The translations under genes were made by a program, and so were the position numbers. From Biomaibacter acetigenes (GTDB lineage: Bacteria > Bacillota > Thermosediminibacteria > Thermosediminibacterales > Tepidanaerobacteraceae): DNA of 64,000 nt. The notes under the pieces are model-generated. The model searched no databases, had not been told where the DNA came from, and saw only the letters and a list, made by a program, of their open reading frames with translations. Positions 1 to 64,000 of this stretch are shown here, piece after piece. Within the stretch, counting starts at the first letter, position 1. Each line of letters opens with the position of its first letter. The stretch lies in contig NZ_CP033169.1 in assembly GCF_003691585.1 (NCBI RefSeq), positions 3,038,001-3,102,000 on the forward strand, read 5' to 3'.

Positions 1-697
1 ATTTCTGTCCCGGCGAGCGCGGCCTTTGCCCCGGCGAAAGCCCGGGGTCAATCTCTACATGCCCCAGGATTTTCTCCAGTTCTTCCTTCGGTAACCCTCC
101 GGGCCTGAGTATCAAAGGCACCGGTCCGGATAGGTCCAGCACCGTGGATTCCACCCCTACCGGGCATGTCCCACCATCAAGGATCATGTCAATTTTACCA
201 TTCAAATCCTCCAACACATCCTGGGCGCATGTGGGACTGGGCTTGCCGGAGATATTGGCGCTGGGGGCCGCTATGGGAACCCCGGCGGCTTTTATGAGCT
301 CAAGAGCTATCCTGTGGTCCGGCATCCTTATGGCCACTGTGTCAAGGCCTGCTGTGGTGCCAGATGGAATTACGGGTTTTTTCCTGAACAAAATGGTTAG
401 AGGTCCGGGCCAGAAGGTTTTCATCAATTCGTCTGCTCCGGGAGGCACATCCTCTACGATGCCTTCCAGTTCTTTGATGTGCTGTATGTGCACTATAAGC
501 GGATTGTCCTGGGGCCTGCCTTTGGCGGCATAGATTTTAGCCGCCGCATCTTCATCCAGGGCATTGCCTCCAAGGCCGTATACCGTTTCCGTGGGGAAGG
601 CCACCAGTCCCCCTGCTCTTATTATTTCCGCAGCGGCGTTTATCAATTGCTGCTGCGGATAATCTTTATCCACCGCTACCAGCCTGGTTTTCAGCAT
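1..697 (-). CDS. ywlC: L-threonylcarbamoyladenylate synthase (Sua5/TsaC), 3' end cut by the window edge
   Basis: The enzyme makes threonylcarbamoyl-AMP from threonine, bicarbonate and ATP, the first step of t6A37 tRNA modification, in the cytoplasm. I translated the minus strand directly: the ATG at 697 follows a GAAGG site and opens MLKTRLVAVDKD. Visible family marks are FPTETVYGLG near residue 33, the KGRP motif near residue 55 and PSANISG near residue 145. At the window edge the frame reads RSPGQK, the start of the linker seen in the long Sua5 form, so a C-terminal Sua5 domain probably follows outside the window. About 232 codons are present without a stop. It belongs with the rpmE-prfA-prmC translation block, as is common in Firmicutes. 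The family call is firm; the full length cannot be seen. Confidence 0.93.
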   Translation of the reverse strand, partial: MLKTRLVAVDKDYPQQQLINAAAEIIRAGGLVAFPTETVYGLGGNALDEDAAAKIYAAKGRPQDNPLIVHIQHIKELEGIVEDVPPGADELMKTFWPGPLTILFRKKPVIPSGTTAGLDTVAIRMPDHRIALELIKAAGVPIAAPSANISGKPSPTCAQDVLEDLNGKIDMILDGGTCPVGVESTVLDLSGPVPLILRPGGLPKEELEKILGHVEIDPGLSPGQRPRSPGQK

Positions 698-712
698 ATT
701 ATGTTACCTTCT

Positions 713-1441
713 TTAAATCAGATTAAAAAATACAGTTCCCACAATTAATCCAAGTATAAATCCCCGGGGAGATGCCTGTTCAACCAGAAAAACATCGGGC
801 AGAATTTCCTCACATGTGGTGTATATCATGGCCCCTGCGGCAAACCCCAGGGATACAGTAATCAAAACCGGGGACACTTCTCCCAGAGCCTGCCCTGCCA
901 GGGCTCCTAGCCCCATGGGTATCCCCGCCAGCGATGCATAAATAAATGCCCTCATGGATGTCTTCCCTGACAGCCTGAAAGCGGCAGCCACCGCCAGACC
1001 TTCCGGGATGTTGTGAATGGCCAGGGCTATAGCCAGAAAAATGCCCAGGCCGTTGGAGGCAGCATAACCGCTGCCTATGGCCAGGCCTTCAGGGAAGTTA
1101 TGGCAGGTTATGGCCAAAAACAGCACCAGGCCGGCTCTGGCAAAATATGTTTCTATACTGTCATGATGAGGCCTTATGGATTCTATTAACCATTCGGAAA
1201 CCATTAAAAATATTATCCCTATTATTATGCCTATCATAGTGTAAATCAAACCTGAAATCATGAGGGCTTCCGGCACCAGTTCAAGAAACACCGCCACCAG
1301 CATAATGCCCCCCGAAAAACCCAGGATGTCGCTCATCCTGCGCATCATGACATCCTTTATGAAAAACACATATAAACCTCCGGCGCCGGTACCCACCACG
1401 CCGGCTGCAAGGCCGATCAAAGTTGTGGTCAATATGGCCAT
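713..1441 (-). CDS. ZIP family divalent metal transporter (ZupT-like)
   Basis: This is a polytopic inner-membrane permease, probably importing zinc or other divalent metals. The sequence has about eight hydrophobic segments and the two signature ZIP motifs, HNFPEG in TM4 and HNIPEG in TM5, which carry the metal-binding His and Glu residues. A His-containing loop (RPHHD) precedes TM4, as in other family members. I place the start at the ATG at 1441 (242 aa) because AGAGGTG sits six bases upstream; the GTG at 1450 lies inside that ribosome site. It ends 16 bases before the sua5 start and follows the chromate transporter pair, so the three may be co-transcribed. Substrate is not readable from sequence. 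Confidence 0.88.
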   Translation of the reverse strand: MAILTTTLIGLAAGVVGTGAGGLYVFFIKDVMMRRMSDILGFSGGIMLVAVFLELVPEALMISGLIYTMIGIIIGIIFLMVSEWLIESIRPHHDSIETYFARAGLVLFLAITCHNFPEGLAIGSGYAASNGLGIFLAIALAIHNIPEGLAVAAAFRLSGKTSMRAFIYASLAGIPMGLGALAGQALGEVSPVLITVSLGFAAGAMIYTTCEEILPDVFLVEQASPRGFILGLIVGTVFFNLI

Positions 1442-1499
1442 ACGATTCACCTCTACAGGTAAATCATATGCGCTGTCACAGCAATTATGATTACGGCGA

Positions 1500-2018
1500 T
1501 TAATATATCAATATGCCAATAACCGCTGAAAGGGCTATGATGATGAGCGGGTTTATTTTAAGTAAATATAGCCCCACGAACACTGCTGTAGCCACAATAA
1601 AATCCTTTACACCGGAAAAAGAATTTCTGCCTACTGAATAGGCCGCCTGGACAATGAGGGCTATGACTGCAGGCCTTACCCCTTTGAAAAAGGCGTCCAG
1701 CATGGGAAGGTGCCGATATCTTAAAATAAGAAGCGCCAGTATCAGGATAATCAAAAAAGATGGTGCGGTGACACCCAGGGTGGCCATTGCCGATCCCCAG
1801 AAGCCTGCCACCTTGTAGCCAACAAAGGTGGCTGAGTTTATGGCTATGGGGCCCGGCGTCATCTGGGAAATGGCAATGACATCCAGAAACTCCTGCATGG
1901 GGAGCCAGTGGTGTATATCTATGATTTCCTTTTCTATGAGGGGAATCATGGCATAGCCTCCGCCAAAACTGAAGGCTCCCACTTTAAAAAATGCCCAGAA
2001 AAGTGCAAAATATATCAT
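1500..2018 (-). CDS. Chromate transporter, single-domain subunit 2
   Basis: A 172-residue half-size CHR family membrane protein. The opening, FWAFFKVGAFSFGGGYAMIPL, near residues 8-28, is the family signature, followed by MTPGPIAINSATFVGY. Firmicutes often encode the transporter as two adjacent short proteins that together give the roughly ten-helix fold. Its ATG overlaps the stop of the preceding chromate transporter gene by four bases, which points to translational coupling and a heterodimer. The family is linked to chromate export or sulfate-like anion movement, but the physiological substrate in anaerobes is uncertain. Confidence 0.88.
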   Translation of the reverse strand: MIYFALFWAFFKVGAFSFGGGYAMIPLIEKEIIDIHHWLPMQEFLDVIAISQMTPGPIAINSATFVGYKVAGFWGSAMATLGVTAPSFLIILILALLILRYRHLPMLDAFFKGVRPAVIALIVQAAYSVGRNSFSGVKDFIVATAVFVGLYLLKINPLIIIALSAVIGILIY

Positions 2019-2599
2019 TTCTGGCCCCCTCCTTGTTTTGCAGTATCCTTTTTTAAAAACATTCCGACCAGACCCGACAATAAAATCACCAGTATGGGGT
2101 GTACATCAAATACAATCAAAGCCGCCAACGACAGCACCGCTATGGCTATACCGGTTTTATCTTTGAATGCGGCCTTCCAAAGATTTACGGCCGCTGCAAG
2201 GATCAGCACCACTATGGCAGGATATATGCCGTAAAAAGCCTTTTTCACATATGTGTTGGATTTCATGTCGGAATAAAAGAGGGCGACAAATAAAATTATA
2301 AGAAAGGATGGCAGTACGGTACCGAGAGTAGCGATCACCGAACCCAAAAATCCGGACAGCTTATAACCTATGTATATGGAGGAATTTACGGCCACAGCCC
2401 CCGGCGCCGATTGGGTCACGGCAATTATGTCAAGAAATTCCTCTTCTTTGATCCACTTCTGTCGGTCCACCATCTCAGTCTTCATTAATGGAATCATGGC
2501 AAAACCGCCGCCCAGGGTAAAGGCGCCTATTTTGAAAAAAGCCCAAAACATAAGCAGGAGCTCTTTGGGCGAAAGTTTTTGATTCAATTGTTTCACCAC
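2015..2599 (-). CDS. Chromate transporter, single-domain subunit 1
   Basis: A 194-residue partner of the following gene with the same signature (FFKIGAFTLGGGFAMIPL near residue 21, then SAPGAVAVNSSIYIGY). It is longer by a charged N-terminus. The start is uncertain: GTG codons at 2599 and 2596 overlap AGGTGGTG, so a TTG at 2587, six bases after that site, is an alternative. It lies 39 bases after prmC on the same strand and may be read from the translation operon. Paralogy with subunit 2 is evident from the shared motifs in the same order. Confidence 0.86.
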   Translation of the reverse strand: MVKQLNQKLSPKELLLMFWAFFKIGAFTLGGGFAMIPLMKTEMVDRQKWIKEEEFLDIIAVTQSAPGAVAVNSSIYIGYKLSGFLGSVIATLGTVLPSFLIILFVALFYSDMKSNTYVKKAFYGIYPAIVVLILAAAVNLWKAAFKDKTGIAIAVLSLAALIVFDVHPILVILLSGLVGMFLKKDTAKQGGGQK

Positions 2600-2637
2600 C
2601 TGATAGTTTTCTCAAAACCAGTTTCCCGAAAGTCCCA

Positions 2638-3489
2638 TCAGACTCTAATTGCAGAAACAACCCGGTCATAGCCGGCATAATCCTTTATCACCTTAATTTC
2701 CTTAAAGTCGTTTGCTTTCAACAAATCCCGGACAACAGCAGCTTGATTCCATCCAATCTCCAGAATTATATGCCCTCCGGATTTTAAAAACTGAGGTGCT
2801 TTTGAAATGATTCTTTTATAATAGTCAAGGCCATCCATGCCGCCGTTTAAGGCTATTTCAGGCTCTTTTTTTATATCTTCTGGAAGATTGCCCATTTCGT
2901 CCTCCGGAATATATGGAGGATTGGACACTATCAAATCAAATTGCCCTAAGTTTTTTTCTTCAAAGGGCCGCCATAGATCCCCTTTTATAAAAAAAACCCT
3001 GTTTTCCACATGATGTTTTCGGGCATTATCTTTTGTATATTTTCCAGCAATTTCGGATATATCTGATGCAAAGACAATGGCATTAGGATGGTTTACAGCC
3101 ACGGCCACGGCGATAGCTCCACTGCCGCAACATAAATCTACCGCTCTGGGTTTTTTTAAATTTTTAGTTACCCGAAGGGACTCTTCCACAGCAAACTCAG
3201 TTTCGGGCCGGGGTATAAGTACCCCGGGGCCTACGGATATATCAAGACCAAAAAACTCCTTATGTCCTGTTATATAGGCCACGGGTACATGACCGCATCT
3301 TAAATCCAGCAGCTTTTCAAAGCATGCGGTTTCTTCAACGGAGAGCTGGGCTTCATCATTTACTAAAAGCCTGAGGCGATCAAGCGAAAGCGCGTGGGCT
3401 AGAAGAAGCTCTGCATCCAGACCGGAATTTTCTACTCCACTCTCAGAAAGCTTCCGGCGGGCCATTTTCAGAACTTCGCGGATTTTCAT
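2638..3489 (-). CDS. prmC: Peptide chain release factor N5-glutamine methyltransferase
   Basis: PrmC (HemK) uses S-adenosylmethionine to methylate the glutamine of the GGQ motif in release factors, raising termination efficiency. At 283 residues it has the family length. The N-terminal helical domain that binds the release factor spans about residues 1-80; the Rossmann methyltransferase domain follows with [14 protein letters not shown] near residue 117 and the catalytic NPPY motif near residue 190. The ATG at 3489 overlaps the stop region of prfA by four bases, so enzyme and substrate protein are translationally coupled. No anomalies are seen. Confidence 0.97.
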
Positions 3490-4580
3490 CGAGCTATCGA
3501 CTCCTGGCTTTCATCGGATTTTGCCAGTTTTCTCGCCTGGTCCTCCGCGATGAGGGCGTCTATGATGGGGTCCAGATCGCCGTTTAATATGTTTTCCAGT
3601 TGGTGAAGGGTCAGGCCGATGCGGTGGTCGGTGACGCGCCCCTGGGGAAAGTTATAAGTTCTTATTCTCTCGCTTCTATCGCCAGTACCCACCTGACTGC
3701 GGCGATTTTCCGCAATCTCCCTGTTCTGCTCTTCCTGCATCTTTTCAAGAAGCCTTGACCTCAAGACCTTCATGGCCTTTTCCCGGTTTTTAATCTGGGA
3801 ACGCTCATCCTGGCATGTCACCACCATGCCTGTGGGGAGATGCGTTATCCTCACGGCAGAATCCGTGGTGTTCACACCCTGTCCGCCGTGGCCTGATGCC
3901 CTGTATATATCGATGCGCAGGTCCGCAGGGTTTATCTCCAGGTCCACTTCTTCAGCTTCGGGTAGGACGGCCACAGTGGCGGCAGATGTATGAATCCTGC
4001 CACCGGCTTCCGTAGTTGGTATGCGCTGCACCCGGTGGACCCCGGACTCATATTTCAAGCGGCTGAAGGCTCCACGGCCTGAAATTTCGAGGACCACCTC
4101 TTTAAAACCTCCCAATTCGGTGGGGTTTGAGCTCATAAGCTCTACCTTCCATCCCCTGCTCTCGGCATATCGGTTATACATCCTGAATAAATCCCCGGCA
4201 AAGAGGGCGGCTTCCTCGCCTCCGGTCCCCGCCCTTATTTCCATGATTACATCCTTTTCGTCATTGGGGTCTTTAGGGAGCAACATGATTTTCAGTTTTT
4301 CCGCAAGATTTGCGTATTTATCTTCAAGGGTTGCAATTTCGCTCTTTATTAATTCTTCCATCTCGCTGTCCCCGGAGTTTTCCTTCAACAATTCCCGGTT
4401 CTCATTTATTTCTACCGCCACCTTCTTATACTCCCGGTAGCAGGATACCAGCTCTTCCAGGGAAGCATGCTCTTTGGTGAGTTTTCTCCATTCTTCCTGT
4501 CTTGAAATCACTTCGGGGTCGCTGATTTTCTGAGTCAGTTCATCGTATCTTTTTTCAACTTCATCAAGTCTTTCTATCAT
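3486..4580 (-). CDS. prfA: Peptide chain release factor 1
   Basis: RF1 reads UAG and UAA stop codons and triggers peptide release. The 364-residue protein is of normal length. It shows the RF1-type stop-recognition region ([18 protein letters not shown], containing the PxT-like tripeptide region) and the catalytic GGQ in SGHGGQGVN near residue 235; the glutamine is the PrmC target. The ATG at 4580 follows GGAAGGTGATC. The 5' leader of this gene contains one copy of the 106-bp repeated element at 4602-4707, starting 21 bases upstream of the start codon, so the element would be part of the prfA leader if transcription begins upstream or within it. Confidence 0.97.
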
Positions 4581-4601
4581 AATCGATCACCTTCCGGAGG
4601 A

Positions 4602-4707
4602 TTATAAAAGAATCTTTGATTCTAAATCCTCGGGCACAAGGCCCGACTTATTAAATCGGTAGATTCTCTTGAAACTTTGTGCGGCATTCTGCCGCAGTCG
4701 TTTTAAA
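4602..4707. repeat. 106-bp intergenic repeat, copy 1
   Basis: This block matches 56708-56813 at 102 of 106 positions without gaps. It contains three inverted repeats: AGAATC/GATTCT around a TTT loop, TCGGGC/GCCCGA around a 5-base loop, and TGCGGCA/TGCCGCA around TTC. On the minus strand it carries CAAAGTTT, 11 bases, then ACCGATTT, similar to a sigma-28 promoter. It begins three bases after the DUF1385 stop and ends 21 bases before prfA. The loop region of the middle hairpin holds all differences between copies. Confidence 0.9.
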
Positions 4708-4709
4708 GA

Positions 4710-5561
4710 TTACAGAACGCTTTTCAATGCTTCCAGCGCCACTTCAATCTGTGATTCGTCCGGCTCCCGGGTAGTCAGCTTCTGAAGCCAGATGCCCGGT
4801 TTGCTCAAAATGTTCACGACCGGAGAACTGCTCCTGCCCGCGAGCCTGATAAATTCATAGGATACCCCCGCCACCAGCGGCAAAAGCAAAATCCTCGAAA
4901 GTATCCTCATGATGATGCCCGGCCAGCCCAGCAGGGAAAAAAGCAAAATGCTGACGACCATGACCACCATAAGGAAGCTGGTGCCGCACCTGGGATGAAG
5001 CGTGGTATACTTTGCGGCATTTTCAGGTGTAAGCTTTTCATCGTGCTCATAGCAGTGGACCGCCTTATGTTCGGCACCGTGGTATTCAAAGACCCTCCTT
5101 ATATCCTTCATGGAAGAAATAATAAAAATGTAGGCAAGGAAAATTAAAATGCGCACCAGGCCTTCTATCATATTGAGCCAGAAGGGGCTTCTCATATTTT
5201 CCCCAATTAGTTTAACCGCAGCAGTGGGGATTATGATAAAAAGCAGTATAGCAAAGCCCACGGCGGTAAGTAAAGCCAGAGCGATATCCCTGCTGGAGAG
5301 CTTTTCCTCTTCATCTCCGGCTATGCCAGCCGAGTAGGAAAGAGCCTGGATACCGATGATTAGCATTTCCACCAGGGATAACATACCCCTGAGTATGGGT
5401 AGTTTAAGGAATTTATATTTGTCGGAAAGAGAGTGGTTTTCCTCTTTCTTTATTATAATCTCGTCATTTTTTCTGACGGCAATGGCGGTAAACTTCGGGC
5501 CGCGCATCATCACCCCTTCAATAACTGCCTGACCGCCTATGTTAGGTCTTACCGGTTTCAT
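4710..5561 (-). CDS. DUF1385 membrane protein (YqhQ-like)
   Basis: A 283-residue integral membrane protein of unknown function, conserved in Firmicutes. The family opening NIGGQAVIEGVMMRGP is present near residue 7, as is HGAEHKAVHCYE near residue 160 and TLHPRCGTSFL near residue 185. Four or five hydrophobic segments are visible (about residues 85-110, 125-150, 195-215, 220-240). The conserved His, Glu and Cys residues suggest a metal-dependent or catalytic site, but no activity is established. It lies between rpmE and prfA, a common arrangement. Translation starts at the ATG at 5561 after a weak GGGGGG-type site. Confidence 0.9.
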   Translation of the reverse strand: MKPVRPNIGGQAVIEGVMMRGPKFTAIAVRKNDEIIIKKEENHSLSDKYKFLKLPILRGMLSLVEMLIIGIQALSYSAGIAGDEEEKLSSRDIALALLTAVGFAILLFIIIPTAAVKLIGENMRSPFWLNMIEGLVRILIFLAYIFIISSMKDIRRVFEYHGAEHKAVHCYEHDEKLTPENAAKYTTLHPRCGTSFLMVVMVVSILLFSLLGWPGIIMRILSRILLLPLVAGVSYEFIRLAGRSSSPVVNILSKPGIWLQKLTTREPDESQIEVALEALKSVL

Positions 5562-5633
5562 ACAGCCCCCCCTTTAGCCATCATAAACCACTATCGTCGC
5601 GTTTTTACACTTAAATGAAGCTTGAATATTAAT

Positions 5634-5660
5634 AAAGGCTAGAGCAAAACTCTAACCTTT
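5634..5660 (-). terminator. Intercistronic hairpin between rpmE and DUF1385 genes
   Basis: An inverted repeat AAAGG-TAGAG / CTCTA-CCTTT with one mismatch and a 5-base loop lies just after the rpmE stop on the minus strand. What follows is AT-rich but lacks a clear T run, so it may be a weak terminator or a processing site that sets rpmE above its downstream neighbours. Confidence 0.45.
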
Positions 5661-5665
5661 AATGA

Positions 5666-5875
5666 CTACTCCTGGTCCTTGAGACCGAATCTCTTCTTGA
5701 ATCTTTCTACACGGCCGCCGGTATCCACCAGCTTTTGCTTGCCGGAAAAGAAAGGATGGCACTTGGAGCAAATTTCCACATGCAGCTCGGGTTTTGTGGA
5801 CCCAGTCTCGAAGGTGTTGCCGCAGGCGCATTTCACTATGGCTTTTCCGTACTTGGGATGGATTCCTTCTTTCAT
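5666..5875 (-). CDS. rpmE: 50S ribosomal protein L31, zinc-containing form
   Basis: A 69-residue L31 with [19 protein letters not shown] at the start. The four zinc ligands are visible as CACG and CSKCHPFF, so this is the zinc-binding (C+) paralogue rather than the zinc-free form used under zinc limitation. I use the ATG at 5875, six bases after AGAGGTG; the GTG at 5884 is part of that site. It heads the rpmE-DUF1385-prfA-prmC cluster. Confidence 0.96.
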
Positions 5876-5884
5876 CGTTTTCAC

Positions 5885-6319
5885 CTCTCTAGCTTATTTT
5901 AAGCGAATTTCGCTCAATGTTTCCAGGGAATAAAAATACCTTTGTTATTATAGCACAGCTTTTCGTTTTTAACAAGGGATTTGGTTTAAAATTAGGTTAT
6001 CGGCAGTTTATTGAAACCTAATTGTTAATCTGCAGTTATTCGGAAAACTTATATGGATAGTTATTCCAGTATAAAATTTGCCAAAAGCTATTGCCCCAAC
6101 AAAAAGAATTTAATTTAAAGACAGTATAGCTTCATCGGAAAATAAATAAACTCCTGAGCAAGGCCAGGAGTTTATAAATGAGATAGTCAATATTTTATAT
6201 TCAATTATAAAAAGTGCCAGATATATTGCAAAAGGGGCCACTATATTTTTTCTGTAAATCATGATTTTGATAAAGGCGAATAATTCAAGCCTGCCCTAGT
6301 ATTCCCGTTTTCCTTTGCT
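5885..6319. other. Intergenic stretch upstream of rpmE
   Basis: About 435 bases, AT-rich, without a credible reading frame. The rpmE promoter should lie at 5885-5960 (AT-rich around TTATTATAGCACA). The only distinct structure is the hairpin at 6146-6175, described separately. No repeat or RNA gene was recognised in the rest. Confidence 0.5.
6136..6178 (-). terminator. Rho-independent terminator after the Rpn-family gene
   Basis: Perfect 11-bp stem ATAAACTCCTG / CAGGAGTTTAT (6146-6175) with an 8-base loop. On the minus strand it is followed by TTATTTTCC, so it most likely ends transcripts from the gene at 6320-7300, 145 bases upstream. Confidence 0.65.
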
Positions 6320-7300
6320 TTAATTTACTTGTAATTTTAATATTTCTTCTTCAGACAAACCGGTAATTTCAATTATCTCGTCCACTTTTCTGCCTTTATT
6401 TATGAGTTTTCTTGCTATTTCTAACTTAGCTTCCAGCATGCCTTTTTCCATCCCTTTTTCCATCCCTATAATTTCCCTTTTTTGAAATTCTTCCTGTAAA
6501 GCTCTTTCAAGGTTATATATCATTTCATCCACCTCCTCGCTTTCTTCTATTACTTCTGAAAGCCCTCTCTTTTCCTTCTCGGGGAGTCCCCTTACTATCA
6601 CTCTCTTTAACCATGTCTTGAACAGAAGAAATTCTTCGGGACTTAATTTTTTCAAAACATCTATGAGCTTTTGTAATCTTTGCTTGAGCTTTTCTATATC
6701 TGCTTTCTGGTCAATTAGAAATACAGCTCCTATCAGATTGGATAGTCCCATCAATTCTTCTTCACTGTACCGGTTTACATCTATCAGGATGTATTCAAAG
6801 TCTAGAACATGTTGTTTGAAAATCTCATAGCCATTCAGTATTTTTCTAAAGTTCATGGATACTGTCCAGTTGTTTTCACCGTTATATAATACTATCGGAA
6901 TAATGGCAGGAAGTCTGAAATCTTTTCTTTCGGTTTCTGTCTTCGGTAAATCTTTTAGTATGCTTCTCCATATCTCTACCATGTAGAGCAGTAACCTATA
7001 AGGCATTTGAAAATCTACGGTTGACTGTAGTTCCAATAATATATAGAAAATTACTTCTTTGTTTTCTATCTTCAGTTTGTAGATTATATCTGCTTCCTTT
7101 TCGTCAAAGTCGGGCAAGATGAATGATTTATCCATTTTTTCTATTTTGTTTTCGTCGATTTGTTCTACCCATTCCTGGTTTATAAAGCTTTTTACTAGCT
7201 CCAGAAATACCCGCTTGCTGGATAGTAAAAACTTATAGCCTTTATCGTATTTGTTATGTAGGGGTTTTTCGCTAGTGTTTTCTTGATTATCTATGCACAC
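6320..7300 (-). CDS. Rpn family PD-(D/E)XK nuclease / putative transposase (YhgA-like)
   Basis: A 326-residue member of the recombination-promoting nuclease family (PDDEXK_2). The N-terminus has HNKYDKGYKFLLSSKRVFLE; the nuclease core is seen as the Asp in FDEKEADIIYKL and the ELQS motif (ILLELQSTVDFQMPYRLLLY) near residue 92, followed by PIVLYNGE near residue 137. The C-terminus has the repeated MEKGMEKGM segment and a short helix-turn-helix-like tail (EIIEITGLSEEEILKL), typical of the family. Family members cut DNA and stimulate RecA-independent recombination; many are mobile by copy number, though no terminal repeats are seen here. GTG start after AGGGGG. It stands alone between terminators. 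Confidence 0.86.
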   Translation of the reverse strand: MCIDNQENTSEKPLHNKYDKGYKFLLSSKRVFLELVKSFINQEWVEQIDENKIEKMDKSFILPDFDEKEADIIYKLKIENKEVIFYILLELQSTVDFQMPYRLLLYMVEIWRSILKDLPKTETERKDFRLPAIIPIVLYNGENNWTVSMNFRKILNGYEIFKQHVLDFEYILIDVNRYSEEELMGLSNLIGAVFLIDQKADIEKLKQRLQKLIDVLKKLSPEEFLLFKTWLKRVIVRGLPEKEKRGLSEVIEESEEVDEMIYNLERALQEEFQKREIIGMEKGMEKGMLEAKLEIARKLINKGRKVDEIIEITGLSEEEILKLQVN

Positions 7301-7417
7301 TATAGTATTCCCCCTTTTTCACATTAACACAGGTTTTGATATCTTTTTTATGTATTATATCACAGTTTTCATTCTGCTGCAAAAGTCTGCTTGAGCCCGG
7401 ATAAGCGTCAAGTATTT

Positions 7418-7750
7418 CTAGACTGCCACCTTTGCCTTATCATAAGAAGTATCGTATTCCTTGGAGCCTTCGACCGTTATGCTTATAGTCTTATTATCCC
7501 TTTCTTCATCAAGTTTTGTGATTTTTTCTCTAATGTCTATCTTCCTATACTCGAAATAAAGAAGTTTTCATCGTATTTTTTCACGGTGACATACTCTTCC
7601 CCCGTGGAGCTTCCCGCAGAAGTCATCCATAAAATATCGACCTTATATCTGTAGCTTCCATCCTCTCCTCTTTCCAACTCAGTTATTTTGTAGCTATCTA
7701 CCAACTGAAATCAAGAAGATAGCAATTACAGGCAATAATTTTCTGTTCAT
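7418..7750 (-). pseudogene. Decayed secreted-protein gene
   Basis: Translation from the ATG at 7750, behind GGAGG, gives a signal-peptide-like MNRKLLPVIAIFLISVG that stops after 18 residues. The same region continues in another frame as a beta-rich segment (YKITELERGEDGSYRYKVDI, then VTVKKYDENFFISSIGR and stop) and again, one base shifted, as DIREKITKLDEERDNKTISI ending at 7418. At least two frameshifts and probably an internal deletion separate the pieces. Codon patterns show it was once coding. I do not recognise the family; the leader suggests an exported protein. Confidence 0.65.
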
Positions 7751-7933
7751 TGTTAGTCCCTCCGATTATTACGTTATTTTTAACAAAAACAACAAGTGAG
7801 TGTTACTTATTACCTTAAAAACTTTTTAAATCCCGCAGATATTGCGCTTTATTCCATTAATTATAGCACGTCGGCCTCCCCTCCCTTCAACGTTATTCAC
7901 CATTCGCTGTAAGGCCGGTACGAAGTAAAGCCG

Positions 7934-7965
7934 AAAAAGTTCCATTAAAAAAGCGGAACTTTTTT
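7934..7965 (+). terminator. Hairpin with T tract in the leader of the deacetylase gene
   Basis: Stem AAAAAGTTCC / GGAACTTTTT with an 11-base loop, followed on the plus strand by TCGACTTTTTTCG. It resembles an intrinsic terminator and lies 83 bases before the start at 8048, with no plus-strand gene upstream. It could attenuate the deacetylase leader or block read-through in either direction. Confidence 0.45.
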
Positions 7966-8047
7966 CGACTTTTTTCGTCTAACCTTATTGAATAATAGAA
8001 ATTATTTTAGGCTGTACTTGCTTAATTTTAAAAAAGGGCGGTGCTCC

Positions 8048-9259
8048 ATGAAGAAGACCATCTTTATAGTTGTTTTTATTGTTATTTTCATTATTCCAGT
8101 TACTTATTACACATTAAAGACCCAGGCTTTGACGGAATCCCTTTCTCGAGTAAATCCTTCTTCAGAGGAAAACTCAAAAAGCAATGATAATAAAGATAAA
8201 GCCCCGGATATAAGTTCACAGGTTTCCTCCCCTGAAAAGAAAAGTCCCGCAAAGCCGGAACTTTTACCCTACAATGGCCCTATAGAAAATATATTTTTTC
8301 ATCCACTTATTGCATACCCCAAACTTGCCTTTGATGGGGACTATCTTTCAAAGGGATATGATGACTGGTTCGTCACCGTAAATGAATTCAAGAGAATCCT
8401 TGAGGCTCTTTACAAAAACAATTACATACTGATAGATACGAAATCTATTTTTGAGGAAAAGATAGTGGATGGAAAAAAAGTCCTGGTTAAAAAAACCTTG
8501 ATGCTTCCCCCGGGCAAAAAACCCCTTATAATATCGGTGGATGACCTAAATTATTATGACTACATGATTAAAAACGGCAATGTTTTCAGGCTGATACTGG
8601 ACGAAAACGGAAATGTAGCCACCTATTCCGTTTCTCCAGAGGGGGAAGTAGTTATCTCGCATGATAATGAAATAATTCCTATTCTTGATAATTTTGTAAA
8701 GGAACATGAGGACTTTTCGCTTCATGGGGCAAAGGGCATTATTGGCCTCACGGGTTATCAGGGCATCCTGGGGTACAGAACCAATGAAGCAGACTCTATA
8801 TCCTATGAAAGGCAAAAAAGCGAAGCTCTGCAGGTGGTCAAGCGCTTAAAGGAAACCGGGTGGGAATTTGCCTCCCACAGTTACGGTCATCCTGATGTGA
8901 GAAAAATTAGTTTAGAAAAGTTGAAAAGAGATACCTTGAAATGGAAAATGGAGGTAGAACCCCTGATAGGGCCAACACCCGTATATATCTACCCTTACGG
9001 CAGCAGCCTTTCTTCAAAGGATCCCAAGTTTAAATTTTTATTGGAATCGGGATTCAAAGTTTTTTACGGTGTAGGCCCAAAACCCTATGAAAACTTTGAG
9101 AGTAAATTTGTAGAAATGGACAGAAGGCATATAGATGGTATCGCTATGAAAACTCGGGACAAGATGCTCTCACCTCTGTTCGATGTCCGGGAAGTTATAG
9201 ATAGCGTAAGGCCTGTATCTTCAACTCAAAATTTGCCTTTTTTTATCGGCTCACCATAA
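8048..9259 (+). CDS. Membrane-anchored polysaccharide deacetylase family protein
   Basis: Members of this family (carbohydrate esterase 4, NodB fold) remove acetyl groups from cell-wall or exported glycans outside the membrane. The ATG at 8048 follows GGGCGGTG and gives 403 residues beginning with an uncleaved-looking hydrophobic segment at about residues 3-23. A Ser/Lys/Pro-rich linker covers about residues 30-65. The NodB core shows the metal-binding pair in ISVDDLNYYDY near residue 163 and the HSYGHPDVRKIS motif near residue 280, then YIYPYGSSLS near residue 320. An upstream in-frame TTG at 7988 is possible but lacks a ribosome site and would hide the membrane segment. The gene is monocistronic; the substrate is unknown. 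Confidence 0.85.
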   Translation: MKKTIFIVVFIVIFIIPVTYYTLKTQALTESLSRVNPSSEENSKSNDNKDKAPDISSQVSSPEKKSPAKPELLPYNGPIENIFFHPLIAYPKLAFDGDYLSKGYDDWFVTVNEFKRILEALYKNNYILIDTKSIFEEKIVDGKKVLVKKTLMLPPGKKPLIISVDDLNYYDYMIKNGNVFRLILDENGNVATYSVSPEGEVVISHDNEIIPILDNFVKEHEDFSLHGAKGIIGLTGYQGILGYRTNEADSISYERQKSEALQVVKRLKETGWEFASHSYGHPDVRKISLEKLKRDTLKWKMEVEPLIGPTPVYIYPYGSSLSSKDPKFKFLLESGFKVFYGVGPKPYENFESKFVEMDRRHIDGIAMKTRDKMLSPLFDVREVIDSVRPVSSTQNLPFFIGSP

Positions 9260-9387
9260 ACGGGCCCATATATTCTTTTAAACTTATCTGGTCCCGTGCA
9301 ATATCAAAGAAAGGAGCTGAGAATTAACAGCCCCCTTCGTGTTCTTTACAAAATTATTTCAATTCGTTGAGTAGCCTTACGCTATAT

Positions 9388-10734
9388 TCACCTGCTGAAT
9401 CCGAAGGCTTTCATCATGAGCCTATTTATATCGGTGTTATCCATATGTCTGGCAAAATCGGAGGCATTGGGGCCGTAAGCCATTACAGGTACGTCTGTTC
9501 CGGTATGGCCTCCGGAAGTCCAGCCTGCGAAAGCCCTCTTGCTGATAATATCGGCCACAGTGTTCGATACTGCATAAGAGTCTGTTTTCTGGGCTTTGAA
9601 GGCGTCCAGCATGGCAACCTGCTCATAGGGGGTAAGGTCTGTAATACCAAAATACTGGGCAAAAATATCCTTATAATTATCCGCTGTAAATTTGGATGCT
9701 ATAACATCTTCAATGGAGTTCTTTTGAGCTTTTAAAACTTCTGGCTTGAAGTTGTACTGGCCGTATCCGCCGATGGAAAGTCCGCCGGTCTCATGATCTG
9801 CAGTTACGATAACCAGAGTATCATTGCGGGATTTTGCAAAGTCAAGAGCTACTTTTACGGCATCATCAAAGGCTATGACATCTTTGGCGACAGTTGCTGC
9901 ATCATGGCCATGAGAGGCGTGGTCGATGCGGCCGCCTTCCACCATAAGGAAGAATCCTTCCTTATCCTTGCTCAAAATGTCGATAGCCTTTTTGGTCATT
10001 TCTGCAAGGCTGGGTTCTTTTGCGGCATCTCTGTCAATATCATAGCTAGCATGGCTGCTCTTAAAAAGGCCGAGAAGTTTTCCGCCGGTGACCTTGTTCA
10101 TGTCATCCCTGGTTTCCACAAAGGTGTAACCCATGTTTTTGGCTTCGGTAATTAGGTCCCTGCCATCTTCTCTCTTGCCGCCCTGGTCTTTAGTCACGAA
10201 ATATCTTTTTCCACCGCCTAAAAGCACATCAACTTTATGGTTGAGCATATCAACGGCTATTTCATTTTCGGCATCGCGGTCCGCATTGTGGGAGGCAAAA
10301 ACGGCAGGAGTAGCATGAGTGATTCTGGTGGTAGTCACAAGACCGGTAGCCTTGCCGTTTTCCTGGGCATATTCGAGTATAGTCTTTACAGGTTTTTTGT
10401 TTACATCTACACTTATGGCCGCATTGTAGGTTTTAACACCTGTAGCAAGAGCCGTTCCGGCGGCCGCCGAGTCCGTGACCCACTTTTCTACAGGGTCATT
10501 GGGATATGTAGATGCGGTGCCGTTAAATGTAAAACCGTCCATGGTGAGAGCGCTGTCCTTCATTATACGTCCCAGTGTCATCTGACCGTATCCCATGCCG
10601 TCGCCGATGAGCAAAATTACATTCCTGGCGGGAGCGGCAGCTTCGGCAGCAGGAATATAGGAAGAAACAACGACCGATAATACCATAACCGCTGCCAGCA
10701 ACAAACCTATACTCTTTTTGGAAAACAACCTCAC
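9388..10734 (-). CDS. phoA: Secreted alkaline phosphatase
   Basis: Hydrolyses phosphate monoesters outside the membrane to supply phosphate. The 448-residue protein has a signal peptide (residues 1 to about 32, ending SYIPAAEAAA). Catalytic features are clear: LLIGDGMGYGQ with the first metal-binding Asp, TDSAAAGTALATG with the nucleophilic Ser near residue 90, EGGRIDHASHGHD near residue 267, TADHETGG near residue 312 and TGGHTGTDVPV near residue 409. The GTG start follows GAGGAGGGG by five bases. A five-unit Pho box lies 71 bases upstream, so expression is very likely switched on by PhoP under phosphate starvation. It is monocistronic. Confidence 0.95.
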   Translation of the reverse strand: MRLFSKKSIGLLLAAVMVLSVVVSSYIPAAEAAAPARNVILLIGDGMGYGQMTLGRIMKDSALTMDGFTFNGTASTYPNDPVEKWVTDSAAAGTALATGVKTYNAAISVDVNKKPVKTILEYAQENGKATGLVTTTRITHATPAVFASHNADRDAENEIAVDMLNHKVDVLLGGGKRYFVTKDQGGKREDGRDLITEAKNMGYTFVETRDDMNKVTGGKLLGLFKSSHASYDIDRDAAKEPSLAEMTKKAIDILSKDKEGFFLMVEGGRIDHASHGHDAATVAKDVIAFDDAVKVALDFAKSRNDTLVIVTADHETGGLSIGGYGQYNFKPEVLKAQKNSIEDVIASKFTADNYKDIFAQYFGITDLTPYEQVAMLDAFKAQKTDSYAVSNTVADIISKRAFAGWTSGGHTGTDVPVMAYGPNASDFARHMDNTDINRLMMKAFGFSR

Positions 10735-10804
10735 AAAAACCCCTCCTCAAAATAATAAAAAATTTAACGCCTGTATTTATTTTATTAGAACTGTTTTAAA
10801 ATAA

Positions 10805-10852
10805 TGTTAATGAAATGTTAATCATTGTTATATTCTGGTTAAGAGTTGTTAA
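10805..10852 (-). promoter_or_regulatory. Pho box (PhoP-binding direct repeats) upstream of phoA
   Basis: Read on the minus strand, five hexamers TTAACA, TTAACC, ATAACA, TTAACA, TTAACA occur at alternating 10 and 11-base spacing (plus-strand starts 10847, 10837, 10826, 10816, 10805). This is the Gram-positive PhoP pattern of TT(A/T/C)ACA direct repeats on one helix face. The phoA start lies 71 bases downstream of the last repeat. Confidence 0.88.
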
Positions 10853-10927
10853 CAAAAAATGGTCGAATACATATTACAATATATGCCATATTTCCCGGGA
10901 AATAGACAATAATTATCGACAATTAAA

Positions 10928-10962
10928 GCAAAACCCCTGCCAGTAAAAATCTGTGCAGGAGC
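10928..10962 (-). terminator. Terminator of the sugar operon
   Basis: On the minus strand a stem CTCCTGC / GCAGGGG (10934-10940 with 10955-10961) is followed by TTTTGC. It lies about 107 bases after the fucU-like stop and would end the operon that starts near 17447. Confidence 0.6.
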
Positions 10963-11068
10963 TTCTAAATTCTTCGATTTCATTCAATAAACCTTGATTC
11001 CTATTGCCATGCCCTGAACCGGATAAAACTCTACCACGGCTCCACTTTATGTCTGTAAATTTCGTTAA

Positions 11069-11500
11069 TCATTTAATAACGCCTTTTTTGATTATCACGC
11101 ATCCATATAACTTTCTCTCGGTTGTCGCAACAATGGCATAGGCGTCTCTGGCCTTTTCATAAAAAGCAAAACGCTCGATATATTCTATGGTTTTTTCCCC
11201 TCTATCGTCGTATTTACATACAATCTTCCTGATTTCCTCCTGTATCTCAGGTATTGTATTATCCCCGGGCACTACCTGCATCAGACCAACTGGGTGGTCT
11301 ACATAAATATCCAGCGGGAATAACTGTAGTATGGCGTCAAGTACTTCAGGCACGCCATGTCCATCACAACGGACCAATCTTTTTGCATTGCTGGCAGCAG
11401 GAAAATTAGCGTCACCAATGACCAGATCGTCGCCATGGCCCATTTCATGCAAAATCTTGAGCAGTTCAGGAGAAATAATATCTGGGATTCCTTTTAACAT
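11069..11500 (-). CDS. RbsD/FucU family sugar mutarotase
   Basis: Interconverts anomers of a free sugar so that uptake and the next enzyme see the right form. The 143-residue protein has the FucU-type opening MLKGIPDIISPELLKILHEMG with a conserved catalytic His, HGDDLVIGDANFPA near residue 24, and VRCDGHGVPEVLDAIL near residue 43, closer to L-fucose mutarotase than to RbsD. I prefer the ATG at 11500, eight bases after AAAGGA, over the ATG at 11509, which is part of that site. Last gene of the sugar ABC operon. Confidence 0.88.
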   Translation of the reverse strand: MLKGIPDIISPELLKILHEMGHGDDLVIGDANFPAASNAKRLVRCDGHGVPEVLDAILQLFPLDIYVDHPVGLMQVVPGDNTIPEIQEEIRKIVCKYDDRGEKTIEYIERFAFYEKARDAYAIVATTERKLYGCVIIKKGVIK

Positions 11501-11562
11501 AAAAAACATCCTTTCCGTCTCTAAAATTCAAACTTTTTATTTATTCTTAAACAAAATTACGG

Positions 11563-12645
11563 TTACATAGTTTTTTGCGCAAATTCTTTTGATCTTTTTG
11601 ATATAGCCCTTTTTTGAGCATATTTATTGCTATAATAATTGAAAACCATTACAAGTATCAGTACCAATCCCCATATCAAGTCCTTAATAAAATTGCTAAT
11701 GGAAGGGAACATGTTGAATCCCGAAGACAGGAATTGAAGTATCAATATCGCCACTGTAACCCCTGCCACGGTGCCAAAACCGCCATTGGGGTTGACACCC
11801 CCCAGCAGTGAAATCAATACGGTCTGCAATGTATAAGATGTCCCAAAATCAGCTTTTGCGGAGTTGGTGCGTGCAACAACGATCAGGCCTGCAACAGCCG
11901 CCAGAATTCCACTGGTCATATAAGTTAACATCGTTACCTTTGTATTATTTATACCCGAAAATCTCGAAGCGGTCGGATTAGTACCCATCATATATAGTTC
12001 AAGTCCAAAAGAAGTCTTTGAAAGCAAGCTCGATATAACAATGGCGCTTAGTATATAAAGAATAAGAGGAACAGGGAGAATACCCCAGACGGCCGTATTG
12101 CCCAGATTGGAATACATTATGGGAATTCCGGTGACTATCCTTCCATTTGTCAATACAAGAGCAATACCTGTAAAAAGCTGCATGCTGCCCAGAGTGGCAA
12201 GTATGGCCGGAACGCCGATCTTTGATATGACAAATCCATTAAATAAGCCGCATAATGTACCAACTGCCAGTGCCATAAGTACAGCTAAAATTATCATGAA
12301 AAGAATATATCCCGGAGCCGCGTCCTGCGGTATCATTTTTGAGAGCATTATGGCGGTAAGTATTCCCGAGAGATTTGATACTCCAACTATGGAAAGGTCT
12401 ACCCCTCCGGTGAGCATGGAAAGCATCATGGCAATTGACAATACGCCGTATTCCGGAAACTGATACGCCATAGAAATAAAATTATCGCTTTTTAGGAAAA
12501 GGTGGGGCTTGACTGCAGACATTATTGTGAAGACTACAAATAACATGATGAAAAGCCGCAAAAGGTTGCTATCCTGATTTATCAAGTGTCGCAGGTTAAA
12601 CCCTTTCATAAAATCTTTTAATTCACCCGAATGCTGTTTATTCAT
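11563..12645 (-). CDS. Sugar ABC transporter permease (RbsC family), second of two
   Basis: A 360-residue inner-membrane permease with about ten hydrophobic segments, of the CUT2 (ribose-type) class. Family marks include MLTGGVDLSIVGVSNLSG near residue 80, the cytoplasmic coupling segment GTNPTASRFSGINNTKV near residue 225 and LLGGVNPNGGFGTVAGV near residue 290. Two different permeases in one operon indicate a heterodimer, as in LsrC/LsrD and RhaP/RhaQ systems. It lies 48 bases after the first permease. Confidence 0.92.
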   Translation of the reverse strand: MNKQHSGELKDFMKGFNLRHLINQDSNLLRLFIMLFVVFTIMSAVKPHLFLKSDNFISMAYQFPEYGVLSIAMMLSMLTGGVDLSIVGVSNLSGILTAIMLSKMIPQDAAPGYILFMIILAVLMALAVGTLCGLFNGFVISKIGVPAILATLGSMQLFTGIALVLTNGRIVTGIPIMYSNLGNTAVWGILPVPLILYILSAIVISSLLSKTSFGLELYMMGTNPTASRFSGINNTKVTMLTYMTSGILAAVAGLIVVARTNSAKADFGTSYTLQTVLISLLGGVNPNGGFGTVAGVTVAILILQFLSSGFNMFPSISNFIKDLIWGLVLILVMVFNYYSNKYAQKRAISKRSKEFAQKTM

Positions 12646-12693
12646 ACAAAATCAACCCCCAGTTACATTCCAAATTAATTGTCGCATTTTTCC

Positions 12694-13719
12694 CTATACC
12701 TTTTCCAATTCCTTTTCATCTATTTCTACCCCATGCAGTGTATTCTTTTGTTTCATTGACTGGTACGCAGATACGCCAGTACCTATAAGTATTAGAACCC
12801 CTGTAAAGAATTTTTGCCAGAAAGTGGGGATACCCATTAAAATAAGACTGTTGCTCATAATAGTGACAAGAGCCACACCCAGCATCGTGCCTGTTATGGT
12901 GCCATGACCTCCCGTAATACGGGTGCCGCCCAATACCACAGATGCAATAACTGTCAGTTCCATGCCCATCAAATTCGTAGGATGGAGATTGGCCATCATG
13001 ATGGTGCGTGTCATACCCGCAATCCCGGATATAAATCCTACAAAAGAGTAGATAAAAAACTGTATCTTGATGATGTTAAAACCGGCCCTTTGAGCAGCGA
13101 TACGATCTCCGCCCAGAGCATAAATACCCCGACCTAGCATGGTATAGTTCAGTATGAACCATGCAATGATTATTAACCCAACTAAAATAAGGAAAACCGC
13201 AGGCAAACCGCTTGATATACCCAGTTTTGCATTATATACACGGATAAGATCGATTTTAGAGAAGTTTATCATTGTCTTAGGAATATCGGAAATCTCCCGG
13301 CTATGCAATACTCCCTGCATGAATCCGGTAAATATGCTGGAGGTGCCTAGCGTAACAATGAGCGTCGGCAGGTCAAAAAAGGCAATGAGTGCAGCATTAA
13401 TAAGCCCCAAAAACAATCCGATAGCTCCGGAAATAATAAAAGCCAGTATTACATTCCCCTCATAATGCCATATCATTAACAGCCTGGTTGCTGCATACAT
13501 GCTCAATAGAGCGATGGCAGTGAAGGATACGTCAATGCCTCCTGAAACCAGTACCATAAGCACCCCAATGGAAAAAATACCGGGGACAATCATTGCCCGA
13601 AGCATATCTACAATATTATTTCTGGTAAAGAACTGGCCGCTTTGTATTTGAATAAAGACGCACAGCAACAGAAGGATCAAAAAAATATAAAATTCATTGG
13701 TTCGCAGTAATTTTTTCAT
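12694..13719 (-). CDS. Sugar ABC transporter permease (RbsC family), first of two
   Basis: A 341-residue CUT2 permease. Typical segments are LMVLVSGGIDVSFTAIALLS near residue 60, YALGGDRIAAQRAGFNI near residue 205, and SVVLGGTRITGGHGTITGT near residue 265. It presumably pairs with the product of the following gene and binds the ATPase encoded 34 bases upstream. The C-terminus carries a charged extension (EIDEKELEKV). Confidence 0.92.
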   Translation of the reverse strand: MKKLLRTNEFYIFLILLLLCVFIQIQSGQFFTRNNIVDMLRAMIVPGIFSIGVLMVLVSGGIDVSFTAIALLSMYAATRLLMIWHYEGNVILAFIISGAIGLFLGLINAALIAFFDLPTLIVTLGTSSIFTGFMQGVLHSREISDIPKTMINFSKIDLIRVYNAKLGISSGLPAVFLILVGLIIIAWFILNYTMLGRGIYALGGDRIAAQRAGFNIIKIQFFIYSFVGFISGIAGMTRTIMMANLHPTNLMGMELTVIASVVLGGTRITGGHGTITGTMLGVALVTIMSNSLILMGIPTFWQKFFTGVLILIGTGVSAYQSMKQKNTLHGVEIDEKELEKV

Positions 13720-13753
13720 TATAAATCTACATCCTTCCCCTTCACAAGTGTAA

Positions 13754-15247
13754 TCATGCTTCAGCGGCCATCTGATAGGCCAATTCTTCTTCGGTTACAT
13801 CTTTACCCATAACTTCGTTGATTATCCTTCCCTTGCGCATGATAAGTATCCGGTTGCAATTAAACAATACTTCCGGAATATCATCGGAAATAATGATTAT
13901 ACCGATGCCCTGAGCAGCAAGATTGCGCAATATCTGATGTATATCATACTTGGAACCGATGTCCACACCTACTGTAGGACCATTTAATATCAATATCCTA
14001 GGATGCATCGACAGCCACTTAGCCAGCACCACTCTCTGCTGGTTTCCGCCGGACAATGTCTGTACCGGCAGGTTCTGAGAAGGTGTAACAATACCGAGTT
14101 TTTTTATCCATTCATCAATGCATTTTTGTATTTTATTTTCATTCATAAACCCATTCTTGTTTAAAAGCTCCTTTATATTGGATATAATTATGTTGCGGCC
14201 AATAGACTGAGGCATGAATAGTCCTTCGGTCAACCTGTCTTCAGGCACATATCCCATTTTATTTTTGATTGCATCCTGCACAGAGTTTATCTTAACAATG
14301 TTGCCATCGATATAAATTTTACCGGAATCTGCCGGAAGCAATCCGAAGAGAGACAATGCCAGTTCGGTGCGCCCGGAACCTAGCAGTCCTGTAATGCCTA
14401 AAATTTCGCCTGCATATAATTCAAAGGAAATATCCTTGAAACCGTTTTTTAAAGATAGATTTTCAACCTTCAATAGAGGGGTACCTTTCCTGCTTTCGGC
14501 TTCAAAATGAGTTTCCTTGAATTTTCTACCCGTCATATAATACACAAACAAATCGTTGTCAAAATTGGCAGCCTCGCCGGAAATTACATTCTGGCCGTTT
14601 CTTAAAATGGTAATTTTTTCGGATATTTCGAATACCTCATCCAGCTTATGGCTGACAAATAATATTGAGATGCCCTGTGATTGTAAATTCTTGATAATAT
14701 TAAACAGGGCGGCAACTTCTTTCTTGGTAAGTGCCGTGGTGGGTTCATCCATAATTATAATTTTAGCGTTGTTTAGAAGAGCACGGGATATGGCAATAAG
14801 CTGTTTTTCGGCCACTGAAAGATTTTCTACTTTTTCATCCAGATTAATCTTAAAACCAATTTTATCAATGGCTTCTTTTGCAATTTGCTTTACTCTCTTC
14901 CAATCAATTAACTTTCTTTTTCCTGACAGCTCCAGGTTTAAAGCAATATTTTCAGCTACCGTGAGATTGGGAAAAATGGAAAGATCTTGATATATAATCT
15001 GTATTCCCCGGTCAATCGCTTCCATGGGGGTCAACCTGCTATATACTTTACCGCCAATCTCAATCAGTCCCTCATCGGGCTCGTAAACACCGGATATTAT
15101 TTTTATAAGAGTAGATTTCCCGCTGCCGTTTTCGCCAGCGAGACAGTGAATTTCACCTTTATGAATGGTAAGGTTAACGTTCTTTAAAGCCTGGACGCCT
15201 GCAAAGGCCTTGCTGATATTCGTCGCTTTCAGAATTATTTCAGCCAT
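13754..15247 (-). CDS. Sugar ABC transporter ATP-binding protein (RbsA/RhaT type, two nucleotide-binding domains)
   Basis: The 497-residue protein has two ATPase cassettes. The first has Walker A GENGSGKST near residue 38 and Walker B IIIMDEPTTAL; the second has a degenerate Walker A (GLLGSGRTELA) and signature LSGGNQQRVVLAKWL with ILILNGPTVGVDIG, where Asn-Gly replaces the usual Asp-Glu of Walker B. Such asymmetry is normal for CUT2 ATPases. I take the ATG at 15247 after AGAGGG; a 26-codon upstream extension has no ribosome site and overlaps the hairpin at 15281-15314. Confidence 0.94.
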   Translation of the reverse strand: MAEIILKATNISKAFAGVQALKNVNLTIHKGEIHCLAGENGSGKSTLIKIISGVYEPDEGLIEIGGKVYSRLTPMEAIDRGIQIIYQDLSIFPNLTVAENIALNLELSGKRKLIDWKRVKQIAKEAIDKIGFKINLDEKVENLSVAEKQLIAISRALLNNAKIIIMDEPTTALTKKEVAALFNIIKNLQSQGISILFVSHKLDEVFEISEKITILRNGQNVISGEAANFDNDLFVYYMTGRKFKETHFEAESRKGTPLLKVENLSLKNGFKDISFELYAGEILGITGLLGSGRTELALSLFGLLPADSGKIYIDGNIVKINSVQDAIKNKMGYVPEDRLTEGLFMPQSIGRNIIISNIKELLNKNGFMNENKIQKCIDEWIKKLGIVTPSQNLPVQTLSGGNQQRVVLAKWLSMHPRILILNGPTVGVDIGSKYDIHQILRNLAAQGIGIIIISDDIPEVLFNCNRILIMRKGRIINEVMGKDVTEEELAYQMAAEA

Positions 15248-15280
15248 CACATTACCCTCTTCTTGTGGATTTTTAACAAT

Positions 15281-15314
15281 TAGAGTAAACAGGCCCGATG
15301 GCCCATTTACTCTA
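15281..15314 (-). promoter_or_regulatory. Intercistronic stem-loop between binding protein and ATPase genes
   Basis: An inverted repeat TAGAGTAAA / TTTACTCTA extended by AGGCC/GGCC pairs lies between the binding-protein stop and the ATPase start. On the minus strand it is followed only by AATTGTT. Such hairpins commonly let the binding protein be made in excess, by partial termination or by protecting the 5' message end from decay. Confidence 0.7.
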
Positions 15315-15329
15315 ATTTCTAACAAAGCT

Positions 15330-16388
15330 TTAGAAGTTGTAATCTTTCATATTCTCCTTGGTAACGGCTACCCATCCTTCACCTACAAGAACCTTGCCTT
15401 TGAGTTTCAGGTTCTCATATCCTTTCACACCCAGGTTCAGGCCATCTTTGATCTGGTCTTTTTTACCTTCAAGAATTAATTTTGCCAGAGCATTCATGGC
15501 ATAACCTGCATCGGCGGGATCCCAGAAAGTAATGGTGCTGAGGGAACCGGACTCCAGGAACTTTCCGGCAACCGATACCAGAGAAGAACCGGCTGTAAAG
15601 ACTTTACCTATTTTGCCCATTTCCTCAATGGCTTTGGCGGCACCCGGGGCATCTTTGCTGGAAGTGCCCATTATGCCCTTGAGGTCAGGATATTTTTTCA
15701 TGATTTCCTTGGCTCTCTCATAAGCAACTTCCTGGTTGTCTTCGCTTTCGATCTTCTGTTCCGGGACCAGCTCCATCTTGGGGTATTTTTCCTTCTGGCG
15801 GGCAATACCGGCATCAGCCCATTCATTATGGGATTTCATGGTAAGCAAGCCCACCATGGTCACGTATTTGCCTTCATAGTTCATGGCTTTTGCCAGGTTA
15901 TCCATAATAAATGCACCGTAAGCGTTGTTATCAAAAGCTTCTATATCGTACATAGTATTTTGCTGGTTGGAGGCTTCATGGGTGACAACTACGATACCCT
16001 TATCCATAGCCTTCTTCAATACTGGCTCAAGGGCTTCAGGAGAAACTGGAACCACACATAACGCATCAACGCCTTGTGCTATAAGGTCTTCAATAACCTG
16101 CACCTGCAAAGCGGCATCAGCCTTGCTTGGGCCTTTCATGAACGCTTCCAAACCGGTATCCGAAGCAAACTTTTTAACACCCTGTTCCATACGAACAAAC
16201 CAGGGGTTGGATGCATCCTTCACAACGGTGGCTATCTTCCATTTTTTGCTTTCTGCAGGTTTTTGCTGATCTGAAGCCTGTTGAGATGATTGGCCGGTGG
16301 ATTCTTCCGCTTTCTTAGCTGTGCCGCATGCCGTTAAAAGGCTGACGGCCATGACAATTACCAGGGCTAATGCTAGCAGTCTCTTCAT
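15330..16388 (-). CDS. Sugar-binding lipoprotein of a CUT2 ABC transporter (RhaS/LsrB-like)
   Basis: A 352-residue periplasmic-binding-type lipoprotein. The lipobox LTAC puts the lipidated Cys at residue 21, followed by a Ser/Gln-rich linker to about residue 45. The two-lobed domain has KIATVVKDASNPWFVRMEQG near residue 50, DALCVVPVSPEALEPVL near residue 108, and VVTHEAS near residue 133. The pattern resembles rhamnose and autoinducer-2 binding proteins more than RbsB, but the ligand is not determinable. It sits between the isomerase and ATPase genes. Confidence 0.92.
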   Translation of the reverse strand: MKRLLALALVIVMAVSLLTACGTAKKAEESTGQSSQQASDQQKPAESKKWKIATVVKDASNPWFVRMEQGVKKFASDTGLEAFMKGPSKADAALQVQVIEDLIAQGVDALCVVPVSPEALEPVLKKAMDKGIVVVTHEASNQQNTMYDIEAFDNNAYGAFIMDNLAKAMNYEGKYVTMVGLLTMKSHNEWADAGIARQKEKYPKMELVPEQKIESEDNQEVAYERAKEIMKKYPDLKGIMGTSSKDAPGAAKAIEEMGKIGKVFTAGSSLVSVAGKFLESGSLSTITFWDPADAGYAMNALAKLILEGKKDQIKDGLNLGVKGYENLKLKGKVLVGEGWVAVTKENMKDYNF

Positions 16389-16463
16389 ATACGATCTCCT
16401 CCTTAAAATTTGTTTTTTATTGCAGAACGGGTGATTAACCCCGTTTTGCCCTAAGAAAAATAG

Positions 16464-17447
16464 TTACCTTCCAAGAAGATATTTTCGGACCATACGGGTA
16501 GCCTGACAGGCGTCGCCGGTTTTTAGGACCTGTTCTACTTCCTTTTCATCCATACTGTTCATTATGTCCATCAGGGCTACAAACCACTGAACGCTCTCGT
16601 TTACCGCTTCACGGCCATCTTCCCGGTAAGGGTACTGGTCTGTCGATATCCATCCCTGATACCCTGTCCTCTTTAGCCAGTAAAAAAACTCAATATATGG
16701 AATCGTGTGGATGCTGCCCGTGATCATATCGTCATCCCAAAAACCATAATTGTCATTCATATGGATATGAAACAATTTATCTCCATATTTTTTCAATATA
16801 GCTACCGATTCCGCTACGTTTTCATAGGCTACTTCGGCATGACCATAATCAATAGTCACTCCGCAATTGGGTTCCCCTATTTCCTTTACCATCAGCAATG
16901 TAGTGCCCACATTGGAAGGATAACTCCTGTTTCTGGGTTCCTTGATTTTGTATTCAATAGCCACTTTTATATCTCTTCGATATTTGCAGCACTCTTTGAC
17001 ACCTTCTTCGAACCAACCTCTTTCCTCTATGTAATCTCCCTGGAACGGATAATCATAGCCGTCCTGGCCCGGCCACAGGCTCACCAAGTCACACCCTATT
17101 TCTGCCGCCACATCCATCATTTCTTTTGTGACCTTTACGGCTTCGGCGCGGATTGATGGGTCTTTAGAAGTAAAAGCCCCTTTGCCCCATTTCATCTCGC
17201 CAAAATGATCAGGAATAATGGAAACAGCCTTAAGGTTTGTCCTGGCTAGATTATCTTTAATTCTTTGTACATTTTGGGTGGTGATATGCCAGTTGCTTAC
17301 AAGTTCCACGCCTTCCACATGTTCGATTGAAGCAACCCTGTCAAACAATTTTTCCAGCTTGAACGATTTGCTGTAACCTCCACTCATATACCTGTCACAA
17401 CAGGAACCTACATTGCCAAGTATAACGGAATATTTCGGTTTATACAT
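16464..17447 (-). CDS. Sugar phosphate isomerase/epimerase family TIM barrel
   Basis: A 327-residue protein of the xylose isomerase-like (AP endonuclease 2) TIM barrel family. Likely metal ligands are the Glu of KVAIEYKIKEP near residue 180, the Asp/His of GVTIDYGHAEV near residue 217, and the His of LFHIHMNDNYG near residue 247. It begins at an ATG six bases after GGAGGC and is the first gene of the sugar operon, so it probably isomerises or epimerises the imported sugar. No sugar kinase or aldolase accompanies it here, so later steps must be encoded elsewhere. Confidence 0.82.
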   Translation of the reverse strand: MYKPKYSVILGNVGSCCDRYMSGGYSKSFKLEKLFDRVASIEHVEGVELVSNWHITTQNVQRIKDNLARTNLKAVSIIPDHFGEMKWGKGAFTSKDPSIRAEAVKVTKEMMDVAAEIGCDLVSLWPGQDGYDYPFQGDYIEERGWFEEGVKECCKYRRDIKVAIEYKIKEPRNRSYPSNVGTTLLMVKEIGEPNCGVTIDYGHAEVAYENVAESVAILKKYGDKLFHIHMNDNYGFWDDDMITGSIHTIPYIEFFYWLKRTGYQGWISTDQYPYREDGREAVNESVQWFVALMDIMNSMDEKEVEQVLKTGDACQATRMVRKYLLGR

Positions 17448-17576
17448 AATATTGCCTCCTTTTTTTTGAATATTAATAATTAAAAACGTATCGGAAATCT
17501 TAATTCACGATAATCAATTATTATTTTGATAACTTCCATTCTTCTAAGGCCTTTTAAAAACAACCATACTTCTATT

Positions 17577-17592
17577 TTTAAAGCGCTTTAAA
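17577..17592. promoter_or_regulatory. LacI-family operator upstream of the sugar operon
   Basis: The 16-base perfect palindrome TTTAAAGCGCTTTAAA, extendable by two more pairs on each side, has the central CG step typical of LacI/GalR operators. It lies 130 bases upstream of the isomerase start and 17 bases past the lacI-type stop. A cre site for CcpA is an alternative. Confidence 0.75.
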
Positions 17593-17608
17593 AAAGAAAT
17601 AACAAAAT

Positions 17609-18625
17609 TTATAATTTTGGTCCTGTAGATTCTCTAATTACTAATTCGGGTTTAATAAAAATACTTTCAACTTTTGTATCATTGTTTTTTATTATATTTA
17701 CCAGCATATTAACCGCATTCCAGCTCATTTTTTCTATATCCTGGCTTACCGTTGTTATGGGTACAGGTGAAATAGTAGAAAAAAGAGTATTATCATATCC
17801 TGCTACGGATATATTTTCCGGTATTCGTATCTTATGTTCCTTTAGTGTATTAACAACCCCTACTGCCATCATGTCATTGATTGTTATAATGGCATCGATA
17901 TCCTGTCTATTTCTCAACAGTTTATTTGTTATTTCACAGGCATATTCATAATTAATCCTGCTACATTCGATAAAATTCCTTTCATCAACTTCAAGATCTG
18001 CTTCTCTAAATGCCTTAATATAGCCATTTATTCTATATGCAGTTGTTACTACTTTTGGTGAACCGGCCAGAAAAATAATGTTTCTATGACCTAGATTAAG
18101 CAAATATTTTACAAGTTTATAAGTCCCATCTTCCAGGTCTACCATTACACAAGGTGCTTTAATCTCAGGATAAGGAGCCGTTACAAAAATATAAGGAATT
18201 TCATGTTTGTTTAATTCTTTAATATAATTTATATCATGATTGATTTTGTTGATAGGAGTAATAATTATTCCTTCAACTCGCTGAGAAATAAAATTTTTAA
18301 TTATTCGTCTTTCGACATCGGGCTTATCATTTGATATAGCCAGAATTAAGCCATATCCCATTTCCCTGACATATTCATCTATGCATCTTACCAGCTTTCC
18401 GTAATATGCGCTTTCGATATCAGGTACAATGAGGCCTATGGTTTCGCTTCTTCTTTTTGCGAGCCCTCTCGCCATGGCATTGGGTGAATACCCGAGGTCT
18501 TTTGCTATTTTTTTAATTCTATTTCGTGTTTCCTCCTTTACCAACTCGCTGTTATTTAATGCGAGAGAAACTGTTGCCACAGAAACTTTTGCCTCTCTTG
18601 CAATATCCTCCAATTTTATAACCAT
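17609..18625 (-). CDS. LacI family transcriptional regulator
   Basis: A 338-residue repressor. The N-terminal helix-turn-helix is IAREAKVSVATVSLALNNS with the hinge helix NAMARGLAKRRSETIGLIVPD; the sugar-binding domain follows with GIIITPINKINHD and VAGYDNTLFSTISPVPITTV near residue 275. It lies directly upstream of the sugar operon in the same direction. A palindrome before the operon and a near-copy before its own start (18650-18665) suggest it represses both, with the imported sugar as the likely inducer. Confidence 0.93.
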   Translation of the reverse strand: MVIKLEDIAREAKVSVATVSLALNNSELVKEETRNRIKKIAKDLGYSPNAMARGLAKRRSETIGLIVPDIESAYYGKLVRCIDEYVREMGYGLILAISNDKPDVERRIIKNFISQRVEGIIITPINKINHDINYIKELNKHEIPYIFVTAPYPEIKAPCVMVDLEDGTYKLVKYLLNLGHRNIIFLAGSPKVVTTAYRINGYIKAFREADLEVDERNFIECSRINYEYACEITNKLLRNRQDIDAIITINDMMAVGVVNTLKEHKIRIPENISVAGYDNTLFSTISPVPITTVSQDIEKMSWNAVNMLVNIIKNNDTKVESIFIKPELVIRESTGPKL

Positions 18626-18649
18626 TGTTTCTCCTTTTACGACATATTT

Positions 18650-18665
18650 TTTAAAACGCTTTAAA
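18650..18665. promoter_or_regulatory. Second LacI-family operator, upstream of the lacI-type gene
   Basis: TTTAAAACGCTTTAAA differs by one base from the perfect palindrome at 17577-17592 and lies 25 bases upstream of the regulator start. Together the sites support autoregulation and possible looping over about 1.1 kb. Confidence 0.68.
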
Positions 18666-18755
18666 ATTATATTTTATATATTCGACGAGTTTTCAAAAAA
18701 TCCTTCTTGATCAATGTAAATTTTTTTATTTTATAAACGTAGTTGAAAACTGTAA

Positions 18756-19346
18756 TTAACCATATTTTATAAACTTAATCAACTCTTCGGAAAATGTTTT
18801 CATATCATCAAAATAGCATGTATGCCCCAGATCTTCAAAGGTGAAAAGGGTGCTTTCCGGCAGGTGGTCTTTCAAGATGCCCGCAAATTCATAGGGAGCG
18901 ACGTTGTCTTTTTTACCCCAAATTATCAATGTCTTGACCTTTATATCTTTTAATTTCTCCTCGTATTTATCCACATTTATGCTGTCTATAATAATCATAG
19001 ATTTGAGCATATCCGGGAATTTTAAGGCGAATCTTATGGATATCTCCCCGCTGAAGGACGGCCCTACCATGTGGACCGGGGAGAGGTTCATTCGCTTCAT
19101 AAATTCTGCCAAAAAGTCCTCGGGATTCAAATCCAGTTCCTCAGACTTTCCATAGCCCGGCATTTCCAGGGCGATGGCTTGAACCCCCTGCCTTTCAAGG
19201 GTTTCCATCAATCCCGACTCCACCCAGTCCCGGGTTGTAAACCTCTTGCCGTGTAAAAGCAGCACGATATCGCCGCTTTCCTGAATGTTTTTTACATAAT
19301 GGATTTTGCTTCCTTTAATGTCTACGTATTTATCCATTACATTCAT
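18756..19346 (-). CDS. Small alpha/beta hydrolase
   Basis: A 196-residue alpha/beta hydrolase, shorter than typical and apparently without a lid domain. Motifs: VLLLHGKRFTTRDW (oxyanion region) near residue 28, nucleophile motif GPSFSG near residue 95, IIWGKKDNVAP with the acidic residue near residue 145, and the catalytic His in EDLGHTCYF near residue 173. It begins 19 bases after the flavoenzyme gene, so the two form an operon; the substrate may be an ester or lactone tied to that enzyme. Specificity cannot be read. Confidence 0.82.
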   Translation of the reverse strand: MNVMDKYVDIKGSKIHYVKNIQESGDIVLLLHGKRFTTRDWVESGLMETLERQGVQAIALEMPGYGKSEELDLNPEDFLAEFMKRMNLSPVHMVGPSFSGEISIRFALKFPDMLKSMIIIDSINVDKYEEKLKDIKVKTLIIWGKKDNVAPYEFAGILKDHLPESTLFTFEDLGHTCYFDDMKTFSEELIKFIKYG

Positions 19347-19365
19347 TTTTAAAGCGCCCCTTTCT

Positions 19366-21186
19366 CTATATTTTCAGTGAGATTTCCGCCCCGTTCCTTA
19401 TGGCCTCAACGGCTGTGGCCACCACATTGCAGTCGCCCACAAAGGTGTATTTTTCATGGCCTTTTAATTTTGCAAAGGTTTCATCAGGCTTGTTGCCCAC
19501 CGCCAGGACAACATCGTCAAACTCCAGCAGCTTTTCGACACCATCTACAGTATATGACAGCTTTTTCCGGACCATACGGTCTATCTTCGCCTTTGTAACT
19601 ACATTTACATGTAGCTCTTTTAATCTTTTTAAAAGAAGCTTTTTTACCATCGGAAATACCCCGGCAGCCACATCCTCTTGCATTTCCAGTACTGTGACAT
19701 CCTTGCCTCTTTGGGCAAGAAACTCTGCAGTCTCAAGGCCTGTGAGTCCACCGCCGATTACTAAGATATTCTTACCTTCAGGCACATGGCCTTCCAGCAC
19801 ATCCACGGCCTGGCAAGGTGCCGCATACATGGCCATATCAAGTTTTGCCGGGACTGAACCTGTGGCGATTATAACCCTGTCAAAGTCCATAGCCTCCATC
19901 CCTGCGGGGGTAATGTTCGTATTCAGGTGCACTCTGACGCCGTATCTTTCCAGGTCCTTTTTAAGATATTCTACTACCCTGCCGATTTCCTTTTTGCAAG
20001 GCGGTATGCTGGCTACATTGATCTGGCCGCCGAGTTTTTCGCCTTTTTCAAAGAGCTCTACTCTATGGCCTTTTCTGGCGAGATAAGCGGCAGCAGCCAT
20101 ACCCGCCGGGCCTCCGCCTATCACGGCAATATTTAAAGGCTTTTCTGCCTTTACTTCAAACTCTGACTCTCTTCCTACTTCGGGATTTATCATACAGGAC
20201 ACAGGCATTCCTTTCAGGATATACGCTATGCAAGCCTGATTGCAGTGGATGCAATACCTTATATCTTCGGTACGGCCTTCCCTGATTTTGGCGACACAGT
20301 CAGGATCTCCTATAAGCCCCCTGGCAATGCCGATGAAGTCAGCTGTGCCATCCTTTAAAATCTTTTCCCAATCCGATGCCTCGCCAAGTTTATCTGCGGC
20401 TATCACCGGTATTTTTACACTACCTTTAATTCTCCCGGCATATTTCACCAGAGGCCTGTCCTCAATGCCCATGGGGGATATATGGTATTCCGAAGTGGCC
20501 CCCACCCCAGCGGAAACATTGAGGCCGTCGGTACCGCTTTGTTCCAGCATCTTCGCAAATTTGACGCTTTCCTCGATGCTAAATCCTCCAGGTGTAAAAT
20601 CATCGCCGTTTATTCTGCACAGGACCGCAATATCGGGCACTTCGGCCTTGACGGTTTGCAATATCTCCAGGGCAAAGCGAGTCCTGCCTTCAAAACTCCC
20701 GCCGTATTCATCGGTCCTCCTGTTGACATCCGGGGATAAAAACTGATTTACAAACCATCCGTGGGCAAAGTGAAGTTCCACCAGGTCAAAGCCCGCCTCT
20801 TTTGCCCTGGCCGCTGCCCGGGCAAAGTCCTCCACGAATCCCCGCACCTGCTCCTTTGAAAAGTCTACAGGGTTATACTTTGGATTGTGCATGGCAAGCT
20901 GTATTCCTGCTTTTGCCCCATTTTTATGGATTACCTGTGCCAGCCGGGCAAGGCCGGCGATTTTTTCATCATCATCTATTCCCAGTTGATTTACAAAAAA
21001 CTTACCCAGTTTATTTACATAGCTTGCCCCTACAATGACCAGGGAAACATCCCTGGACCTTCTGTCATAATATGCTATTTCCCTATCGCTTACAAACCCG
21101 TCCCGGGCAAGATTTGTTACCGTAGGCAACATGACCAGCCGGTTTTTTAATGGGAGATTGCCTATTTTATATGGTTCAAATAACAT
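19366..21186 (-). CDS. NADH:flavin oxidoreductase of the 2,4-dienoyl-CoA reductase family
   Basis: This 606-residue enzyme joins an N-terminal Old Yellow Enzyme TIM barrel (FMN; LFEPYKIGNLPLKNRLVMLP at the start, ELHFAHGWFVNQFLSP near residue 170), a four-cysteine iron-sulfur motif (CIHCNQACIAY then SCMINP near residue 335) and a C-terminal FAD/NAD-binding part (IAVIGGGPAGMAAAAYLARKG and ILVIGGGLTGLETAEFLAQRG). It probably reduces an enoate, dienoyl or cyclic substrate with NAD(P)H. The ATG at 21186 is preceded by GAGGTGAT; the GTG at 21195 is within that site. Divergent from the LysR gene, which likely controls it. Confidence 0.9.
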   Translation of the reverse strand: MLFEPYKIGNLPLKNRLVMLPTVTNLARDGFVSDREIAYYDRRSRDVSLVIVGASYVNKLGKFFVNQLGIDDDEKIAGLARLAQVIHKNGAKAGIQLAMHNPKYNPVDFSKEQVRGFVEDFARAAARAKEAGFDLVELHFAHGWFVNQFLSPDVNRRTDEYGGSFEGRTRFALEILQTVKAEVPDIAVLCRINGDDFTPGGFSIEESVKFAKMLEQSGTDGLNVSAGVGATSEYHISPMGIEDRPLVKYAGRIKGSVKIPVIAADKLGEASDWEKILKDGTADFIGIARGLIGDPDCVAKIREGRTEDIRYCIHCNQACIAYILKGMPVSCMINPEVGRESEFEVKAEKPLNIAVIGGGPAGMAAAAYLARKGHRVELFEKGEKLGGQINVASIPPCKKEIGRVVEYLKKDLERYGVRVHLNTNITPAGMEAMDFDRVIIATGSVPAKLDMAMYAAPCQAVDVLEGHVPEGKNILVIGGGLTGLETAEFLAQRGKDVTVLEMQEDVAAGVFPMVKKLLLKRLKELHVNVVTKAKIDRMVRKKLSYTVDGVEKLLEFDDVVLAVGNKPDETFAKLKGHEKYTFVGDCNVVATAVEAIRNGAEISLKI

Positions 21187-21234
21187 TTTTATCACCTCAA
21201 ATACTAATTATAAACCATGTAGTTGCATTAGTAA

Positions 21235-21273
21235 AATAATATGATATTATTAAATATATAAGTTATTACTTAT
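21235..21273. promoter_or_regulatory. Divergent promoter region with two palindromes, likely LysR sites
   Basis: Between the divergent flavoenzyme and LysR genes lie AATAATATGATATTATT (21235-21251, perfect around a central G) and ATAAGTTATTACTTAT (21258-21273, perfect 6-4-6). Both fit the T-N11-A inverted-repeat style of LysR binding sites. AT-richness makes chance palindromes easier, so the assignment is moderate. Confidence 0.6.
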
Positions 21274-21286
21274 GAGGTGGTTTTAA

Positions 21287-22171
21287 TTGAATTTTAAAAA
21301 ATTGAAGGTCTTTACCACAGTATGCGACTGCGGCAGCATGTCCGGGGCGGCCAAAAAACTTTATATGACCCAGCCCGCAGTAAGCCAGGCCATTCTGGAA
21401 CTGGAGGAGGAGCTTGATGTCCACCTCTTTGACAGGATAAATAAAAAGCTCCTGTTGACATACCCGGGAGAAGTCTTACTGGAATATGCCAGGAGAATCC
21501 TTGTCCTGGTGGAGGAGGCGCAGAGCACCATGAAAGATATCGCCAACATGAACACCGGCAAATTGCGCATAGGGGCCAGCACCACCATCGGCACCTACTT
21601 GCTGCCCGAAATAATCAGGACTTTTGGCCAGAAATTTAAAAACATAGATATACCATTTGCCATCGACAATACCGGAGTCATAGAAAAAATGCTGCTGGAA
21701 AACAGCATCGACATCGGCCTGGTGGAAGGCCCCATACACTCAAAAGAGATCATCGTTAAACCTTATATGGACGACGAGCTTTTCATAATATGTTCCAAAA
21801 ATCACCCCTGGGCCGCAAGAAAGAGAATCGGTCCAGGGACAATATCAGAGCAAAACATCATAATACGTGAACAGGGCAGCGGCACTCGGGAAGTTTTTGA
21901 AAACACTATGTCAAAACATAATATCCCCTACAGTATAAAGCACGTGCTGAACAACACCGAAGCTATAAAAAAGGCCGTAGAAGCGAATATAGGAGTTTCT
22001 GTGGTGTCGGAAATAGCCATAAAAGAAGAAATTAAAAGCGGCAGGTTAGTAAAAATTAATTTAGAGGGCGTAAGGTTCTTAAGAAAGTTCAACATAATCT
22101 ACCACAAGGACAAATATCATTCAAAACTCTTCGAGGAATTTTTGAGGCATCTATGTTCGGGCAATTTTTGA
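21287..22171 (+). CDS. LysR family transcriptional regulator
   Basis: A 294-residue LysR protein with the N-terminal winged helix (FTTVCDCGSMSGAAKKLYMT, then QPAVSQAILELEEEL) and effector domain beginning near residue 88 (GKLRIGASTTIGTYLLPEII). The TTG start at 21287 follows GAGGTGG. The resemblance is to CysL/CbbR-type regulators. It is divergent from the flavoenzyme-hydrolase operon and probably activates it; the last 55 bases overlap the 3' end of the convergent amrS gene. Confidence 0.92.
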   Translation: MNFKKLKVFTTVCDCGSMSGAAKKLYMTQPAVSQAILELEEELDVHLFDRINKKLLLTYPGEVLLEYARRILVLVEEAQSTMKDIANMNTGKLRIGASTTIGTYLLPEIIRTFGQKFKNIDIPFAIDNTGVIEKMLLENSIDIGLVEGPIHSKEIIVKPYMDDELFIICSKNHPWAARKRIGPGTISEQNIIIREQGSGTREVFENTMSKHNIPYSIKHVLNNTEAIKKAVEANIGVSVVSEIAIKEEIKSGRLVKINLEGVRFLRKFNIIYHKDKYHSKLFEEFLRHLCSGNF

Positions 22172-23118
22172 CATTTAGCTCCTCCCAATACCTCCACATC
22201 ATAACCCCGGCGCGCAATTAGAAGCTCGCCGCATTTTGGGCAATAGGTGTTGCTGCCTTCCTCATCTACCACATTTCCGGTGTAGACATAATCCAGGTAT
22301 TTCATAGCAATTTTCCTTGCCCGCCGGATGGTCTCCACCGGCGTGGGCGGGAGGTCCAGCTTGAAATTGGGGAAGTAGCGGGTAAGGTGAAGCGGAATAT
22401 CTTTTCTCAAAGAGGCCAGCCATTTTGCTAGAGCCTCTACTTCATCCTCACCGTCGTTCATACCGGGTATGAGGAGGGTGGTTATCTCCACATGACAGGA
22501 TTTCTGGGCTATTTCCACCGTCCGCTTCACCGGAGATAGCTTCCCGAAGGTTATGTCCGTGTAAAAATCCTCGGTATATGCCTTCACATCAATATTCATG
22601 GCGTCTATAAAGGGCAGCAATTTTTCCAGCGGTTCCTTTTCGATAAAACCGTTGGTCACCAGGACATTCTTTAATCCCTTTTCCCTGGCCAGACGGGCAC
22701 ATTCTATCACATATTCGTACCATATCGTGGGCTCATTATATGTGTAAGCTATGCCTATATTGTCCTTCTGTCTTGATGCCACATTAACCAATTCTTCGGC
22801 GCTTATCTCTTCCGTCGGAACTTCGGTAAGCTGTGCAATCTGCCAGTTCTGGCAGAACTTGCACCGGAAATTGCATCCGAAGCTCCCTACTGAAAATATC
22901 CAGCTTCCAGGAAAGAAGTGATAAAGGGGCTTTTTTTCTATTGGGTCCATGCCCCAGGAGGACACCTTAGCGTAATTTGCGGAATAAAGAGTGCCATCTT
23001 TGTTTTTTCTTACTCTGCATGTCCCGGCCCTGCCTGGAGCAATCCTGCAATGATGGGGGCAAAGGAAACAGTGGACCATGCCATTCTCTGTTCTTTCAAA
23101 GAACAACGCCTCTTTCAT
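22117..23118 (-). CDS. amrS: AmmeMemoRadiSam system radical SAM enzyme
   Basis: A 333-residue radical SAM protein related to pyruvate formate-lyase activating enzymes. An N-terminal Cys set (CFLCPHHCRI, then GTCRVR) precedes the radical SAM triad in GCNFRCKFCQNWQIAQ near residue 80. A C-terminal zinc-ribbon-like pair is visible (TYCPKCGELL near residue 298). It ends the arginase-amrBA-amrS operon. The substrate of this system is not known to me; co-occurrence with MEMO and AMMECR1 domains is the defining context. Its tail overlaps the LysR gene by 55 bases on the other strand. Confidence 0.92.
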   Translation of the reverse strand: MKEALFFERTENGMVHCFLCPHHCRIAPGRAGTCRVRKNKDGTLYSANYAKVSSWGMDPIEKKPLYHFFPGSWIFSVGSFGCNFRCKFCQNWQIAQLTEVPTEEISAEELVNVASRQKDNIGIAYTYNEPTIWYEYVIECARLAREKGLKNVLVTNGFIEKEPLEKLLPFIDAMNIDVKAYTEDFYTDITFGKLSPVKRTVEIAQKSCHVEITTLLIPGMNDGEDEVEALAKWLASLRKDIPLHLTRYFPNFKLDLPPTPVETIRRARKIAMKYLDYVYTGNVVDEEGSNTYCPKCGELLIARRGYDVEVLGGAKCQKLPEHRCLKNSSKSFE

Positions 23119-23164
23119 TTCCCATTTCCTTTCTCATATATTGGCTTTATTTTCGACGCGACCC

Positions 23165-24562
23165 TCAATAATGCCTCACCACTTCAAACCTCTCCAGCTT
23201 ATAATCTTCATCGGGGCTGATGCCCGCCTTCCTCAAGGCTATACTTATCTGCTCCTCCACCGTATCGACACCCTCCAGGTCCGGCAAAAGCAATCCCGAC
23301 CTGAAGCCCTTTCTCACTATAACACCGTACCTTTTCGGGTCCAGTTTATCCGGTGAATCGATGGGCTCGGGTCTCGTGAGCACATCCACCGAATATGTGA
23401 GCTCGGGCAGCTCCTCGGGCTCTACGGGTTCGAACCTGGGGTCCTCGCACCCCGCGCTGATAGCGTTTTGCCGTATTTCCTCCGCTATGTTTTTCTTTGT
23501 GGGCAAAAAGGTCCCGATGCACCCCCGAAGTTCGCCGTGTTTTTTGATGGATACGAATACACCCGCCCTTTCTGACAGCATTTCCTCCGGCAGGTCTTTT
23601 GGGAATTCCGGCATCCTGCCTTCTTTCACATAGGTCTCCAGAGTTTGCCGTGCAAGCCTCACATAAGCGTCTTCGTTTTTTCTCCGCTTCTCTATTTCTT
23701 CGCGCCTTCTGTCATAGAGTTTTTTCAAAATGCTCTCTCCTTTCCCTGCCGGGTGAAAGGCAGCTACGCAGTATCCTACGCCAAAAGGGCCCTCATAGGA
23801 AAGCACCCGGGGTTGAACTTTATATCCATCCAGGGCTCCCATCATTATCCACAGGGATCTTAACCCGCATTCCCCGGCCTTTTCTATTAAGCCAGGCTCA
23901 AGGGCGGCTATCGCCTCCACATCAAACTCCTTTAGCAAGGATATAAGCTTCAGGTCAAAGTCCTTTGCATGAGGGCTGTATCCTGCCGGAGCATCGGGTG
24001 TGAGCCTGTGGGAAAGGTCCCCGCTGGCCACGATCACAACCTTTTTGTCAAGAGATTCTGCAGCCTCCCGTATTATCCTTCCGAAGGCATAAAGGTCTTC
24101 GTAGGGCAACAGGCCGTATGCCATGGGCAGAAGTTTAAAGCTTGAAGTGAATTGTGTAACAAAATAAATGGGCACCATGACACCGTGGTCCAGCTCCTGT
24201 CTTGTTCCGTACCTTGAAAGGTGAATTTCGCTAGATTTTACAGCGGGTATACCTTTTTTCTGCGCTATCTCACAAATTTCCCGCTTTAAATCCTCATCAC
24301 TTTGAAATTCCATTTTCACCCCGGGGGCGCCGAAGGATGAAAGACTACCTTTGAGTGGAAAGTCGTAAATGCAGACGGCATCTTGAAAGACTGGTCCATG
24401 AGGTGAAATCAATACCAGCGTGTCGGGAGCAAGTTCCCGGATTTCCCTTCCCACCTCCTTTGCCGCTTCAATGGAAGATGTAGTCATCTGGGTCTCCCTT
24501 CCTCCTACTTCTTTCACCATGATAGGAGGATGAGGCATCAGGTAAGCCGACAGTATACCCAT
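23165..24562 (-). CDS. amrB/amrA: AmmeMemoRadiSam fusion: MEMO1-like dioxygenase-fold domain plus AMMECR1 domain
   Basis: A 465-residue fusion. Residues 1 to about 265 are the MEMO/extradiol dioxygenase-like domain (AYLMPHPPIMVKEVGG, ISPHGPVFQDAV, SGDLSHRLTP with candidate metal-binding histidines). Residues about 285-465 are AMMECR1 (ARQTLETYV, SIKKHGELRGCIGTFLPT with the hallmark LRGCIG, then DPRFEPVEPEELPELTYSVD). In many genomes these are separate genes; here fusion shows they work as one unit. The ATG at 24562 follows GGGAGG; a 13-codon upstream extension runs into the arginase gene. Function is unestablished; human homologues are tied to signalling and copper/iron binding. Confidence 0.92.
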   Translation of the reverse strand: MGILSAYLMPHPPIMVKEVGGRETQMTTSSIEAAKEVGREIRELAPDTLVLISPHGPVFQDAVCIYDFPLKGSLSSFGAPGVKMEFQSDEDLKREICEIAQKKGIPAVKSSEIHLSRYGTRQELDHGVMVPIYFVTQFTSSFKLLPMAYGLLPYEDLYAFGRIIREAAESLDKKVVIVASGDLSHRLTPDAPAGYSPHAKDFDLKLISLLKEFDVEAIAALEPGLIEKAGECGLRSLWIMMGALDGYKVQPRVLSYEGPFGVGYCVAAFHPAGKGESILKKLYDRRREEIEKRRKNEDAYVRLARQTLETYVKEGRMPEFPKDLPEEMLSERAGVFVSIKKHGELRGCIGTFLPTKKNIAEEIRQNAISAGCEDPRFEPVEPEELPELTYSVDVLTRPEPIDSPDKLDPKRYGVIVRKGFRSGLLLPDLEGVDTVEEQISIALRKAGISPDEDYKLERFEVVRHY

Positions 24563-24581
24563 TTTTAAAAACCTCCCTTTT

Positions 24582-25475
24582 TTATAGTATTTCTTCTCCA
24601 AGTGCGGAAGCTATCAAACCCACCGCCACTTTAGCAGTTTCATTGCCCCGGTCCAGAATGGGATTGACCTCCACGAATTCCAGGGAGCGGATAATACCCG
24701 ATTCCGCCAGCATTTCCATGGCCAGGGCCGCTTCCCGGTAAGTGATACCACCTCTTACCGGTGTCCCGACTCCCGGCGCCACCATGGGATCCAGCACATC
24801 CATGTCAAAACTCAGGTGAACCCCTGCCGTCCCCCCGCCGGCAAGTTTAATGGCTTTTTTCATGACATTCCTCATGCCGCACTGGTCTATGTCATTCATG
24901 GTGAAAACATTAATGCCTGATTCTCTTATGAGCCTTTTTTCGTCCCGATCTATTGACCTTACCCCGATAAGTACGGTGTTTTCCGGCAGCACCTTTGGCG
25001 AAAAACCTCCTACATTGGTGAGGGCCTCATGGCCCAGGCCCAGGCTGGCCGCCAGTATCATGCCGTGGATATTGCCTGAAGGCGTTGTATCCTGGGTATT
25101 AAAATCCCCATGGGCGTCAATCCAGATGAGTCCTATCTTTTTTAAAACTCTACTTACCCCCGTCACCGACCCCAGGGCTATGCTGTGGTCACCTCCCAGC
25201 ACCAGAGGTTTAAATCCATCCTCTATAGCACCACTTACCGCATCGGCTGTACGCTCCGAAGATTCCACGATTTCATGGAGATATTTTAATTTTTCATCCT
25301 TAATTTTCCTGCTCTCTGGATTTGGAACCTCAATGTTTCCTCCATCCTCCACTATTATACCATTTTCTTCTAAACGCTGCTGAAGATGTGCATATCTTAT
25401 GGCGCTGGGCCCCATGTCCACGCCGCGCCGGTCTGCCCCCAGGTCCATGGGGACACCAATAATTCTTACTTTCAT
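24582..25475 (-). CDS. rocF: Arginase
   Basis: Splits L-arginine to ornithine and urea using a dinuclear manganese centre. All ligand motifs are present: GGDHSIALGS near residue 93, WIDAHGDFNT near residue 118 with the TPSGNIHGM substrate loop, and SFDMDVLDPMVAPGVGTPV near residue 222; the Glu of SLEFVEVNP near residue 272 is also conserved. The 297-residue length and these loops fit arginase better than agmatinase. It is the first gene of an operon with amrBA, 20 bases apart, and is divergent from the iron alcohol dehydrogenase. No urease is seen nearby. Confidence 0.93.
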   Translation of the reverse strand: MKVRIIGVPMDLGADRRGVDMGPSAIRYAHLQQRLEENGIIVEDGGNIEVPNPESRKIKDEKLKYLHEIVESSERTADAVSGAIEDGFKPLVLGGDHSIALGSVTGVSRVLKKIGLIWIDAHGDFNTQDTTPSGNIHGMILAASLGLGHEALTNVGGFSPKVLPENTVLIGVRSIDRDEKRLIRESGINVFTMNDIDQCGMRNVMKKAIKLAGGGTAGVHLSFDMDVLDPMVAPGVGTPVRGGITYREAALAMEMLAESGIIRSLEFVEVNPILDRGNETAKVAVGLIASALGEEIL

Positions 25476-25687
25476 CTAGACACCTCTTTTTTAAATTCGG
25501 AATCAATCATTTATAATATATCCCCGACAATTCCATTTTAACAGTTTTTCTATTTTCTGGCTCGTATAAAGAGATAATTTTTTAGAAATAATCTACATAA
25601 AATATCTTTTAGGTATTGATATTTTTTTAACATAGTATTATAATTATAGTCGAAGATAGTTATAAATTTCACAAGGAGGTTATTAAA

Positions 25688-26887
25688 ATGTGGGAGGCAA
25701 AAATAAGTCCTAACAAGGTCTTCGAGCTTCGCTGCAAGAACACCACTTATTTTGGTATAGGGAGCATAAAAAAGATAAAAGACATCCTGGAAGTTCTCAA
25801 AAATAAAGGTATAAACAATGTCATCCTTGTGACCGGAAAAGGTTCATACAAGGCCAGTGGAGCCTGGGATGTTATAAAACCCGCCCTTGAGGAAGCCGGA
25901 TTTAAATACACCCTTTATGATAAAGTTGGACCCAATCCCACCGTGGACATGATCGATGAAGCGGCCAAAATGGGCCGGGAAGCCGGGGCAAAGGCCGTCA
26001 TCGGCATCGGCGGCGGAAGCCCCATCGACACCGCCAATAGTGTGGCCGTACTGCTGGAATACACTGGTAAAAATGCAAGAGAGCTTTATGAACAGAAATT
26101 CGGCCCCGAAAAGGCGGTCCCCATTATAGCCATAAACCTTACCCATGGCACCGGCACCGAGGTAGACAGGTTCGCAGTGGCCACCATCCCCGAGAAGAAC
26201 TACAAACCAGCTATAGCTTATGACTGCATTTATCCCATGTATGCCATAGATGACCCCGCCCTCATGACAAAGCTTGATAAAAAACAGACAATAGCAGTCA
26301 CCGTAGATGCTTTAAACCACATTACCGAAGCCGCCACCACCCTTGTAGCATCGCCTTACAGCATCCTCACGGCAAAAGAGACGGTGAGGCTGATAGTTCG
26401 CTACCTCCCCGCCGCGGTAAATGACCCCGAAAACCTTGTGGCAAGATATTACCTGCTATACGCTTCTGCTTTGGCCGGAATCTCCTTTGACAACGGCCTC
26501 CTGCACCTCACCCATGCCCTGGAGCACCCCCTGAGTGCGGTAAAACCCGAGATAGCTCACGGTCTCGGCCTTGGAGCCATACTGCCTGCAGTGGTAAAGA
26601 CTATTTATCCTGCCGTTTCAGAGGTGCTGGCCGACTTATACAGCCCCATGGTGCCCGGCCTTAAAGGTCTGCCTGCCGAAGCGGAATATGTGGCCAAAAA
26701 GGTGGAAGAATGGCTCTTTAATGTGGGATGCACCCAAAAACTTTCGGATTTTGGATTTACAAAAGATGATGTCCCGACTCTGGTAAAGCTGGCCAAAACT
26801 ACGCCATCTCTGGATGGATTGCTTTCCATAGCGCCGGTGGATGCCACTGAAGCCGTTATCGCAAAGATTTACGAAGAATCTCTTTAA
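25688..26887 (+). CDS. Iron-containing alcohol dehydrogenase
   Basis: A 399-residue group III dehydrogenase, probably reducing an aldehyde or ketone with NAD(P)H in the cytoplasm. The nucleotide-binding motif GIGGGSPIDTAN lies near residue 110; THGTGTEVDRFA near 155; metal ligands are likely the Asp of VTVDALNHITEA (near residue 215) with its His, and the histidines of LLHLTHALEHPLS and AHGLGLG near residues 277-300. The ATG follows AAGGAGG. It is monocistronic with a strong terminator. Similar proteins act as butanol, 1,3-propanediol or lactaldehyde dehydrogenases; this one cannot be assigned. Confidence 0.92.
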   Translation: MWEAKISPNKVFELRCKNTTYFGIGSIKKIKDILEVLKNKGINNVILVTGKGSYKASGAWDVIKPALEEAGFKYTLYDKVGPNPTVDMIDEAAKMGREAGAKAVIGIGGGSPIDTANSVAVLLEYTGKNARELYEQKFGPEKAVPIIAINLTHGTGTEVDRFAVATIPEKNYKPAIAYDCIYPMYAIDDPALMTKLDKKQTIAVTVDALNHITEAATTLVASPYSILTAKETVRLIVRYLPAAVNDPENLVARYYLLYASALAGISFDNGLLHLTHALEHPLSAVKPEIAHGLGLGAILPAVVKTIYPAVSEVLADLYSPMVPGLKGLPAEAEYVAKKVEEWLFNVGCTQKLSDFGFTKDDVPTLVKLAKTTPSLDGLLSIAPVDATEAVIAKIYEESL

Positions 26888-26920
26888 CCCCACAGGCCTT
26901 CGGCCATGATATATAAGGCT

Positions 26921-26947
26921 AAGGCGCCAAAAGGCGCCTCTTTTTTA
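26921..26947. terminator. Bidirectional terminator between the iron alcohol dehydrogenase and MFS genes
   Basis: Stem AGGCGCC / GGCGCCT around AAAA at 26922-26939, followed by CTTTTTTATT on the plus strand. It ends the dehydrogenase transcript; the stem reaches to within five bases of the convergent MFS stop. Confidence 0.9.
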
Positions 26948-28135
26948 TTGACCGGACTTTATTGGGCCCAATTCATCCCCATTTACAGTGATTTTGCGGA
27001 TTGTAGGTCGATAGACATATTGAAAAATCAAATATCCCGTAAGCGGTATCAGTGAAAGTATCATGTATAACCATTTAAAGCTGATAAACTTGCTGAGCCC
27101 GCCCAGCAAAGCTCCTGCCGCGACCCCCATGTCAAATCCTGCAGAAAAAATGCCTATGGCCATACCCCGCGATAGTCCAGGGATATTAAGCACTAAAACG
27201 GATGTTAAAATGGGAAAGAGGATGGCAAATCCAAAACCGTAAATCAGCGCTACAACCACGAGCTGGTAAAAATTTCGAACTATGCTCATGGCCAGAAAAG
27301 ACAGTGTCATCAATACCATGGAAAGAGCCACCAGGGATTCGAGATACCTCTTGCTCCAGGATCCCATTATGAGCCGTGAAATTACCACGACACTCGTGTT
27401 AATCAGGAAAAAATACTCTATACCAGCTATACCCCTTTCATGAGCAAACACAGGCAGCATGGCCGAGATTGCCCCAAAAGTTATCATTCCACAAAAGAGG
27501 ACAATTGTGGGCAGGTAAACATATTTGTGTAGAAGTATCTCCATGAAATTTGAGCTCTCGGGGGCTTTCCTACCTGTTCTTATATCCGTAAGCAAAAAGG
27601 CCAGTATAAGTGCAATCAGTCCTGTTATAACTGTGGCTATTACTGCGCCATTGAAGCCTGTAATATCCATCAGCTTTATTCCCAGAGCCGGCGCTATACC
27701 TTTAGCTATGGTAAAGGATATGCTGTTGAGTCCCATAAACTGGGCAATAGTTTCAGCCGAAGATATATCCGTAGTAAATGTGGCCGATGCCACAGTAAAT
27801 GCACCTATGGTAAGACCATATATCAGCTGAGCCATTCCTAATCCGGTGACTCCCAACGGCAGCTTTACCAGTACTGGCGTTATAAAAAACAACATTATAG
27901 AAATAAGCATTAACTTCCTGCTTCCCATCTTTTCCACCCATATTCCGCCAAGCGGCCTTGCAATCAGAGAACTTACAGAAAAGAAAAACACAACCAGGCC
28001 GATGGTCATGTTGTCGAAACCCTTCTGAAGCATATATGATGGTATAACAGGCATCATAAGGTAGTATGTTGAGATGAAAGCTATGGTAGCGGCAAGAACT
28101 AGGGCAAAGTTTTTCATATTTCTATCAAATTTCAT
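26945..28135 (-). CDS. MFS transporter
   Basis: A 396-residue major facilitator with twelve hydrophobic segments. Family signs are the loop 2-3 motif RPLGGIWVEKMGSRKLML near residue 60 and a matching segment in the second half (SRLIMGSWSKRYLES near residue 260). Substrate cannot be inferred; the fold resembles drug/metabolite efflux carriers. Its ATG at 28135 follows AAAGGGGG. No clear operon partner. Confidence 0.85.
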   Translation of the reverse strand: MKFDRNMKNFALVLAATIAFISTYYLMMPVIPSYMLQKGFDNMTIGLVVFFFSVSSLIARPLGGIWVEKMGSRKLMLISIMLFFITPVLVKLPLGVTGLGMAQLIYGLTIGAFTVASATFTTDISSAETIAQFMGLNSISFTIAKGIAPALGIKLMDITGFNGAVIATVITGLIALILAFLLTDIRTGRKAPESSNFMEILLHKYVYLPTIVLFCGMITFGAISAMLPVFAHERGIAGIEYFFLINTSVVVISRLIMGSWSKRYLESLVALSMVLMTLSFLAMSIVRNFYQLVVVALIYGFGFAILFPILTSVLVLNIPGLSRGMAIGIFSAGFDMGVAAGALLGGLSKFISFKWLYMILSLIPLTGYLIFQYVYRPTIRKITVNGDELGPIKSGQ

Positions 28136-28547
28136 GCTATTGGCCCCCTTTTTAAAAGGTTACTCAAAAATTTTCATGTTTTTTATTGTAACATATACGA
28201 TAAAAAAAATAAAATGCCCGGTAAATCCGGGTTTTGTGTACCATATATTATCTACCGCAATATGCGTTTGCTTCAAATTATATCAAAAAATCTTTGGCTG
28301 GCTCCGAGACTTCTATGCACGTCTCGGCCAATCGGTTTTTGGGTCCATTCCGGTCAGCCCGGAGGTAAATCGAAGGTAACCAACCCTAACTGCGCTTCTT
28401 TCCCGGAGAATCCCGGATGAATGCCGATATGCTCCGCATGCCGTTTGAAAGGTTTATAGGAGTAACATTTATCAAGCAAGTCCCCTCCTATCTTACAGAT
28501 TAGGGGCAGTGCAAACTGCCCCTAATGATGAGTCAAAACATTTTATA
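28136..28547. other. Intergenic region with a GC-rich segment of unknown nature
   Basis: An AT-rich promoter-like part (28136-28290) is followed by about 150 bases of higher GC (28290-28440). On the minus strand the latter reads for about 40 codons as protein-like sequence (segments such as YKPFKRHAEHIGIHPGFSG and KEAQLGLVTFDLPPG) before a stop, and codon-like text continues beyond the stop. It also contains a stem CCGAGAC/GTCTCGG. It may be a gene or mobile-element remnant or a structured RNA; I do not recognise it. Confidence 0.4.
28499..28526 (-). terminator. Perfect 12-bp hairpin after the symporter gene
   Basis: Arms ATTAGGGGCAGT and ACTGCCCCTAAT around a 4-base loop, 22 bases after the symporter stop. 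No T tract follows on either strand, so it is either a processing/stability hairpin or a non-canonical terminator. Confidence 0.55.
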
Positions 28548-30011
28548 TTAAACATGAATCTTCCTGGATGATACGGTTTCCTTTTTTGTAATGCTGGAAA
28601 TGATGAATAACAAGACGATGGTCACAACAGAAGAAGGAATAACCGGCCCACCAAAAACATCCATTAAAGGCTTTATCTGTCTTGCAATAATGGCGGTTAG
28701 GGTTCCTAATATCAAACTATATCTTAATGCGACTGGTGTAATGTTAGAGTTATCATAAATATACTCTCCGGGTTTTCTCCAAAGCAATCCTACTATCACC
28801 GCTGGTGCCAGGGCGCCTGCGGCGGTACTGTAAAGCCATCCTACCAGGCCAAGGATAAATTTAAATTTCAATGCGCATATAACTCCAACTACCCCCCATG
28901 CCAATGTAACCCATTTTGTGATGGCGACTTTTTGCTCATCAGAAACATCGGGTTTGAGGGGCATCAGTATATCATTGACAGTAATTATTGCCGCAATATT
29001 GAGGAGTGAATCAGCGCTGGACATAGTGGCCGCCAAAACAAGGAGTGTCATGGCCACAGTAATCCATGGAGGCATAAAGTTCTTGACAAGATATGGAGCA
29101 ACACCGGTATCGAGATTAGGATTTACTGTAAACACTATTAAACCTATAAATACGGATATAACAGAAACCAAGACTGTTCCTATACCGCCTATCAGGGCAG
29201 CGTTTCTTGCCGAAGGAACATCCTTGGCGCTAAATGCCCTCTGCCAATAGCAAACCATAGTAAATGTACCCATTATACCTGTTAAAAACGTCGTGAAAAG
29301 TTTAAGCCAGGGAATACTGCCCGAGGCACCGGTTAAACTCCACAGTTCAGGTTTTGCGGCCATGACTTTGCTTGTAAGTGTTGCCAAGCTAAAATCCACC
29401 ATTCCAAAGGCATAGTACCAGTAAAACCCTGCAAAAGCAACAATTAAAAGGCCCTGTATCACATCAGTCCATACAACCGATAATAATCCTCCGCTCATTG
29501 TATAAAATATGAAAACTGCACTGGCAATTATTATCATGAGCGTAGAATCCGTACCGGTAAATACGCTGAATATCTGCCCAATCGCCATACTCTGGGCACC
29601 GGTCCAACCTGCAGCTACGAAGCCTGTCAATAAGCCGATGACAATGCGCGAGGTTTTGTCTTTTGCTACGACATTATCCATGAATTCACCCATGCTTTTA
29701 AAGGAAAATCTAGCCAGAAATCCGGCAAGAGTCAGGGCAAAGACGATTTTTCCGCCTTCACTGCCCAATGTCCATGCAATCCAGCTTATACCACGATGAT
29801 AACCTTCATCAGGAGAACCGATAAAGTCCGCAGCCCCCCAAACCGTAGCAAGGAATGTCCACATTATGAGATAAAATGGAAGGCTTTTTCCCGCAATGGC
29901 GTAGTCATCAAAGGATGCGGAACCTTTTTTTGATACCGCCATTCCTATGGCAAGCATTGCGATAAGATAAATTATTGAAACAATCCATACTGTCGTAACC
30001 ACATTTTTCAC
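28548..30011 (-). CDS. Sodium:solute symporter (SSS family)
   Basis: A 487-residue permease with about thirteen hydrophobic segments. Family motifs include GKSLPFYLIMWTFLATVWGA near residue 42, GFVAAGWTGAQSMAIGQIF near residue 127, and LVLAATMSSADSLLNIAA near residue 325, the sodium-site helix. It lies downstream of the TPP-enzyme gene in the same direction (155-base gap) and may import that enzyme's precursor, perhaps a carboxylate. The substrate is not readable. Confidence 0.9.
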   Translation of the reverse strand: MKNVVTTVWIVSIIYLIAMLAIGMAVSKKGSASFDDYAIAGKSLPFYLIMWTFLATVWGAADFIGSPDEGYHRGISWIAWTLGSEGGKIVFALTLAGFLARFSFKSMGEFMDNVVAKDKTSRIVIGLLTGFVAAGWTGAQSMAIGQIFSVFTGTDSTLMIIIASAVFIFYTMSGGLLSVVWTDVIQGLLIVAFAGFYWYYAFGMVDFSLATLTSKVMAAKPELWSLTGASGSIPWLKLFTTFLTGIMGTFTMVCYWQRAFSAKDVPSARNAALIGGIGTVLVSVISVFIGLIVFTVNPNLDTGVAPYLVKNFMPPWITVAMTLLVLAATMSSADSLLNIAAIITVNDILMPLKPDVSDEQKVAITKWVTLAWGVVGVICALKFKFILGLVGWLYSTAAGALAPAVIVGLLWRKPGEYIYDNSNITPVALRYSLILGTLTAIIARQIKPLMDVFGGPVIPSSVVTIVLLFIISSITKKETVSSRKIHV

Positions 30012-30166
30012 TCCTTTTTTGATTTTTTTCTTTTAAGGCATATTTATATTCTTTAGGTCATGTTAGAACTACCTCCTCTAAAACAATATTTCCCAATCCA
30101 AAGATAATTAACTTAAGTCAATAAAGAATATTGAAACTTTTCACCCGAAAAAAATTTTTATAAATG

Positions 30167-31759
30167 TTATAGATTTCTATATGATAGCGGATCGACCACA
30201 GCCTGTATTACTACCGGTTTATTTGTTTGAACAACAGATTTTAAAACATGTGTAAAATCTTTGATGTTATCAACTTTGTAACCTTTTGCACCAAAGCTTT
30301 CCGCCAGTTTAACCATATCAGGATTTGTAAATTCAACACCATAAGGTACCAAACCTTTTCTTTCCTGGTTCATTCTGATAAGGCTGAGGATCCTGTCGTC
30401 CATGACGATTATTATTATGGGTATATTCTCTCTTACCATTGTTTCAAGTTCGGCCATGTTCATGCCAAAACCCCCATCGCCTACGATGGCCACAACAGGT
30501 TTTTCAGGATATACCAATTTTGCGGCCATGGCCGTCGGTATCCCTGAGCCCATGGAAGACAGGCCGTTGGACATAAAGAACGTTCCGGGTTCATAGGTCC
30601 TCCACATCTGGCCTACCAGCATCTTATGAGCACCTACATCCGATGCGGCAATAGTGTCTTCAGGTAAAATCTCTCGAGCTTTCATAACTACCTCATAGGG
30701 CTGCATCGCTTCGCTGCGTCTAGTTGTTACTAGTTCAATCAACTCGTTTCTTTTGGACATAATTTCATTTTTATCCCATTTGCTCCGTTCAATATCCCTA
30801 GCTAAAGAATCCAGAATTCCTTTCATTTCACCGTAAATCTCTACAGACACAGGATAATATTTATCGGTGTCAGGCACTTCATCGATATTGATAACCGGTA
30901 TATTACCAAACATCCACTGTTTATCAAGTTCTACAGCATCATAACCTATGGCAACAATGAGGTCGCAGCTTTTAGCAAAATCCAATATCACGCGGTCGCC
31001 CTGCATCTCCACCACTCCTAAAAACAAGGGGTGGTCTTCTCGTATGATCCCCTTTGCCTTTGGAGTCACTATTACAGGGGAGTTCAACTTTTCAGTAAAT
31101 TTTACAAATTCTTTATGAGACCCGCTTCTAAGAACCCCGAGGCCAGCTAATATTATAGGACGTCTTGCTTCATTAATCACTTTTGTAGCTTCATTTATAT
31201 CACCTATATCACCAATGAAGGATGAGCCACAACATTTAGTCTTTTGTCTGAAATTTGTATCCTGTTTTTCCATAACTGCTACATTACTGGGGAATGTTAG
31301 ATGGACCGGCCCCTTCCTGGACGCCTTTGCAAAACTTATAGCTCTGTACAATATCCTTTCTACCGAATTGGGCTCTATTGTTGCGCTCCATTTGGTAATA
31401 GGCTGAAAAAGCCGGACCAGATCAAGTTGCTGATGTGTTGACACTTCATAATTATTTGTTGCCATGTTGCCCGTAATAGCAATAACCGGCGCCCGATCAA
31501 GCAAGGCTTGCGCTACTCCGGTGACAAGATTGGTGGCACCGGGTCCCAATGTCGAAAGACAAACTCCAGGCATGCCAGTTATTTCTCCTATGGCCGAAGC
31601 CATAAAGGCAGCAGTTGACTCATGTTTTGTCAGAATAAACCTTATATTTTCTTGTCTCAGGGAATCGAGGAATGTCGTTACTTCACCCCCGGGATAACCA
31701 AAGACATATGTCACCCCCTCTTCTTTTAAAATCTTTGCTACCACATCTGAAACCTTCAT
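30167..31759 (-). CDS. Thiamine pyrophosphate enzyme, acetolactate synthase-like
   Basis: A 530-residue TPP-dependent enzyme with the three-domain acetolactate synthase layout. The N-terminal domain has VFGYPGGEVTTFLDSL and the proton-relay Glu in TKHESTAAFMASA near residue 47; the middle domain spans about residues 190-325; the C-terminal TPP-binding motif is GDGGFGMNMAELETMV near residue 430. No regulatory small subunit lies nearby, so a catabolic acetolactate synthase or another 2-oxo-acid enzyme is more likely than the branched-chain biosynthetic enzyme. It follows its likely regulator by 35 bases and precedes an SSS symporter. Confidence 0.82.
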   Translation of the reverse strand: MKVSDVVAKILKEEGVTYVFGYPGGEVTTFLDSLRQENIRFILTKHESTAAFMASAIGEITGMPGVCLSTLGPGATNLVTGVAQALLDRAPVIAITGNMATNNYEVSTHQQLDLVRLFQPITKWSATIEPNSVERILYRAISFAKASRKGPVHLTFPSNVAVMEKQDTNFRQKTKCCGSSFIGDIGDINEATKVINEARRPIILAGLGVLRSGSHKEFVKFTEKLNSPVIVTPKAKGIIREDHPLFLGVVEMQGDRVILDFAKSCDLIVAIGYDAVELDKQWMFGNIPVINIDEVPDTDKYYPVSVEIYGEMKGILDSLARDIERSKWDKNEIMSKRNELIELVTTRRSEAMQPYEVVMKAREILPEDTIAASDVGAHKMLVGQMWRTYEPGTFFMSNGLSSMGSGIPTAMAAKLVYPEKPVVAIVGDGGFGMNMAELETMVRENIPIIIIVMDDRILSLIRMNQERKGLVPYGVEFTNPDMVKLAESFGAKGYKVDNIKDFTHVLKSVVQTNKPVVIQAVVDPLSYRNL

Positions 31760-31794
31760 AATTTTCTCCCTCTTTTATTAATATAAATTTATGT

Positions 31795-32511
31795 TTATTT
31801 CTGGATTATATAATTTTGAAACTCCTTTATCATTTTATTTAAATGGGATTCAATAGCCCTATAGGCTCCCCTGCTGTCTTTAGCCTTTATCATCTCCAGT
31901 ATCCTCACATGGTCATCATACAGTTTTCCTCCAATGGCTTTACGTACAGTAGCAAAATGTCTTGTCAAATCGTTTTGCTCACGCAGCAGCATCATTGTCC
32001 TCAATAACACTTTGTTTTTTGAAGCCACTGCAATTAACCTGTGAAATTCGCTGTCCTCGTTATCTCCGGAAATCCCCTGGCTTATCTTTATTTTTTGAAT
32101 CAGTAAAACTTCCTGCATCTGGTTTATGATATCCTCATCGGCATTTTTTGCCGCAAGGAATGCCGCCTCTTTTTCAAGACCCCGCCTTGCGATCAGGATA
32201 TCTATCAGATCGGTTATATTCGATGGACTTATAGATTCCAGAAATTCTTTCTTGGCATTTTCAAAAGACAGTTTATTATTTAATGCGGACAAATGTTCAA
32301 TGCCCTTTTGTGTTAATATGCGGCCCATGTTTTTTAACTTCTTTGTGTAGCCCGCATGGTCCATTTGAAGCAGCCTGCGGCCAATGGTAGCTTGACTTAC
32401 GCCGTATTTTTCCCCCAGGATAATCGACAGGTTTACCGCTCCTAATGGTTCTCTTGAATTTAATAATTCTTTCAAAATTTCATAATCCAGCTGTTGATCT
32501 AACTCGGCCAA
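31795..32511 (-). CDS. Transcriptional regulator: winged helix plus FCD ligand domain
   Basis: A 238-residue regulator. Residues 1 to about 75 form a winged helix of the RNase R/NrpR-associated type (SQATIGRRLLQMDHAGYTKK) instead of the usual GntR head; residues about 95-235 are an all-helical FCD domain (IDILIARRGLEKEAAFLAAK, DEDIINQM, SEFHRLIAVASKNKVL, DDHVRILEMI, and AIESHL) with the Asp/His metal-site residues of FadR-C proteins. It is first in the regulator-TPP enzyme-symporter unit. Two identical inverted repeats upstream are its probable operators. The ligand is probably an organic acid. Confidence 0.85.
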   Translation of the reverse strand: MAELDQQLDYEILKELLNSREPLGAVNLSIILGEKYGVSQATIGRRLLQMDHAGYTKKLKNMGRILTQKGIEHLSALNNKLSFENAKKEFLESISPSNITDLIDILIARRGLEKEAAFLAAKNADEDIINQMQEVLLIQKIKISQGISGDNEDSEFHRLIAVASKNKVLLRTMMLLREQNDLTRHFATVRKAIGGKLYDDHVRILEMIKAKDSRGAYRAIESHLNKMIKEFQNYIIQK

Positions 32512-32537
32512 TGTTATTCCCCTTCATATAATATTGA

Positions 32538-32553
32538 TAATCATTGATGATTA
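32538..32553. promoter_or_regulatory. Operator copy A, FCD-type regulator
   Basis: TAATCATTGATGATTA, a 7-2-7 inverted repeat, 27 bases upstream of the regulator start. The same 16 bases recur at 32606-32621. Confidence 0.78.
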
Positions 32554-32605
32554 ATCTCATTTATAAACATATTAAAAGGTTTCTTCTAATTTTGTATTTC
32601 AATGC

Positions 32606-32621
32606 TAATCATTGATGATTA
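32606..32621. promoter_or_regulatory. Operator copy B, FCD-type regulator
   Basis: Exact repeat of TAATCATTGATGATTA, 68 bases from copy A, about 6.5 helical turns apart. Exact recurrence of a palindrome flanking the promoter supports cooperative binding by the adjacent regulator. Confidence 0.78.
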
Positions 32622-32706
32622 ATTTAATATTTATATTCGACAATATTCTCTAAAGTCCTTCTTTTAATTAAAAAATTTTTTATGAAAATTATTTTCAGTT
32701 AACATC

Positions 32707-32747
32707 GAAAAAATGGATTTCACCTTTCTTAAAGATGAAATCCATTT
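32707..32747 (-). terminator. Terminator after the CDF transporter gene
   Basis: 12-bp stem AAATGGATTTCA / TGAAATCCATTT with a 13-base loop; on the minus strand followed by TTTTTCG. It lies 12 bases beyond the stop at 32759. Confidence 0.85.
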
Positions 32748-32758
32748 AATAAATTCTT

Positions 32759-33724
32759 TTAGCTTTGTTCTAAATCCAACAGGGGCTCCACATGCACGAG
32801 AGCTTTAGAATTGATTTTTGATTCAATGACCCTTTCCACCTGTTCCGAAATGTCGTGGGCTTTTATCAGCGATAAGTGGTTTCCCACCTGGATATGCAGG
32901 GAAATCATCTTCCTGTCGCCATAATCGTGCACATGGATTTTATGAATGCCGGTTACACCCGGCACCGAAAGGGCCAATCTTTCAATATCCTCGATTATTT
33001 CCTGATCGGCTGCTTCACCGATAAGTTTTGAAGAAGAATCCCTGGCAATACTAACACCAGTATAGACAATCAGCGCCGAAACTCCCATGCCGAATACAGC
33101 GTCTACCTTATAATATCCATATTGCGAGGCCACGATGGCCGCCGCCACCAGAACCGATGCTATCCCGTCTGTCCTGTGATGCCAGGCGTCCGCTATCAAC
33201 GCTGGCGCGTTTATTCTGGTCCCCAAATCTATGGAAAACTGAGACATCCATTCCTTGAAGATGGCGCCGGCTATCATAACCACGGCCACTGCATAACTGC
33301 CCTTGACCGGCGTGTTTGATATAAGACGGTCATAGGAAGTCTTGCCAAACTCTACACCTACGATTATCAACATTACCGCTATCAGCAGGGTTGCCAGAAA
33401 CTCTATTCTGCCATGGCCGTAAGGATGTTTTTCATCGGCGGGAGAACTGGATAGTTTAAAGCCCAACAGCACCACCACCGATGTCATAACATCGGAGGCC
33501 GTATGTGCCGCATCTGCCAGGAGTGAAATACTGTTGAGCATTAACCCGAATGATACTTTAATCGCCGCCAGTAAAAAGTTGCCTATGATACTGACCCATG
33601 CTTCAAGATAGGCATATTTCCTTCTTGTCTCAGACTCTATAACCTTTTGGGACAGTTGTGTTTCTTTCAAAAAATGGATTATCATATAATCCACGGTTTT
33701 TTGAACTATCTTGTTCATTTTCAT
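32759..33724 (-). CDS. Cation diffusion facilitator exporter 1
   Basis: A 321-residue CDF metal/proton antiporter with six hydrophobic segments. Metal-binding motifs are SLLADAAHTASDVMTS in TM2 (near residue 68) and IADAWHHRTDGIAS in TM5 (near residue 177), giving the DxxxD / HxxxD tetrahedral site of the zinc/iron/cobalt/nickel branch. HPYGHGRIEFLA follows TM2. A C-terminal ferredoxin-like regulatory domain spans about residues 230-315. A riboswitch-like leader with attenuator lies upstream (33788-33868), suggesting metal-induced expression. It is a paralogue of the gene at 33955. Confidence 0.93.
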   Translation of the reverse strand: MKMNKIVQKTVDYMIIHFLKETQLSQKVIESETRRKYAYLEAWVSIIGNFLLAAIKVSFGLMLNSISLLADAAHTASDVMTSVVVLLGFKLSSSPADEKHPYGHGRIEFLATLLIAVMLIIVGVEFGKTSYDRLISNTPVKGSYAVAVVMIAGAIFKEWMSQFSIDLGTRINAPALIADAWHHRTDGIASVLVAAAIVASQYGYYKVDAVFGMGVSALIVYTGVSIARDSSSKLIGEAADQEIIEDIERLALSVPGVTGIHKIHVHDYGDRKMISLHIQVGNHLSLIKAHDISEQVERVIESKINSKALVHVEPLLDLEQS

Positions 33725-33787
33725 CCCCCTTTATTTACAATTATTTTTAGCAGTTATTTTATATATTACCCCCTTCTTTTATATATA

Positions 33788-33817
33788 TAAAAAACTTGCG
33801 GGATGAGTCCCGCAAGT
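33788..33817 (-). terminator. Leader terminator of CDF exporter 1
   Basis: Ten-base perfect stem ACTTGCGGGA / TCCCGCAAGT around 4 bases, followed on the minus strand by TTTTTTATAT. The 5' arm CTTGC can instead pair with GCAAG nine bases upstream, an anti-terminator arrangement. It also separates the two CDF genes. Confidence 0.85.
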
Positions 33818-33868
33818 CCTTCTTGCTGCGCTTTTTGCGCCCGGTTTAATTACCTGTTCTCATTGCAA
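33812..33868 (-). promoter_or_regulatory. Possible NiCo (czcD-type) riboswitch aptamer
   Basis: On the minus strand the leader of CDF exporter 1 contains AACAGGTAATTAAACCGGGC, a GCGC-AAAAA-GCGC hairpin, then GCAAGAAGGACTTGCGGGAC leading into the terminator. Short purine-rich blocks separated by small helices, a competing helix with the terminator arm and a CDF gene downstream match what I recall of NiCo riboswitches, which bind Ni2+ or Co2+ and release termination. The match is from memory and not aligned to a covariance model. Confidence 0.55.
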
Positions 33869-33954
33869 TGAAAATAATAACATGAAATGGTTGTGAAGTC
33901 AAGTAAGATATTGATTCTCAAGTGATAAACAGATTCATACTTACCGGACAAAGT

Positions 33955-34908
33955 TCAATCAACTTTCATTTCCACAGGGTCTACATGAATTAAAACATCG
34001 TTGATCTTTTTATTGTTGTCCAGTATTTTATTTTTTACTTCCACCGCCACGTTATGAGCCTCTTCAAAAGACATGCTTTTATCCACGCCGATTTTCATGT
34101 CAACATATATGAAAGGCCCGCTCTGCCTTGCTTTTATGGTCTTTATCTCACACACCCCCCTGCAGCCTTTCACCATATTGGAAATATTATCTATCAGTAT
34201 CCTGTTGCCAAATCCGTCCATTAACTGGTTTATTCCATCGACGGTAATATCCCACCCCATTTTAATTATAAACACCGTAACGCCTATGCCCGCTATAGGG
34301 TCCAGTATTACAATACCGTGCCTGGCTCCAAATATACCGATAAGGGAGGCTATCGATGAGTACGCGTCGGAACGGTGATGCCATGCATTGGCAATAGTGG
34401 AAGGGCTCTGAATTTTCTTGCCAATCCTGTAAGTGTATTGAAACATACTTTCTTTCACCGTTATGGATAAAATTGCAGCCAGAAGCGGAAGCAGCCCTGG
34501 CTCGGTCACATGGCCCGTCACTATGGATTCTACCGCCGAAAACGCTATATAAAAGCCTGCCAATAATAAGAAAACTCCCACTGTCGCCGTGGCCAGTGAT
34601 TCGGCTTTGCCGTGGCCGTAAGGATGCCCTTCATCAGCGGGCTTTTTAGCAACTTTCAAACTGAATAAAACCACAATTGATGCGATTATATCCGAGGCCG
34701 AATGGGCGGCGTCGGCCACCATAGCCGTGCTATGCCCGACGATGCCGGCCGCCATCTTTGCCGCTGTAAGAAGTATATTTCCAACTATGCCAATCCACGA
34801 AGCTTTTTCACCCTGTTCGAAATACTGGCCATCCTGATGCGTTTCCTGCTCTTGCTGCTGTAAATCACGGCTCTCAAGCATTTTTAACCCTCCATAAAAA
34901 TATAACAT
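33955..34908 (-). CDS. Cation diffusion facilitator exporter 2
   Basis: A 317-residue CDF protein with motifs parallel to exporter 1: AMVADAAHSASDIIASIVVL near residue 63, HPYGHGKAESLA near residue 98 and IANAWHHRSDAYSSIASL near residue 178, where Asn replaces the first Asp of the TM5 motif seen in exporter 1 (IADAWHHR). The N-terminus has a His/Gln-rich stretch (QQQEQETHQDGQYFEQGE) that could bind metal. It starts 9 bases after oppF, so it belongs to the ABC transporter operon, a physical link between uptake and efflux. Confidence 0.92.
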   Translation of the reverse strand: MLYFYGGLKMLESRDLQQQEQETHQDGQYFEQGEKASWIGIVGNILLTAAKMAAGIVGHSTAMVADAAHSASDIIASIVVLFSLKVAKKPADEGHPYGHGKAESLATATVGVFLLLAGFYIAFSAVESIVTGHVTEPGLLPLLAAILSITVKESMFQYTYRIGKKIQSPSTIANAWHHRSDAYSSIASLIGIFGARHGIVILDPIAGIGVTVFIIKMGWDITVDGINQLMDGFGNRILIDNISNMVKGCRGVCEIKTIKARQSGPFIYVDMKIGVDKSMSFEEAHNVAVEVKNKILDNNKKINDVLIHVDPVEMKVD

Positions 34909-34917
34909 TTTTCCATA

Positions 34918-35913
34918 TTAAATGATCCGTTCCGAGCTGTGAAAGTCTGCAAAGCAGGCTGCAAAGTGCCCGGGGACCTTTTCCTCAAGTTGTGGGTCCT
35001 CTTCTTTGCATCTCTGCATGGCGTACTGGCATCTCGGATAGAACCTGCATCCCGGAGGTGGGTCAACGGGTGAAGGAACTTCGCCCTGCAAAATCTCTCT
35101 CGGCCGCCTCAAGTAAGGATCCTCAATAGGTACAGCCGTAAGCAGAGCTTCCGTATACGGGTGTAGCCTGTGGGCAAATATTTCCTCCGTCGGTGCCATT
35201 TCAACCATTTTACCGACATACATCACGGCGATATAATTTGAAAGATACTGTACAACCCTGATGTCATGGGATATAAAGAGATAAGTTAAATTGAACTTTT
35301 CCTGCAGATCCCGCATCAGGTTCAATACCTGAGCTCTGACGGAAACGTCCAGAGCCGATATGGGCTCGTCCCCCACAATAAACTTAGGGTTTAAAGCTAG
35401 AGACCTAGCGATGCCCACACACTGTTTTTGGCCGCTCGATAATGTATGCGGATATTCCCTAGCAATTTCGGGTTTAAGTCCCACCGTCTTTAATAATTCG
35501 GCAACTTTTTCCTTTAGCTCTTTCCCGCCGGCTATTCCATGAACCACCAGCGGTTCACCGACAATACTTTCGACATTTTTTCTTATGTCAAAAGAGCTGA
35601 ACGCGTCTTGAAAAATGATTTGAGCACATTTGCGGAATTCTTTTTCATTGCACTGCTTCTTATCATATATATTTTTATTTTCAAAGTAGACTTCTCCGCT
35701 GGTCGGCTTAATCAGGTTCAATACAAGGCGTCCTATTGTAGTTTTGCCGCAACCGCTTTCTCCGACCAGGCCCAGGGTCTGGCCCCGTTTTATTGTAAAG
35801 GAAACGTCATCTACGGCATGGACCCAGGAAATCGGTTTTCCCATCAAACCGCCTCTGACAGGAAAATGTTTTACCAGGTTTTTTACTATGATAATGTCTT
35901 CTGCATTCGTCAC
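34918..35913 (-). CDS. Oligopeptide/nickel-type ABC transporter ATP-binding protein (OppF/NikE position)
   Basis: A 331-residue ATPase with Walker [11 protein letters not shown] near residue 50, signature [17 protein letters not shown] (note Cys where Arg is usual) and Walker [15 protein letters not shown]. The C-terminal oligopeptide-transporter extension is present: [20 protein letters not shown] near residue 287, with cysteines that in Opp/Dpp ATPases hold an iron-sulfur cluster or metal. Fifth gene of the dapA-like/oppD/SBP/oppB/oppC/oppF/CDF operon. Confidence 0.93.
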
Positions 35914-35926
35914 CTAAACCCCTCCT

Positions 35927-36859
35927 TTAGTGGCGGCCCTTCTGTAACGGGTCGAATTCTTCCCTTACCCAGTTGCCCACAAGATTGAGGCACAGTACAG
36001 TTATGCCGATGATGAGACCGGGGAAAACCACCAGCCACCATGCATTCGTTATATACTGGCGCCCTTCGCCTATCATTAGACCCCAGGAAGAAGCCGGCGG
36101 TTGAATACCATAACCGAGAAAGCTCATGTTGGCTTCGGCCTCGATCATATGGGCCATTTCCAGGACATAGGTGGTTATGAGTGGTGAAATGACATTTGGC
36201 AGTATATGGCCGAATAAGATCCTGGGCATGCTGCATCCGATTGCCCTGGAAGCTTCCACCATGGTTGATTCCCGCGCGGTTAAAACCTGGCTCCGGGCCA
36301 TTCTGGCATGAATCATCCACCCTACGATTAAAAGTGCTATGGTCAGGTTCCTCTGACCGGGTCCGAGCACCATTACGAATGTTAGGGCCACCAGCAAGCC
36401 GGGAAACGACGATTGAATATCCACCAGGCGCATAAACACCAGATCAACCCATCCGCCGAAATACCCCGATATAAGGCCGATTACCGTTCCTATGGCGCCC
36501 GCCACCGCAACCACCGTAAAGGCCACGCTCATGGAAACCCTTCCGCCGTATATAAGCCTTGAAAGCACATCTCTTCCCTGCTGGTCGGTGCCCAGAATAT
36601 GCGGAAAACCTCCCTTTGCGGGCGCAGCGAGAGACGGCGGCTGAAGCCTGTGGACTATGTCGCTTTTTGTGGGGTCATAAGGGGCTATATATGGCGCAAA
36701 AATACTTACCGCTATAATTATCATCAGTACAATAAATGCAAAGAGGGCAAGACTGTTTCCTGAAAAGCGCCGCAAAAACCTCTGAAAGACATTTCTCTTT
36801 TCTTCATGCTCGCGAATTTCTATCTGAATTTGTGTATTTGTTTGCAAATCCTGTGACAA
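35927..36859 (-). CDS. Oligopeptide/nickel-type ABC transporter permease (OppC/NikC type)
   Basis: A 310-residue permease with an N-terminal cytoplasmic stretch, six hydrophobic segments and PHILGTDQQGRDVLSRLIYG near residue 87, a hallmark of the OppC/DppC/NikC subgroup. The EAA-like loop is MVEASRAIGCSMPRILFGHI near residue 200. It pairs with the OppB-type product encoded 13 bases upstream. Confidence 0.93.
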   Translation of the reverse strand: MSQDLQTNTQIQIEIREHEEKRNVFQRFLRRFSGNSLALFAFIVLMIIIAVSIFAPYIAPYDPTKSDIVHRLQPPSLAAPAKGGFPHILGTDQQGRDVLSRLIYGGRVSMSVAFTVVAVAGAIGTVIGLISGYFGGWVDLVFMRLVDIQSSFPGLLVALTFVMVLGPGQRNLTIALLIVGWMIHARMARSQVLTARESTMVEASRAIGCSMPRILFGHILPNVISPLITTYVLEMAHMIEAEANMSFLGYGIQPPASSWGLMIGEGRQYITNAWWLVVFPGLIIGITVLCLNLVGNWVREEFDPLQKGRH

Positions 36860-36872
36860 CTTTTAGCCCCCC

Positions 36873-37790
36873 TCAATACCTTATTCTGGGATCAAAGTAC
36901 CCGTAGGATATGTCGACAGCAAGATTTATAAAGCATATAATGACGGCTACCAGGAATACTTCCGCCTGAAGAAGAGGAAAATCCTGCCGCCCGATAGTGT
37001 CGACTATGAGAGTGCCGAAACCGGGCCAGCCGAAGACCACCTCCACGGCTGCCGTTTCTCCTGCGAGAAGTCTCCCCAGGTCCATTCCACCCATCGTAAC
37101 AATGGATGTGGCCGCATTTTTCAGGGCATGGGCAAAAAGCACGGAAAAATCGCTGGCTCCTTTGGCTCTTGCTGTAGTGGAATACTGGGCGTTCAGTTGC
37201 TCGGCCATGGAGAACCTGACTATCTGGGCCAGATGTCCCATCGGCACCACGGCCAGTGTAAGGGCCGGGAGAATCAGGTGCCTTATGGTCCCGTAACCCG
37301 AAGTATAGAACCATCCCAGCTTGACCGCGAAAAACAAAACGAACATTAGACCGACCCAGAAAGGCGGAAGGCATATGCCTATTAAAGATGCGGTTGTAAG
37401 GACTCTATCAAGTATGGTGCCGGGTTTGTATGCCGCAATAATCCCCAGCGGAATCGCCACCATGACCGCTATGATCAAAGCCGTGGCCACAAGCTGCAGC
37501 GTAGCCGGAATCTTATGCAAAACAATCCCTAAAGCCGGCACCTGTTGCCACCAGGACTTACCGAAATCCAACCGGAACATGCCGCTTAAGAATTCCGACA
37601 GCTGCACCATCAAAGGTTTGTCAAGGCCCAGTTGGTGTTTCAGAGCCGCCCTCTCGGCATCGGTGGCCTGCAGGGGGAGCATTGTATTTACCGGATTGCC
37701 GATGACGTGGGTTATAATAAAAACCAAGATAGATACGCCAAGTATTACTACAACCGTATACAACAAACGCATAATAATATATCTTTTCAT
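36873..37790 (-). CDS. Oligopeptide/nickel-type ABC transporter permease (OppB/NikB type)
   Basis: A 305-residue permease with six hydrophobic segments. It has the OppB opening (MKRYIIMRLLYTVVVILGVS), LGLDKPLMVQLSEFLSGM near residue 53, DFGKSWW, and the EAA loop YSTTARAKGASDFSVLFAHA near residue 200. The last residues SYGYFDPRIRY are standard for the family. Second membrane half of the transporter. Confidence 0.93.
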   Translation of the reverse strand: MKRYIIMRLLYTVVVILGVSILVFIITHVIGNPVNTMLPLQATDAERAALKHQLGLDKPLMVQLSEFLSGMFRLDFGKSWWQQVPALGIVLHKIPATLQLVATALIIAVMVAIPLGIIAAYKPGTILDRVLTTASLIGICLPPFWVGLMFVLFFAVKLGWFYTSGYGTIRHLILPALTLAVVPMGHLAQIVRFSMAEQLNAQYSTTARAKGASDFSVLFAHALKNAATSIVTMGGMDLGRLLAGETAAVEVVFGWPGFGTLIVDTIGRQDFPLLQAEVFLVAVIICFINLAVDISYGYFDPRIRY

Positions 37791-37845
37791 ATAGTAACCC
37801 CCTATTAGATAGGGGGGAAGGTTTTAAACCTTCCCCGTAAGGATT

Positions 37846-39390
37846 CTATTTCAACTTCATCTCATAGACCGTTATCCTGGAATCCTGCCTGGGTTCCCAA
37901 TCCAGATTCTTGGACATTCCGTATATATCTTTCAGATTGAGAAGAGGTATGCCGAAAGGATCGTCATATACTGCCTGGGACAGTTCCTTGTAAAGCTGAA
38001 GCCGCTTCTGGGTATCCATTTCGTTTCTGGCTTCGGTTATCTTTTTATCTATTTCGGGGTTGGAATATGTGGATTGCGGTCCACCTGTCTTTATAATAGC
38101 CTGATAGAACCTGTCCATATCAAACAGTTCGTTGCCGTTGGAACTGAACATGATATCCGGCGCCTTTTCCACATTAAAGAGTGTGTCCAGCCATTCCTGC
38201 CAGCTCAAGAATGTTAGCTTCACATTAAATCCCGCGTCTGTGAGCATGGATGCCACAGCTTCCGAAAGTTCGCCGTCTTTGAGCCATCTTCCGCGTTCGG
38301 AGACCAGCTGGATAACTTCTCCGTTATATCCGGCTTCTTTAAGGAGTTGTTTTGCTTTTTCGGGGTCGTATGGGTACGGCTTCAGACTGTCGTTAAATCC
38401 AAAGTAACCGGGCTTTGCCATCTGCCCTTGCGCCACATTGGCGTACCCCATGAACAGGCTCTTGGCCAGCGTATCCCTGTCGATGGCATAGCAGGCCGCC
38501 TGTCTTATGAGTTTATTCTTCATTGGGCCCCTCAGAGTATTGAATCTCAGGAATGTGAATTCAATGCCGTCGGATGTCTTGTATTCCGGCAGTTGATCGA
38601 CATACTCGGGGAGCATATTGACCGCCAGATCAATCTCACCGGCCTTCAGAGCTGAGAGCCTTGTGGACCCTTCCTGTATGAATCTGTAAGTGGCGGCTTT
38701 AATGGCGGGTTTATTGCCCCAGTAACCGTCAAAAGCCTTTATCTTTATATCCACACCGCGATTCCAGGACTCAACCTGATAGGGGCCAGTACCTACCGGA
38801 GCGGTGGCAACCTTATCCGGGTTTGCTTCTACATACTTTTTATCTACGATATCCAGCTTGGTCAACCTCTTGGGGAGAATGGGGTCCGGCCCGTCAGTGA
38901 TAATCTGTATGGTTTTGGCATCCACAACTTTCGCATCCTTTATGGTGGAGAAGTTGCCTGCTATCTGAGATTTGTAAGCAGGGTCAATGATCCTCTTTAT
39001 GGAAAAAACCGCATCTTCTGCTGTAAACGGGTCTCCGTTATGGAACTTTACTCCTTCTCTCAATGTAAGCTGCCAGGTGGTGGAGTCCACTGCTTTAATA
39101 TCGGTGGCAAGCCCGGGTTTTGGTTCCAGCGTCTTGCCGTCAAGCTCCAGCAGCCTTTCAAAAACGTTGTCGGTGACCGCCCTCATGTTACCGTCATCGG
39201 GATATTGTGGATCAAGAGTCGTAGGCTCGCCCTGTAAGGCAATAACTATAGAATCTTTTGCAGGAGTAGATGTGCCGGAGGTATTGTTAGAAGAACTTCC
39301 CTGCTGGGATTGCTGCGCAGGGCCTCCGCAACCCGCAACCAATGCAACTGCCAGTATTAAAATCAGTATTGTTAACCAAATTTTTTTCAT
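37846..39390 (-). CDS. ABC transporter substrate-binding lipoprotein (Opp/Dpp/Nik family 5)
   Basis: A 514-residue binding protein with lipobox VAGC (lipidated Cys21) and a Ser/Gln-rich linker. Cluster C motifs: IALQGEPTTLDPQYPDDGNM near residue 52, LREGVKFHNGDPFTAEDAVF near residue 110, GTGPYQVESWNRG near residue 200 and RQAACYAIDRDTLAKSLFMG near residue 295. Such proteins bind peptides, nickel chelates or opine-type metallophores; no His-rich site is visible, so a chelated or organic ligand is more likely than a free ion. The CDF partner hints at a metal link. Confidence 0.92.
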   Translation of the reverse strand: MKKIWLTILILILAVALVAGCGGPAQQSQQGSSSNNTSGTSTPAKDSIVIALQGEPTTLDPQYPDDGNMRAVTDNVFERLLELDGKTLEPKPGLATDIKAVDSTTWQLTLREGVKFHNGDPFTAEDAVFSIKRIIDPAYKSQIAGNFSTIKDAKVVDAKTIQIITDGPDPILPKRLTKLDIVDKKYVEANPDKVATAPVGTGPYQVESWNRGVDIKIKAFDGYWGNKPAIKAATYRFIQEGSTRLSALKAGEIDLAVNMLPEYVDQLPEYKTSDGIEFTFLRFNTLRGPMKNKLIRQAACYAIDRDTLAKSLFMGYANVAQGQMAKPGYFGFNDSLKPYPYDPEKAKQLLKEAGYNGEVIQLVSERGRWLKDGELSEAVASMLTDAGFNVKLTFLSWQEWLDTLFNVEKAPDIMFSSNGNELFDMDRFYQAIIKTGGPQSTYSNPEIDKKITEARNEMDTQKRLQLYKELSQAVYDDPFGIPLLNLKDIYGMSKNLDWEPRQDSRITVYEMKLK

Positions 39391-39420
39391 AATTTTCCCT
39401 CCTTGTTAATTTTAAATATG

Positions 39421-40434
39421 CTATACCAGCGGAAAATGGCATCTTACCCAGCGTCTGTCGGATCCCTTCACCCGCTGATAATCGGGGTCCTTTTCACGGC
39501 ATATTTCTTTTGCAAAGGCACATCTCGGGTTAAATCTGCACCCGGTCGGCGGATTTAATAGATTGGGCGGATCTCCGGGTATCACCTCCAGTTTATGGTT
39601 TTTATCTTTTAAATCCATTATTGACCGGACAATTCCTCTAGTATATGGATGGGCGGGGTTGTGGAATATGCTGAAAACATCTGCTGTTTCCACCACCTGC
39701 CCGGCATACATAATGGTAACTCTATCGGCCATTTCTGCCACCACGCCAAGGTCGTGGGTTATCAGGATAACCGTGGTTCCGATTTCCTTTTTCAACTGTT
39801 TCATAAGCTCCAAAATCTGGGCCTGTATAGTCACATCCAGAGAAGCTGTGGGCTCGTCGGCTATAAGAATCTGGGGCCTGCAAGCCAGAGCCATGGCTAT
39901 CATGACCCGCTGTTTCATCCCGCCCGACAGCTCGTGAGGATAGTTGTTAAATCTGCTTTCAGCCGCCGGTATCCTTACCAATTTCAGCATTTCGATGGCT
40001 TTGTCCTTTGCTTCTCTACCCTTAATCCCCTGATTGAGTTCGATAGCCTCCATAATCTGACGGCCTATGGTCCAGGACGGATTAAGGGAAGACATGGGTT
40101 CCTGAAGAATAAGGGCTATCCCTTTGCCCCGGATTTTTCGAAGATGGCTTTGCTTCATGTGCAGGAGATCCTGGCCCTGGAAAATCACGTTTCCGGATAG
40201 AACCTTCCCCGGCGGGGAAGCTATCAGGCGCAACATGGACAGCGCCGTCACCGACTTGCCGCAGCCGCTTTCCCCTACTATGGCGAGGGTCTCTCCCTTT
40301 TCCACATGAAGGTTCACCCCATCTACGGCATGGACTTCCCCTTCCCTGATAAAAAAGTGCGTTACCAAATTTTTAACAGAAAGTACGGTATCTCTTTCCT
40401 GTACCGCTTCAACTTGAGATGGGCTCAAATGCAT
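39421..40434 (-). CDS. Oligopeptide/nickel-type ABC transporter ATP-binding protein (OppD/NikD position)
   Basis: A 337-residue ATPase with Walker [13 protein letters not shown] near residue 53, signature LSGGMKQRVMIAMALAC, Walker B ILIADEPTASLDVT and the C-terminal extension GDPPNLLNPPTGCRFNPRCA near residue 287. It is first of the transporter genes and begins five bases after the aldolase-family gene, showing one transcript. Confidence 0.93.
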   Translation of the reverse strand: MHLSPSQVEAVQERDTVLSVKNLVTHFFIREGEVHAVDGVNLHVEKGETLAIVGESGCGKSVTALSMLRLIASPPGKVLSGNVIFQGQDLLHMKQSHLRKIRGKGIALILQEPMSSLNPSWTIGRQIMEAIELNQGIKGREAKDKAIEMLKLVRIPAAESRFNNYPHELSGGMKQRVMIAMALACRPQILIADEPTASLDVTIQAQILELMKQLKKEIGTTVILITHDLGVVAEMADRVTIMYAGQVVETADVFSIFHNPAHPYTRGIVRSIMDLKDKNHKLEVIPGDPPNLLNPPTGCRFNPRCAFAKEICREKDPDYQRVKGSDRRWVRCHFPLV

Positions 40435-40439
40435 CCCTC

Positions 40440-41354
40440 CTAATCCAGCCGGTATTTTTCAATGACTCCAAGCTCTGACAAAATGACTTTTAATTGTTCC
40501 AGCTTTTCGCCCCCCAGTTCAGGATATGGACGCCTGGGTTTTCCCGCCGGCAGTCCCAGTAAATTCATGGCCGCTTTTACCACGATGGGATTTGACAGCC
40601 AGTAAAGTACCTGTAAAAGAGGATAATATTTTAAATATAAATTCCTGCATTTTTCAATTTGTTCGATGCTATCCCAGGGCTTTGAGATCTCTGCCATTTC
40701 TTCGGGTATAATATTCCCCCCTATATTGGCCGTTCCATGTCCGCCAAGGGCTAATGTAGGCAACACTATGGAATATTTGGGATAATCGCAGCACAGAATA
40801 TGGACTCTTTCACCCACCCGCCGTCTTACCTCCACCAGCTGGCTTACATGGGGCATAGCCTCTTTGTCGGCTACAAAATTGGGGCACTCATCGGCCAGAA
40901 TCTCTATAGTGTCTGGCTCAATATTTACTCCCACCCTGCTGGGATTGTTGTAAACACCTACGGGTATGCTTACGGATTTCATGCATGTGAGCATGTGTTT
41001 CAGGACAGCCTCCTGTGGCGGCAAAAGATAGGGGGGAACGCTTAAAATAAGCCCGTCGGCTCCTTCGGCCTCACAAAATTTGCAAAAATTCACGGTCTCC
41101 GCCGTAGTGGGAAACGTAGCGCCAAAAAATACCGGTATCAGGCCTTTTGCCATTTTCGATACTTTTCGAACGATCTCATGCCTCTCCTCTGAAGAAAGCA
41201 GAGTGACCTCTCCCGCAGATCCCATGACCAGCAGTGTCGAAGTCCCGTGTTTTGCATGGAATTCCAAAAGAGTCCTGAATCCTTCATAATCAATGGTTCC
41301 CGTTTCATTAAATGGCGTAGGAATAGCTACCCACGACCCTGCAGGTTTATACAT
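40440..41354 (-). CDS. DapA / N-acetylneuraminate lyase family class I aldolase
   Basis: A 304-residue TIM barrel that forms a Schiff base with pyruvate-type substrates. Motifs: VAIPTPFNETGTIDYEGF near residue 10, VMGSAGEVTLLSSEER near residue 44 (GxxGE), PVGVYNNPSRVGVNIEP near residue 135 with the catalytic Tyr, and the Schiff-base Lys expected in PNFVADKEAMPHVSQL near residue 160. The start is the ATG at 41354 after GGAGGT; the longer frame has no support. Being first in an Opp-type operon, it is probably a catabolic aldolase or lyase for the transported compound and not lysine-biosynthetic DapA. Confidence 0.85.
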   Translation of the reverse strand: MYKPAGSWVAIPTPFNETGTIDYEGFRTLLEFHAKHGTSTLLVMGSAGEVTLLSSEERHEIVRKVSKMAKGLIPVFFGATFPTTAETVNFCKFCEAEGADGLILSVPPYLLPPQEAVLKHMLTCMKSVSIPVGVYNNPSRVGVNIEPDTIEILADECPNFVADKEAMPHVSQLVEVRRRVGERVHILCCDYPKYSIVLPTLALGGHGTANIGGNIIPEEMAEISKPWDSIEQIEKCRNLYLKYYPLLQVLYWLSNPIVVKAAMNLLGLPAGKPRRPYPELGGEKLEQLKVILSELGVIEKYRLD

Positions 41355-41419
41355 ATTAATACCTCCGTTGTTAAAAATAATCAGTTGTTCCAGTAAGTAT
41401 GCATCTTTTCCAATTATTC

Positions 41420-41436
41420 CCTCATCAATGATGAGG
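41420..41436. promoter_or_regulatory. Palindrome in the leader of the aldolase-ABC operon
   Basis: CCTCATCAATGATGAGG, 7-3-7 perfect inverted repeat, 66 bases upstream of the aldolase start. It could be an operator or a leader hairpin; no regulator gene is adjacent. Confidence 0.45.
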
Positions 41437-41610
41437 AGCAAAAAGTTATGCGGAAGTGCAAATCCTTCGTTTTAACTTTTTCTCATTACTTATTTTTAAT
41501 ATAATTCCTGAAGGTAGATTTATTTTTCCTTTTCATTCAATTATTATATTTGATATATATTCGACGCGAAAAATAAAAATCCTCTTTTTGTCAGAATTTT
41601 ATTTTATTTT

Positions 41611-41625
41611 TGATAACAATTATCA
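41611..41625. promoter_or_regulatory. Fur-like box upstream of the aldolase-ABC-CDF operon
   Basis: TGATAACAATTATCA matches the 7-1-7 Fur family consensus TGATAATNATTATCA at every specified position except one. A second partial copy (TTATCACATATTAATGATTATCA) follows within 30 bases. It lies about 260 bases upstream of the aldolase start. The region is AT-rich, which lowers specificity. Confidence 0.5.
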
Positions 41626-41673
41626 TATATTAGTCGTTATCACATATTAATGATTATCAAAGTCGATAACAAT

Positions 41674-41710
41674 AAAAAAACGGCAAAGACATGTAAGCTG
41701 TCTCCTGCCG
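41674..41710 (-). terminator. Terminator after the P-type ATPase remnant
   Basis: On the minus strand an interrupted stem CGGCA-GAGACA / TGTCTT-TGCCG (arms at 41681-41710) is followed by TTTTTTTATTG. It lies just beyond the ATPase fragment's stop, so it is probably that gene's surviving terminator. Confidence 0.75.
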
Positions 41711-41759
41711 CTGATATCGACTCCTTGAACTGGATACTATTAATTCCACATTCATGAAC

Positions 41760-41965
41760 TTATATATTACTTTTGAATAACAGCAATCTGGATGAATTCA
41801 GTACAACCATGGCAGATGCCACATTATGGATAATGGCCGCAGCTATGGGCGACAGTATGCCTGTTGAAGCCAGCGCAATACCCGCGATATTTACTGGCGG
41901 GCGGCATTGTCCGCAGCGCCTATCACGGCCGTAAGAGCAGCCAGCGCCAGGGCACAAAATAATGC
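41760..41965 (-). pseudogene. C-terminal remnant of a heavy-metal P1B-type ATPase
   Basis: The minus strand encodes VNIAGIALASTGILSPIAA followed by IIHNVASAMVVLNSSRLLLF and a stop, the last two membrane helices and terminal segment of P1B metal ATPases. Just upstream, one frame over, is LALAALTAVIGAADNAARQ and a stop, so the fragment carries at least one frameshift. The catalytic domains are missing. It lies beside the CDF/ABC region and marks a lost metal efflux pump. Confidence 0.75.
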
Positions 41966-42096
41966 CGTTTTCTTTTATTATAAAATATTTCGTCAGTTAT
42001 CTGGCAATCACAATTTTAAAACTCATTATGAAACTAAAAAGTCCCCCTTTTATAGGGAGACTTTTTTCATCAAAATAGTTATATTGTTGTTGTATA

Positions 42097-43224
42097 TTAT
42101 GTCGTCACGGCATACGGTTTTGCCTTATATTCACTGTCTTTAGCCATGGATACCGATAGCTTTGCCCGGGCGTTTTTCTTCACGGCTTCAATCTCGCTCT
42201 GGGTCACGGCTCTCTCGAAGCTCCTGAATCCCGCCAGCTTAAAGCCGTGCTTTTTTGCAATGGCAGATATTTCCTCCACCTGCTTGACGGTAAGTTCTCT
42301 TCCTAATGTAAAGTTTTCGTAACGCCCCTCCAGGGCCAGCATCATGGTCTCTGCCATACACGCATAAGATGTTTTTGGCGGAAATCCAAAGTTAAAATGA
42401 AAGTCCACATCTCCAGGCACTTCCACCACGCCGCCTTCGATGATCAGCACGTCGTTTCTTTTCTCAGCCACTTCTTTGGAAACGTCCCGTGGCCTGGCCA
42501 CATCACATACTACGGCGCCGGGCTTCAGGTCGTCGGCATCAATTACGGAATCCACGCTGCTTGTGACAGTGATGATCACATCAGCCCTTTTTAATGCTGA
42601 ATGAATATCGGAGGTTATCCTGACCGAAAGTCCCATTTCCCTTAAAATTTTTTCAGCAATATCTTCCAATTTTTTTATTTGGCGGCCTACCAGCGTCATA
42701 TATTTACATTCTTTTGCCAGCATCTGGGCGCATACCTTTCCTATTGAGCCTGTAGCGCCGACAATGACCACTTCTGAATTTTTTATGTCATGGCCCATTA
42801 TTTGAGCCGCTTTTTTTGCGCCTTCCAGAGCGGTAGCAACTGTATAGCTGTTTCCCGTGGTAACAGCGATATTTAGATTTTGCGCAATGGTAACCCCCGC
42901 ATCTCCCACCACCGATGTAAATGCTCCCAGGCCCACGATCCGTGCCCCCAATTTTTCCGCCAGCTTGCCTGCCTGTATTATTTTTTTGAGTACAAAATCT
43001 TCCGGCAAGTTCATCATCTGTCTGGTGGTAAGGGGGCATCCTACAAACCAGCCTTCAATCTCGTTATACGGACTTTTAACTCCTGTAATATGTGAAACCT
43101 TCACTGGAGGAATATTTTTCATTATTTTCTCTACAGCGCCCTCCGGCAAATGTTTCATAAGCTTAAATTTCCTTGATACATCCGATACTTCGATGGGATG
43201 GATAATGAATGCGAAATTGTCCAT
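42097..43224 (-). CDS. Predicted NAD(P)-dependent dehydrogenase, acyl-ACP reductase / COG5322-like
   Basis: A 375-residue protein resembling predicted amino acid dehydrogenases and cyanobacterial long-chain acyl-ACP reductases. It has FAIIHPIEVSDVSRKF at the start, IVGLGAFTSVVGDAGVTIAQ near residue 97, the TTGNSYTVATALEGAKKAA segment and the Rossmann motif VVIVGATGSIGKVCAQMLAK near residue 153, then VICDVARPRDVS-like VVCDVARPRDVS near residue 245. It is the last of three same-direction genes. The substrate is unknown; acyl-thioester or amino-acid chemistry are candidates. Confidence 0.75.
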   Translation of the reverse strand: MDNFAFIIHPIEVSDVSRKFKLMKHLPEGAVEKIMKNIPPVKVSHITGVKSPYNEIEGWFVGCPLTTRQMMNLPEDFVLKKIIQAGKLAEKLGARIVGLGAFTSVVGDAGVTIAQNLNIAVTTGNSYTVATALEGAKKAAQIMGHDIKNSEVVIVGATGSIGKVCAQMLAKECKYMTLVGRQIKKLEDIAEKILREMGLSVRITSDIHSALKRADVIITVTSSVDSVIDADDLKPGAVVCDVARPRDVSKEVAEKRNDVLIIEGGVVEVPGDVDFHFNFGFPPKTSYACMAETMMLALEGRYENFTLGRELTVKQVEEISAIAKKHGFKLAGFRSFERAVTQSEIEAVKKNARAKLSVSMAKDSEYKAKPYAVTT

Positions 43225-43303
43225 GTCTTTGCACCTCTTTTAGCGAAAAATTTTCTGAAAAATTCCCGTTAATGTTTTACTGACATATCTTATCCCCCGG
43301 CAA

Positions 43304-44209
43304 TCAATTTAATATTTCAATCCTCGGAGCAAATCCTATCTTCTCCAGCAGGTCCTCATAATCTTTTGGAGTGAGGGATTTATACGGCTTATCGGAAAAG
43401 GACACCAGAACCCCTTCCATAACATTGGTGCCAAAGGACCTACCATCAAGCTCCGGCGTAGTGGTGATGAGCATTCTGGCACCTCTTTGGGAAAGCATCT
43501 TCACATCATCTTTTGTAACGGTATTGGTCAGTATGATTTTCCCCGGGATTTCCGGCGGCATATACCTTCTTATAAAGTGAAAATCTCCGGCGATGATATC
43601 CGCTTCATCATAAAACCTTCGGTGCCTGGTGTCCACCTTTTCCTGTTTTTCCCCGGTGGGATAAAGCATTTTGAAGGGCAGCTTGCATACTATCGGCGCC
43701 GCCAATTTTGCCAGTATGTCGAGGCTTTTCAGAGAATGCAGCGGTAACGGTATCCCCAGCGCAAATATAAGGTCCCCCAGCACCATGTCACACCCGGCTT
43801 TTTCCAGTGATTCGGCCATTCCAAACCTGTCCATGCCCGATACCAGCAGCACTTTTTTGCCCTTGAAGTCCACCTTGTTTTCCCTGACAAGATAATCTAT
43901 CACTTTTCGTTCCAGAGTATTTTTGAGACCGGAACCGTCCACTATGGGAGAAATTTTTGCCGCCCGGGCGATGGGCATTGCATCCCTGATTATGTACCTC
44001 CTGTTGCCCGCACAAAGATAAAGGTCTATCCCGCCCATGCCGAAGGCGCTGACCTTACCATCCATCTCCTTTATGATCTCAATAGCCCTTTTTATATCTC
44101 CATCGGTGCCCCGGCGCTCGATTATAAACTTTTCCCCCAGCAGTTCTATTTCCACTTTATGGTCTCTTTTTGAAGACCCGATGCTCACGCTAAGCACGTG
44201 TTTCATCAA
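43304..44209 (-). CDS. Conserved protein, annotated elsewhere as quinate 5-dehydrogenase-like
   Basis: A 301-residue cytosolic protein with no motif I can assign to a proven reaction. Visible features: SIGSSKRDHKVEIELLGEKF near residue 9, FGMGGIDLYLCAGNRRYIIR near residue 56 and a nucleotide-binding-like GKKVLLVSGMDRFGMAESLE near residue 115. I recall similar proteins carrying the label quinate 5-dehydrogenase, but the evidence for that activity is weak. It overlaps the upstream regulator gene by four bases and precedes the dehydrogenase by 79, so the three are one unit. Confidence 0.6.
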   Translation of the reverse strand: MMKHVLSVSIGSSKRDHKVEIELLGEKFIIERRGTDGDIKRAIEIIKEMDGKVSAFGMGGIDLYLCAGNRRYIIRDAMPIARAAKISPIVDGSGLKNTLERKVIDYLVRENKVDFKGKKVLLVSGMDRFGMAESLEKAGCDMVLGDLIFALGIPLPLHSLKSLDILAKLAAPIVCKLPFKMLYPTGEKQEKVDTRHRRFYDEADIIAGDFHFIRRYMPPEIPGKIILTNTVTKDDVKMLSQRGARMLITTTPELDGRSFGTNVMEGVLVSFSDKPYKSLTPKDYEDLLEKIGFAPRIEILN

Positions 44210-44739
44210 TCATCACCCTTTTTTAATTTTCTTATGACTTCCCTCAAGCTGTCCGGATCAATATATTTATCCTGGGTTATGGGAGATTTACCTATGCTTA
44301 TAGAAACAACTTCCTTGTCCAGCAGGGCTTTGAAAAGGCGTAACCTCTGGTCGGAGCCGATGATTATTACAACATCATATTGCCTCACCTTGTATATAAG
44401 ACCCATGACCTCGTTCAAGAGCTCTATACCGGTCTTTTCATAAACAAAATCCCAGCGCTCCTTGTCGGTCATAAGGAGTACATAATCCACGCCTTCCTGA
44501 ACGGCCATATCTCTTATTTCGTCAATATTTTTAATCGGAAATCCCACAAGGGCGATGGTTTTACCTTTACGGACTTCTCCCAGGTTTTCCAGCCTCGATA
44601 TGAAGGTCCTGTCGGTGTCGAATTTCTTTGCCACTTCTGCCTGGGAAAGGCCCTGCTGCCTCAATTTCAGCATTTCCTCAATGCTTTCGATAATTTTCTC
44701 CATGCTTATAAGCTTGTCGCCTATCCTTATGAGGTCCAT
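44206..44739 (-). CDS. Helix-turn-helix regulator with a C-terminal sensor-like domain
   Basis: A 177-residue protein. Residues about 15-52 form a helix-turn-helix (LKLRQQGLSQAEVAKKFDTD, then RTFISRLENLGE) of the Xre/resolvase-like type. The rest is an alpha/beta domain (KTIALVGFPIKNIDEIRDMA, YDVVIIIGSDQRLRLFKAL) that could bind a small ligand. Its ATG follows a weak site; its stop overlaps the next gene's start by four bases, so regulator and enzyme are translationally coupled and probably autoregulated. Confidence 0.72.
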   Translation of the reverse strand: MDLIRIGDKLISMEKIIESIEEMLKLRQQGLSQAEVAKKFDTDRTFISRLENLGEVRKGKTIALVGFPIKNIDEIRDMAVQEGVDYVLLMTDKERWDFVYEKTGIELLNEVMGLIYKVRQYDVVIIIGSDQRLRLFKALLDKEVVSISIGKSPITQDKYIDPDSLREVIRKLKKGDD

Positions 44740-45129
44740 CTATCCGCCCCCTATGTGCACAATTTTGTGCTCAATGTTATTTTATCCTGTTCAGGAAGAA
44801 AAATCAAGTATTATAATATAAAGAAATTGGATCTTTGACCATGGATACGACATGATGGGTAAGCCGGGGAACGTCATTATCTTATTGAATAGGGAACTAT
44901 ATTTCACTTGGTAAAAATTGTTGATCCATTACATGGAAGGGTGCGAAATGTGGGTTAAATGAGTCTATCGCTTTTATTTTCCTTAGAATAGTACCAATAA
45001 AAAGGAAGAGAGGTAACCTTAAAGTTACCTCCGCTATACTATCCTTATCAAAAATTCACCAGGTGCTCAAGTTGCCCTCCGGCATTATTCCATTCTATTG
45101 GTAAATAAGAAACATGAGGGATTTGTAAC
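44740..45129. other. Intergenic region upstream of the three-gene cassette
   Basis: About 390 bases. The first 80 bases upstream of 44739 hold the cassette's promoter region (CACAATTTTGTGC at 44758-44770 is an inverted repeat, GCACA and TTGTGC arms, and a possible operator). The rest is empty of frames apart from the terminator at 44997-45030 that follows the ddh gene. Confidence 0.45.
44997..45030 (-). terminator. Terminator after the diaminopimelate dehydrogenase gene
   Basis: Stem AGGTAAC / GTTACCT around six bases (45011-45030), followed on the minus strand by CTCTTCCTTTTTATTGG. It lies about 100 bases after the ddh stop. Confidence 0.6.
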
Positions 45130-46038
45130 CTACACCAGCCGAAAAAGCAAAATATTCTTGTCTCCGTAAATAAAATCAATTGGCGGTATCTCCGGCAAAG
45201 TGTAGCAGCCCGGTTTTTGTTTGAGGCTGGCCCTAGCGGCTGAAACCATAACTTGTGCAGTAGCTGCCGGGTTGGTCACCGACATTATAAACTCCATCCT
45301 CTGGTTGTGGGTATTGCCTGAGACGCCTTTTCTTTCCATGTGCACCCCGTGGCCCACATCTATAAGGCTTTCCACGTCGTCCACTCTATAGACGTAGGTT
45401 TCATCGTGCAAAAAATATGGATCTTTTTTTATTGCCTCGGCCACTTTTTCAAATTCATAGTCTTCCTTTATTTTAACGTACACCATACGCTTGTGAAGGC
45501 CTGTTCCTTCGGGGATAGTCATGGAGACGGCGTCCTCCACCCCTTCTATGGCCTTAACGGCAACGGTATGTCCCATGCTCATGCCGGGCCCGAAGTTGGT
45601 ATAGGTTATCCCTTTGGGTGCTATTGCCTCCATTACCGTCCTTATCATCGAATCGGTACCTGGGTCCCATCCCGCCGAAATCACGGCCACAGCATCGTGA
45701 ACCCTGGCGATTTTGTCAAGATCCGCCCTTAGTTTTATTACGGCTTCCCCATGGATGTCAAAACTGTCCACCGTGTTTATACCCATTGCCAAGTATTTCG
45801 GAGCCAATTCGGGGACTGCCCGACTTGCTACACCCAGAACGGCCACATCCACTTTTCCAAGTTCCTTCACATCCGTAACAACAGGTATATCACCCACTTC
45901 TTTTTGCACACCGGGAACTTTTGCCGGATTGCGGAGTATAATCCCCGCCACTTCCATGTCGGGGCTTTCCTTAATGGCAGCCACCGCAGCACTACCTACA
46001 TTTCCAAAACCAACTACGGCAATCCTTGCTTTTTGCAA
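45130..46038 (-). CDS. ddh: meso-Diaminopimelate D-dehydrogenase family protein
   Basis: A 302-residue NADP-linked dehydrogenase. The Rossmann motif is ARIAVVGFGNVGSAAVAAIK near residue 4; family segments are NTVDSFDIHGEAVIKLRADL near residue 89, VISAGWDPGTDSMIRTVMEA near residue 120, FGPGMSMGHTVAVKAIEGVE near residue 150 and TNPAATAQVMVSAARA near residue 257. It catalyses reversible reductive amination of tetrahydrodipicolinate at the D-centre, used for lysine synthesis or amino acid breakdown. It lies after the racemase/Liv operon with a 189-base gap, so it may have its own promoter; a role with the racemases is possible. Confidence 0.88.
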   Translation of the reverse strand: MQKARIAVVGFGNVGSAAVAAIKESPDMEVAGIILRNPAKVPGVQKEVGDIPVVTDVKELGKVDVAVLGVASRAVPELAPKYLAMGINTVDSFDIHGEAVIKLRADLDKIARVHDAVAVISAGWDPGTDSMIRTVMEAIAPKGITYTNFGPGMSMGHTVAVKAIEGVEDAVSMTIPEGTGLHKRMVYVKIKEDYEFEKVAEAIKKDPYFLHDETYVYRVDDVESLIDVGHGVHMERKGVSGNTHNQRMEFIMSVTNPAATAQVMVSAARASLKQKPGCYTLPEIPPIDFIYGDKNILLFRLV

Positions 46039-46226
46039 TTTTGTTTCCCCCTCTTAAACTAATACATTTAACAAATTCGGTTTATGGCAACTGTTTAATT
46101 GAGTTTGATTGGAATAAAATTTATACCATCCTGTATGCTTTTAGTTAAGATAAAGTCCTTATTTTCGCCTATGAACTGGATGAAATTCATATCCGTATCG
46201 TTAAGAATCGCAAAAAAATGAAAAGT

Positions 46227-46961
46227 TTAGCCCTCCCATTTCAATTTTGTGACATCTACCGGTGTATACATCCAATTTCTTCCGTGGGTTATCCCTATAG
46301 AAACCATCGAAATAGCAGCCCATATCCCAGCACTCGTAGGCTCAATTACCGGTACATTTAACCTTTTGCTTACTATACCTGCCAAATCGGCCATCCCCGT
46401 GCAGCCCAACACAAGCGCATCGGCTGCATCCCGGGTAATCGCCTTCTCTCCGGCTTCGCTTATCATATTTATTACAACATCTTTTGATTTGCCGAGGTCC
46501 AGTATCGGTAGTTCAATGCCGTAGACGCTGGCCACCCTTGATGATATACCCATTGTCGAGAGCCTCTTATGGGCATGGGGGACGGAGTTTTTCTGTATGG
46601 ATACTATGCTGAACCGGGGGGCAATAAGAGATGCAAGACTAATGGCGCTTTCGCCCACACCGACCACCGGGATATCTAGCAGTTCTCTGAGGGCATCTAC
46701 ACCCGGATCCGCAAAGCAGTTTATAACTATAGCATCAAAAGGTATTCTGCCGTTTTCCTCCGTCATTTCTTCAATATATCGAATCAATGCCACCGTTGCA
46801 AAGCTTTCATCATATATCGTTTCAATGGAAGCGGGACCCATTTTCAGCGAACAGCATTCCACTTTTATATTATCGGGGATTCCGATTTCCCTCACCCTGT
46901 TTTCGGCAAGCCTGTCAAATTCCGTCACTGAAACGGGCGTTACCAGCATTATCTTTTTCAT
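46227..46961 (-). CDS. Aspartate/glutamate/hydantoin racemase family protein (second copy)
   Basis: A 244-residue two-cysteine racemase. The two catalytic cysteines appear as VINCFADPGVDALREL near residue 82 and LVLGCTGMADLAGIVSKRL near residue 187, the arrangement of hydantoin and allantoin racemases. IMLVTPVSVTEFDRLAENRV is the N-terminus. It begins 19 bases after livF and closes the transport operon. A paralogue heads the same operon at 52636-53361; the two share motifs but differ widely elsewhere, so they may act on different enantiomeric intermediates. Confidence 0.87.
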   Translation of the reverse strand: MKKIMLVTPVSVTEFDRLAENRVREIGIPDNIKVECCSLKMGPASIETIYDESFATVALIRYIEEMTEENGRIPFDAIVINCFADPGVDALRELLDIPVVGVGESAISLASLIAPRFSIVSIQKNSVPHAHKRLSTMGISSRVASVYGIELPILDLGKSKDVVINMISEAGEKAITRDAADALVLGCTGMADLAGIVSKRLNVPVIEPTSAGIWAAISMVSIGITHGRNWMYTPVDVTKLKWEG

Positions 46962-46980
46962 ATCTACACACCTCCGCTAA

Positions 46981-47709
46981 CTACTGATTCTGCCTGTCTT
47001 TCAGCCGTTTTCCAAGATAGGCTTCCTGAATCTGGGGGTCGTTCAAAAGATTTTTACTTGGCCCCTCTTTGATGACATTGCCCGTCTGAAGGACATATGC
47101 CCTGCTCGAAAGCATCAGCGCATGTTTGGCGTTCTGCTCAACGATCAAAATGCTTACGCCCATTTGGTTTATTTCGATAAACTTATTGAAAATTTCCTGC
47201 ACCAGCAGCGGCGCTAGGCCCAAAGAAGGCTCGTCGAGCAAGAACAGCCTGGGTTTTGACATAAGCGCCCTTCCAATTGCAAGCATCTGTTGCTCGCCTC
47301 CCGAAAGAGTCGAGGCGATCTGGTTTCTTCTTTCATGAAGCCGTGGAAAGAGGTGGTAAACAGCCTCTACCTCTTTTTCGAAATCCTTCTTGTATTTCAT
47401 CAAATAGCCGCCCATTATCAAATTCTCGTATACCGTAAGGTTGCCAAAAACCCTTCTGCCTTCCGGGCAAAGGGCTATGCCTTTTTTTAATACTTCATGG
47501 GATTTTTCCGGAAGCGGCTCCCCCTGATAGAGTATTTCACCGTCGGTTTTCTTTTTCAAGCCGGCGATGGTATTGAGAAGTGTTGTCTTGCCCGCTCCGT
47601 TGGCTCCGATGATCGCAACAATTTCGCCTTCTTTTACGTGCAGGTTCACCTTTTTTATGGCATGTATAGGGCCGTGAAACACATTCAGATCAGTTATTTT
47701 CAGTATCAT
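46981..47709 (-). CDS. livF: Branched-chain amino acid-type ABC transporter ATPase LivF
   Basis: A 242-residue ATPase with Walker A GANGAGKTTLLNTIAG near residue 36, signature LSGGEQQMLAIGRALMSKP and Walker B LFLLDEPSLGLAP. The LivF-specific GIALCPEGRRVFGNLTVYEN lies near residue 74. Its start overlaps the livG stop by 20 bases. Couples ATP hydrolysis to uptake by the LivHM permease. Confidence 0.95.
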   Translation of the reverse strand: MILKITDLNVFHGPIHAIKKVNLHVKEGEIVAIIGANGAGKTTLLNTIAGLKKKTDGEILYQGEPLPEKSHEVLKKGIALCPEGRRVFGNLTVYENLIMGGYLMKYKKDFEKEVEAVYHLFPRLHERRNQIASTLSGGEQQMLAIGRALMSKPRLFLLDEPSLGLAPLLVQEIFNKFIEINQMGVSILIVEQNAKHALMLSSRAYVLQTGNVIKEGPSKNLLNDPQIQEAYLGKRLKDRQNQ

Positions 47710-48475
47710 CCTGCACTACCTCCCCAAGATAGGAACTGATAACTTCCGGTGAATTCTGTATTTCTTCCGGCGTGCCTTCCACTATTGTCTTCCCAAAATT
47801 TAGTACCAGAATCCTTTCGCAGATCCCCATGACTACTTCCATATGGTGTTCTATAAGAATTATTGTCAGATCAAAATCCTTTCTTATTTTCCCTATAAAC
47901 TCCATTAACTCCAATGATTCATCGGGATTCATCCCCGCTGCCGGTTCGTCCAGAAGCAGGATGGACGGTTTCATTGCCAGAGCTCTGGCGATTTCCAGCT
48001 TTCTCTGAAAACCGTAAGGCAGCTTTCCTGCTTTTTCATTGATAAACTCGGATAACCCGACGATTTCCAGCAGTTTAAGAGCATTTTCTTTAATTTCTTT
48101 TTCCTGGGCTTTGTATTTTTGGTTTCTGAATATGGCCGATAGAATATCGTACCCTGCAAAAGTTTGATTGGCAATTTTTACATTTTGTAGGACACTTAGA
48201 TTTTTAAAGAGCCTCAGGTTTTGAAAGGTCCGGGCAATGCCCAGTTTTGATATTTTAAAGGGTTCCATCCCTCCAATATCCTGACCCTTGAACTTTATAG
48301 TTCCTTTGGTGGGCTTATATATGCCCGTAATGAGGTTAAAAACCGTCGATTTACCGGCTCCGTTGGGTCCAATAATACCTATAAGTTCCCCCTCAGAAAC
48401 ATTAAGGTTCAAATTAGATACTGCGGTCAGGCCGCCAAATTCTTTGGTCACATTATTTATTTCCAGAATGGGCAT
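47690..48475 (-). CDS. livG: Branched-chain amino acid-type ABC transporter ATPase LivG
   Basis: A 261-residue ATPase with Walker A GPNGAGKSTVFNLITG near residue 36, GIARTFQNLRLFKNLSVLQN near residue 79, Walker B ILLLDEPAAGMNPDE and the LivG-type tail LVLNFGKTIVEGTPEEIQ. The 3' end overlaps livF by 20 bases and the 5' end overlaps livM by 23, so translation is coupled across the operon. Confidence 0.95.
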   Translation of the reverse strand: MPILEINNVTKEFGGLTAVSNLNLNVSEGELIGIIGPNGAGKSTVFNLITGIYKPTKGTIKFKGQDIGGMEPFKISKLGIARTFQNLRLFKNLSVLQNVKIANQTFAGYDILSAIFRNQKYKAQEKEIKENALKLLEIVGLSEFINEKAGKLPYGFQRKLEIARALAMKPSILLLDEPAAGMNPDESLELMEFIGKIRKDFDLTIILIEHHMEVVMGICERILVLNFGKTIVEGTPEEIQNSPEVISSYLGEVVQDDTENN

Positions 48476-49343
48476 TATTACTATTTTCCTCCTTTAACCT
48501 GAATCTGAAAACCTTTTTCAATCCCACAAAGCTTATTTCTTTTCCTCCCATAATGCCCTGAGGCCTGAGAACTATGGTACCTACGAGAACTAAACCGTAA
48601 AAAACCAGTCTCCACTGGAAAAGGGGCCTCAAAAGTTCTGGTACCCCCGTCAATATAATGCTGGCCAAAATTGATCCCGTCAGGCTTCCGAGACCTCCAA
48701 AGACCACTGCGGAAGCAACTTCTGTAGATTTAGCCATGTCAAACATTATAGGCTGCAGATAATTCATATAATGGGCAAAGAGCGACCCACCGATACCAGC
48801 ATATACAGCAGAAATCACCAGGGATTTTTTCTTGAATGAAAAGGTATCGATGCCGCAGGCTTGAGCTGCGATTTCATCCTCCCTTATGGCCATAAAAGAC
48901 CGGCCGTACCTTGACAAAATGATGTTCCTCATAACAACGACGGCCAGAAAAGCAACAGTTACGGCAATGAGAAGGGTGGTCTGGTAGGGAATACCCCCAA
49001 AGCCTCTCGCCCCTCCGGTTACCTTTCCTCCATTATCCAGCAATAATCTTATTGTCTCACCGAAACCCAAAGATGCAATAGCAAAATAGTCCCCCACAAG
49101 CTTTAGCGTGGCTGTGCCAATAAGCCATCCTGCCAACCCCGCAACGATAGCACCTGCGATTATCCCAACGAAAAACGGCACTCCTAATTTTGTGGTAATG
49201 AGAGCAGAGGTATATGCCCCTATGGCCATATACGCCGCATGCCCGAAGCTAAAAAGTCCTGTAAATCCCGTCAATAGTGACAAGCCAACCACAACCATGA
49301 GATTTATGCAAATTAAAATGATTATTCCTTCAAGGTATTGCAT
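48453..49343 (-). CDS. livM: Branched-chain amino acid-type ABC transporter permease LivM
   Basis: A 296-residue permease with eight or nine hydrophobic segments. Family motifs: LLTGFTGLFSFGHAAYMAIG near residue 24, YFAIASLGFGETIRLLLDN near residue 86, and FMAIREDEIAAQACGID near residue 152 followed by the coupling-loop region. It pairs with LivH. The charged tail after residue 275 overlaps livG coding sequence. Confidence 0.94.
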   Translation of the reverse strand: MQYLEGIIILICINLMVVVGLSLLTGFTGLFSFGHAAYMAIGAYTSALITTKLGVPFFVGIIAGAIVAGLAGWLIGTATLKLVGDYFAIASLGFGETIRLLLDNGGKVTGGARGFGGIPYQTTLLIAVTVAFLAVVVMRNIILSRYGRSFMAIREDEIAAQACGIDTFSFKKKSLVISAVYAGIGGSLFAHYMNYLQPIMFDMAKSTEVASAVVFGGLGSLTGSILASIILTGVPELLRPLFQWRLVFYGLVLVGTIVLRPQGIMGGKEISFVGLKKVFRFRLKEENSNNAHSGNK

Positions 49344-49357
49344 GCTCTTCTACTCCT

Positions 49358-50245
49358 TTAAACCTTATCTTGTTTTTGTATACCCATTAAACCGCTAGGT
49401 TTAATCAAAAGTACAAGAATTAATAAACAGAACACAAAAATATCCCTCATTGCCGATGATAAAAACCCGGTGATCAAAGCTTCTAACAGGCCGAGAAGTA
49501 TGGAACCCAGCACAGCACCCTTGAGATTGCCAAGACCTCCGAATACAGCTGCAATATAGGCTTTATTCGTAATATAACCCAGCTGAGGATATACCGTATA
49601 TTTGACACCTAAAAACTCTCCCGCCAACCCCGCAAGGATGCCGGCGATCAGAAATACTATACTGATTAACATGTTGGTATTTACACCCATCAAACCTACA
49701 ACTTCAAGGTCAAAAGACGCTGCCCTTATGGCAATCCCCACTTTCGTCTTTTCAATTAAGTAACTTAACATCAGTAAAAATGCTATTGCCACCACCGCCG
49801 CATAAATGTCCATGACGCTTATGTTCAGCTTTCCCAGCTCAACAAAGGTCGTTTGCATTATTCTCGGATATGACCTGAATCTGGGGCCGATGGTGCAGAT
49901 TATGAAGTTTTCAAAAAATATGGATATGCCCATTGAGGCAATTATAAAGTAAAGGGTCGGATTACCCCGATCCCGGATCGGCTTGTAAGCGATTTTTTCA
50001 ATCAATACTGCCAAAATACCGCTCCCTAGCATTGCTATAAGCAGGCTCAAAGGGAAGGAAGAGGACAAGAGAATCAATATATAAAATCCCGTATAGGCCC
50101 CCATCAGCAGAAAACTGCTGTGCGCAAAGTTAGAAAACATCAGAATGCTGTAGATAAGCGAATACCCTATGGCTATGAGTGCGTATATGGAGCCTATGGA
50201 TAAGCCGTTGATCAATTGTTGACTTATTCGTATCAGCAAAAACAT
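49358..50245 (-). CDS. livH: Branched-chain amino acid-type ABC transporter permease LivH
   Basis: A 295-residue permease with eight hydrophobic segments; INGLSIGSIYALIAIGYSLI near residue 12 and MFSNFAHSSFLLMGAY near residue 36 are typical. The start is uncertain: the ATG at 50245 lies only two bases after GGAGG, so the TTG at 50239 is a plausible alternative and the GTG at 50254 is upstream of that site. It lies 80 bases after livK. Confidence 0.92.
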   Translation of the reverse strand: MFLLIRISQQLINGLSIGSIYALIAIGYSLIYSILMFSNFAHSSFLLMGAYTGFYILILLSSSFPLSLLIAMLGSGILAVLIEKIAYKPIRDRGNPTLYFIIASMGISIFFENFIICTIGPRFRSYPRIMQTTFVELGKLNISVMDIYAAVVAIAFLLMLSYLIEKTKVGIAIRAASFDLEVVGLMGVNTNMLISIVFLIAGILAGLAGEFLGVKYTVYPQLGYITNKAYIAAVFGGLGNLKGAVLGSILLGLLEALITGFLSSAMRDIFVFCLLILVLLIKPSGLMGIQKQDKV

Positions 50246-50325
50246 TACCTCCACGTTAAAAGATTGGGTTTCCCGGCGAGAACTCCTGCCGGGAAACCAC
50301 TGAATGCTCCGGAGTCCTAATCAGC

Positions 50326-51492
50326 TTAATCCTGGGGTGCAAATTTATCGACAAATACCGCTTTATTCCCTTCGAATTTCAAGATGATTCCGGCCTTGTT
50401 CTTTGGATCGTGGGTCTTGGGGTCAATAGTAATACTGGCATGTTTCAATTTCACGTCTTTGCTCTCTTCTATAGCATTTCGTATCGCTTCTCCATCGGCT
50501 TTCCCTGCTCTCTTTATTGCATCGGCAATAAAGTATACCATGTCATAGCCCATAGCTGCATTAACTTCCGGGGATTCATTAAACTTCTTTTCATATTTAT
50601 CTTTAATTGGTGCTACGTCAGGGTCGTCCCAGGCAAAGTGCTGGATTACATAGTAATTGCCATCGAGTTCCTCACCGGCCATCTCAAAGAGACTGATGGA
50701 ATACCCGGAGTCACCGGAGATCTTGACGATATCTCTCATACCAAGGTCTTTAGCCTGTTTTGCGATCAGTGCAATTTCTTTATAACCATTGGGCAGAACC
50801 AGGATATCCGCATTTTTCTGCTTTATTTCCGAAAGCTGCGCCCTGAAATCGACATCGCCGGTTCTGAAGCTGAGTTTTGAAACTACTTTTCCGCCCTTTT
50901 CTTCGAACCTCTTGACAAAGAAATCCGTCAAACCGCTGGAATAGTCATTGGTTACGTCATATAGAACGGCAGCGTTTTTCTTGCCCAATTTGTCGTAAGC
51001 GTAATCGGCAATAAGCTTGCCCTGATAGGGGTCCGTGAAGCATAGTCTGAAGGACCAGGGCTTTAGATTTCCGTTGTCATCTTGGGTGACACGGGGATTT
51101 GTAGCAAAGGATGCCACCTGAGGTACTTTAGCAGAAGCACATATGGGGCCTACTGCGATAGTTGGACCGCTCAGATTGCTGCCAAGCATGGCCACAACTT
51201 TGTCCTGCTGAACGGCTTTTTTAACGGCATTGACCGAATCGGCACTGTTTCCTCTGCCGTCATAAAACATTATATCAAGTTTCTTGCCCAGAACCCCGCC
51301 GGCTTCATTTATTTCTTCCTGTGCTATAATGGCACCGTTCTTCTCGGAAATTCCCCACAGGGCGCTGTCCCCCGTAACGTGGACTAGATATCCAACTTTT
51401 ATGCTCTCGGCTTCTTTGTTGCCTCCGCCGCAGCCGGCTAAAAAGGCTGATATAACCAAAACGCCAATAACTATCAGGCTTATTTTTTTCAT
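50326..51492 (-). CDS. livK: Branched-chain amino acid-type ABC transporter binding lipoprotein LivK
   Basis: A 388-residue lipoprotein with lipobox LAGC (lipidated Cys21). The type I binding fold is marked by IKVGYLVHVTGDSALWGISE near residue 31, NGAIIAQEEINEAGGVLGKK and GSNLSGPTIAVGPICASAKV near residue 102. The HVTGDSALWG pattern is that of Liv/Urt/amide-binding proteins; AmiC-like or urea-like ligands are possible besides amino acids. The DUF917 and racemase neighbours suggest an amide, hydantoin or modified amino acid ligand. Confidence 0.93.
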   Translation of the reverse strand: MKKISLIVIGVLVISAFLAGCGGGNKEAESIKVGYLVHVTGDSALWGISEKNGAIIAQEEINEAGGVLGKKLDIMFYDGRGNSADSVNAVKKAVQQDKVVAMLGSNLSGPTIAVGPICASAKVPQVASFATNPRVTQDDNGNLKPWSFRLCFTDPYQGKLIADYAYDKLGKKNAAVLYDVTNDYSSGLTDFFVKRFEEKGGKVVSKLSFRTGDVDFRAQLSEIKQKNADILVLPNGYKEIALIAKQAKDLGMRDIVKISGDSGYSISLFEMAGEELDGNYYVIQHFAWDDPDVAPIKDKYEKKFNESPEVNAAMGYDMVYFIADAIKRAGKADGEAIRNAIEESKDVKLKHASITIDPKTHDPKNKAGIILKFEGNKAVFVDKFAPQD

Positions 51493-51508
51493 TTAGACCC
51501 TCCTCATA

Positions 51509-52621
51509 TTAATTAAAAGGTTTGTAATCGATATCGAATCCGAAATATCTTGGTTCAAGCCTCTTGATGACTTTTTCTTCACGCAGAATGGGATCGCACG
51601 GGAGAGCAAAGGTTTGCATATAGGTTCCCACTTCTATTTCTTCGTTTCTTAGAGGTTTTACGTTTGCCGGATTGACGTTTGCAATAAGGTCTGGACTTGT
51701 TACAACGCTGTTCCCATCTACCCAGAATATATGATTTTCGTTTTTGAAGTATATTTCCGCTTTGTTCCCGATGAACTTTCTTGTACCTTCTATGGTATGA
51801 ACTCCCTGATAATACCCCTCCTCGTCTTTCCAATCCTTTTTCACTACTCTTCCTTCAAAGACAAGTTTTCCTCCAAATTCCTTCAGTTTCTCCTCCAGGC
51901 TCACCCCCTTTTCTCTCACTTCTCTCAACGCCATGCCAATTTTCATGGCTTTGCTCATAGAACCTTTTACGAGTAACCGCTTTAGTTGTTTACCAGTTAC
52001 CGGAAAGCCTGCCAGTCCCGTGGAGCCAAAAGCCACTTCGCTTAGATACTTACCAATTCTCTCTGCCAGTTCATTGCTAATGGCATCTTTTATGATGCAT
52101 ATGTTGCCATACTTGTCTACACTAGCGGCAGGCCAGAACTTTACATCTTCCATCATCAAACTTATCTGGAATATTTCCGGTATGGCCCTGCCTGCATAAT
52201 CGCCGTCTACAATTGTTTTCCCAAGTCTCTTTGCTACAGCCATGGGGACAGGCATGTTTGAACCTCCTATTTCTAGAGGCACAAGCACATCTACTTTTTT
52301 ACCCATGAAGTTTTCCCATTCCTGCACTGCATTTGCCAGGTTCAGGGGGTATTTTTTTTTCGTAAGTCCCAGTTCAACCATCTTTTTCTTTTTCTCTTCC
52401 GTAAGCGGTGCGGTTGACCCCATTAAGAAGGTGCAGATGGCTATGCTGTCGTCACTTAGGCTGTCTACATCCTTCCACTCTATGGAACCTGTTTCTTCAA
52501 GGATCCCAGCAAGAGCGGCAAACCCCTCTTCAGGGTTGCCTCCTCCCCCTACGCCCAGCAGAGTACATCCGTCTATGAAATCCCTGAGCTCTTCTTTGTT
52601 TTCTATCTTTGATACTGTCAT
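51509..52621 (-). CDS. DUF917 family protein
   Basis: A 370-residue DUF917 protein. Family marks are CTLLGVGGGGNPEEGF near residue 19, FLMGSTAPLTEEKKKK near residue 64, VLVPLEIGGSNMPVPMAVAK near residue 111 and VDGDYAGRAIPEI near residue 137. The family is often encoded beside hydantoinases, Asp/Glu racemases and amino acid transporters, but no reaction is established to my knowledge. It starts 14 bases after the first racemase gene and precedes livK, firmly inside the sigma-54 operon. Confidence 0.88.
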   Translation of the reverse strand: MTVSKIENKEELRDFIDGCTLLGVGGGGNPEEGFAALAGILEETGSIEWKDVDSLSDDSIAICTFLMGSTAPLTEEKKKKMVELGLTKKKYPLNLANAVQEWENFMGKKVDVLVPLEIGGSNMPVPMAVAKRLGKTIVDGDYAGRAIPEIFQISLMMEDVKFWPAASVDKYGNICIIKDAISNELAERIGKYLSEVAFGSTGLAGFPVTGKQLKRLLVKGSMSKAMKIGMALREVREKGVSLEEKLKEFGGKLVFEGRVVKKDWKDEEGYYQGVHTIEGTRKFIGNKAEIYFKNENHIFWVDGNSVVTSPDLIANVNPANVKPLRNEEIEVGTYMQTFALPCDPILREEKVIKRLEPRYFGFDIDYKPFN

Positions 52622-52635
52622 TTCCCTTTTCCTCC

Positions 52636-53361
52636 TTAAATAGGTAGCTTTCTTATTTTGTCGATCGGCGGCATGAAGGTCTTTTTGCTGTGCCTAACAT
52701 TGCAGCCGATGATAGCTTCCATAACTTTTACCGAAGCCCCAGCAGGATCTATCACCGGAACGTTGAGATTATTCATGATGAGCTTCTGACTAAGTCCTTT
52801 GGCGATGCCCCCAAACCCTGTGCACCCAAGGACGATTACATCCACTTCGTCTTTATATATCATCTGGCTTGCTTTTTCAAATAAAATATCGATGAGCCTG
52901 TCATTGTCCGTTAGGCCGAGCACCGGTATATTGACGCTGTCAATGGCCATGATCCGGCCCATGTTGATATAGGTCTGATTCTGTTTTCTTATGAGAGGCA
53001 GCAGATTAGGAAGTATGGTGATTATTCCTATCCTTCTACCCAAATTCAAAGCCAGGTTTACCGCTGCTTCTCCCGAACCAAGAATAGGAATGCTCACCGC
53101 TTCTCTAGCAGCATCAACTCCCGGATTTACGAAACAGTAACTTACTATACCGTCATATCCCTCCTTTTCCGCCTCTTCCGCGAGTTTTACAACAAAAGGA
53201 GCGCTGAAAACGAGATCATACTCGCTTTCAATAGAATCCACGCCCCACTCAAGATGTTTTGCTTTTATAATGGTATCAGGGGCAGCAAATTGTTTTAATA
53301 TTTCCTCTTCCAAAAAGTCGGGCCGTTCGGTTATTATGGGCCGAATAAAAAGTATCCTCAT
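52636..53361 (-). CDS. Aspartate/glutamate/hydantoin racemase family protein (first copy)
   Basis: First gene of the sigma-54 operon, 241 residues. Catalytic Cys motifs are VSYCFVNPGVDAAREAVS near residue 79 and VIVLGCTGFGGIAKGLSQKL near residue 180. GSGEAAVNLALNLGRRIGII lies between. I choose the ATG at 53361 because AGGGGGAAG precedes it by a few bases; the ATG at 53379 overlaps that site. It probably interconverts enantiomers of a hydantoin or amino acid derivative brought in by the Liv system. Confidence 0.87.
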   Translation of the reverse strand: MRILFIRPIITERPDFLEEEILKQFAAPDTIIKAKHLEWGVDSIESEYDLVFSAPFVVKLAEEAEKEGYDGIVSYCFVNPGVDAAREAVSIPILGSGEAAVNLALNLGRRIGIITILPNLLPLIRKQNQTYINMGRIMAIDSVNIPVLGLTDNDRLIDILFEKASQMIYKDEVDVIVLGCTGFGGIAKGLSQKLIMNNLNVPVIDPAGASVKVMEAIIGCNVRHSKKTFMPPIDKIRKLPI

Positions 53362-53424
53362 CCAACTTCCCCCTTTCATTTTGCAATTGGTTAAAAATAT
53401 TTAAACATATTTCAACATATCATA

Positions 53425-53441
53425 AAGCAAAATTTATGCCA
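53425..53441 (-). promoter_or_regulatory. Sigma-54 (-24/-12) promoter of the racemase-DUF917-Liv operon
   Basis: On the minus strand TTGGCATAAATTTTGCTT aligns with TGGCACG-N4-TTGC: GG and GC are exactly 12 bases apart, with the adjoining TT conserved. It lies 64 bases upstream of the racemase start and 120 bases from the activator gene's end. Confidence 0.82.
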
Positions 53442-53477
53442 AAATAAAGAGGCCAGATATACACAGTAGTCTGGCCT
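53441..53477 (-). terminator. Terminator of the sigma-54 activator gene
   Basis: Eight-base perfect stem AGGCCAGA / TCTGGCCT (53450-53477) followed on the minus strand by CTTTATTTT. It insulates the sigma-54 promoter from read-through of the activator gene. Confidence 0.85.
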
Positions 53478-53482
53478 TTCAG

Positions 53483-53549
53483 TTACACTTTGTAATCATT
53501 ATTTACATTACAGTGGAATAAAAGTTTACATTGGAATTAATGTTTACAT
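53483..53549. promoter_or_regulatory. Candidate enhancer sites for the sigma-54 activator
   Basis: The gap between the activator stop and its terminator holds the inverted repeat TTACACTTTGTAA (53483-53495) and three direct copies of TTTACAT (53502, 53525, 53543). They lie roughly 70-135 bases upstream of the expected transcription start, the normal enhancer distance for sigma-54 activators. Confidence 0.65.
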
Positions 53550-53559
53550 ACGAGTTATT

Positions 53560-55144
53560 TTATACAAATATATCATATTGCTTCATCTTTTTTATTACCG
53601 TTGTATGGGAAATTCCTAGGGCCCGGGCAATTTCCCGGGATGATTTGTATTTCTGGCACGCCCTTTTCAGGTATTCATTTTCGATTTTTTTCAACACCCG
53701 GGGAAGGTCCACCGGCAGCGAACATTCGTATTCGGAAGTTTCAGGCTTAACCCCTCCCGCCTGAATAGAATTCCTGCCAATCATAAGATGATCCACATCT
53801 ATTTTATCCTTTGCCAGAAGTAAGGCCCTTTCTATGACATTCTGTAATTCCCTTACGTTTCCAGGCCAGTCATAGAACATCAGCTCGGTCAGAGCTTCTT
53901 TAGTCACCTCAAGATGGGATTTGCCAATATCTTTGCCGAGGGTTTTTATCATATGCCCTACCAGAGTCGGTATGTCTTCTCTTCTCTCCCGCAACGGAGG
54001 TATATAAATAGGAATGACGTTTAACCGATAATACAGGTCTTCCCTAAAGGTTTTTTCTTCTATCATTTTTTCCAGGTTTTTATTGGTGGCGCAAATTATT
54101 CTAGTATCTATGGGAATTTCCTGCTTACCGCCTATGCGCCTTACCTTTTGTTCTTGCAAAACCCTTAAAAGCTTGGCCTGCAGCCGCGTAGACAGGTCTC
54201 CTATTTCGTCGAGAAACAGGGTGCCGCCAGTAGCCATTTCGAATAGCCCCTGCTTCCCCGAAGTAACGGCCCCAGTAAAGGAACCCTTTTCATACCCGAA
54301 AATTCGCTTTCCAGCAGCGAGTCGGGCACAGCCGCACAATTGATCGCAACAAAGGGATATTTGCTTCTCCTGCTACTCATGTGAATTGCCCTTGCAAATA
54401 GTTCCTTACCGGTTCCACTCTCTCCGCGCAGCATTATTGTAGAATTACTGGGAGCAACGGATCTAGCTAGGGTTATGGCATTTTTAAGGGCCTGGCTTTG
54501 GCCAATTATATCTTCAAAATCAATCATAGAAGGCCCACTCACCGACTGGATCATTTGCCTTACCTCTTCCATTTTGTTTAGAATAATGAGTGCCCCAGTT
54601 ATTGCCCCTTCTTCGTTTTTTATGATCCTCGTATTCATAAGCATGCTGATCCTCTTTTTTCCTTCAAACAGGTTTAATTCCACGTTGTTCCTATCGTGCA
54701 GATCTATATCCATATTGAACACACCGTACGGAATTATTTTATTTATATGCCTGTCAGTCGTATCGTAGGCATCCATATCAAACATCTCCTGGGCCTTTCT
54801 GTTGAAATAGGTTATGTTTCCTTTGCTGTCAACGGCTATTATCCCTTCGTTGATATTATTAATAACTGCATTAAGCTCCCTTTCTTTTTTTCATACCCCA
54901 TAAGGTCTATTTCGATGACATCAGTCAATTCTTTAACCTGGCTTATCATGTAAGTTCTAAAATCCTGCCATGACCTTTTTTCGTCCCATTCTATGTTTAT
55001 GCAAATAAACGGATTTACTTCCATCGTTACGATATTTATCCCATAGTTTACCAGAGCTTTGAGTACGTCGTATATCATGCCGATACGGTCTTCGGTCCCA
55101 ACAAGTCTTATTCTCTTGCTCTTGGTCCGCTTCATTTTTACCAT
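53560..55144 (-). pseudogene. Sigma-54-dependent activator (ACT-PAS-AAA+-Fis type), interrupted by two one-base deletions
   Basis: Restoring one base in the T7 run at 54885-54891 and one in the A4 run at 54299-54302 gives a continuous protein of about 528 residues: an ACT-like domain (RIRLVGTEDRIGMIYDVLKA near residue 10), a PAS domain (residues about 100-200), an AAA+ core with Walker A LRGESGTGKELFARAI, the sigma-54 contact loop GSFTGA, Walker B GTLFLDEIGD, and a Fis helix-turn-helix (REIARALGISHTTVIKKMKQ). The layout resembles TyrR/PrdR-type amino acid sensors. As written the gene is broken; since both losses are in homopolymers and no other lesions exist, a base-calling error is as likely as true decay. 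Confidence 0.82.
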
Positions 55145-55249
55145 CCCCTATACTATTAAAATACAGGACTTGTTTTTTTTTATTTTTTATTATAACACAT
55201 ATCCCCTTAATTGTCCGTGTCAATATGTAGTAGGTAAGTTTTTTAAAAA

Positions 55250-55478
55250 TAGACAGACGCCTCACGGCGTCTGCCCCTCAAGGAACCGGACGTGCGCAAT
55301 TTACGCATCCGGCTCTTCACACAGCCATTTACATCATTGTGGCTGATAATCGTAGATATTAATTCCCTTGCCTACGCTTAGGCCTTAGGTTACCCATCGA
55401 CCCCAAGGCTAGGTAATGGTGGCTGGCTAGGTCTTACCATGCAGATTTCTGCTATATGCTGTGCGCCTCGTGGCGCAC
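55250..55478 (-). mobile_element. Group II intron remnant without maturase
   Basis: On the minus strand the segment begins GTGCGCC, the group II 5' end form, and contains a domain V-like hairpin at 55283-55315: GAGCCGG / CCGGTTC lower stem with the AGC triad, the CG bulge, and TGCG / CGCA upper stem; the apical loop lacks the usual GAAA. Domain VI-like stem CAGACGCC / GGCGTCTG follows (55253-55275) and the element ends near CTAT. Total length is about 229 bases, far below a full domain I-VI ribozyme, and no reverse transcriptase is encoded, so most of domains I-IV has been lost. It lies 31 bases after the oxidoreductase stop. Confidence 0.75.
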
Positions 55479-55509
55479 GGAACCGTCTCCGTGTCTTGAG
55501 GGAATAGCT

Positions 55510-56643
55510 CTAGGAAACCGCAGTTTCCATCATTTTTGCCACATCAAGAGCTCTTTTCGCATCTTCAAGGGTCACATCAGGTTTAGATTTTTGCCCTTTC
55601 AAGGCATGGACAAGGTCTACGATACCTTGCCGCACGCAGGCTCTATACACTTCCCAACGATCCCGGTCCAGACGAAAAACATATTCCATTCGGGCTGTGG
55701 ATTCAAATTGTTTACCCCTGCCCTGAAAAACGCTGCCTTCAGGGAACGTTTTTAACTCCCTTTTTTCCAGTCGGACATCGATTCCGGGCAAAAAAGTCCG
55801 GGCTTCATCTAAAATATCTCCCGTCAAAAACTCGTCCGTTTCCGGGGTAACCATGGCATCTACGGCCAGGGTTATGGGTATCCACCCTTCGGTCTTTGTG
55901 TAAGCTCTTTCGAATATCAGGGAAAAGATCGTGTTTTCAAAGGCCTCGGGCTTTGTAAACCCGTGATAGTAGCTTACTACAGCGCCTTTTGGATGAAAGG
56001 CGACCCCCGTCACTCTGTCTATAAAATTATGCCCCTCTCTCCCGTATTTTGAGCCCCGGGCTCCAAGCGGAGGGCCTATCAGCCAGTTTACCAGGTCAAA
56101 AAAATGTACCCCATGCTCCACCCAGATACCGCCGCTCTTTCATAGTCCCAGAACCAGTGCTGCGGCGGCAGAGTGTCATCATGGGCATAATTTTCAAGGT
56201 AAGCCCTTTCGGGAAGTCCAAAGGTGTCCTTTTCACAAAGTCTTTTCAGTATCAGGTACAGGGGGTTTCTTCGCATCACAAAATCTATGCTGGCCTGGAG
56301 GTTTTTTTTTCGGGCTAAATCCACCAATTCCTGCATATCTTTCGGTTCATAGCTCCGGGCTTTTCCAGAAATACGTGTTTGCCCGCCAATAGCGTCTTCC
56401 TGGCCAGGTGAACGTGCATAAATGGAGGTGTGGAAATAATGATGATATCCGTATCCAGGTCATTTATGAGGTCGTCGGCATTGTCATATATCTTTACGAT
56501 ATTAAATCTTTGCTTGAATTCTTCAGCCTTTTTTTTATCGATATCCGCTGCGGCGGTCACACATATCTCTTTGGCGTCCTGCAGTGATTCCAGAATCATT
56601 CCTGCAAACCACCAAGCCCAACAATCCCCGCATTTATTTTCAT
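55510..56643 (-). pseudogene. Gfo/Idh/MocA family oxidoreductase, interrupted by three one-base deletions
   Basis: Three apparent one-base losses (near 56606-56608, 56344-56345 and 56136) break an otherwise complete gene of about 378 codons. Corrected, it starts MKINAGIVGLGGFAGMILES (Rossmann motif), has STPPFMHVHLARKTLLAGKH and LEKPGAMN (the EKP motif) near residue 98, and a C-terminal domain with GGIWVEHGVHFFDLVNWLIG near residue 180. Such enzymes oxidise sugars, inositols or related compounds with NAD(P). The ATG at 56643 follows GTGGGGG. It may be a pseudogene or a victim of consensus errors. Confidence 0.8.
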
Positions 56644-56707
56644 ATCAATGCCCCCACTGTCATAAAACAAATAATATTAATTTTAGGTTATGTTAAAAAT
56701 GCTGGTT

Positions 56708-56813
56708 TTATAAAAGAATCTTTGATTCTAAATCCTCGGGCACAGGGCCCGAGGTATTATATCGGTAGATTCTCTTGAAACTTTGTGCGGCATTCTGCCG
56801 CAGTCGTTTTAAA
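56708..56813. repeat. 106-bp intergenic repeat, copy 2
   Basis: Same element as 4602-4707, same orientation, 102 of 106 bases identical. The middle hairpin is a perfect 8-base stem here (CCTCGGGC/GCCCGAGG). On the minus strand it contains CAAAGTTT-N11-ACCGATAT, 13 of 16 positions matching a sigma-28 consensus. It lies 64 bases upstream of the oxidoreductase start and 18 bases after the stop of the gene at 56832. Confidence 0.9.
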
Positions 56814-56831
56814 AAAGCACTGATTTAATAA

Positions 56832-57790
56832 TCAGTGCCATGGATCCTGCGGAAATTTCATTATAACCTTTTTTAAAATCCTGAGTTCTTCCGGGGTATC
56901 GTCGTGGAACATTCCCTTTTTTAAGCCCTGAAGTTCCCTCATACCCTTCCGGGTGGTTATATTCATATCCTTTGTAATTCTAGAGACGGTCCTGTTCCTG
57001 GCTTCGGTTATGGAATCTATCAGGTTTGCGCCGTTCTTTATCTGGTTTTTAAATTCTTCGGTAAGGTAGTATGAAGCCATCTGGGTGAGGGGATTTCCGC
57101 ATATTCCGCTTCTGGTGACTCCAAAGACTTCCGGCAATTTTTTGGCTATGCCCACTTCCACGGACCATTTCAATTCCTCAGTCTCTCTGCGCATACTCTC
57201 CCTCAGGGTTTTTGGAGTGCATATGGCGTAGTTTTTAAAGACCGGATGATGGCATGCTCCACAGTGTGGGCTTTTTCGGGTTCAATTTCACCGTTTAAGC
57301 GTCCCACTATAGCCACTTCCTTGCCGGTTTCGTATTCAAAGCCGTATATGGTTATCTCTATATTTTTCCTGTCGGAATCAAAGGTGGTATATCCTCCCCT
57401 TGGATGCCAGCCCGCCCCGCAAATAATGGGGTATCCCTCATTCCTCATCTTCTGGAAATCAAGCTTTTCTATTCCAACAGCCATGAGGCCCTTTTCTGTA
57501 AAGTCGAAATTTCTGGCCTTACAACTTTCCCTGCCTATGACTCTGGCAAAAAGCCCGGTACCATTCCCTCCGGGCAAGGTATCCTTCCATATATCTTCAA
57601 TCCTGGCCAATACGCCAACGGGATAAAGGCCATTATCTTCGGAAGAAATGGGAAATATGAATATCTCTCCTCCAACTCCGGCATTTAGAATCATCCTGGA
57701 AAAATAGGGATCGAGAAACACACCCTGCAAAATGCCTCCATCCGGGCGGGGAAGCACACCATTTACAATTGGAAGAGCAAATACGTTCAA
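56832..57790 (-). pseudogene. Conserved protein of unknown function, one apparent frameshift
   Basis: Two frames join if one base is added to the T5 run at 57232-57236, giving about 319 residues. The first part has LPRPDGGILQGVFLDPYFSR, CGAGWHPRGGYTTFDSDRKN and HTVEHAIIRSLK; after the junction come YAICTPKTLRESMRRETEEL, WSVEVGIAKKLPEVFGVTRS and RNRTVSRITKDMNITTRKGM. No membrane segment or signal peptide is seen. The conserved His/Glu/Cys residues could form an active site, but I do not recognise the family. It lies downstream of dusB in the same direction (106-base gap). Confidence 0.6.
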
Positions 57791-57896
57791 AGTTCTACCT
57801 CCTCTTTAAGATGTGGGATGCGGGATGTGCGAAGTGTGAAGTAGAATGGTAGAAACGGAGCGAAAAACCGCCGCAACAACCCCTTGCAGCCCTTAG

Positions 57897-58865
57897 TTAC
57901 TGCAGTTGACCAATACCTGCAAAAAATTTGGTCAGTATATGTTTTATTTGTCTGGGGTCTTTTTCTTCCTGGATTGCCCTTTTTACCGGAGCGGAATGAG
58001 GGAGACCTTTGAGATACCACGCCAGATGTTTTCTCATTTCGAGCACCCCCATGCGCTCCCCGTGAAATTCCACTGCCCTGTCCAGGTGAAGCAGCATTGT
58101 TTCAAGCCTTTCCTTCATTTCCGGAGGCGGTAGCTGCTTACCGGTTTTAAGAAAAAATTTTATCTCTCTGAAAATCCAGGGATTCCCAAGGGCTCCCCGG
58201 CCTATCATAATGCCGTCGCACACGGTTTTTTCCAGCATAGCTTTAGCGTCTTGCGGGGAAAAAACATCTCCGTTTCCGATGACCGGAATACCGACAGCCT
58301 GCTTTACCTTTTTTATGATATCCCAGTCAGCTTTGCCGGAATAAAAACTCTCCCTGGTCCTGGCGTGCACTATGATTTGCGATGCCCCGCTTTTTTCGGC
58401 CATGATCGAAAACTCCACGGCATTGATGCTGTTTTCATCCCATCCCTTGCGGATTTTAATGTTTACCGGCTTTTTGGAAGCTCTTACGGTATATTCTATG
58501 ATTTTTGCAGCCAGGTCCGGAACTTTCATCAGGGCGCAGCCGTCGCCATTTTTAACTATTTTGGGTGTGGGGCATCCCATGTTGATGTTTATGAAATCAA
58601 AGGTCAAGTCCTGAATTTTTTTTACCGCATGAGAGAAAAATTCGGGGTCGTTCCCGAAAAGCTGAACACCGATAGGGTGTTCATCTTCTCCTATCTCCAG
58701 GAGTTTATGGGTTTTCTGGTCATTATAAAATAAGCCCCGGGTGCTTATCATCTCGGTAATAAGAATATCCGCCCCCATCTCCTTGCAGATCATTCTGAAA
58801 GGCCTGTCGGTGATGCCGGCCATGGGAGCGAGGAACAGCGGGATGTCAGGCATAAATTCATTCAA
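57897..58865 (-). CDS. dusB: tRNA-dihydrouridine synthase
   Basis: Reduces specific uridines of tRNA D-loops with FMN and NADPH. The 322-residue protein has LAPMAGITDRPFRMICKEMG near residue 12, INMGCPTPKIVKNGDGCALM near residue 93 with the catalytic Cys, VHARTRESFYSGKADWDIIK near residue 167, and GDVFSPQDAKAMLEKTVCDG leading to MIGRGALGNPWIF near residue 218. It is close to Bacillus DusB, often located near ftsH and coaX as here. Confidence 0.94.
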   Translation of the reverse strand: MNEFMPDIPLFLAPMAGITDRPFRMICKEMGADILITEMISTRGLFYNDQKTHKLLEIGEDEHPIGVQLFGNDPEFFSHAVKKIQDLTFDFININMGCPTPKIVKNGDGCALMKVPDLAAKIIEYTVRASKKPVNIKIRKGWDENSINAVEFSIMAEKSGASQIIVHARTRESFYSGKADWDIIKKVKQAVGIPVIGNGDVFSPQDAKAMLEKTVCDGIMIGRGALGNPWIFREIKFFLKTGKQLPPPEMKERLETMLLHLDRAVEFHGERMGVLEMRKHLAWYLKGLPHSAPVKRAIQEEKDPRQIKHILTKFFAGIGQLQ

Positions 58866-59006
58866 ATTTGATACAACCTCCCGAAATGATTGATGTGAAA
58901 AGTCGCTTTAGGTGGTCGTGACGGCCTGGCACCTGACCCTTCAGAGGTCGGAGGCCGGAAGTCAGAAGTCGGATCGGGATCAATCTATTAATTTTAGAGG
59001 GAAAAC

Positions 59007-59795
59007 CTAAAGTTTTCCCTCTGTCGTTTCATCATTTTTTTCGTAGAGCAGTCGAAGACCATCCAGTGTGAGCATTATGTCAACTTCATCTATGGTCCTG
59101 GTTTCGCTGCATATAAGGGGCGCAAGGCCTCCGGTGGCCACGGTGAAAATTCTCCCACCGCCCATTTCCCGTTTCATCCTCTCAACTATGTTATCCACCA
59201 GGCCCACATAACCGTAGAATATTCCTGCCTGCATGCTGGCAGCGGTGTTCCTTCCGATAATTTTATCGGGCCTGGCTATCTCCACCCGGTAAAGCCGGGC
59301 AGCGCTCTTGAACAGCGCCTCGGTGGAAATGCCTATCCCCGGGGCGATGGCTCCCCCAAGGTAATCCAGCCCCGCCGTCACGGCATCGAAGGTGGTGGCG
59401 GTTCCAAAATCCACTATTATGACAGGCCCTCCGTATTTATAATATGCCGCTACAGCGTTTACTATTCGGTCTGCCCCCACTTCCCGGGGATTCTCATATT
59501 TTATGTTGATGCCGGTTTTTATCCCCGGCCCCACCACCAGTGCTTTTATGGAAAAGTATCTGGCGCACATCCTCTCCAGGACCGGAGTTATGGTGGGCAC
59601 CACCGAAGAGATAATGGCGCCGTTTATTTTCTGAAGCTCGATACCCGCATCCCTCAAAAGAGATTTGAGCATTATGCCGTATTCATCTTCGGTTTGCTCA
59701 CGGTGGGTGGCCATCCTCCAGGAGGCCACCAGGTCCTTGCCATCGTATATTCCAAATACTATATTGGTATTGCCCACATCAACTGCCAACAGCAT
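59007..59795 (-). CDS. coaX: Type III pantothenate kinase
   Basis: Phosphorylates pantothenate in the first step of coenzyme A synthesis. The 262-residue protein starts [20 protein letters not shown] (phosphate loop of the ASKHA fold); [20 protein letters not shown] with the catalytic Asp that follows (DRIVNAVAA) lies near residue 105 and [13 protein letters not shown] near residue 130. Start is the ATG at 59795 after AGAAGGTGA. It follows the ECF S-component gene by four bases, matching uptake and first phosphorylation of the same vitamin. Confidence 0.95.
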
Positions 59796-59799
59796 GAAC

Positions 59800-60321
59800 T
59801 CACCTTCTAAACTTTCTGCAAGTCTTAGACACGATGACCGTAATTGCCACGGCCACCACGATTTCGGGAATACCGTGGGTGAGCGCCACACCCCAGGCCA
59901 CAGGCCCGGTCAGGTATCCCCTTAGCACGGCAAGCCCCAGAACTCCCGCAGTGTTGGTAATGGTGCCGAATGCCGCCGCCAGGGCATCACTTTTAGTCAA
60001 CCGGTAAACACCATATGCCACAACACCTATGAAGATTCTCGGCAAAATGGCAATCAGGGGGTCCGCAAATAGTGCGCTCCCCGCCTGCATGAAGCTGTAA
60101 AGGCCGAATATGAGACCCGTAAGGGCTCCCACTACCGGTCCCTCCAGCACACCGCCGAGAATGGCCGGGACATGCATGATGGTTGCATGGCCTGCTGCTG
60201 TGGGCACGGGTATAAATCCCAGGGGTGTCATGCCGAGCACCACAGAAACCGCTCCCAGCAGGCCCGCCACCGTCAGGGTCCTGGTTTGCCATCTCCTTCC
60301 GATAGCTGACTCCGTCTTCAT
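59800..60321 (-). CDS. ECF transporter S component, probably for pantothenate
   Basis: A 173-residue vitamin-binding membrane subunit with five or six hydrophobic segments, including [20 protein letters not shown] near residue 16, [20 protein letters not shown] near residue 42 and [14 protein letters not shown] near residue 64. It would need the shared EcfAA'T module encoded elsewhere. Tight coupling to coaX supports a pantothenate (PanT-like) ligand by inference. The ATG follows GGAGGTG. Confidence 0.85.
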
Positions 60322-60427
60322 TTTTTCACCTCCGTTCCAGCTCGTTAAAACGATGCCGGACGATTTTGGGTATAACCCATAATTATTTTATCAGTATGGG
60401 GTGTAAAAAGCAATATATAAAGTTTTA

Positions 60428-60455
60428 TAAAAAAGCCCGGAAATATATCCGGACA
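60428..60455 (-). terminator. Terminator of the radical SAM-ArsR operon
   Basis: On the minus strand TCCGG-ATATAT-TCCGG type stem (CCGGA/TCCGG) followed by GCTTTTTTAT, about 12 bases after the arsR stop. Confidence 0.7.
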
Positions 60456-60466
60456 TTGGATTTATG

Positions 60467-60781
60467 TTATATGCCCTCCATTATGGCTTTTTGCCTCAAG
60501 TTGAAAAGCATTTCTTCCATGTAACTCAAGAATTCATTGATAGCCTCGTCCCTCAAGCTGTAAAATACATACTTGCCTTTCTGGCGGCTTTTCAGTATGC
60601 CGCTTTCCTTCAGTGTCCTGAGATGGCCGGAGATGTTCGCCTGAGAACTACCCAATTCTGCTACCAGCTGAGTCACGGTCTTTTCTTGTTCTTTTAAGGC
60701 ATTGATGATCCTCAACCTGGTCCTGTCGGCCAGGCCCTGCAAAAACTGAACCTGGTATTCCGATATATTCTTTAATGTCAA
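60467..60781 (-). CDS. ArsR family regulator without cysteine sensor sites
   Basis: A 104-residue winged-helix repressor: LADRTRLRIINALKEQEKTV near residue 17, the recognition helix in SSQANISGHLRTLKESGIL near residue 43, and the wing SRQKGKYVFYSLRD. There is no cysteine at all, so the classic As/Cd/Zn thiolate sites are absent; it may sense another ligand or act by DNA binding alone. It lies 12 bases after the radical SAM gene and probably binds the palindrome at 62187-62208, repressing its own operon. Confidence 0.9.
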   Translation of the reverse strand: MTLKNISEYQVQFLQGLADRTRLRIINALKEQEKTVTQLVAELGSSQANISGHLRTLKESGILKSRQKGKYVFYSLRDEAINEFLSYMEEMLFNLRQKAIMEGI

Positions 60782-60793
60782 AATTCCCCCTCC

Positions 60794-62164
60794 TCATTTT
60801 ATGTCCAGCGCTTGTTTTTGTTCCGAGTGTTTTTCCTCCCATATCCTGTCGGCAATGTCCGCCCAGCTGTCGGCATAGGGTGTAAGCTTCTCGGCAAACT
60901 CCTCCGCGGTTTCATCGGCATGAAGCTGGGTAGGATAGGCTCCACTCTCCTCTACCATTTCTTTGAGCATTTCCGGATTATCGATAATGGGACAGGGCCG
61001 CCTTAAATTCTGGTTGAAGGGCTGCCTCTTTTGATATGCCCTCATCAGAGGAGAACCCAGGGCTTCTTGCAGAGATACATTCTTTATGTTACAGGTGGCG
61101 TAATGGACAAAGGCACAGGGCTCTACATCTCCCCGGGCATTTATATGCAGGTATCTTCTGCCTCCGGCTATACATCCATTGGAGGCTTCCCCATCGTTCC
61201 AGAAATCCATTATGAACACAGGCTTGGTTCTGCGGTACTCCAGAATCCTTTCGTACATGTAAGCCCTCTGCTCCGGTGTGGCCATCATGGAAATATCCAC
61301 ATCCTTACCTATAGGTATATAGGTAAAATACCACGCGAAGGTTACACCCTTATCTACCAGCATATCCACAAACTCCTCGCTGGCCAGTTCTTCAGTATTA
61401 TTTCTGGAATATGTGGTAGAAACGCCGTATATGAGGCCTGCCTTTCTCATCCTGTCCATGGCGTCCATGACCTTTTTAAAAACGCCCCGGCCGCGGCGGG
61501 CATCGGTGGTTTGTTCAAATCCTTCTATGCTGAAAGCCAGCGTTATGTTTCCTACCCGTTTCATCTCCCCGATAAATTCGTCATCCACGAGAGTGCCGTT
61601 GGTAAAAAGGTGAAACACCTGGGAATTGTGTTTTTCGGCTAATTTTATTATATCATTTTTTCTAACAAGAGGTTCCCCTCCGGACACCACTATGAAATAT
61701 ATACCCAATTCTTCCGCTTCTGTCAATACCCTGTCAAGAGTGTCAAAATCCAACTCTTCCTTCCTCTGATAATCTCCTGCCCAGCACCCGGTGCAGCTCA
61801 AATTGCACCTTTCGGTAGGGTCAATGAGAATGGCAAAGGGCACGGAATAACCCAGCTTTTGGGCCATCTCCTGCTGTTTGGGAACCCCAAGAAAGTTTGC
61901 GTTTAAAAAGAAGTTGACCGCAAACTTTTCCCTGACATGTGGGTCAATTTCAGTAAACAGCCTGTCAGCGAGCCGATACCAATTGGTATCCTTGTTTCTT
62001 AAAAACTCCTTCACACTTTGAACATCGGCTCTTTGATGCGGCGCCATGGGTAATTTTTCTACCCACTCCAGAATCCTATCCATGTTGTCCATGGGCCTTT
62101 TTACTATAAATTTCAACCCCTGTTCAATAACCTTTTCCCCAAGGTATGTATGAGCCAGGTCCAT
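60794..62164 (-). CDS. Radical SAM protein with a C-terminal cysteine-rich (SPASM-like) region
   Basis: A 456-residue radical SAM enzyme. The cluster motif is RCNLSCTGCWAGDYQRKEEL near residue 118; FIVVSGGEPLVRKNDIIKLA near residue 155 and FSIEGFEQTTDARRGRGVF near residue 210 complete the barrel. The C-terminus has Cys in NGCIAGGRRYLHINARGDVE, EPCAFVHYATCNI and RRPCPIIDNPE, suggesting an auxiliary Fe-S cluster. An N-terminal helical domain of about 100 residues precedes the barrel. The substrate is unknown; the operon partner is an ArsR repressor. No precursor peptide gene is seen nearby. Confidence 0.88.
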   Translation of the reverse strand: MDLAHTYLGEKVIEQGLKFIVKRPMDNMDRILEWVEKLPMAPHQRADVQSVKEFLRNKDTNWYRLADRLFTEIDPHVREKFAVNFFLNANFLGVPKQQEMAQKLGYSVPFAILIDPTERCNLSCTGCWAGDYQRKEELDFDTLDRVLTEAEELGIYFIVVSGGEPLVRKNDIIKLAEKHNSQVFHLFTNGTLVDDEFIGEMKRVGNITLAFSIEGFEQTTDARRGRGVFKKVMDAMDRMRKAGLIYGVSTTYSRNNTEELASEEFVDMLVDKGVTFAWYFTYIPIGKDVDISMMATPEQRAYMYERILEYRRTKPVFIMDFWNDGEASNGCIAGGRRYLHINARGDVEPCAFVHYATCNIKNVSLQEALGSPLMRAYQKRQPFNQNLRRPCPIIDNPEMLKEMVEESGAYPTQLHADETAEEFAEKLTPYADSWADIADRIWEEKHSEQKQALDIK

Positions 62165-62186
62165 TATAATAACCTCCTTTAATTAT

Positions 62187-62208
62187 CGTATCGTCATATG
62201 ACGATACG
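62187..62208. promoter_or_regulatory. Operator of the radical SAM-ArsR operon
   Basis: A 22-base perfect palindrome with arms CGTATCGTCAT and ATGACGATACG, 22 bases upstream of the radical SAM start. Length and position fit an ArsR dimer site; the regulator is encoded in the same operon. Confidence 0.85.
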
Positions 62209-62339
62209 TCTATTTATATTATACTACTCGTACAATTTTTGTCAAATTTATATATAATGGGGCATTTTGAGTGTAAGTTCCTTTGTTTAACATTATATGA
62301 ACGGCTGTCTTTTTTTAGAAGTATCCGGTCAGTAATGTA

Positions 62340-62786
62340 TCAATTCAGCAATAATTTTGCACCGATAGATAAAAACACGAGACCCAGGAACTTCAACCAT
62401 GTGAAGGGGATCTTTTCGAGCCCAAAAAATCCAAAGTGGTCTACCAGACATGCCGTGAGCACCTGGCCCACGATGATGGCAGTAGTGGCCACTGCCACTC
62501 CGAGTTTGGGAATGCTTACCACCACACCATAAGTGATCAGGACTCCGATAAAACCCCCCAGGTAATAATACCAGGGCACCTGGGAATAATTGCCCCAGTT
62601 TCCATGACTGATACCCAGGATTAAAATAATCAGTATGACAACCGTAGCGGAAAAATGCACCACAAAAGTGGCTTCAGAAAGGCCTATAGCCTTGCTTAAC
62701 GCAGAATTCATGGAGCCCTGGGTCGCCATGGCTACCCCTGCCATAAATGCTACCAAAAGAAAAAAAATGTCCTTCGTAATAGACAA
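62340..62786 (-). CDS. Small DMT family transporter (YdcZ/DUF606)
   Basis: A 148-residue membrane protein with five hydrophobic segments and the YdcZ pattern (FMAGVAMATQGSMNSALSKA near residue 14, VPWYYYLGGFIGVLITYGVV near residue 70, TTAIIVGQVLTACLVDHFG near residue 102). Half-size DMT proteins work as dimers; the substrate is unknown. I prefer the TTG at 62786, five bases after GGGGTGA, to the GTG at 62795 inside that site. Monocistronic. Confidence 0.8.
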   Translation of the reverse strand: MSITKDIFFLLVAFMAGVAMATQGSMNSALSKAIGLSEATFVVHFSATVVILIILILGISHGNWGNYSQVPWYYYLGGFIGVLITYGVVVSIPKLGVAVATTAIIVGQVLTACLVDHFGFFGLEKIPFTWLKFLGLVFLSIGAKLLLN

Positions 62787-62851
62787 TAATATCACCCCAT
62801 ATTATGTTCTCTCATAATGTTATCTCATATACTTTGAGGCATTCCATAAAT

Positions 62852-62884
62852 AAAAAAAGCTGCCGATGATTTCAGCAGCTTTTT
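62852..62884. terminator. Bidirectional terminator after ftsH
   Basis: AAAAGCTGC / GCAGCTTTT stem with an 11-base loop, A run on one side and T run on the other; lies 139 bases after the ftsH stop on the minus strand. Confidence 0.85.
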
Positions 62885-63022
62885 CACCAGGTAGTATCTG
62901 GCCGGCTATTTGGTTAACACAGTGGTTTTCCCGGCGAGCAACTTGTGCAGCACCGGTCATATACTGGATGTCATAGGTGAGAAACTAAATCACACTTCAA
63001 ACCTCCCACCTCACACTTCCCA

Positions 63023-64000
63023 TTATGCGCTGGCGAATACTTCCAGAAACTCTTCTTCATCCAGCTTTTCGCGTTCCAGCAAGGCCTGGGCCACTTTGTG
63101 AAGTTTGTTAACATTTTCCGAAAGCAAAGTTTTTGCCTTAATGTAACATTTATCTATGATATTTCTTACTTCTTTGTCGATGGATGCGGCCACCTCTTCG
63201 CTGTAGTTTCTGCCGCGGGTGAGGTCCCGGCCCAGGAAAACCTCTTCCTGCTTGTGGCCCAGGGTCATGGGACCAAGATTTTCGCTCATACCGTATTCCA
63301 TGACCATCCTGCGGGCGATTTCCGTGGCCCTCTCCAGGTCATTCTGAGCCCCGGTGCTGACCTCATTGAGCACCAGTTCCTCCGAGGCCCTGCCTCCTAA
63401 CAGGTGGGTCACCTGGTCCATCAGTTCGCTCTTGCCCATAAAGAAGCGGTCCTCTTTGGGAAGGATCATGGTATACCCGCCTGCCCTTCCCCTGGGCACA
63501 ATGGAAACCTCATGCACCGGGTCCACGTGGGGCAAAAGCTGCGCCACCACCGCGTGCCCTGCCTCATGGTAAGCCACCAGCCTGCGCTCTCGGTCGGTCA
63601 TGATGCGGCTCTTCTTCTCGGGGCCGGCTATTACACGGGTAATGGCTTCTTCCAGCTCGGGCATATCTATCTTTTTCTTGTTGCGACGGGCCGAAAGCAG
63701 TGCCGCCTCATTCATAAGATTTTCAAGGTCAGCTCCCGTAAAACCCGGGGTCCTTCTGGCCAGCACCGAAAGATCGACGTTTTCGTTAAGAGGCTTATTC
63801 CGGGCGTGAACCTTGAGAATTTCCTCGCGCCCCTTGACATCGGGCCGGTCCACCACTACTTCCCGGTCAAACCTGCCGGGGCGCAGCAGCGCCGGGTCCA
63901 GGATGTCCGGCCTGTTGGTGGCGGCCAGAATTATAATTCCCTCATTTACTCCAAAACCATCCATTTCCACCAGCAGCTGGTTTAATGTTTGCTCCCTCTC
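63023..64000 (-). CDS. ftsH: ATP-dependent zinc metalloprotease FtsH, C-terminal part (5' end outside the window)
   Basis: Membrane-bound AAA+ protease that degrades misfolded membrane and regulatory proteins. The frame is open to the window edge, reading [17 protein letters not shown] at its first visible residues, so this is the second half of the gene. Seen here: sensor and arginine-finger segments ([20 protein letters not shown]), the second-region-of-homology end, and the zinc site [13 protein letters not shown]; the third zinc ligand Asp is in [20 protein letters not shown]. The C-terminal tail [13 protein letters not shown] is normal. Confidence 0.96.

Follow-up and report, generated by a model that had tools for sequence, protein, structure and literature searches.

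Palindrome-associated transposable elements (PATEs) were defined as mobile elements with palindromes near their ends, without terminal inverted repeats and without target duplication, which are too short to code (PMC3119063); in Haloquadratum they have also inserted where intact IS200-type genes are lacking (PMC3119063). The repeat family reported here shares with the PATEs of Haloquadratum walsbyi (PMC3119063) and with the PATE-like sequence of Halanaerobium hydrogeniformans (PMC7290912) the near-terminal palindromes, the non-coding size, the lack of terminal inverted repeats, the absence of target duplication (here in class II, see below) and an IS605-like left end. In contrast to those systems, it is found in Clostridia (Bacteria), is about 100-140 bp long with two directly adjacent end hairpins, falls into several classes whose ends differ by compensated stems, and has copies in several families. 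A second point of comparison is provided by REP and REPIN sequences with their RAYT transposases (PMC3116915, PMC2817692) and by the GTAG- and CGTC-tagged REPs (PMC3733652), which are likewise short palindromes scattered between genes, with a movement attributed to Y1-family enzymes acting in trans, and of which the CGTC type also has no dedicated transposase. However, REPs are single palindromes of 20-40 bp arranged head to head or tail to tail, whereas the element consists of two different hairpins in direct order with defined ends.

The window, i.e. the whole stretch of 64,000 nucleotides analysed here (G000:C1:3038001-3102000), belongs to the 3.40 Mb single-contig genome of Biomaibacter acetigenes. 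A first-pass annotation had reported a 106-base repeat at 4602-4707 and 56708-56813, and recomputation gives the same ungapped identity of 102 out of 106 positions. The distances to neighbouring genes hold as well: on the minus strand copy 1 lies 2 bases past the stop of a DUF1385 gene (4710) and 21 bases ahead of the prfA start (4580), and copy 2 lies 18 bases past a stop at 56832 and 64 bases ahead of the ATG at 56643 of a frameshifted Gfo/Idh gene. The latter, a Gfo/Idh/MocA oxidoreductase gene (55510-56643, minus strand), is spread over three frames and represents either a pseudogene or sequencing frameshifts; the window also contains a group II intron domain match (42 bits, 55223-55317, minus strand) and a gene with a Transposase_31 (YhgA-like) domain, PF04754 (6320-7300, minus strand). 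Both strands of the window copies fold stably (z -5.1 to -6.9), with none of 200 shuffles equally stable. The three short stems described earlier are present, yet the element is better represented as two compound hairpins than as three independent stems, because the outer AGAATC arm pairs over a long range (Table 1).

Table 1. Features of the two window copies (positions are those of the window)
Feature	Position	Strand	Basis
Copy 1, element proper (left-end and right-end hairpin), between DUF1385 gene and prfA	4604..4702	-	Boundaries from 60-odd aligned copies; orthologous site empty in G001, G004, G009
Pentamer TTTAA beside left end of copy 1, mostly TTTAT elsewhere; putative target or left cleavage site	4703..4707	-	Letter conservation across sites
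Left-end hairpin H2 of copy 1, short form, GAA loop	4672..4702	-	Folding, alignment; plan like IS605 left ends
Right-end hairpin H1 of copy 1, two-tier, ends in TTTTAT	4604..4669	-	Compensatory pairs 9-81, 10-80, 12-78 of alignment A3; helices 1-2 of alignment A4
Copy 2, element proper	56710..56808	-	Alignment, BLAST; site empty in G001, G004, G009
Pentamer TTTAA at left end of copy 2	56809..56813	-	Boundary and flank alignment
Left-end hairpin of copy 2	56778..56808	-	Folding, alignment
Right-end hairpin of copy 2	56710..56775	-	Folding, covariation
Intrinsic terminator of upstream gene, copy 2 directly after	56816..56839	-	Terminator prediction

On the minus strand the common plan (boundaries marked ^) is TTTAT^ or GTTAT^, a left hairpin (AACGACTGCGGC...GCCGCACAAAG), a right hairpin (TCTACC...CAAAGA) and a terminal TTTTAT^ or TTGATAT^, in a total of some 99-140 bp, which is too short to encode a transposase. 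The palindromes stand near both ends in direct order and their feet are common to both hairpins (5' CGAC or CTACC, 3' CAAAG), while terminal inverted repeats are absent (left end AACGACTG, right end TTCTTTTAT or TTTTGATAT). Class I reads TTTAT^AACGACTGCGGC-AGAAAA-CCTGACC-CCTTGT-GGGTCAGG-ATGAAT-GCCGCA-CAAAGTTTCAAAAGAATCTACC...CCTCGGGC...GCCCGAGG...GAATCGAAGATTCTTTTAT^ and class II GTTAT^AACGACTGCGGC...CACAAAGTTTCATCAAAATCTACC...CTTCGAGG...CCTCGAAG...AAAATCGAAGATTTTGATAT^. A third group in G001, G004 and G009 is characterized by the basal stem ATCACAGTC/GACTGTGAT (L073, L074, L076, L077) and, together with L091, makes up a related tandem subfamily. In the window copies the left hairpin is shortened, its inner stem being deleted down to the GAA loop; this short form is dispersed too and present in G009, so that the inner stem, judged from sequence, is probably dispensable for movement. 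Other composite forms were seen: L010 (1495-1625) holds a right-end-like fragment followed by a strong terminator-like hairpin where the left end would be expected, the second hairpin is likewise an unrelated one in L006, L007, L008 and L230, which gives the impression that end hairpins can be swapped, and in L216, L217 and L224 a truncated element is fused to a different hairpin repeat (GACAATCTACC ... GAAGACGATTGTCTTATTAT), which may be a class of its own.

Copy counts rest on search matches, obtained with BLAST and with a covariance model built from 16 copies (alignment A3). The genome of B. acetigenes yields 16 BLAST matches, about 11 of them full or variant copies and the remainder fragments. 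The model finds further copies in the sister genus g4 (G004, G009), in the congener G001, in G398 and in the Peptococcaceae MAG G391 (PLQY records, about nine copies); the Clostridiales MAG G409 (JASGMB records) gives 83 raw matches, a few of which are antisense shadows of the same copy, i.e. roughly 80 copies, and one further family beyond these MAGs contributes a single copy. A scan of all GTDB species genomes, from which the window's own genome may be missing, found the exact left-hairpin pattern in three MAGs other than that genome. Carriage by phages or plasmids was considered and rejected: neither the viral contigs nor the phage sequences searched contain a match, and the one plasmid match is short and without meaning. 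A literature search with the element's sequence string returned no relevant paper.

Letters flanking the element are conserved only in the pentamer adjoining its left end: among sites selected by the pattern [TG]TTA[TA] (an unselected site list was compiled separately), positions -4 to -2 are invariant, -1 is T or A, -5 is T or G, and beyond -6 the sequence is random. Class II copies have GTTAT as their left and GATAT as their right flank, i.e. target duplication is absent, and the TTTAT on both sides of class I fits duplication as well as its absence. Insertion sites are polymorphic. The orthologous intergenic regions of G001, G004 or G009 lack the element at copy 1, copy 2, L003, L007/8, L011 and L012; at most loci the flanks of the empty sites are too diverged to rebuild the exact pre-insertion sequence. 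Tandem arrays are formed by L004/L005, by L007/L008 and at contig ends of G009, and in L198 and L209 one copy starts directly after the TTTTAT end (TTCTTTTAT) of another; such junctions are compatible, but no more than that, with TnpA excision and insertion as single-stranded circles. Copy 2 and a few others hinted that the element favours terminator T-tracts, but the idea was rejected, as 16/56 sites compare with 167/655 among controls (p = 0.63). Sampled at 20 points, the GC skew of the B. acetigenes genome locates the origin at about coordinate 0 and the terminus at about 1.6 Mb. The presumed active strand is the lagging-strand template for six of seven copies in the right replichore and one of two in the left, a bias that falls short of significance and is confounded by the direction of genes (same-strand model matches only, tandems counted once, the copy at 1.608 Mb excluded as too near the terminus); it agrees with the lagging-strand-template habit of IS200/IS605 elements (PMC6006769) and is only suggestive.

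The many copies, the polymorphic insertion sites and the transposon-like ends bear out in kind the initial description of a dispersed, possibly mobile or REP-like sequence, and the left end points to its relatives. Seven genomes that do not carry the element were matched by the model below E 0.01 (G082, G099, G154, G198, G315, G373, G383), and six of these matches fall on the left end of a tnpA/tnpB (Y1-transposase) element, tnpA being broken in several. In such IS605-type elements of other Clostridia, e.g. L111 (G315) and L113 (G383), the distance from TTAT to the inner stem is 18-19 nt, against 18 nt here, and the internal loop (GAAAA / ATGAA) and the CTTGT-type loop agree; however, they carry tnpA and tnpB and have right ends unlike H1, whereas the element is gene-less. 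None of the matched elements has a right end related to that of the element, and no intact Y1 gene bearing the element's ends was found; the IS200 of the B. acetigenes genome has other ends. G391 contains no Y1 gene, G409 (roughly 80 copies) only Y1 fragments, and neither the carrier genomes nor a wider pattern search revealed an autonomous partner with the element's ends. The IS200 just mentioned, whose TnpA is encoded at C1:146002-146358, starts TTGTAT^AACGAAAACCACC (L047, 1330-1360) and shares TAT^AACGA with the left boundary of the element; its end recurs as a solitary copy in the flank near L012.

Because it has palindromes near its ends, no terminal inverted repeats and no target duplication in class II, and is too short to code, we regard the element as most probably non-autonomous and of the PATE kind, either a derivative or a parasite of an insertion sequence of IS200/IS605 type. 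To the observed insertion polymorphism, ends, left-end match with Y1 elements and tandem junctions we add, by inference, the enzyme and chemistry of transposition. The minus strand would be the active strand, and the shared feet of the two hairpins could allow one Y1 HUH transposase, acting in trans, to bind both. This enzyme would cleave single-stranded DNA on the 3' side of TTTAT (or GTTAT) and, at the right end, on the 3' side of TTTTAT (or TTGATAT), the cut ends would be joined, and the circle would enter 3' of a further TTTAT with no duplication of the target; insertion beside the end of an older copy would give rise to tandem arrays. After insertion, copies would decay neutrally and would additionally be altered by template-switch copying between hairpin arms.

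Such copying concerns the stems, for which covariation had been proposed as a test. Covariation is strong and significant: among 80 aligned matches (6 of them antisense shadows) 26 of 34 pairs have changed on both sides, and paired-change cells number 212 compared to 78 in shuffled alignments (0/500), while slid structures give 29-73. This establishes the helices as genuine structures of folded nucleic acid. Covariation does not, in itself, show selection on a transcript. Single changes from the commonest pair in classes I and II comprise 73 GT and 83 AC and show no wobble bias, the numbers remaining even without column 39-155, which gives 16-18 AC cells and is probably misaligned. Neither strand thus appears to have been kept folded, as a folded strand would show GT in excess of AC, or the reverse. 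Furthermore, in 14 copies from three genomes the internal loop of the left hairpin has been made symmetric, either by the right arm becoming a copy of the left (nine copies: L193, L194, recognised by eye in the arm-copy listing, L202, L204, L214, L219, L221, L231, L239) or by the left becoming a copy of the right (five: L083, L189, L215, L240, L069). Independent events are fewer owing to shared descent (e.g. L193, L202, L204), perhaps about ten by our own estimate. Symmetric left hairpins arising in both directions are the footprint of template switching at imperfect palindromes. The template-switch mutations of PMC8794818 likewise pair several mismatches at once and copy one arm from the other, but those cases were inferred on rRNA trees, whereas here they concern paralogous mobile copies and both directions. 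CTTG loops are enriched in template switching within hairpins (PMC8794818), and the left-end loop of the element contains CTTG.

A more far-reaching proposal, to which we give some room but consider rather unlikely, is that the element represents an orphan class of single-strand-transposing hairpin elements, which would reach roughly 80 copies without a dedicated transposase, using a passing IS605 or an unrecognised host enzyme, and whose stem covariation would come largely from template switching in replication or transposition, so that covariation statistics would wrongly label it a structured RNA. Less probable again is a REP- or BIME-type palindrome moved by a RAYT transposase instead of an IS200/IS605 TnpA. 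The element does consist of small palindromic intergenic repeats and RAYT-like Y1 genes are present in G001, G004, G007, G009 and G398, but these genes adjoin a different repeat (GGGGACGGTTCT/AGAACCGTCCCC), the model finds no copy of the element beside them, the B. acetigenes genome, G391 and G409 are without an intact RAYT-like gene, and the hairpins stand in direct order and not head to head. In relatives, RAYT-like Y1 genes flanked by GGGGACGGTTCT ... AGAACCGTCCCC are located at L050, L121, L062, L122, L051 and L059.

The alternative of a structured regulatory RNA or leader, selected in the transcript and carried to many genes, draws on the strong covariation and on copy 1, which has the orientation of the DUF1385 and prfA genes on either side of it and for that reason is probably transcribed. 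Given the missing wobble preference on either strand and the arm copying in either direction, the covariation is therefore not evidence of a selected RNA, and RNA-based control, as first suggested, finds no counterpart in changes favouring a folded transcript. Insertion sites, moreover, are not kept between relatives, Rfam has no match at gathering score, no promoter or terminator was seen inside the element on the minus strand, and terminator-like matches on the plus strand are its own hairpins. A regulatory role is unlikely, and this reading of the family as a whole very improbable. Equally improbable is a classical MITE whose DDE transposase would duplicate a 5-bp TTTAT target; this would account for the TTTAT on both sides of class I but not for the missing terminal inverted repeats, the differing ends of class II (GTTAT and GATAT, without duplication) or subterminal asymmetric hairpins that match Y1 left ends. 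A sigma-28 promoter cassette, which the first-pass annotation proposed from CAAAGTTT-N11-ACCGAT in the window copies, is scarcely credible: the letters are present and fliA is indeed encoded in the genome, but 3 of the 16 letters in copy 2 and more than 3 in copy 1 deviate from the consensus, chance alone should yield about one match with at most 3 mismatches per window (four were found), the -10 half varies across the family (ACCTTGAA, ACCTATTA, ACCTTTTA etc.) with a spacer of 10 in one genome, and the only persisting letters, CAAAGTTT and CTACC, are hairpin feet.

As a probable element of the PATE kind, the family adds a bacterial case with clear boundaries to the few PATEs described. Its classes, in which target and end sequences differ together, and its seemingly exchangeable end hairpins constitute a natural experiment on how the choice of target is encoded. 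It also carries a warning, as significant covariation in a repeat family can stem from copying between arms and from what transposition requires; the ratio of GT to AC among single changes helps to tell such covariation from selection on RNA.

Follow-up and report, generated by a model that had tools for sequence, protein, structure and literature searches.

A leader of the NiCo (czcD) riboswitch class with a short P2 ahead of a CDF exporter gene in Biomaibacter acetigenes, and the Fur-like box at its putative promoter

What kind of RNA precedes the cation diffusion facilitator (CDF) gene CDF2 of Biomaibacter acetigenes, and to which metal might it answer? The window, as the whole analysed stretch of 64,000 nucleotides is called here, carries on its minus strand a leader that, by the layout of open reading frames, sits between two CDF genes, CDF1 and CDF2. 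The sequence-only reading had taken this leader for a riboswitch-like attenuator before a CDF exporter, sensing Ni2+/Co2+ or being a related metal-sensing RNA. The NiCo class has been described, in the available parts of the sources, as binding Ni2+/Co2+ (PMC7266159, with reporter work in PMC7917058); its ligand is nonetheless debated, with Fe(II) being proposed in the portions at hand of PMC7689651, PMC9294342 and PMC11477304. The reading preferred here, to which a probability of about 0.92 is given, is that a riboswitch of the NiCo (czcD) class controls transcription termination ahead of the exporter gene CDF2.

The leader, its class and the genes around it

All the leader features named from the sequence were recovered on the minus strand by a motif check of the window, and the leader (101 nt) is as structured as had been supposed, with a fold of -33.2 kcal/mol that none of 200 dinucleotide shuffles equalled (z -6.26).

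32759..33724, minus: CDF2, cation diffusion facilitator, the putatively regulated gene (TIGR01297, 229.6 bits, cut-off 82.35)
33955..34908, minus: CDF1, second CDF gene, upstream (TIGR01297, 243.1 bits; ORF layout)
33857-33850, minus: ACAGGTAA motif (motif check)
33844-33839, minus: CCGGGC motif (motif check)
33840-33828, minus: GCGC hairpin (motif check)
within 33821-33807, minus: AAGGACTTGCGGGAC motif (motif check)

CDF2 carries the PF01545 (Cation_efflux) and PF16916 (ZT_dimer) domains, and its translation probably begins at the second ATG (33718), since AGGGGG stands right next to the first one, a choice that the related locus L006 supports. It falls below the equivalog cut-offs (given in brackets) of DmeF at 44.7 bits (250), FieF at 134.1 (420) and MamM at 166.9 (350), scores from which its metal cannot be read; its best solved relatives are the FieF/YiiP pumps. 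CDF1 seems to close an ABC-importer operon. Elsewhere on the minus strand of the window lie a group II intron domain (55223-55317, 42 bits) and the gene of a 301-residue protein with no Pfam or NCBIfam match (43307-44209).

The Infernal search with the NiCo model that the sequence-only reading had proposed as its check proved positive and above the curated cut-off: in a scan of 261 bases with permissive filters, minus-strand positions 33871-33803 match RF02683 over its full length (model 1-96) at 37.5 bits (E 3.3e-7), 0.5 bit above the gathering score of 37. This marginal excess would favour a different metal- or metabolite-sensing class with a chance likeness to NiCo, which is nevertheless most improbable, since seven related leaders in one scan and three in another reach at least 37 bits with the same model, all of them before CDF genes. 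The leader is thus placed in the NiCo class. When the whole window was scanned against Rfam with default filters, NiCo was not listed and a group II intron was the single listing; a 56-kb filtered scan likewise listed neither the window leader sequence within L005 nor the L006 leader, though the latter is plain by eye and with our own model R1, to whose training set it belongs. Its lack in the long-sequence scans arises because the speed filters lose the leader and not because it is absent; short-P2 members of the class are easily overlooked by filtered Rfam scans. R1 scores the window leader, also one of its training members, at 70.8 bits. Other Rfam names offered at the site, such as BSnc120 and MIR169_2, were rejected as lying far below their cut-offs. 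As judged from its sequence, the feature is a genuine NiCo riboswitch of an ordinary kind whose P2 is short; its parts are as follows.

33803..33871, minus: NiCo riboswitch aptamer (RF02683), short-P2 form (37.5 bits)
33803..33863, minus: P1, 33863-33859 with 33807-33803, plus the pair C33856-G33809 (RF02683 alignment, covariation)
33843..33854, minus: P2, 3 bp (33854-33852/33845-33843) with a hexaloop (RF02683 alignment)
33841..33842, minus: GG at the P2-P3 junction, guanines that may bind metal (RF02683 alignment)
33828..33840, minus: P3, GCGC/GCGC hairpin, 33840-33837/33831-33828 (RF02683 alignment, folding, covariation)
33812..33826, minus: P4, GCAAG/CTTGC, 33826-33822/33816-33812, its 3' strand common with the terminator (RF02683 alignment, covariation)
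33810..33811, minus: GG at the P4-P1 junction, guanines that may bind metal, common with the terminator (RF02683 alignment)

Compared with the Rfam consensus, the aligned leader lacks the distal P2 helix (4 nt vs 21 in the model), and as this helix is also missing in most relatives of its order, it was treated as a variable region; a regular-expression count of short P2 regions was discarded as unreliable, having misparsed L016. The putative metal role of the junction guanines follows the available part of PMC7689651, with 33842-33841 and 33811-33810 being equated, by our reckoning, with G46/G47 and G87/G88 in the numbering of its crystal structure. The related leader L007 (1301-1368) has an A in place of the first P4-P1 junction guanine (GCAGGAC), and its terminator has a matching change; an altered metal response is possible there.

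Relatives, covariation and decayed copies

A first scan of relatives found NiCo in 11 of 15 sources (L002 and L007 being the same place), with seven at 37 bits or more, in orthologous leaders before CDF genes; a second scan found it in 5 of 17 sources, three reaching at least 37 bits, all before CDF genes. The related leaders upstream of CDF genes score as high as 50.4 bits with RF02683. Twelve leaders form alignment A4, from which R1 was built; L017, L031 and L032 were left out and L006 added, A4 being preferred to A3, made with MAFFT, in which L017 and L031 were misplaced. The four helices covary: in A4 standard pairs occupy 89.8% of 216 pair cells, and 7 pairs are changed on both sides vs a shuffled mean of 2.6, a count that 1 of 500 shuffles attained. 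The pairing score collapses once the partners are slid, and P1 is the weakest helix, at 73.6%. The RF02683 match and these covarying homologous leaders before orthologous CDF genes together bear out the proposal of a riboswitch before a CDF exporter and its assignment to NiCo.

The leader is conserved beside CDF genes. Among 30 sources, 19 yielded 20 matches to R1 at E<=0.5, of which 12 are its training sequences; 80 further loci yielded 7, among which L035 repeats L011 and L039 repeats L018. With R1 at E<=0.01, 11 genomes out of the 26 in the taxonomic class have a match, as do, with RF02683 at E<=0.001, 98 of the 398 genomes in a Bacillota sample. The R1 search detected no NiCo leader at the CDF2 orthologs of L008 (66% identical) and L021. 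Several other matches were noted in passing: a strongly diverged NiCo-like leader before a CDF2 relative (L018, 1330-1405, the same record as L039; R1 19.9 bits), a second weak NiCo-like match downstream of a CDF gene (L020, 2860-2923, 20.5 bits) and, in four loci of one genus (L009, L010, L012, L014), a PreQ1-like match downstream of a CDF gene at 29.5 bits, where the cut-off is 39. Two candidates were discarded with cmscan: a weak match in the own genome (L001, 18.5 bits) was unconfirmed at E<=0.5, and L004 is a SAM riboswitch instead of NiCo.

A third CDF gene of the genome, in L183, has a Cdf31-type family as its best NCBIfam match, at 228.9 bits and below the cut-off. Before it stands a decayed NiCo leader (2132-2047, minus, 25.3 bits) in which the P4 pairs are broken and GGGGC replaces GGGAC, the terminator being kept. 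The leaders of its orthologs reach 55.4 bits in the same genus (L123) and 44.4 bits in G005; with R1, the nine orthologs of the family divide into two intact, two weak (G000, and G009 scoring 16.2) and five in which R1 finds no NiCo (G002, G003, G006, G010 and G011), though terminator-like hairpins are seen by eye to be kept. In other genera, then, the decay of this leader has gone further. Five sister-family orthologs likewise gave no R1 match. NiCo aptamers therefore decay in this group, and the copy before CDF2 is intact. A second intact copy in the genome was considered and set aside: the search lists one, a first look having covered 150 of 1490 candidates, and the other copy is the decayed one.

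Such leaders, which stand ahead of another CDF gene in the own genome and in relatives and retain the terminator, are what would speak for the window leader being a constitutive attenuator or a decayed riboswitch without ligand response. We consider this very improbable, as the window copy has all its junction guanines and helices intact and a score near those of its relatives.

The terminator and the direction of the switch

33788..33817, minus: intrinsic terminator ACTTGCGGGA-CTCA-TCCCGCAAGT plus T6 (folding, motif check, hairpin search)

The strong terminator that had been noticed is indeed present at 33817-33794, followed by T6 at 33793-33788, and the upstream GCAAG (33826-33822) does pair with CTTGC (33816-33812), which is also part of the terminator 5' arm. 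A simple terminator scan did not list this minus-strand element, seemingly since its rule for stems takes in the T run; a separate hairpin search found it. The aptamer and the terminator overlap, in that the 3' strand of P4 serves as the terminator 5' arm together with the junction guanines and A33808, with the loop holding most of the P1 3' strand. Computed folds give -15.0 kcal/mol for the aptamer vs -25.2 kcal/mol for the terminator with P2 and P3, and in stepwise folding the four-way junction is the minimum at 70 nt, with the terminator winning from 74-78 nt on. Of the 26 leaders in the first set, 25 show the terminator 5' arm overlapping the P4 3' strand and the core, as do 79 of 98 NiCo loci of the Bacillota sample, from whose 100 loci two were dropped for too little downstream sequence; at the other 19 of the 98, an overlapping terminator was not found with the hairpin rule used.

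This overlap has the predicted layout of a metal-ON switch, and the published mechanism of the class, in the parts available of PMC7689651 and PMC7917058, is one in which metal prevents termination. Under the preferred reading, RNA polymerase would start just before the aptamer, at a start site that we infer; without bound metal the nascent RNA would refold into the terminator and transcription would stop. Metal bound at the four-way junction would presumably hold P1 and P4, so that the terminator 5' arm would become unavailable and the exporter would be made. The switch probably restricts synthesis of a metal-export pump to times of metal-ion excess, and a Fur-like box beside the -35 element probably adds a second, moderately supported layer of control.

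The promoter, the Fur-like box and the metal

33874..33902, minus: promoter-like site TTGACT-17-TATTAT (10/12 matches, TG before the -10)
33906..33920, minus: Fur-like 7-1-7 box, TGAGAATCAATATCT, lying 3 nt ahead of the -35 (feoB-trained matrix)

Position is the main argument for the promoter, because 2 such sites were found vs 2.0 expected in shuffles. The box was scored with a matrix of ten boxes from feoB promoters, none coming from NiCo loci; Fur-type boxes lie upstream of feoB in five genomes of the group. At 14.8 bits it ranks 2 among 63,986 window positions and is below all ten training boxes (15.8-23.1 bits). The genome encodes three Fur-family proteins; when partial stretches of 120 residues were compared, one was best to Fur (159.5, cut-off 220) and one best to PerR. 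The best site of the window, TGATAACAATTATCA (41611-41625, 19.2 bits, rank 1), belongs to a Fur-like box array at 41611-41660, upstream of an apparent operon of a dapA-like gene, a peptide/nickel-type ABC importer and CDF1.

The likely Fur-type box at a NiCo promoter is, as the comparison suggests, the unusual part of the locus. In one paper both "NiCo riboswitch" and "Fur box" occur, without being linked in a single promoter in the two passages concerned. If genuine, such a box at a NiCo exporter promoter would be an independent clue to the disputed ligand, Ni/Co or Fe(II). The promoter evidence leans towards an iron link for the leader, CDF2 would be a metal-export gene under Fur-like and NiCo control, possibly for iron, and the physiological metal of the leader may be Fe(II). 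From this a two-step iron-overload switch can be tentatively proposed for the window, L006, L007 and L013, though we hold it to be less likely than not: a NiCo riboswitch and Fur would act on one exporter promoter, with Fe-Fur sitting on a box near -46 to activate initiation and RNA-bound Fe(II) relieving termination. Were this true, these loci would provide natural evidence of intracellular iron sensing by NiCo riboswitches.

Set against it is a reading to which we give somewhat less than an even chance, that the NiCo-type RNA is strictly for Ni2+/Co2+ and that the box is a chance occurrence or the site of another Fur-family regulator. It draws on the description of the class as binding Ni2+/Co2+, in the parts available of PMC7266159 and PMC7917058, on the 28 of 2000 column-permuted matrices in which the box reaches rank <=2, and on the rarity of such boxes: none of at least 12 bits was seen at 22 of the 26 NiCo leaders, including five of one sister-family genus, or at 97 of 100 Bacillota loci (ten places already in the first set being skipped, and G055 being in both sets). 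Weighing against it are the boxes at the same distance from the -35 in three genera (the window, L006 at 15.0 bits and L007 at 13.8 bits), an additional box in L013, which belongs to a sister family (14.8 bits, 48 nt before the aptamer), and the few shuffles per 1000 that reach the box scores (window 0, L006 2, L007 7, L013 3), along with the likeness of CDF2 to the FieF/YiiP pumps, which contrasts with its poor score of 44.7 bits vs the Co/Ni exporter DmeF. Boxes of at least 12 bits are present at 3 of 100 sampled Bacillota NiCo loci vs 0 of 195 control stretches, and two of these three (L231, L235) stand 5 nt upstream of a -35.

Among known systems, the leader most resembles RF02683 (czcD) itself in its four-helix junction, conserved GG junctions, downstream CDF exporter and terminator over P4/P1, and differs from it in its P2 of 3 bp and low Rfam score; compared with NiCo leaders generally, its Fur-like box is rare (4/26 and 3/100 at 12 bits). 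A parallel might also be struck with Bacillus subtilis pfeT, an efflux gene with a Fur-linked promoter, where Fur is an activator of the Fe(II) efflux pump (PMC9993123, as far as available); that pump, in contrast, is a P1B4-type ATPase also under PerR, and the portion at hand mentions no riboswitch. Escherichia coli mntP differs in its yybP-ykoY-type RNA, its translational and Rho-linked control and its metal, manganese. Yet with its MntR-activated promoter and Mn2+ riboswitch, and with Fur also reported to act on it (PMC11647493, available in part), mntP presents a similar arrangement of a metal exporter that answers to a metalloregulator protein as well as to a metal riboswitch.
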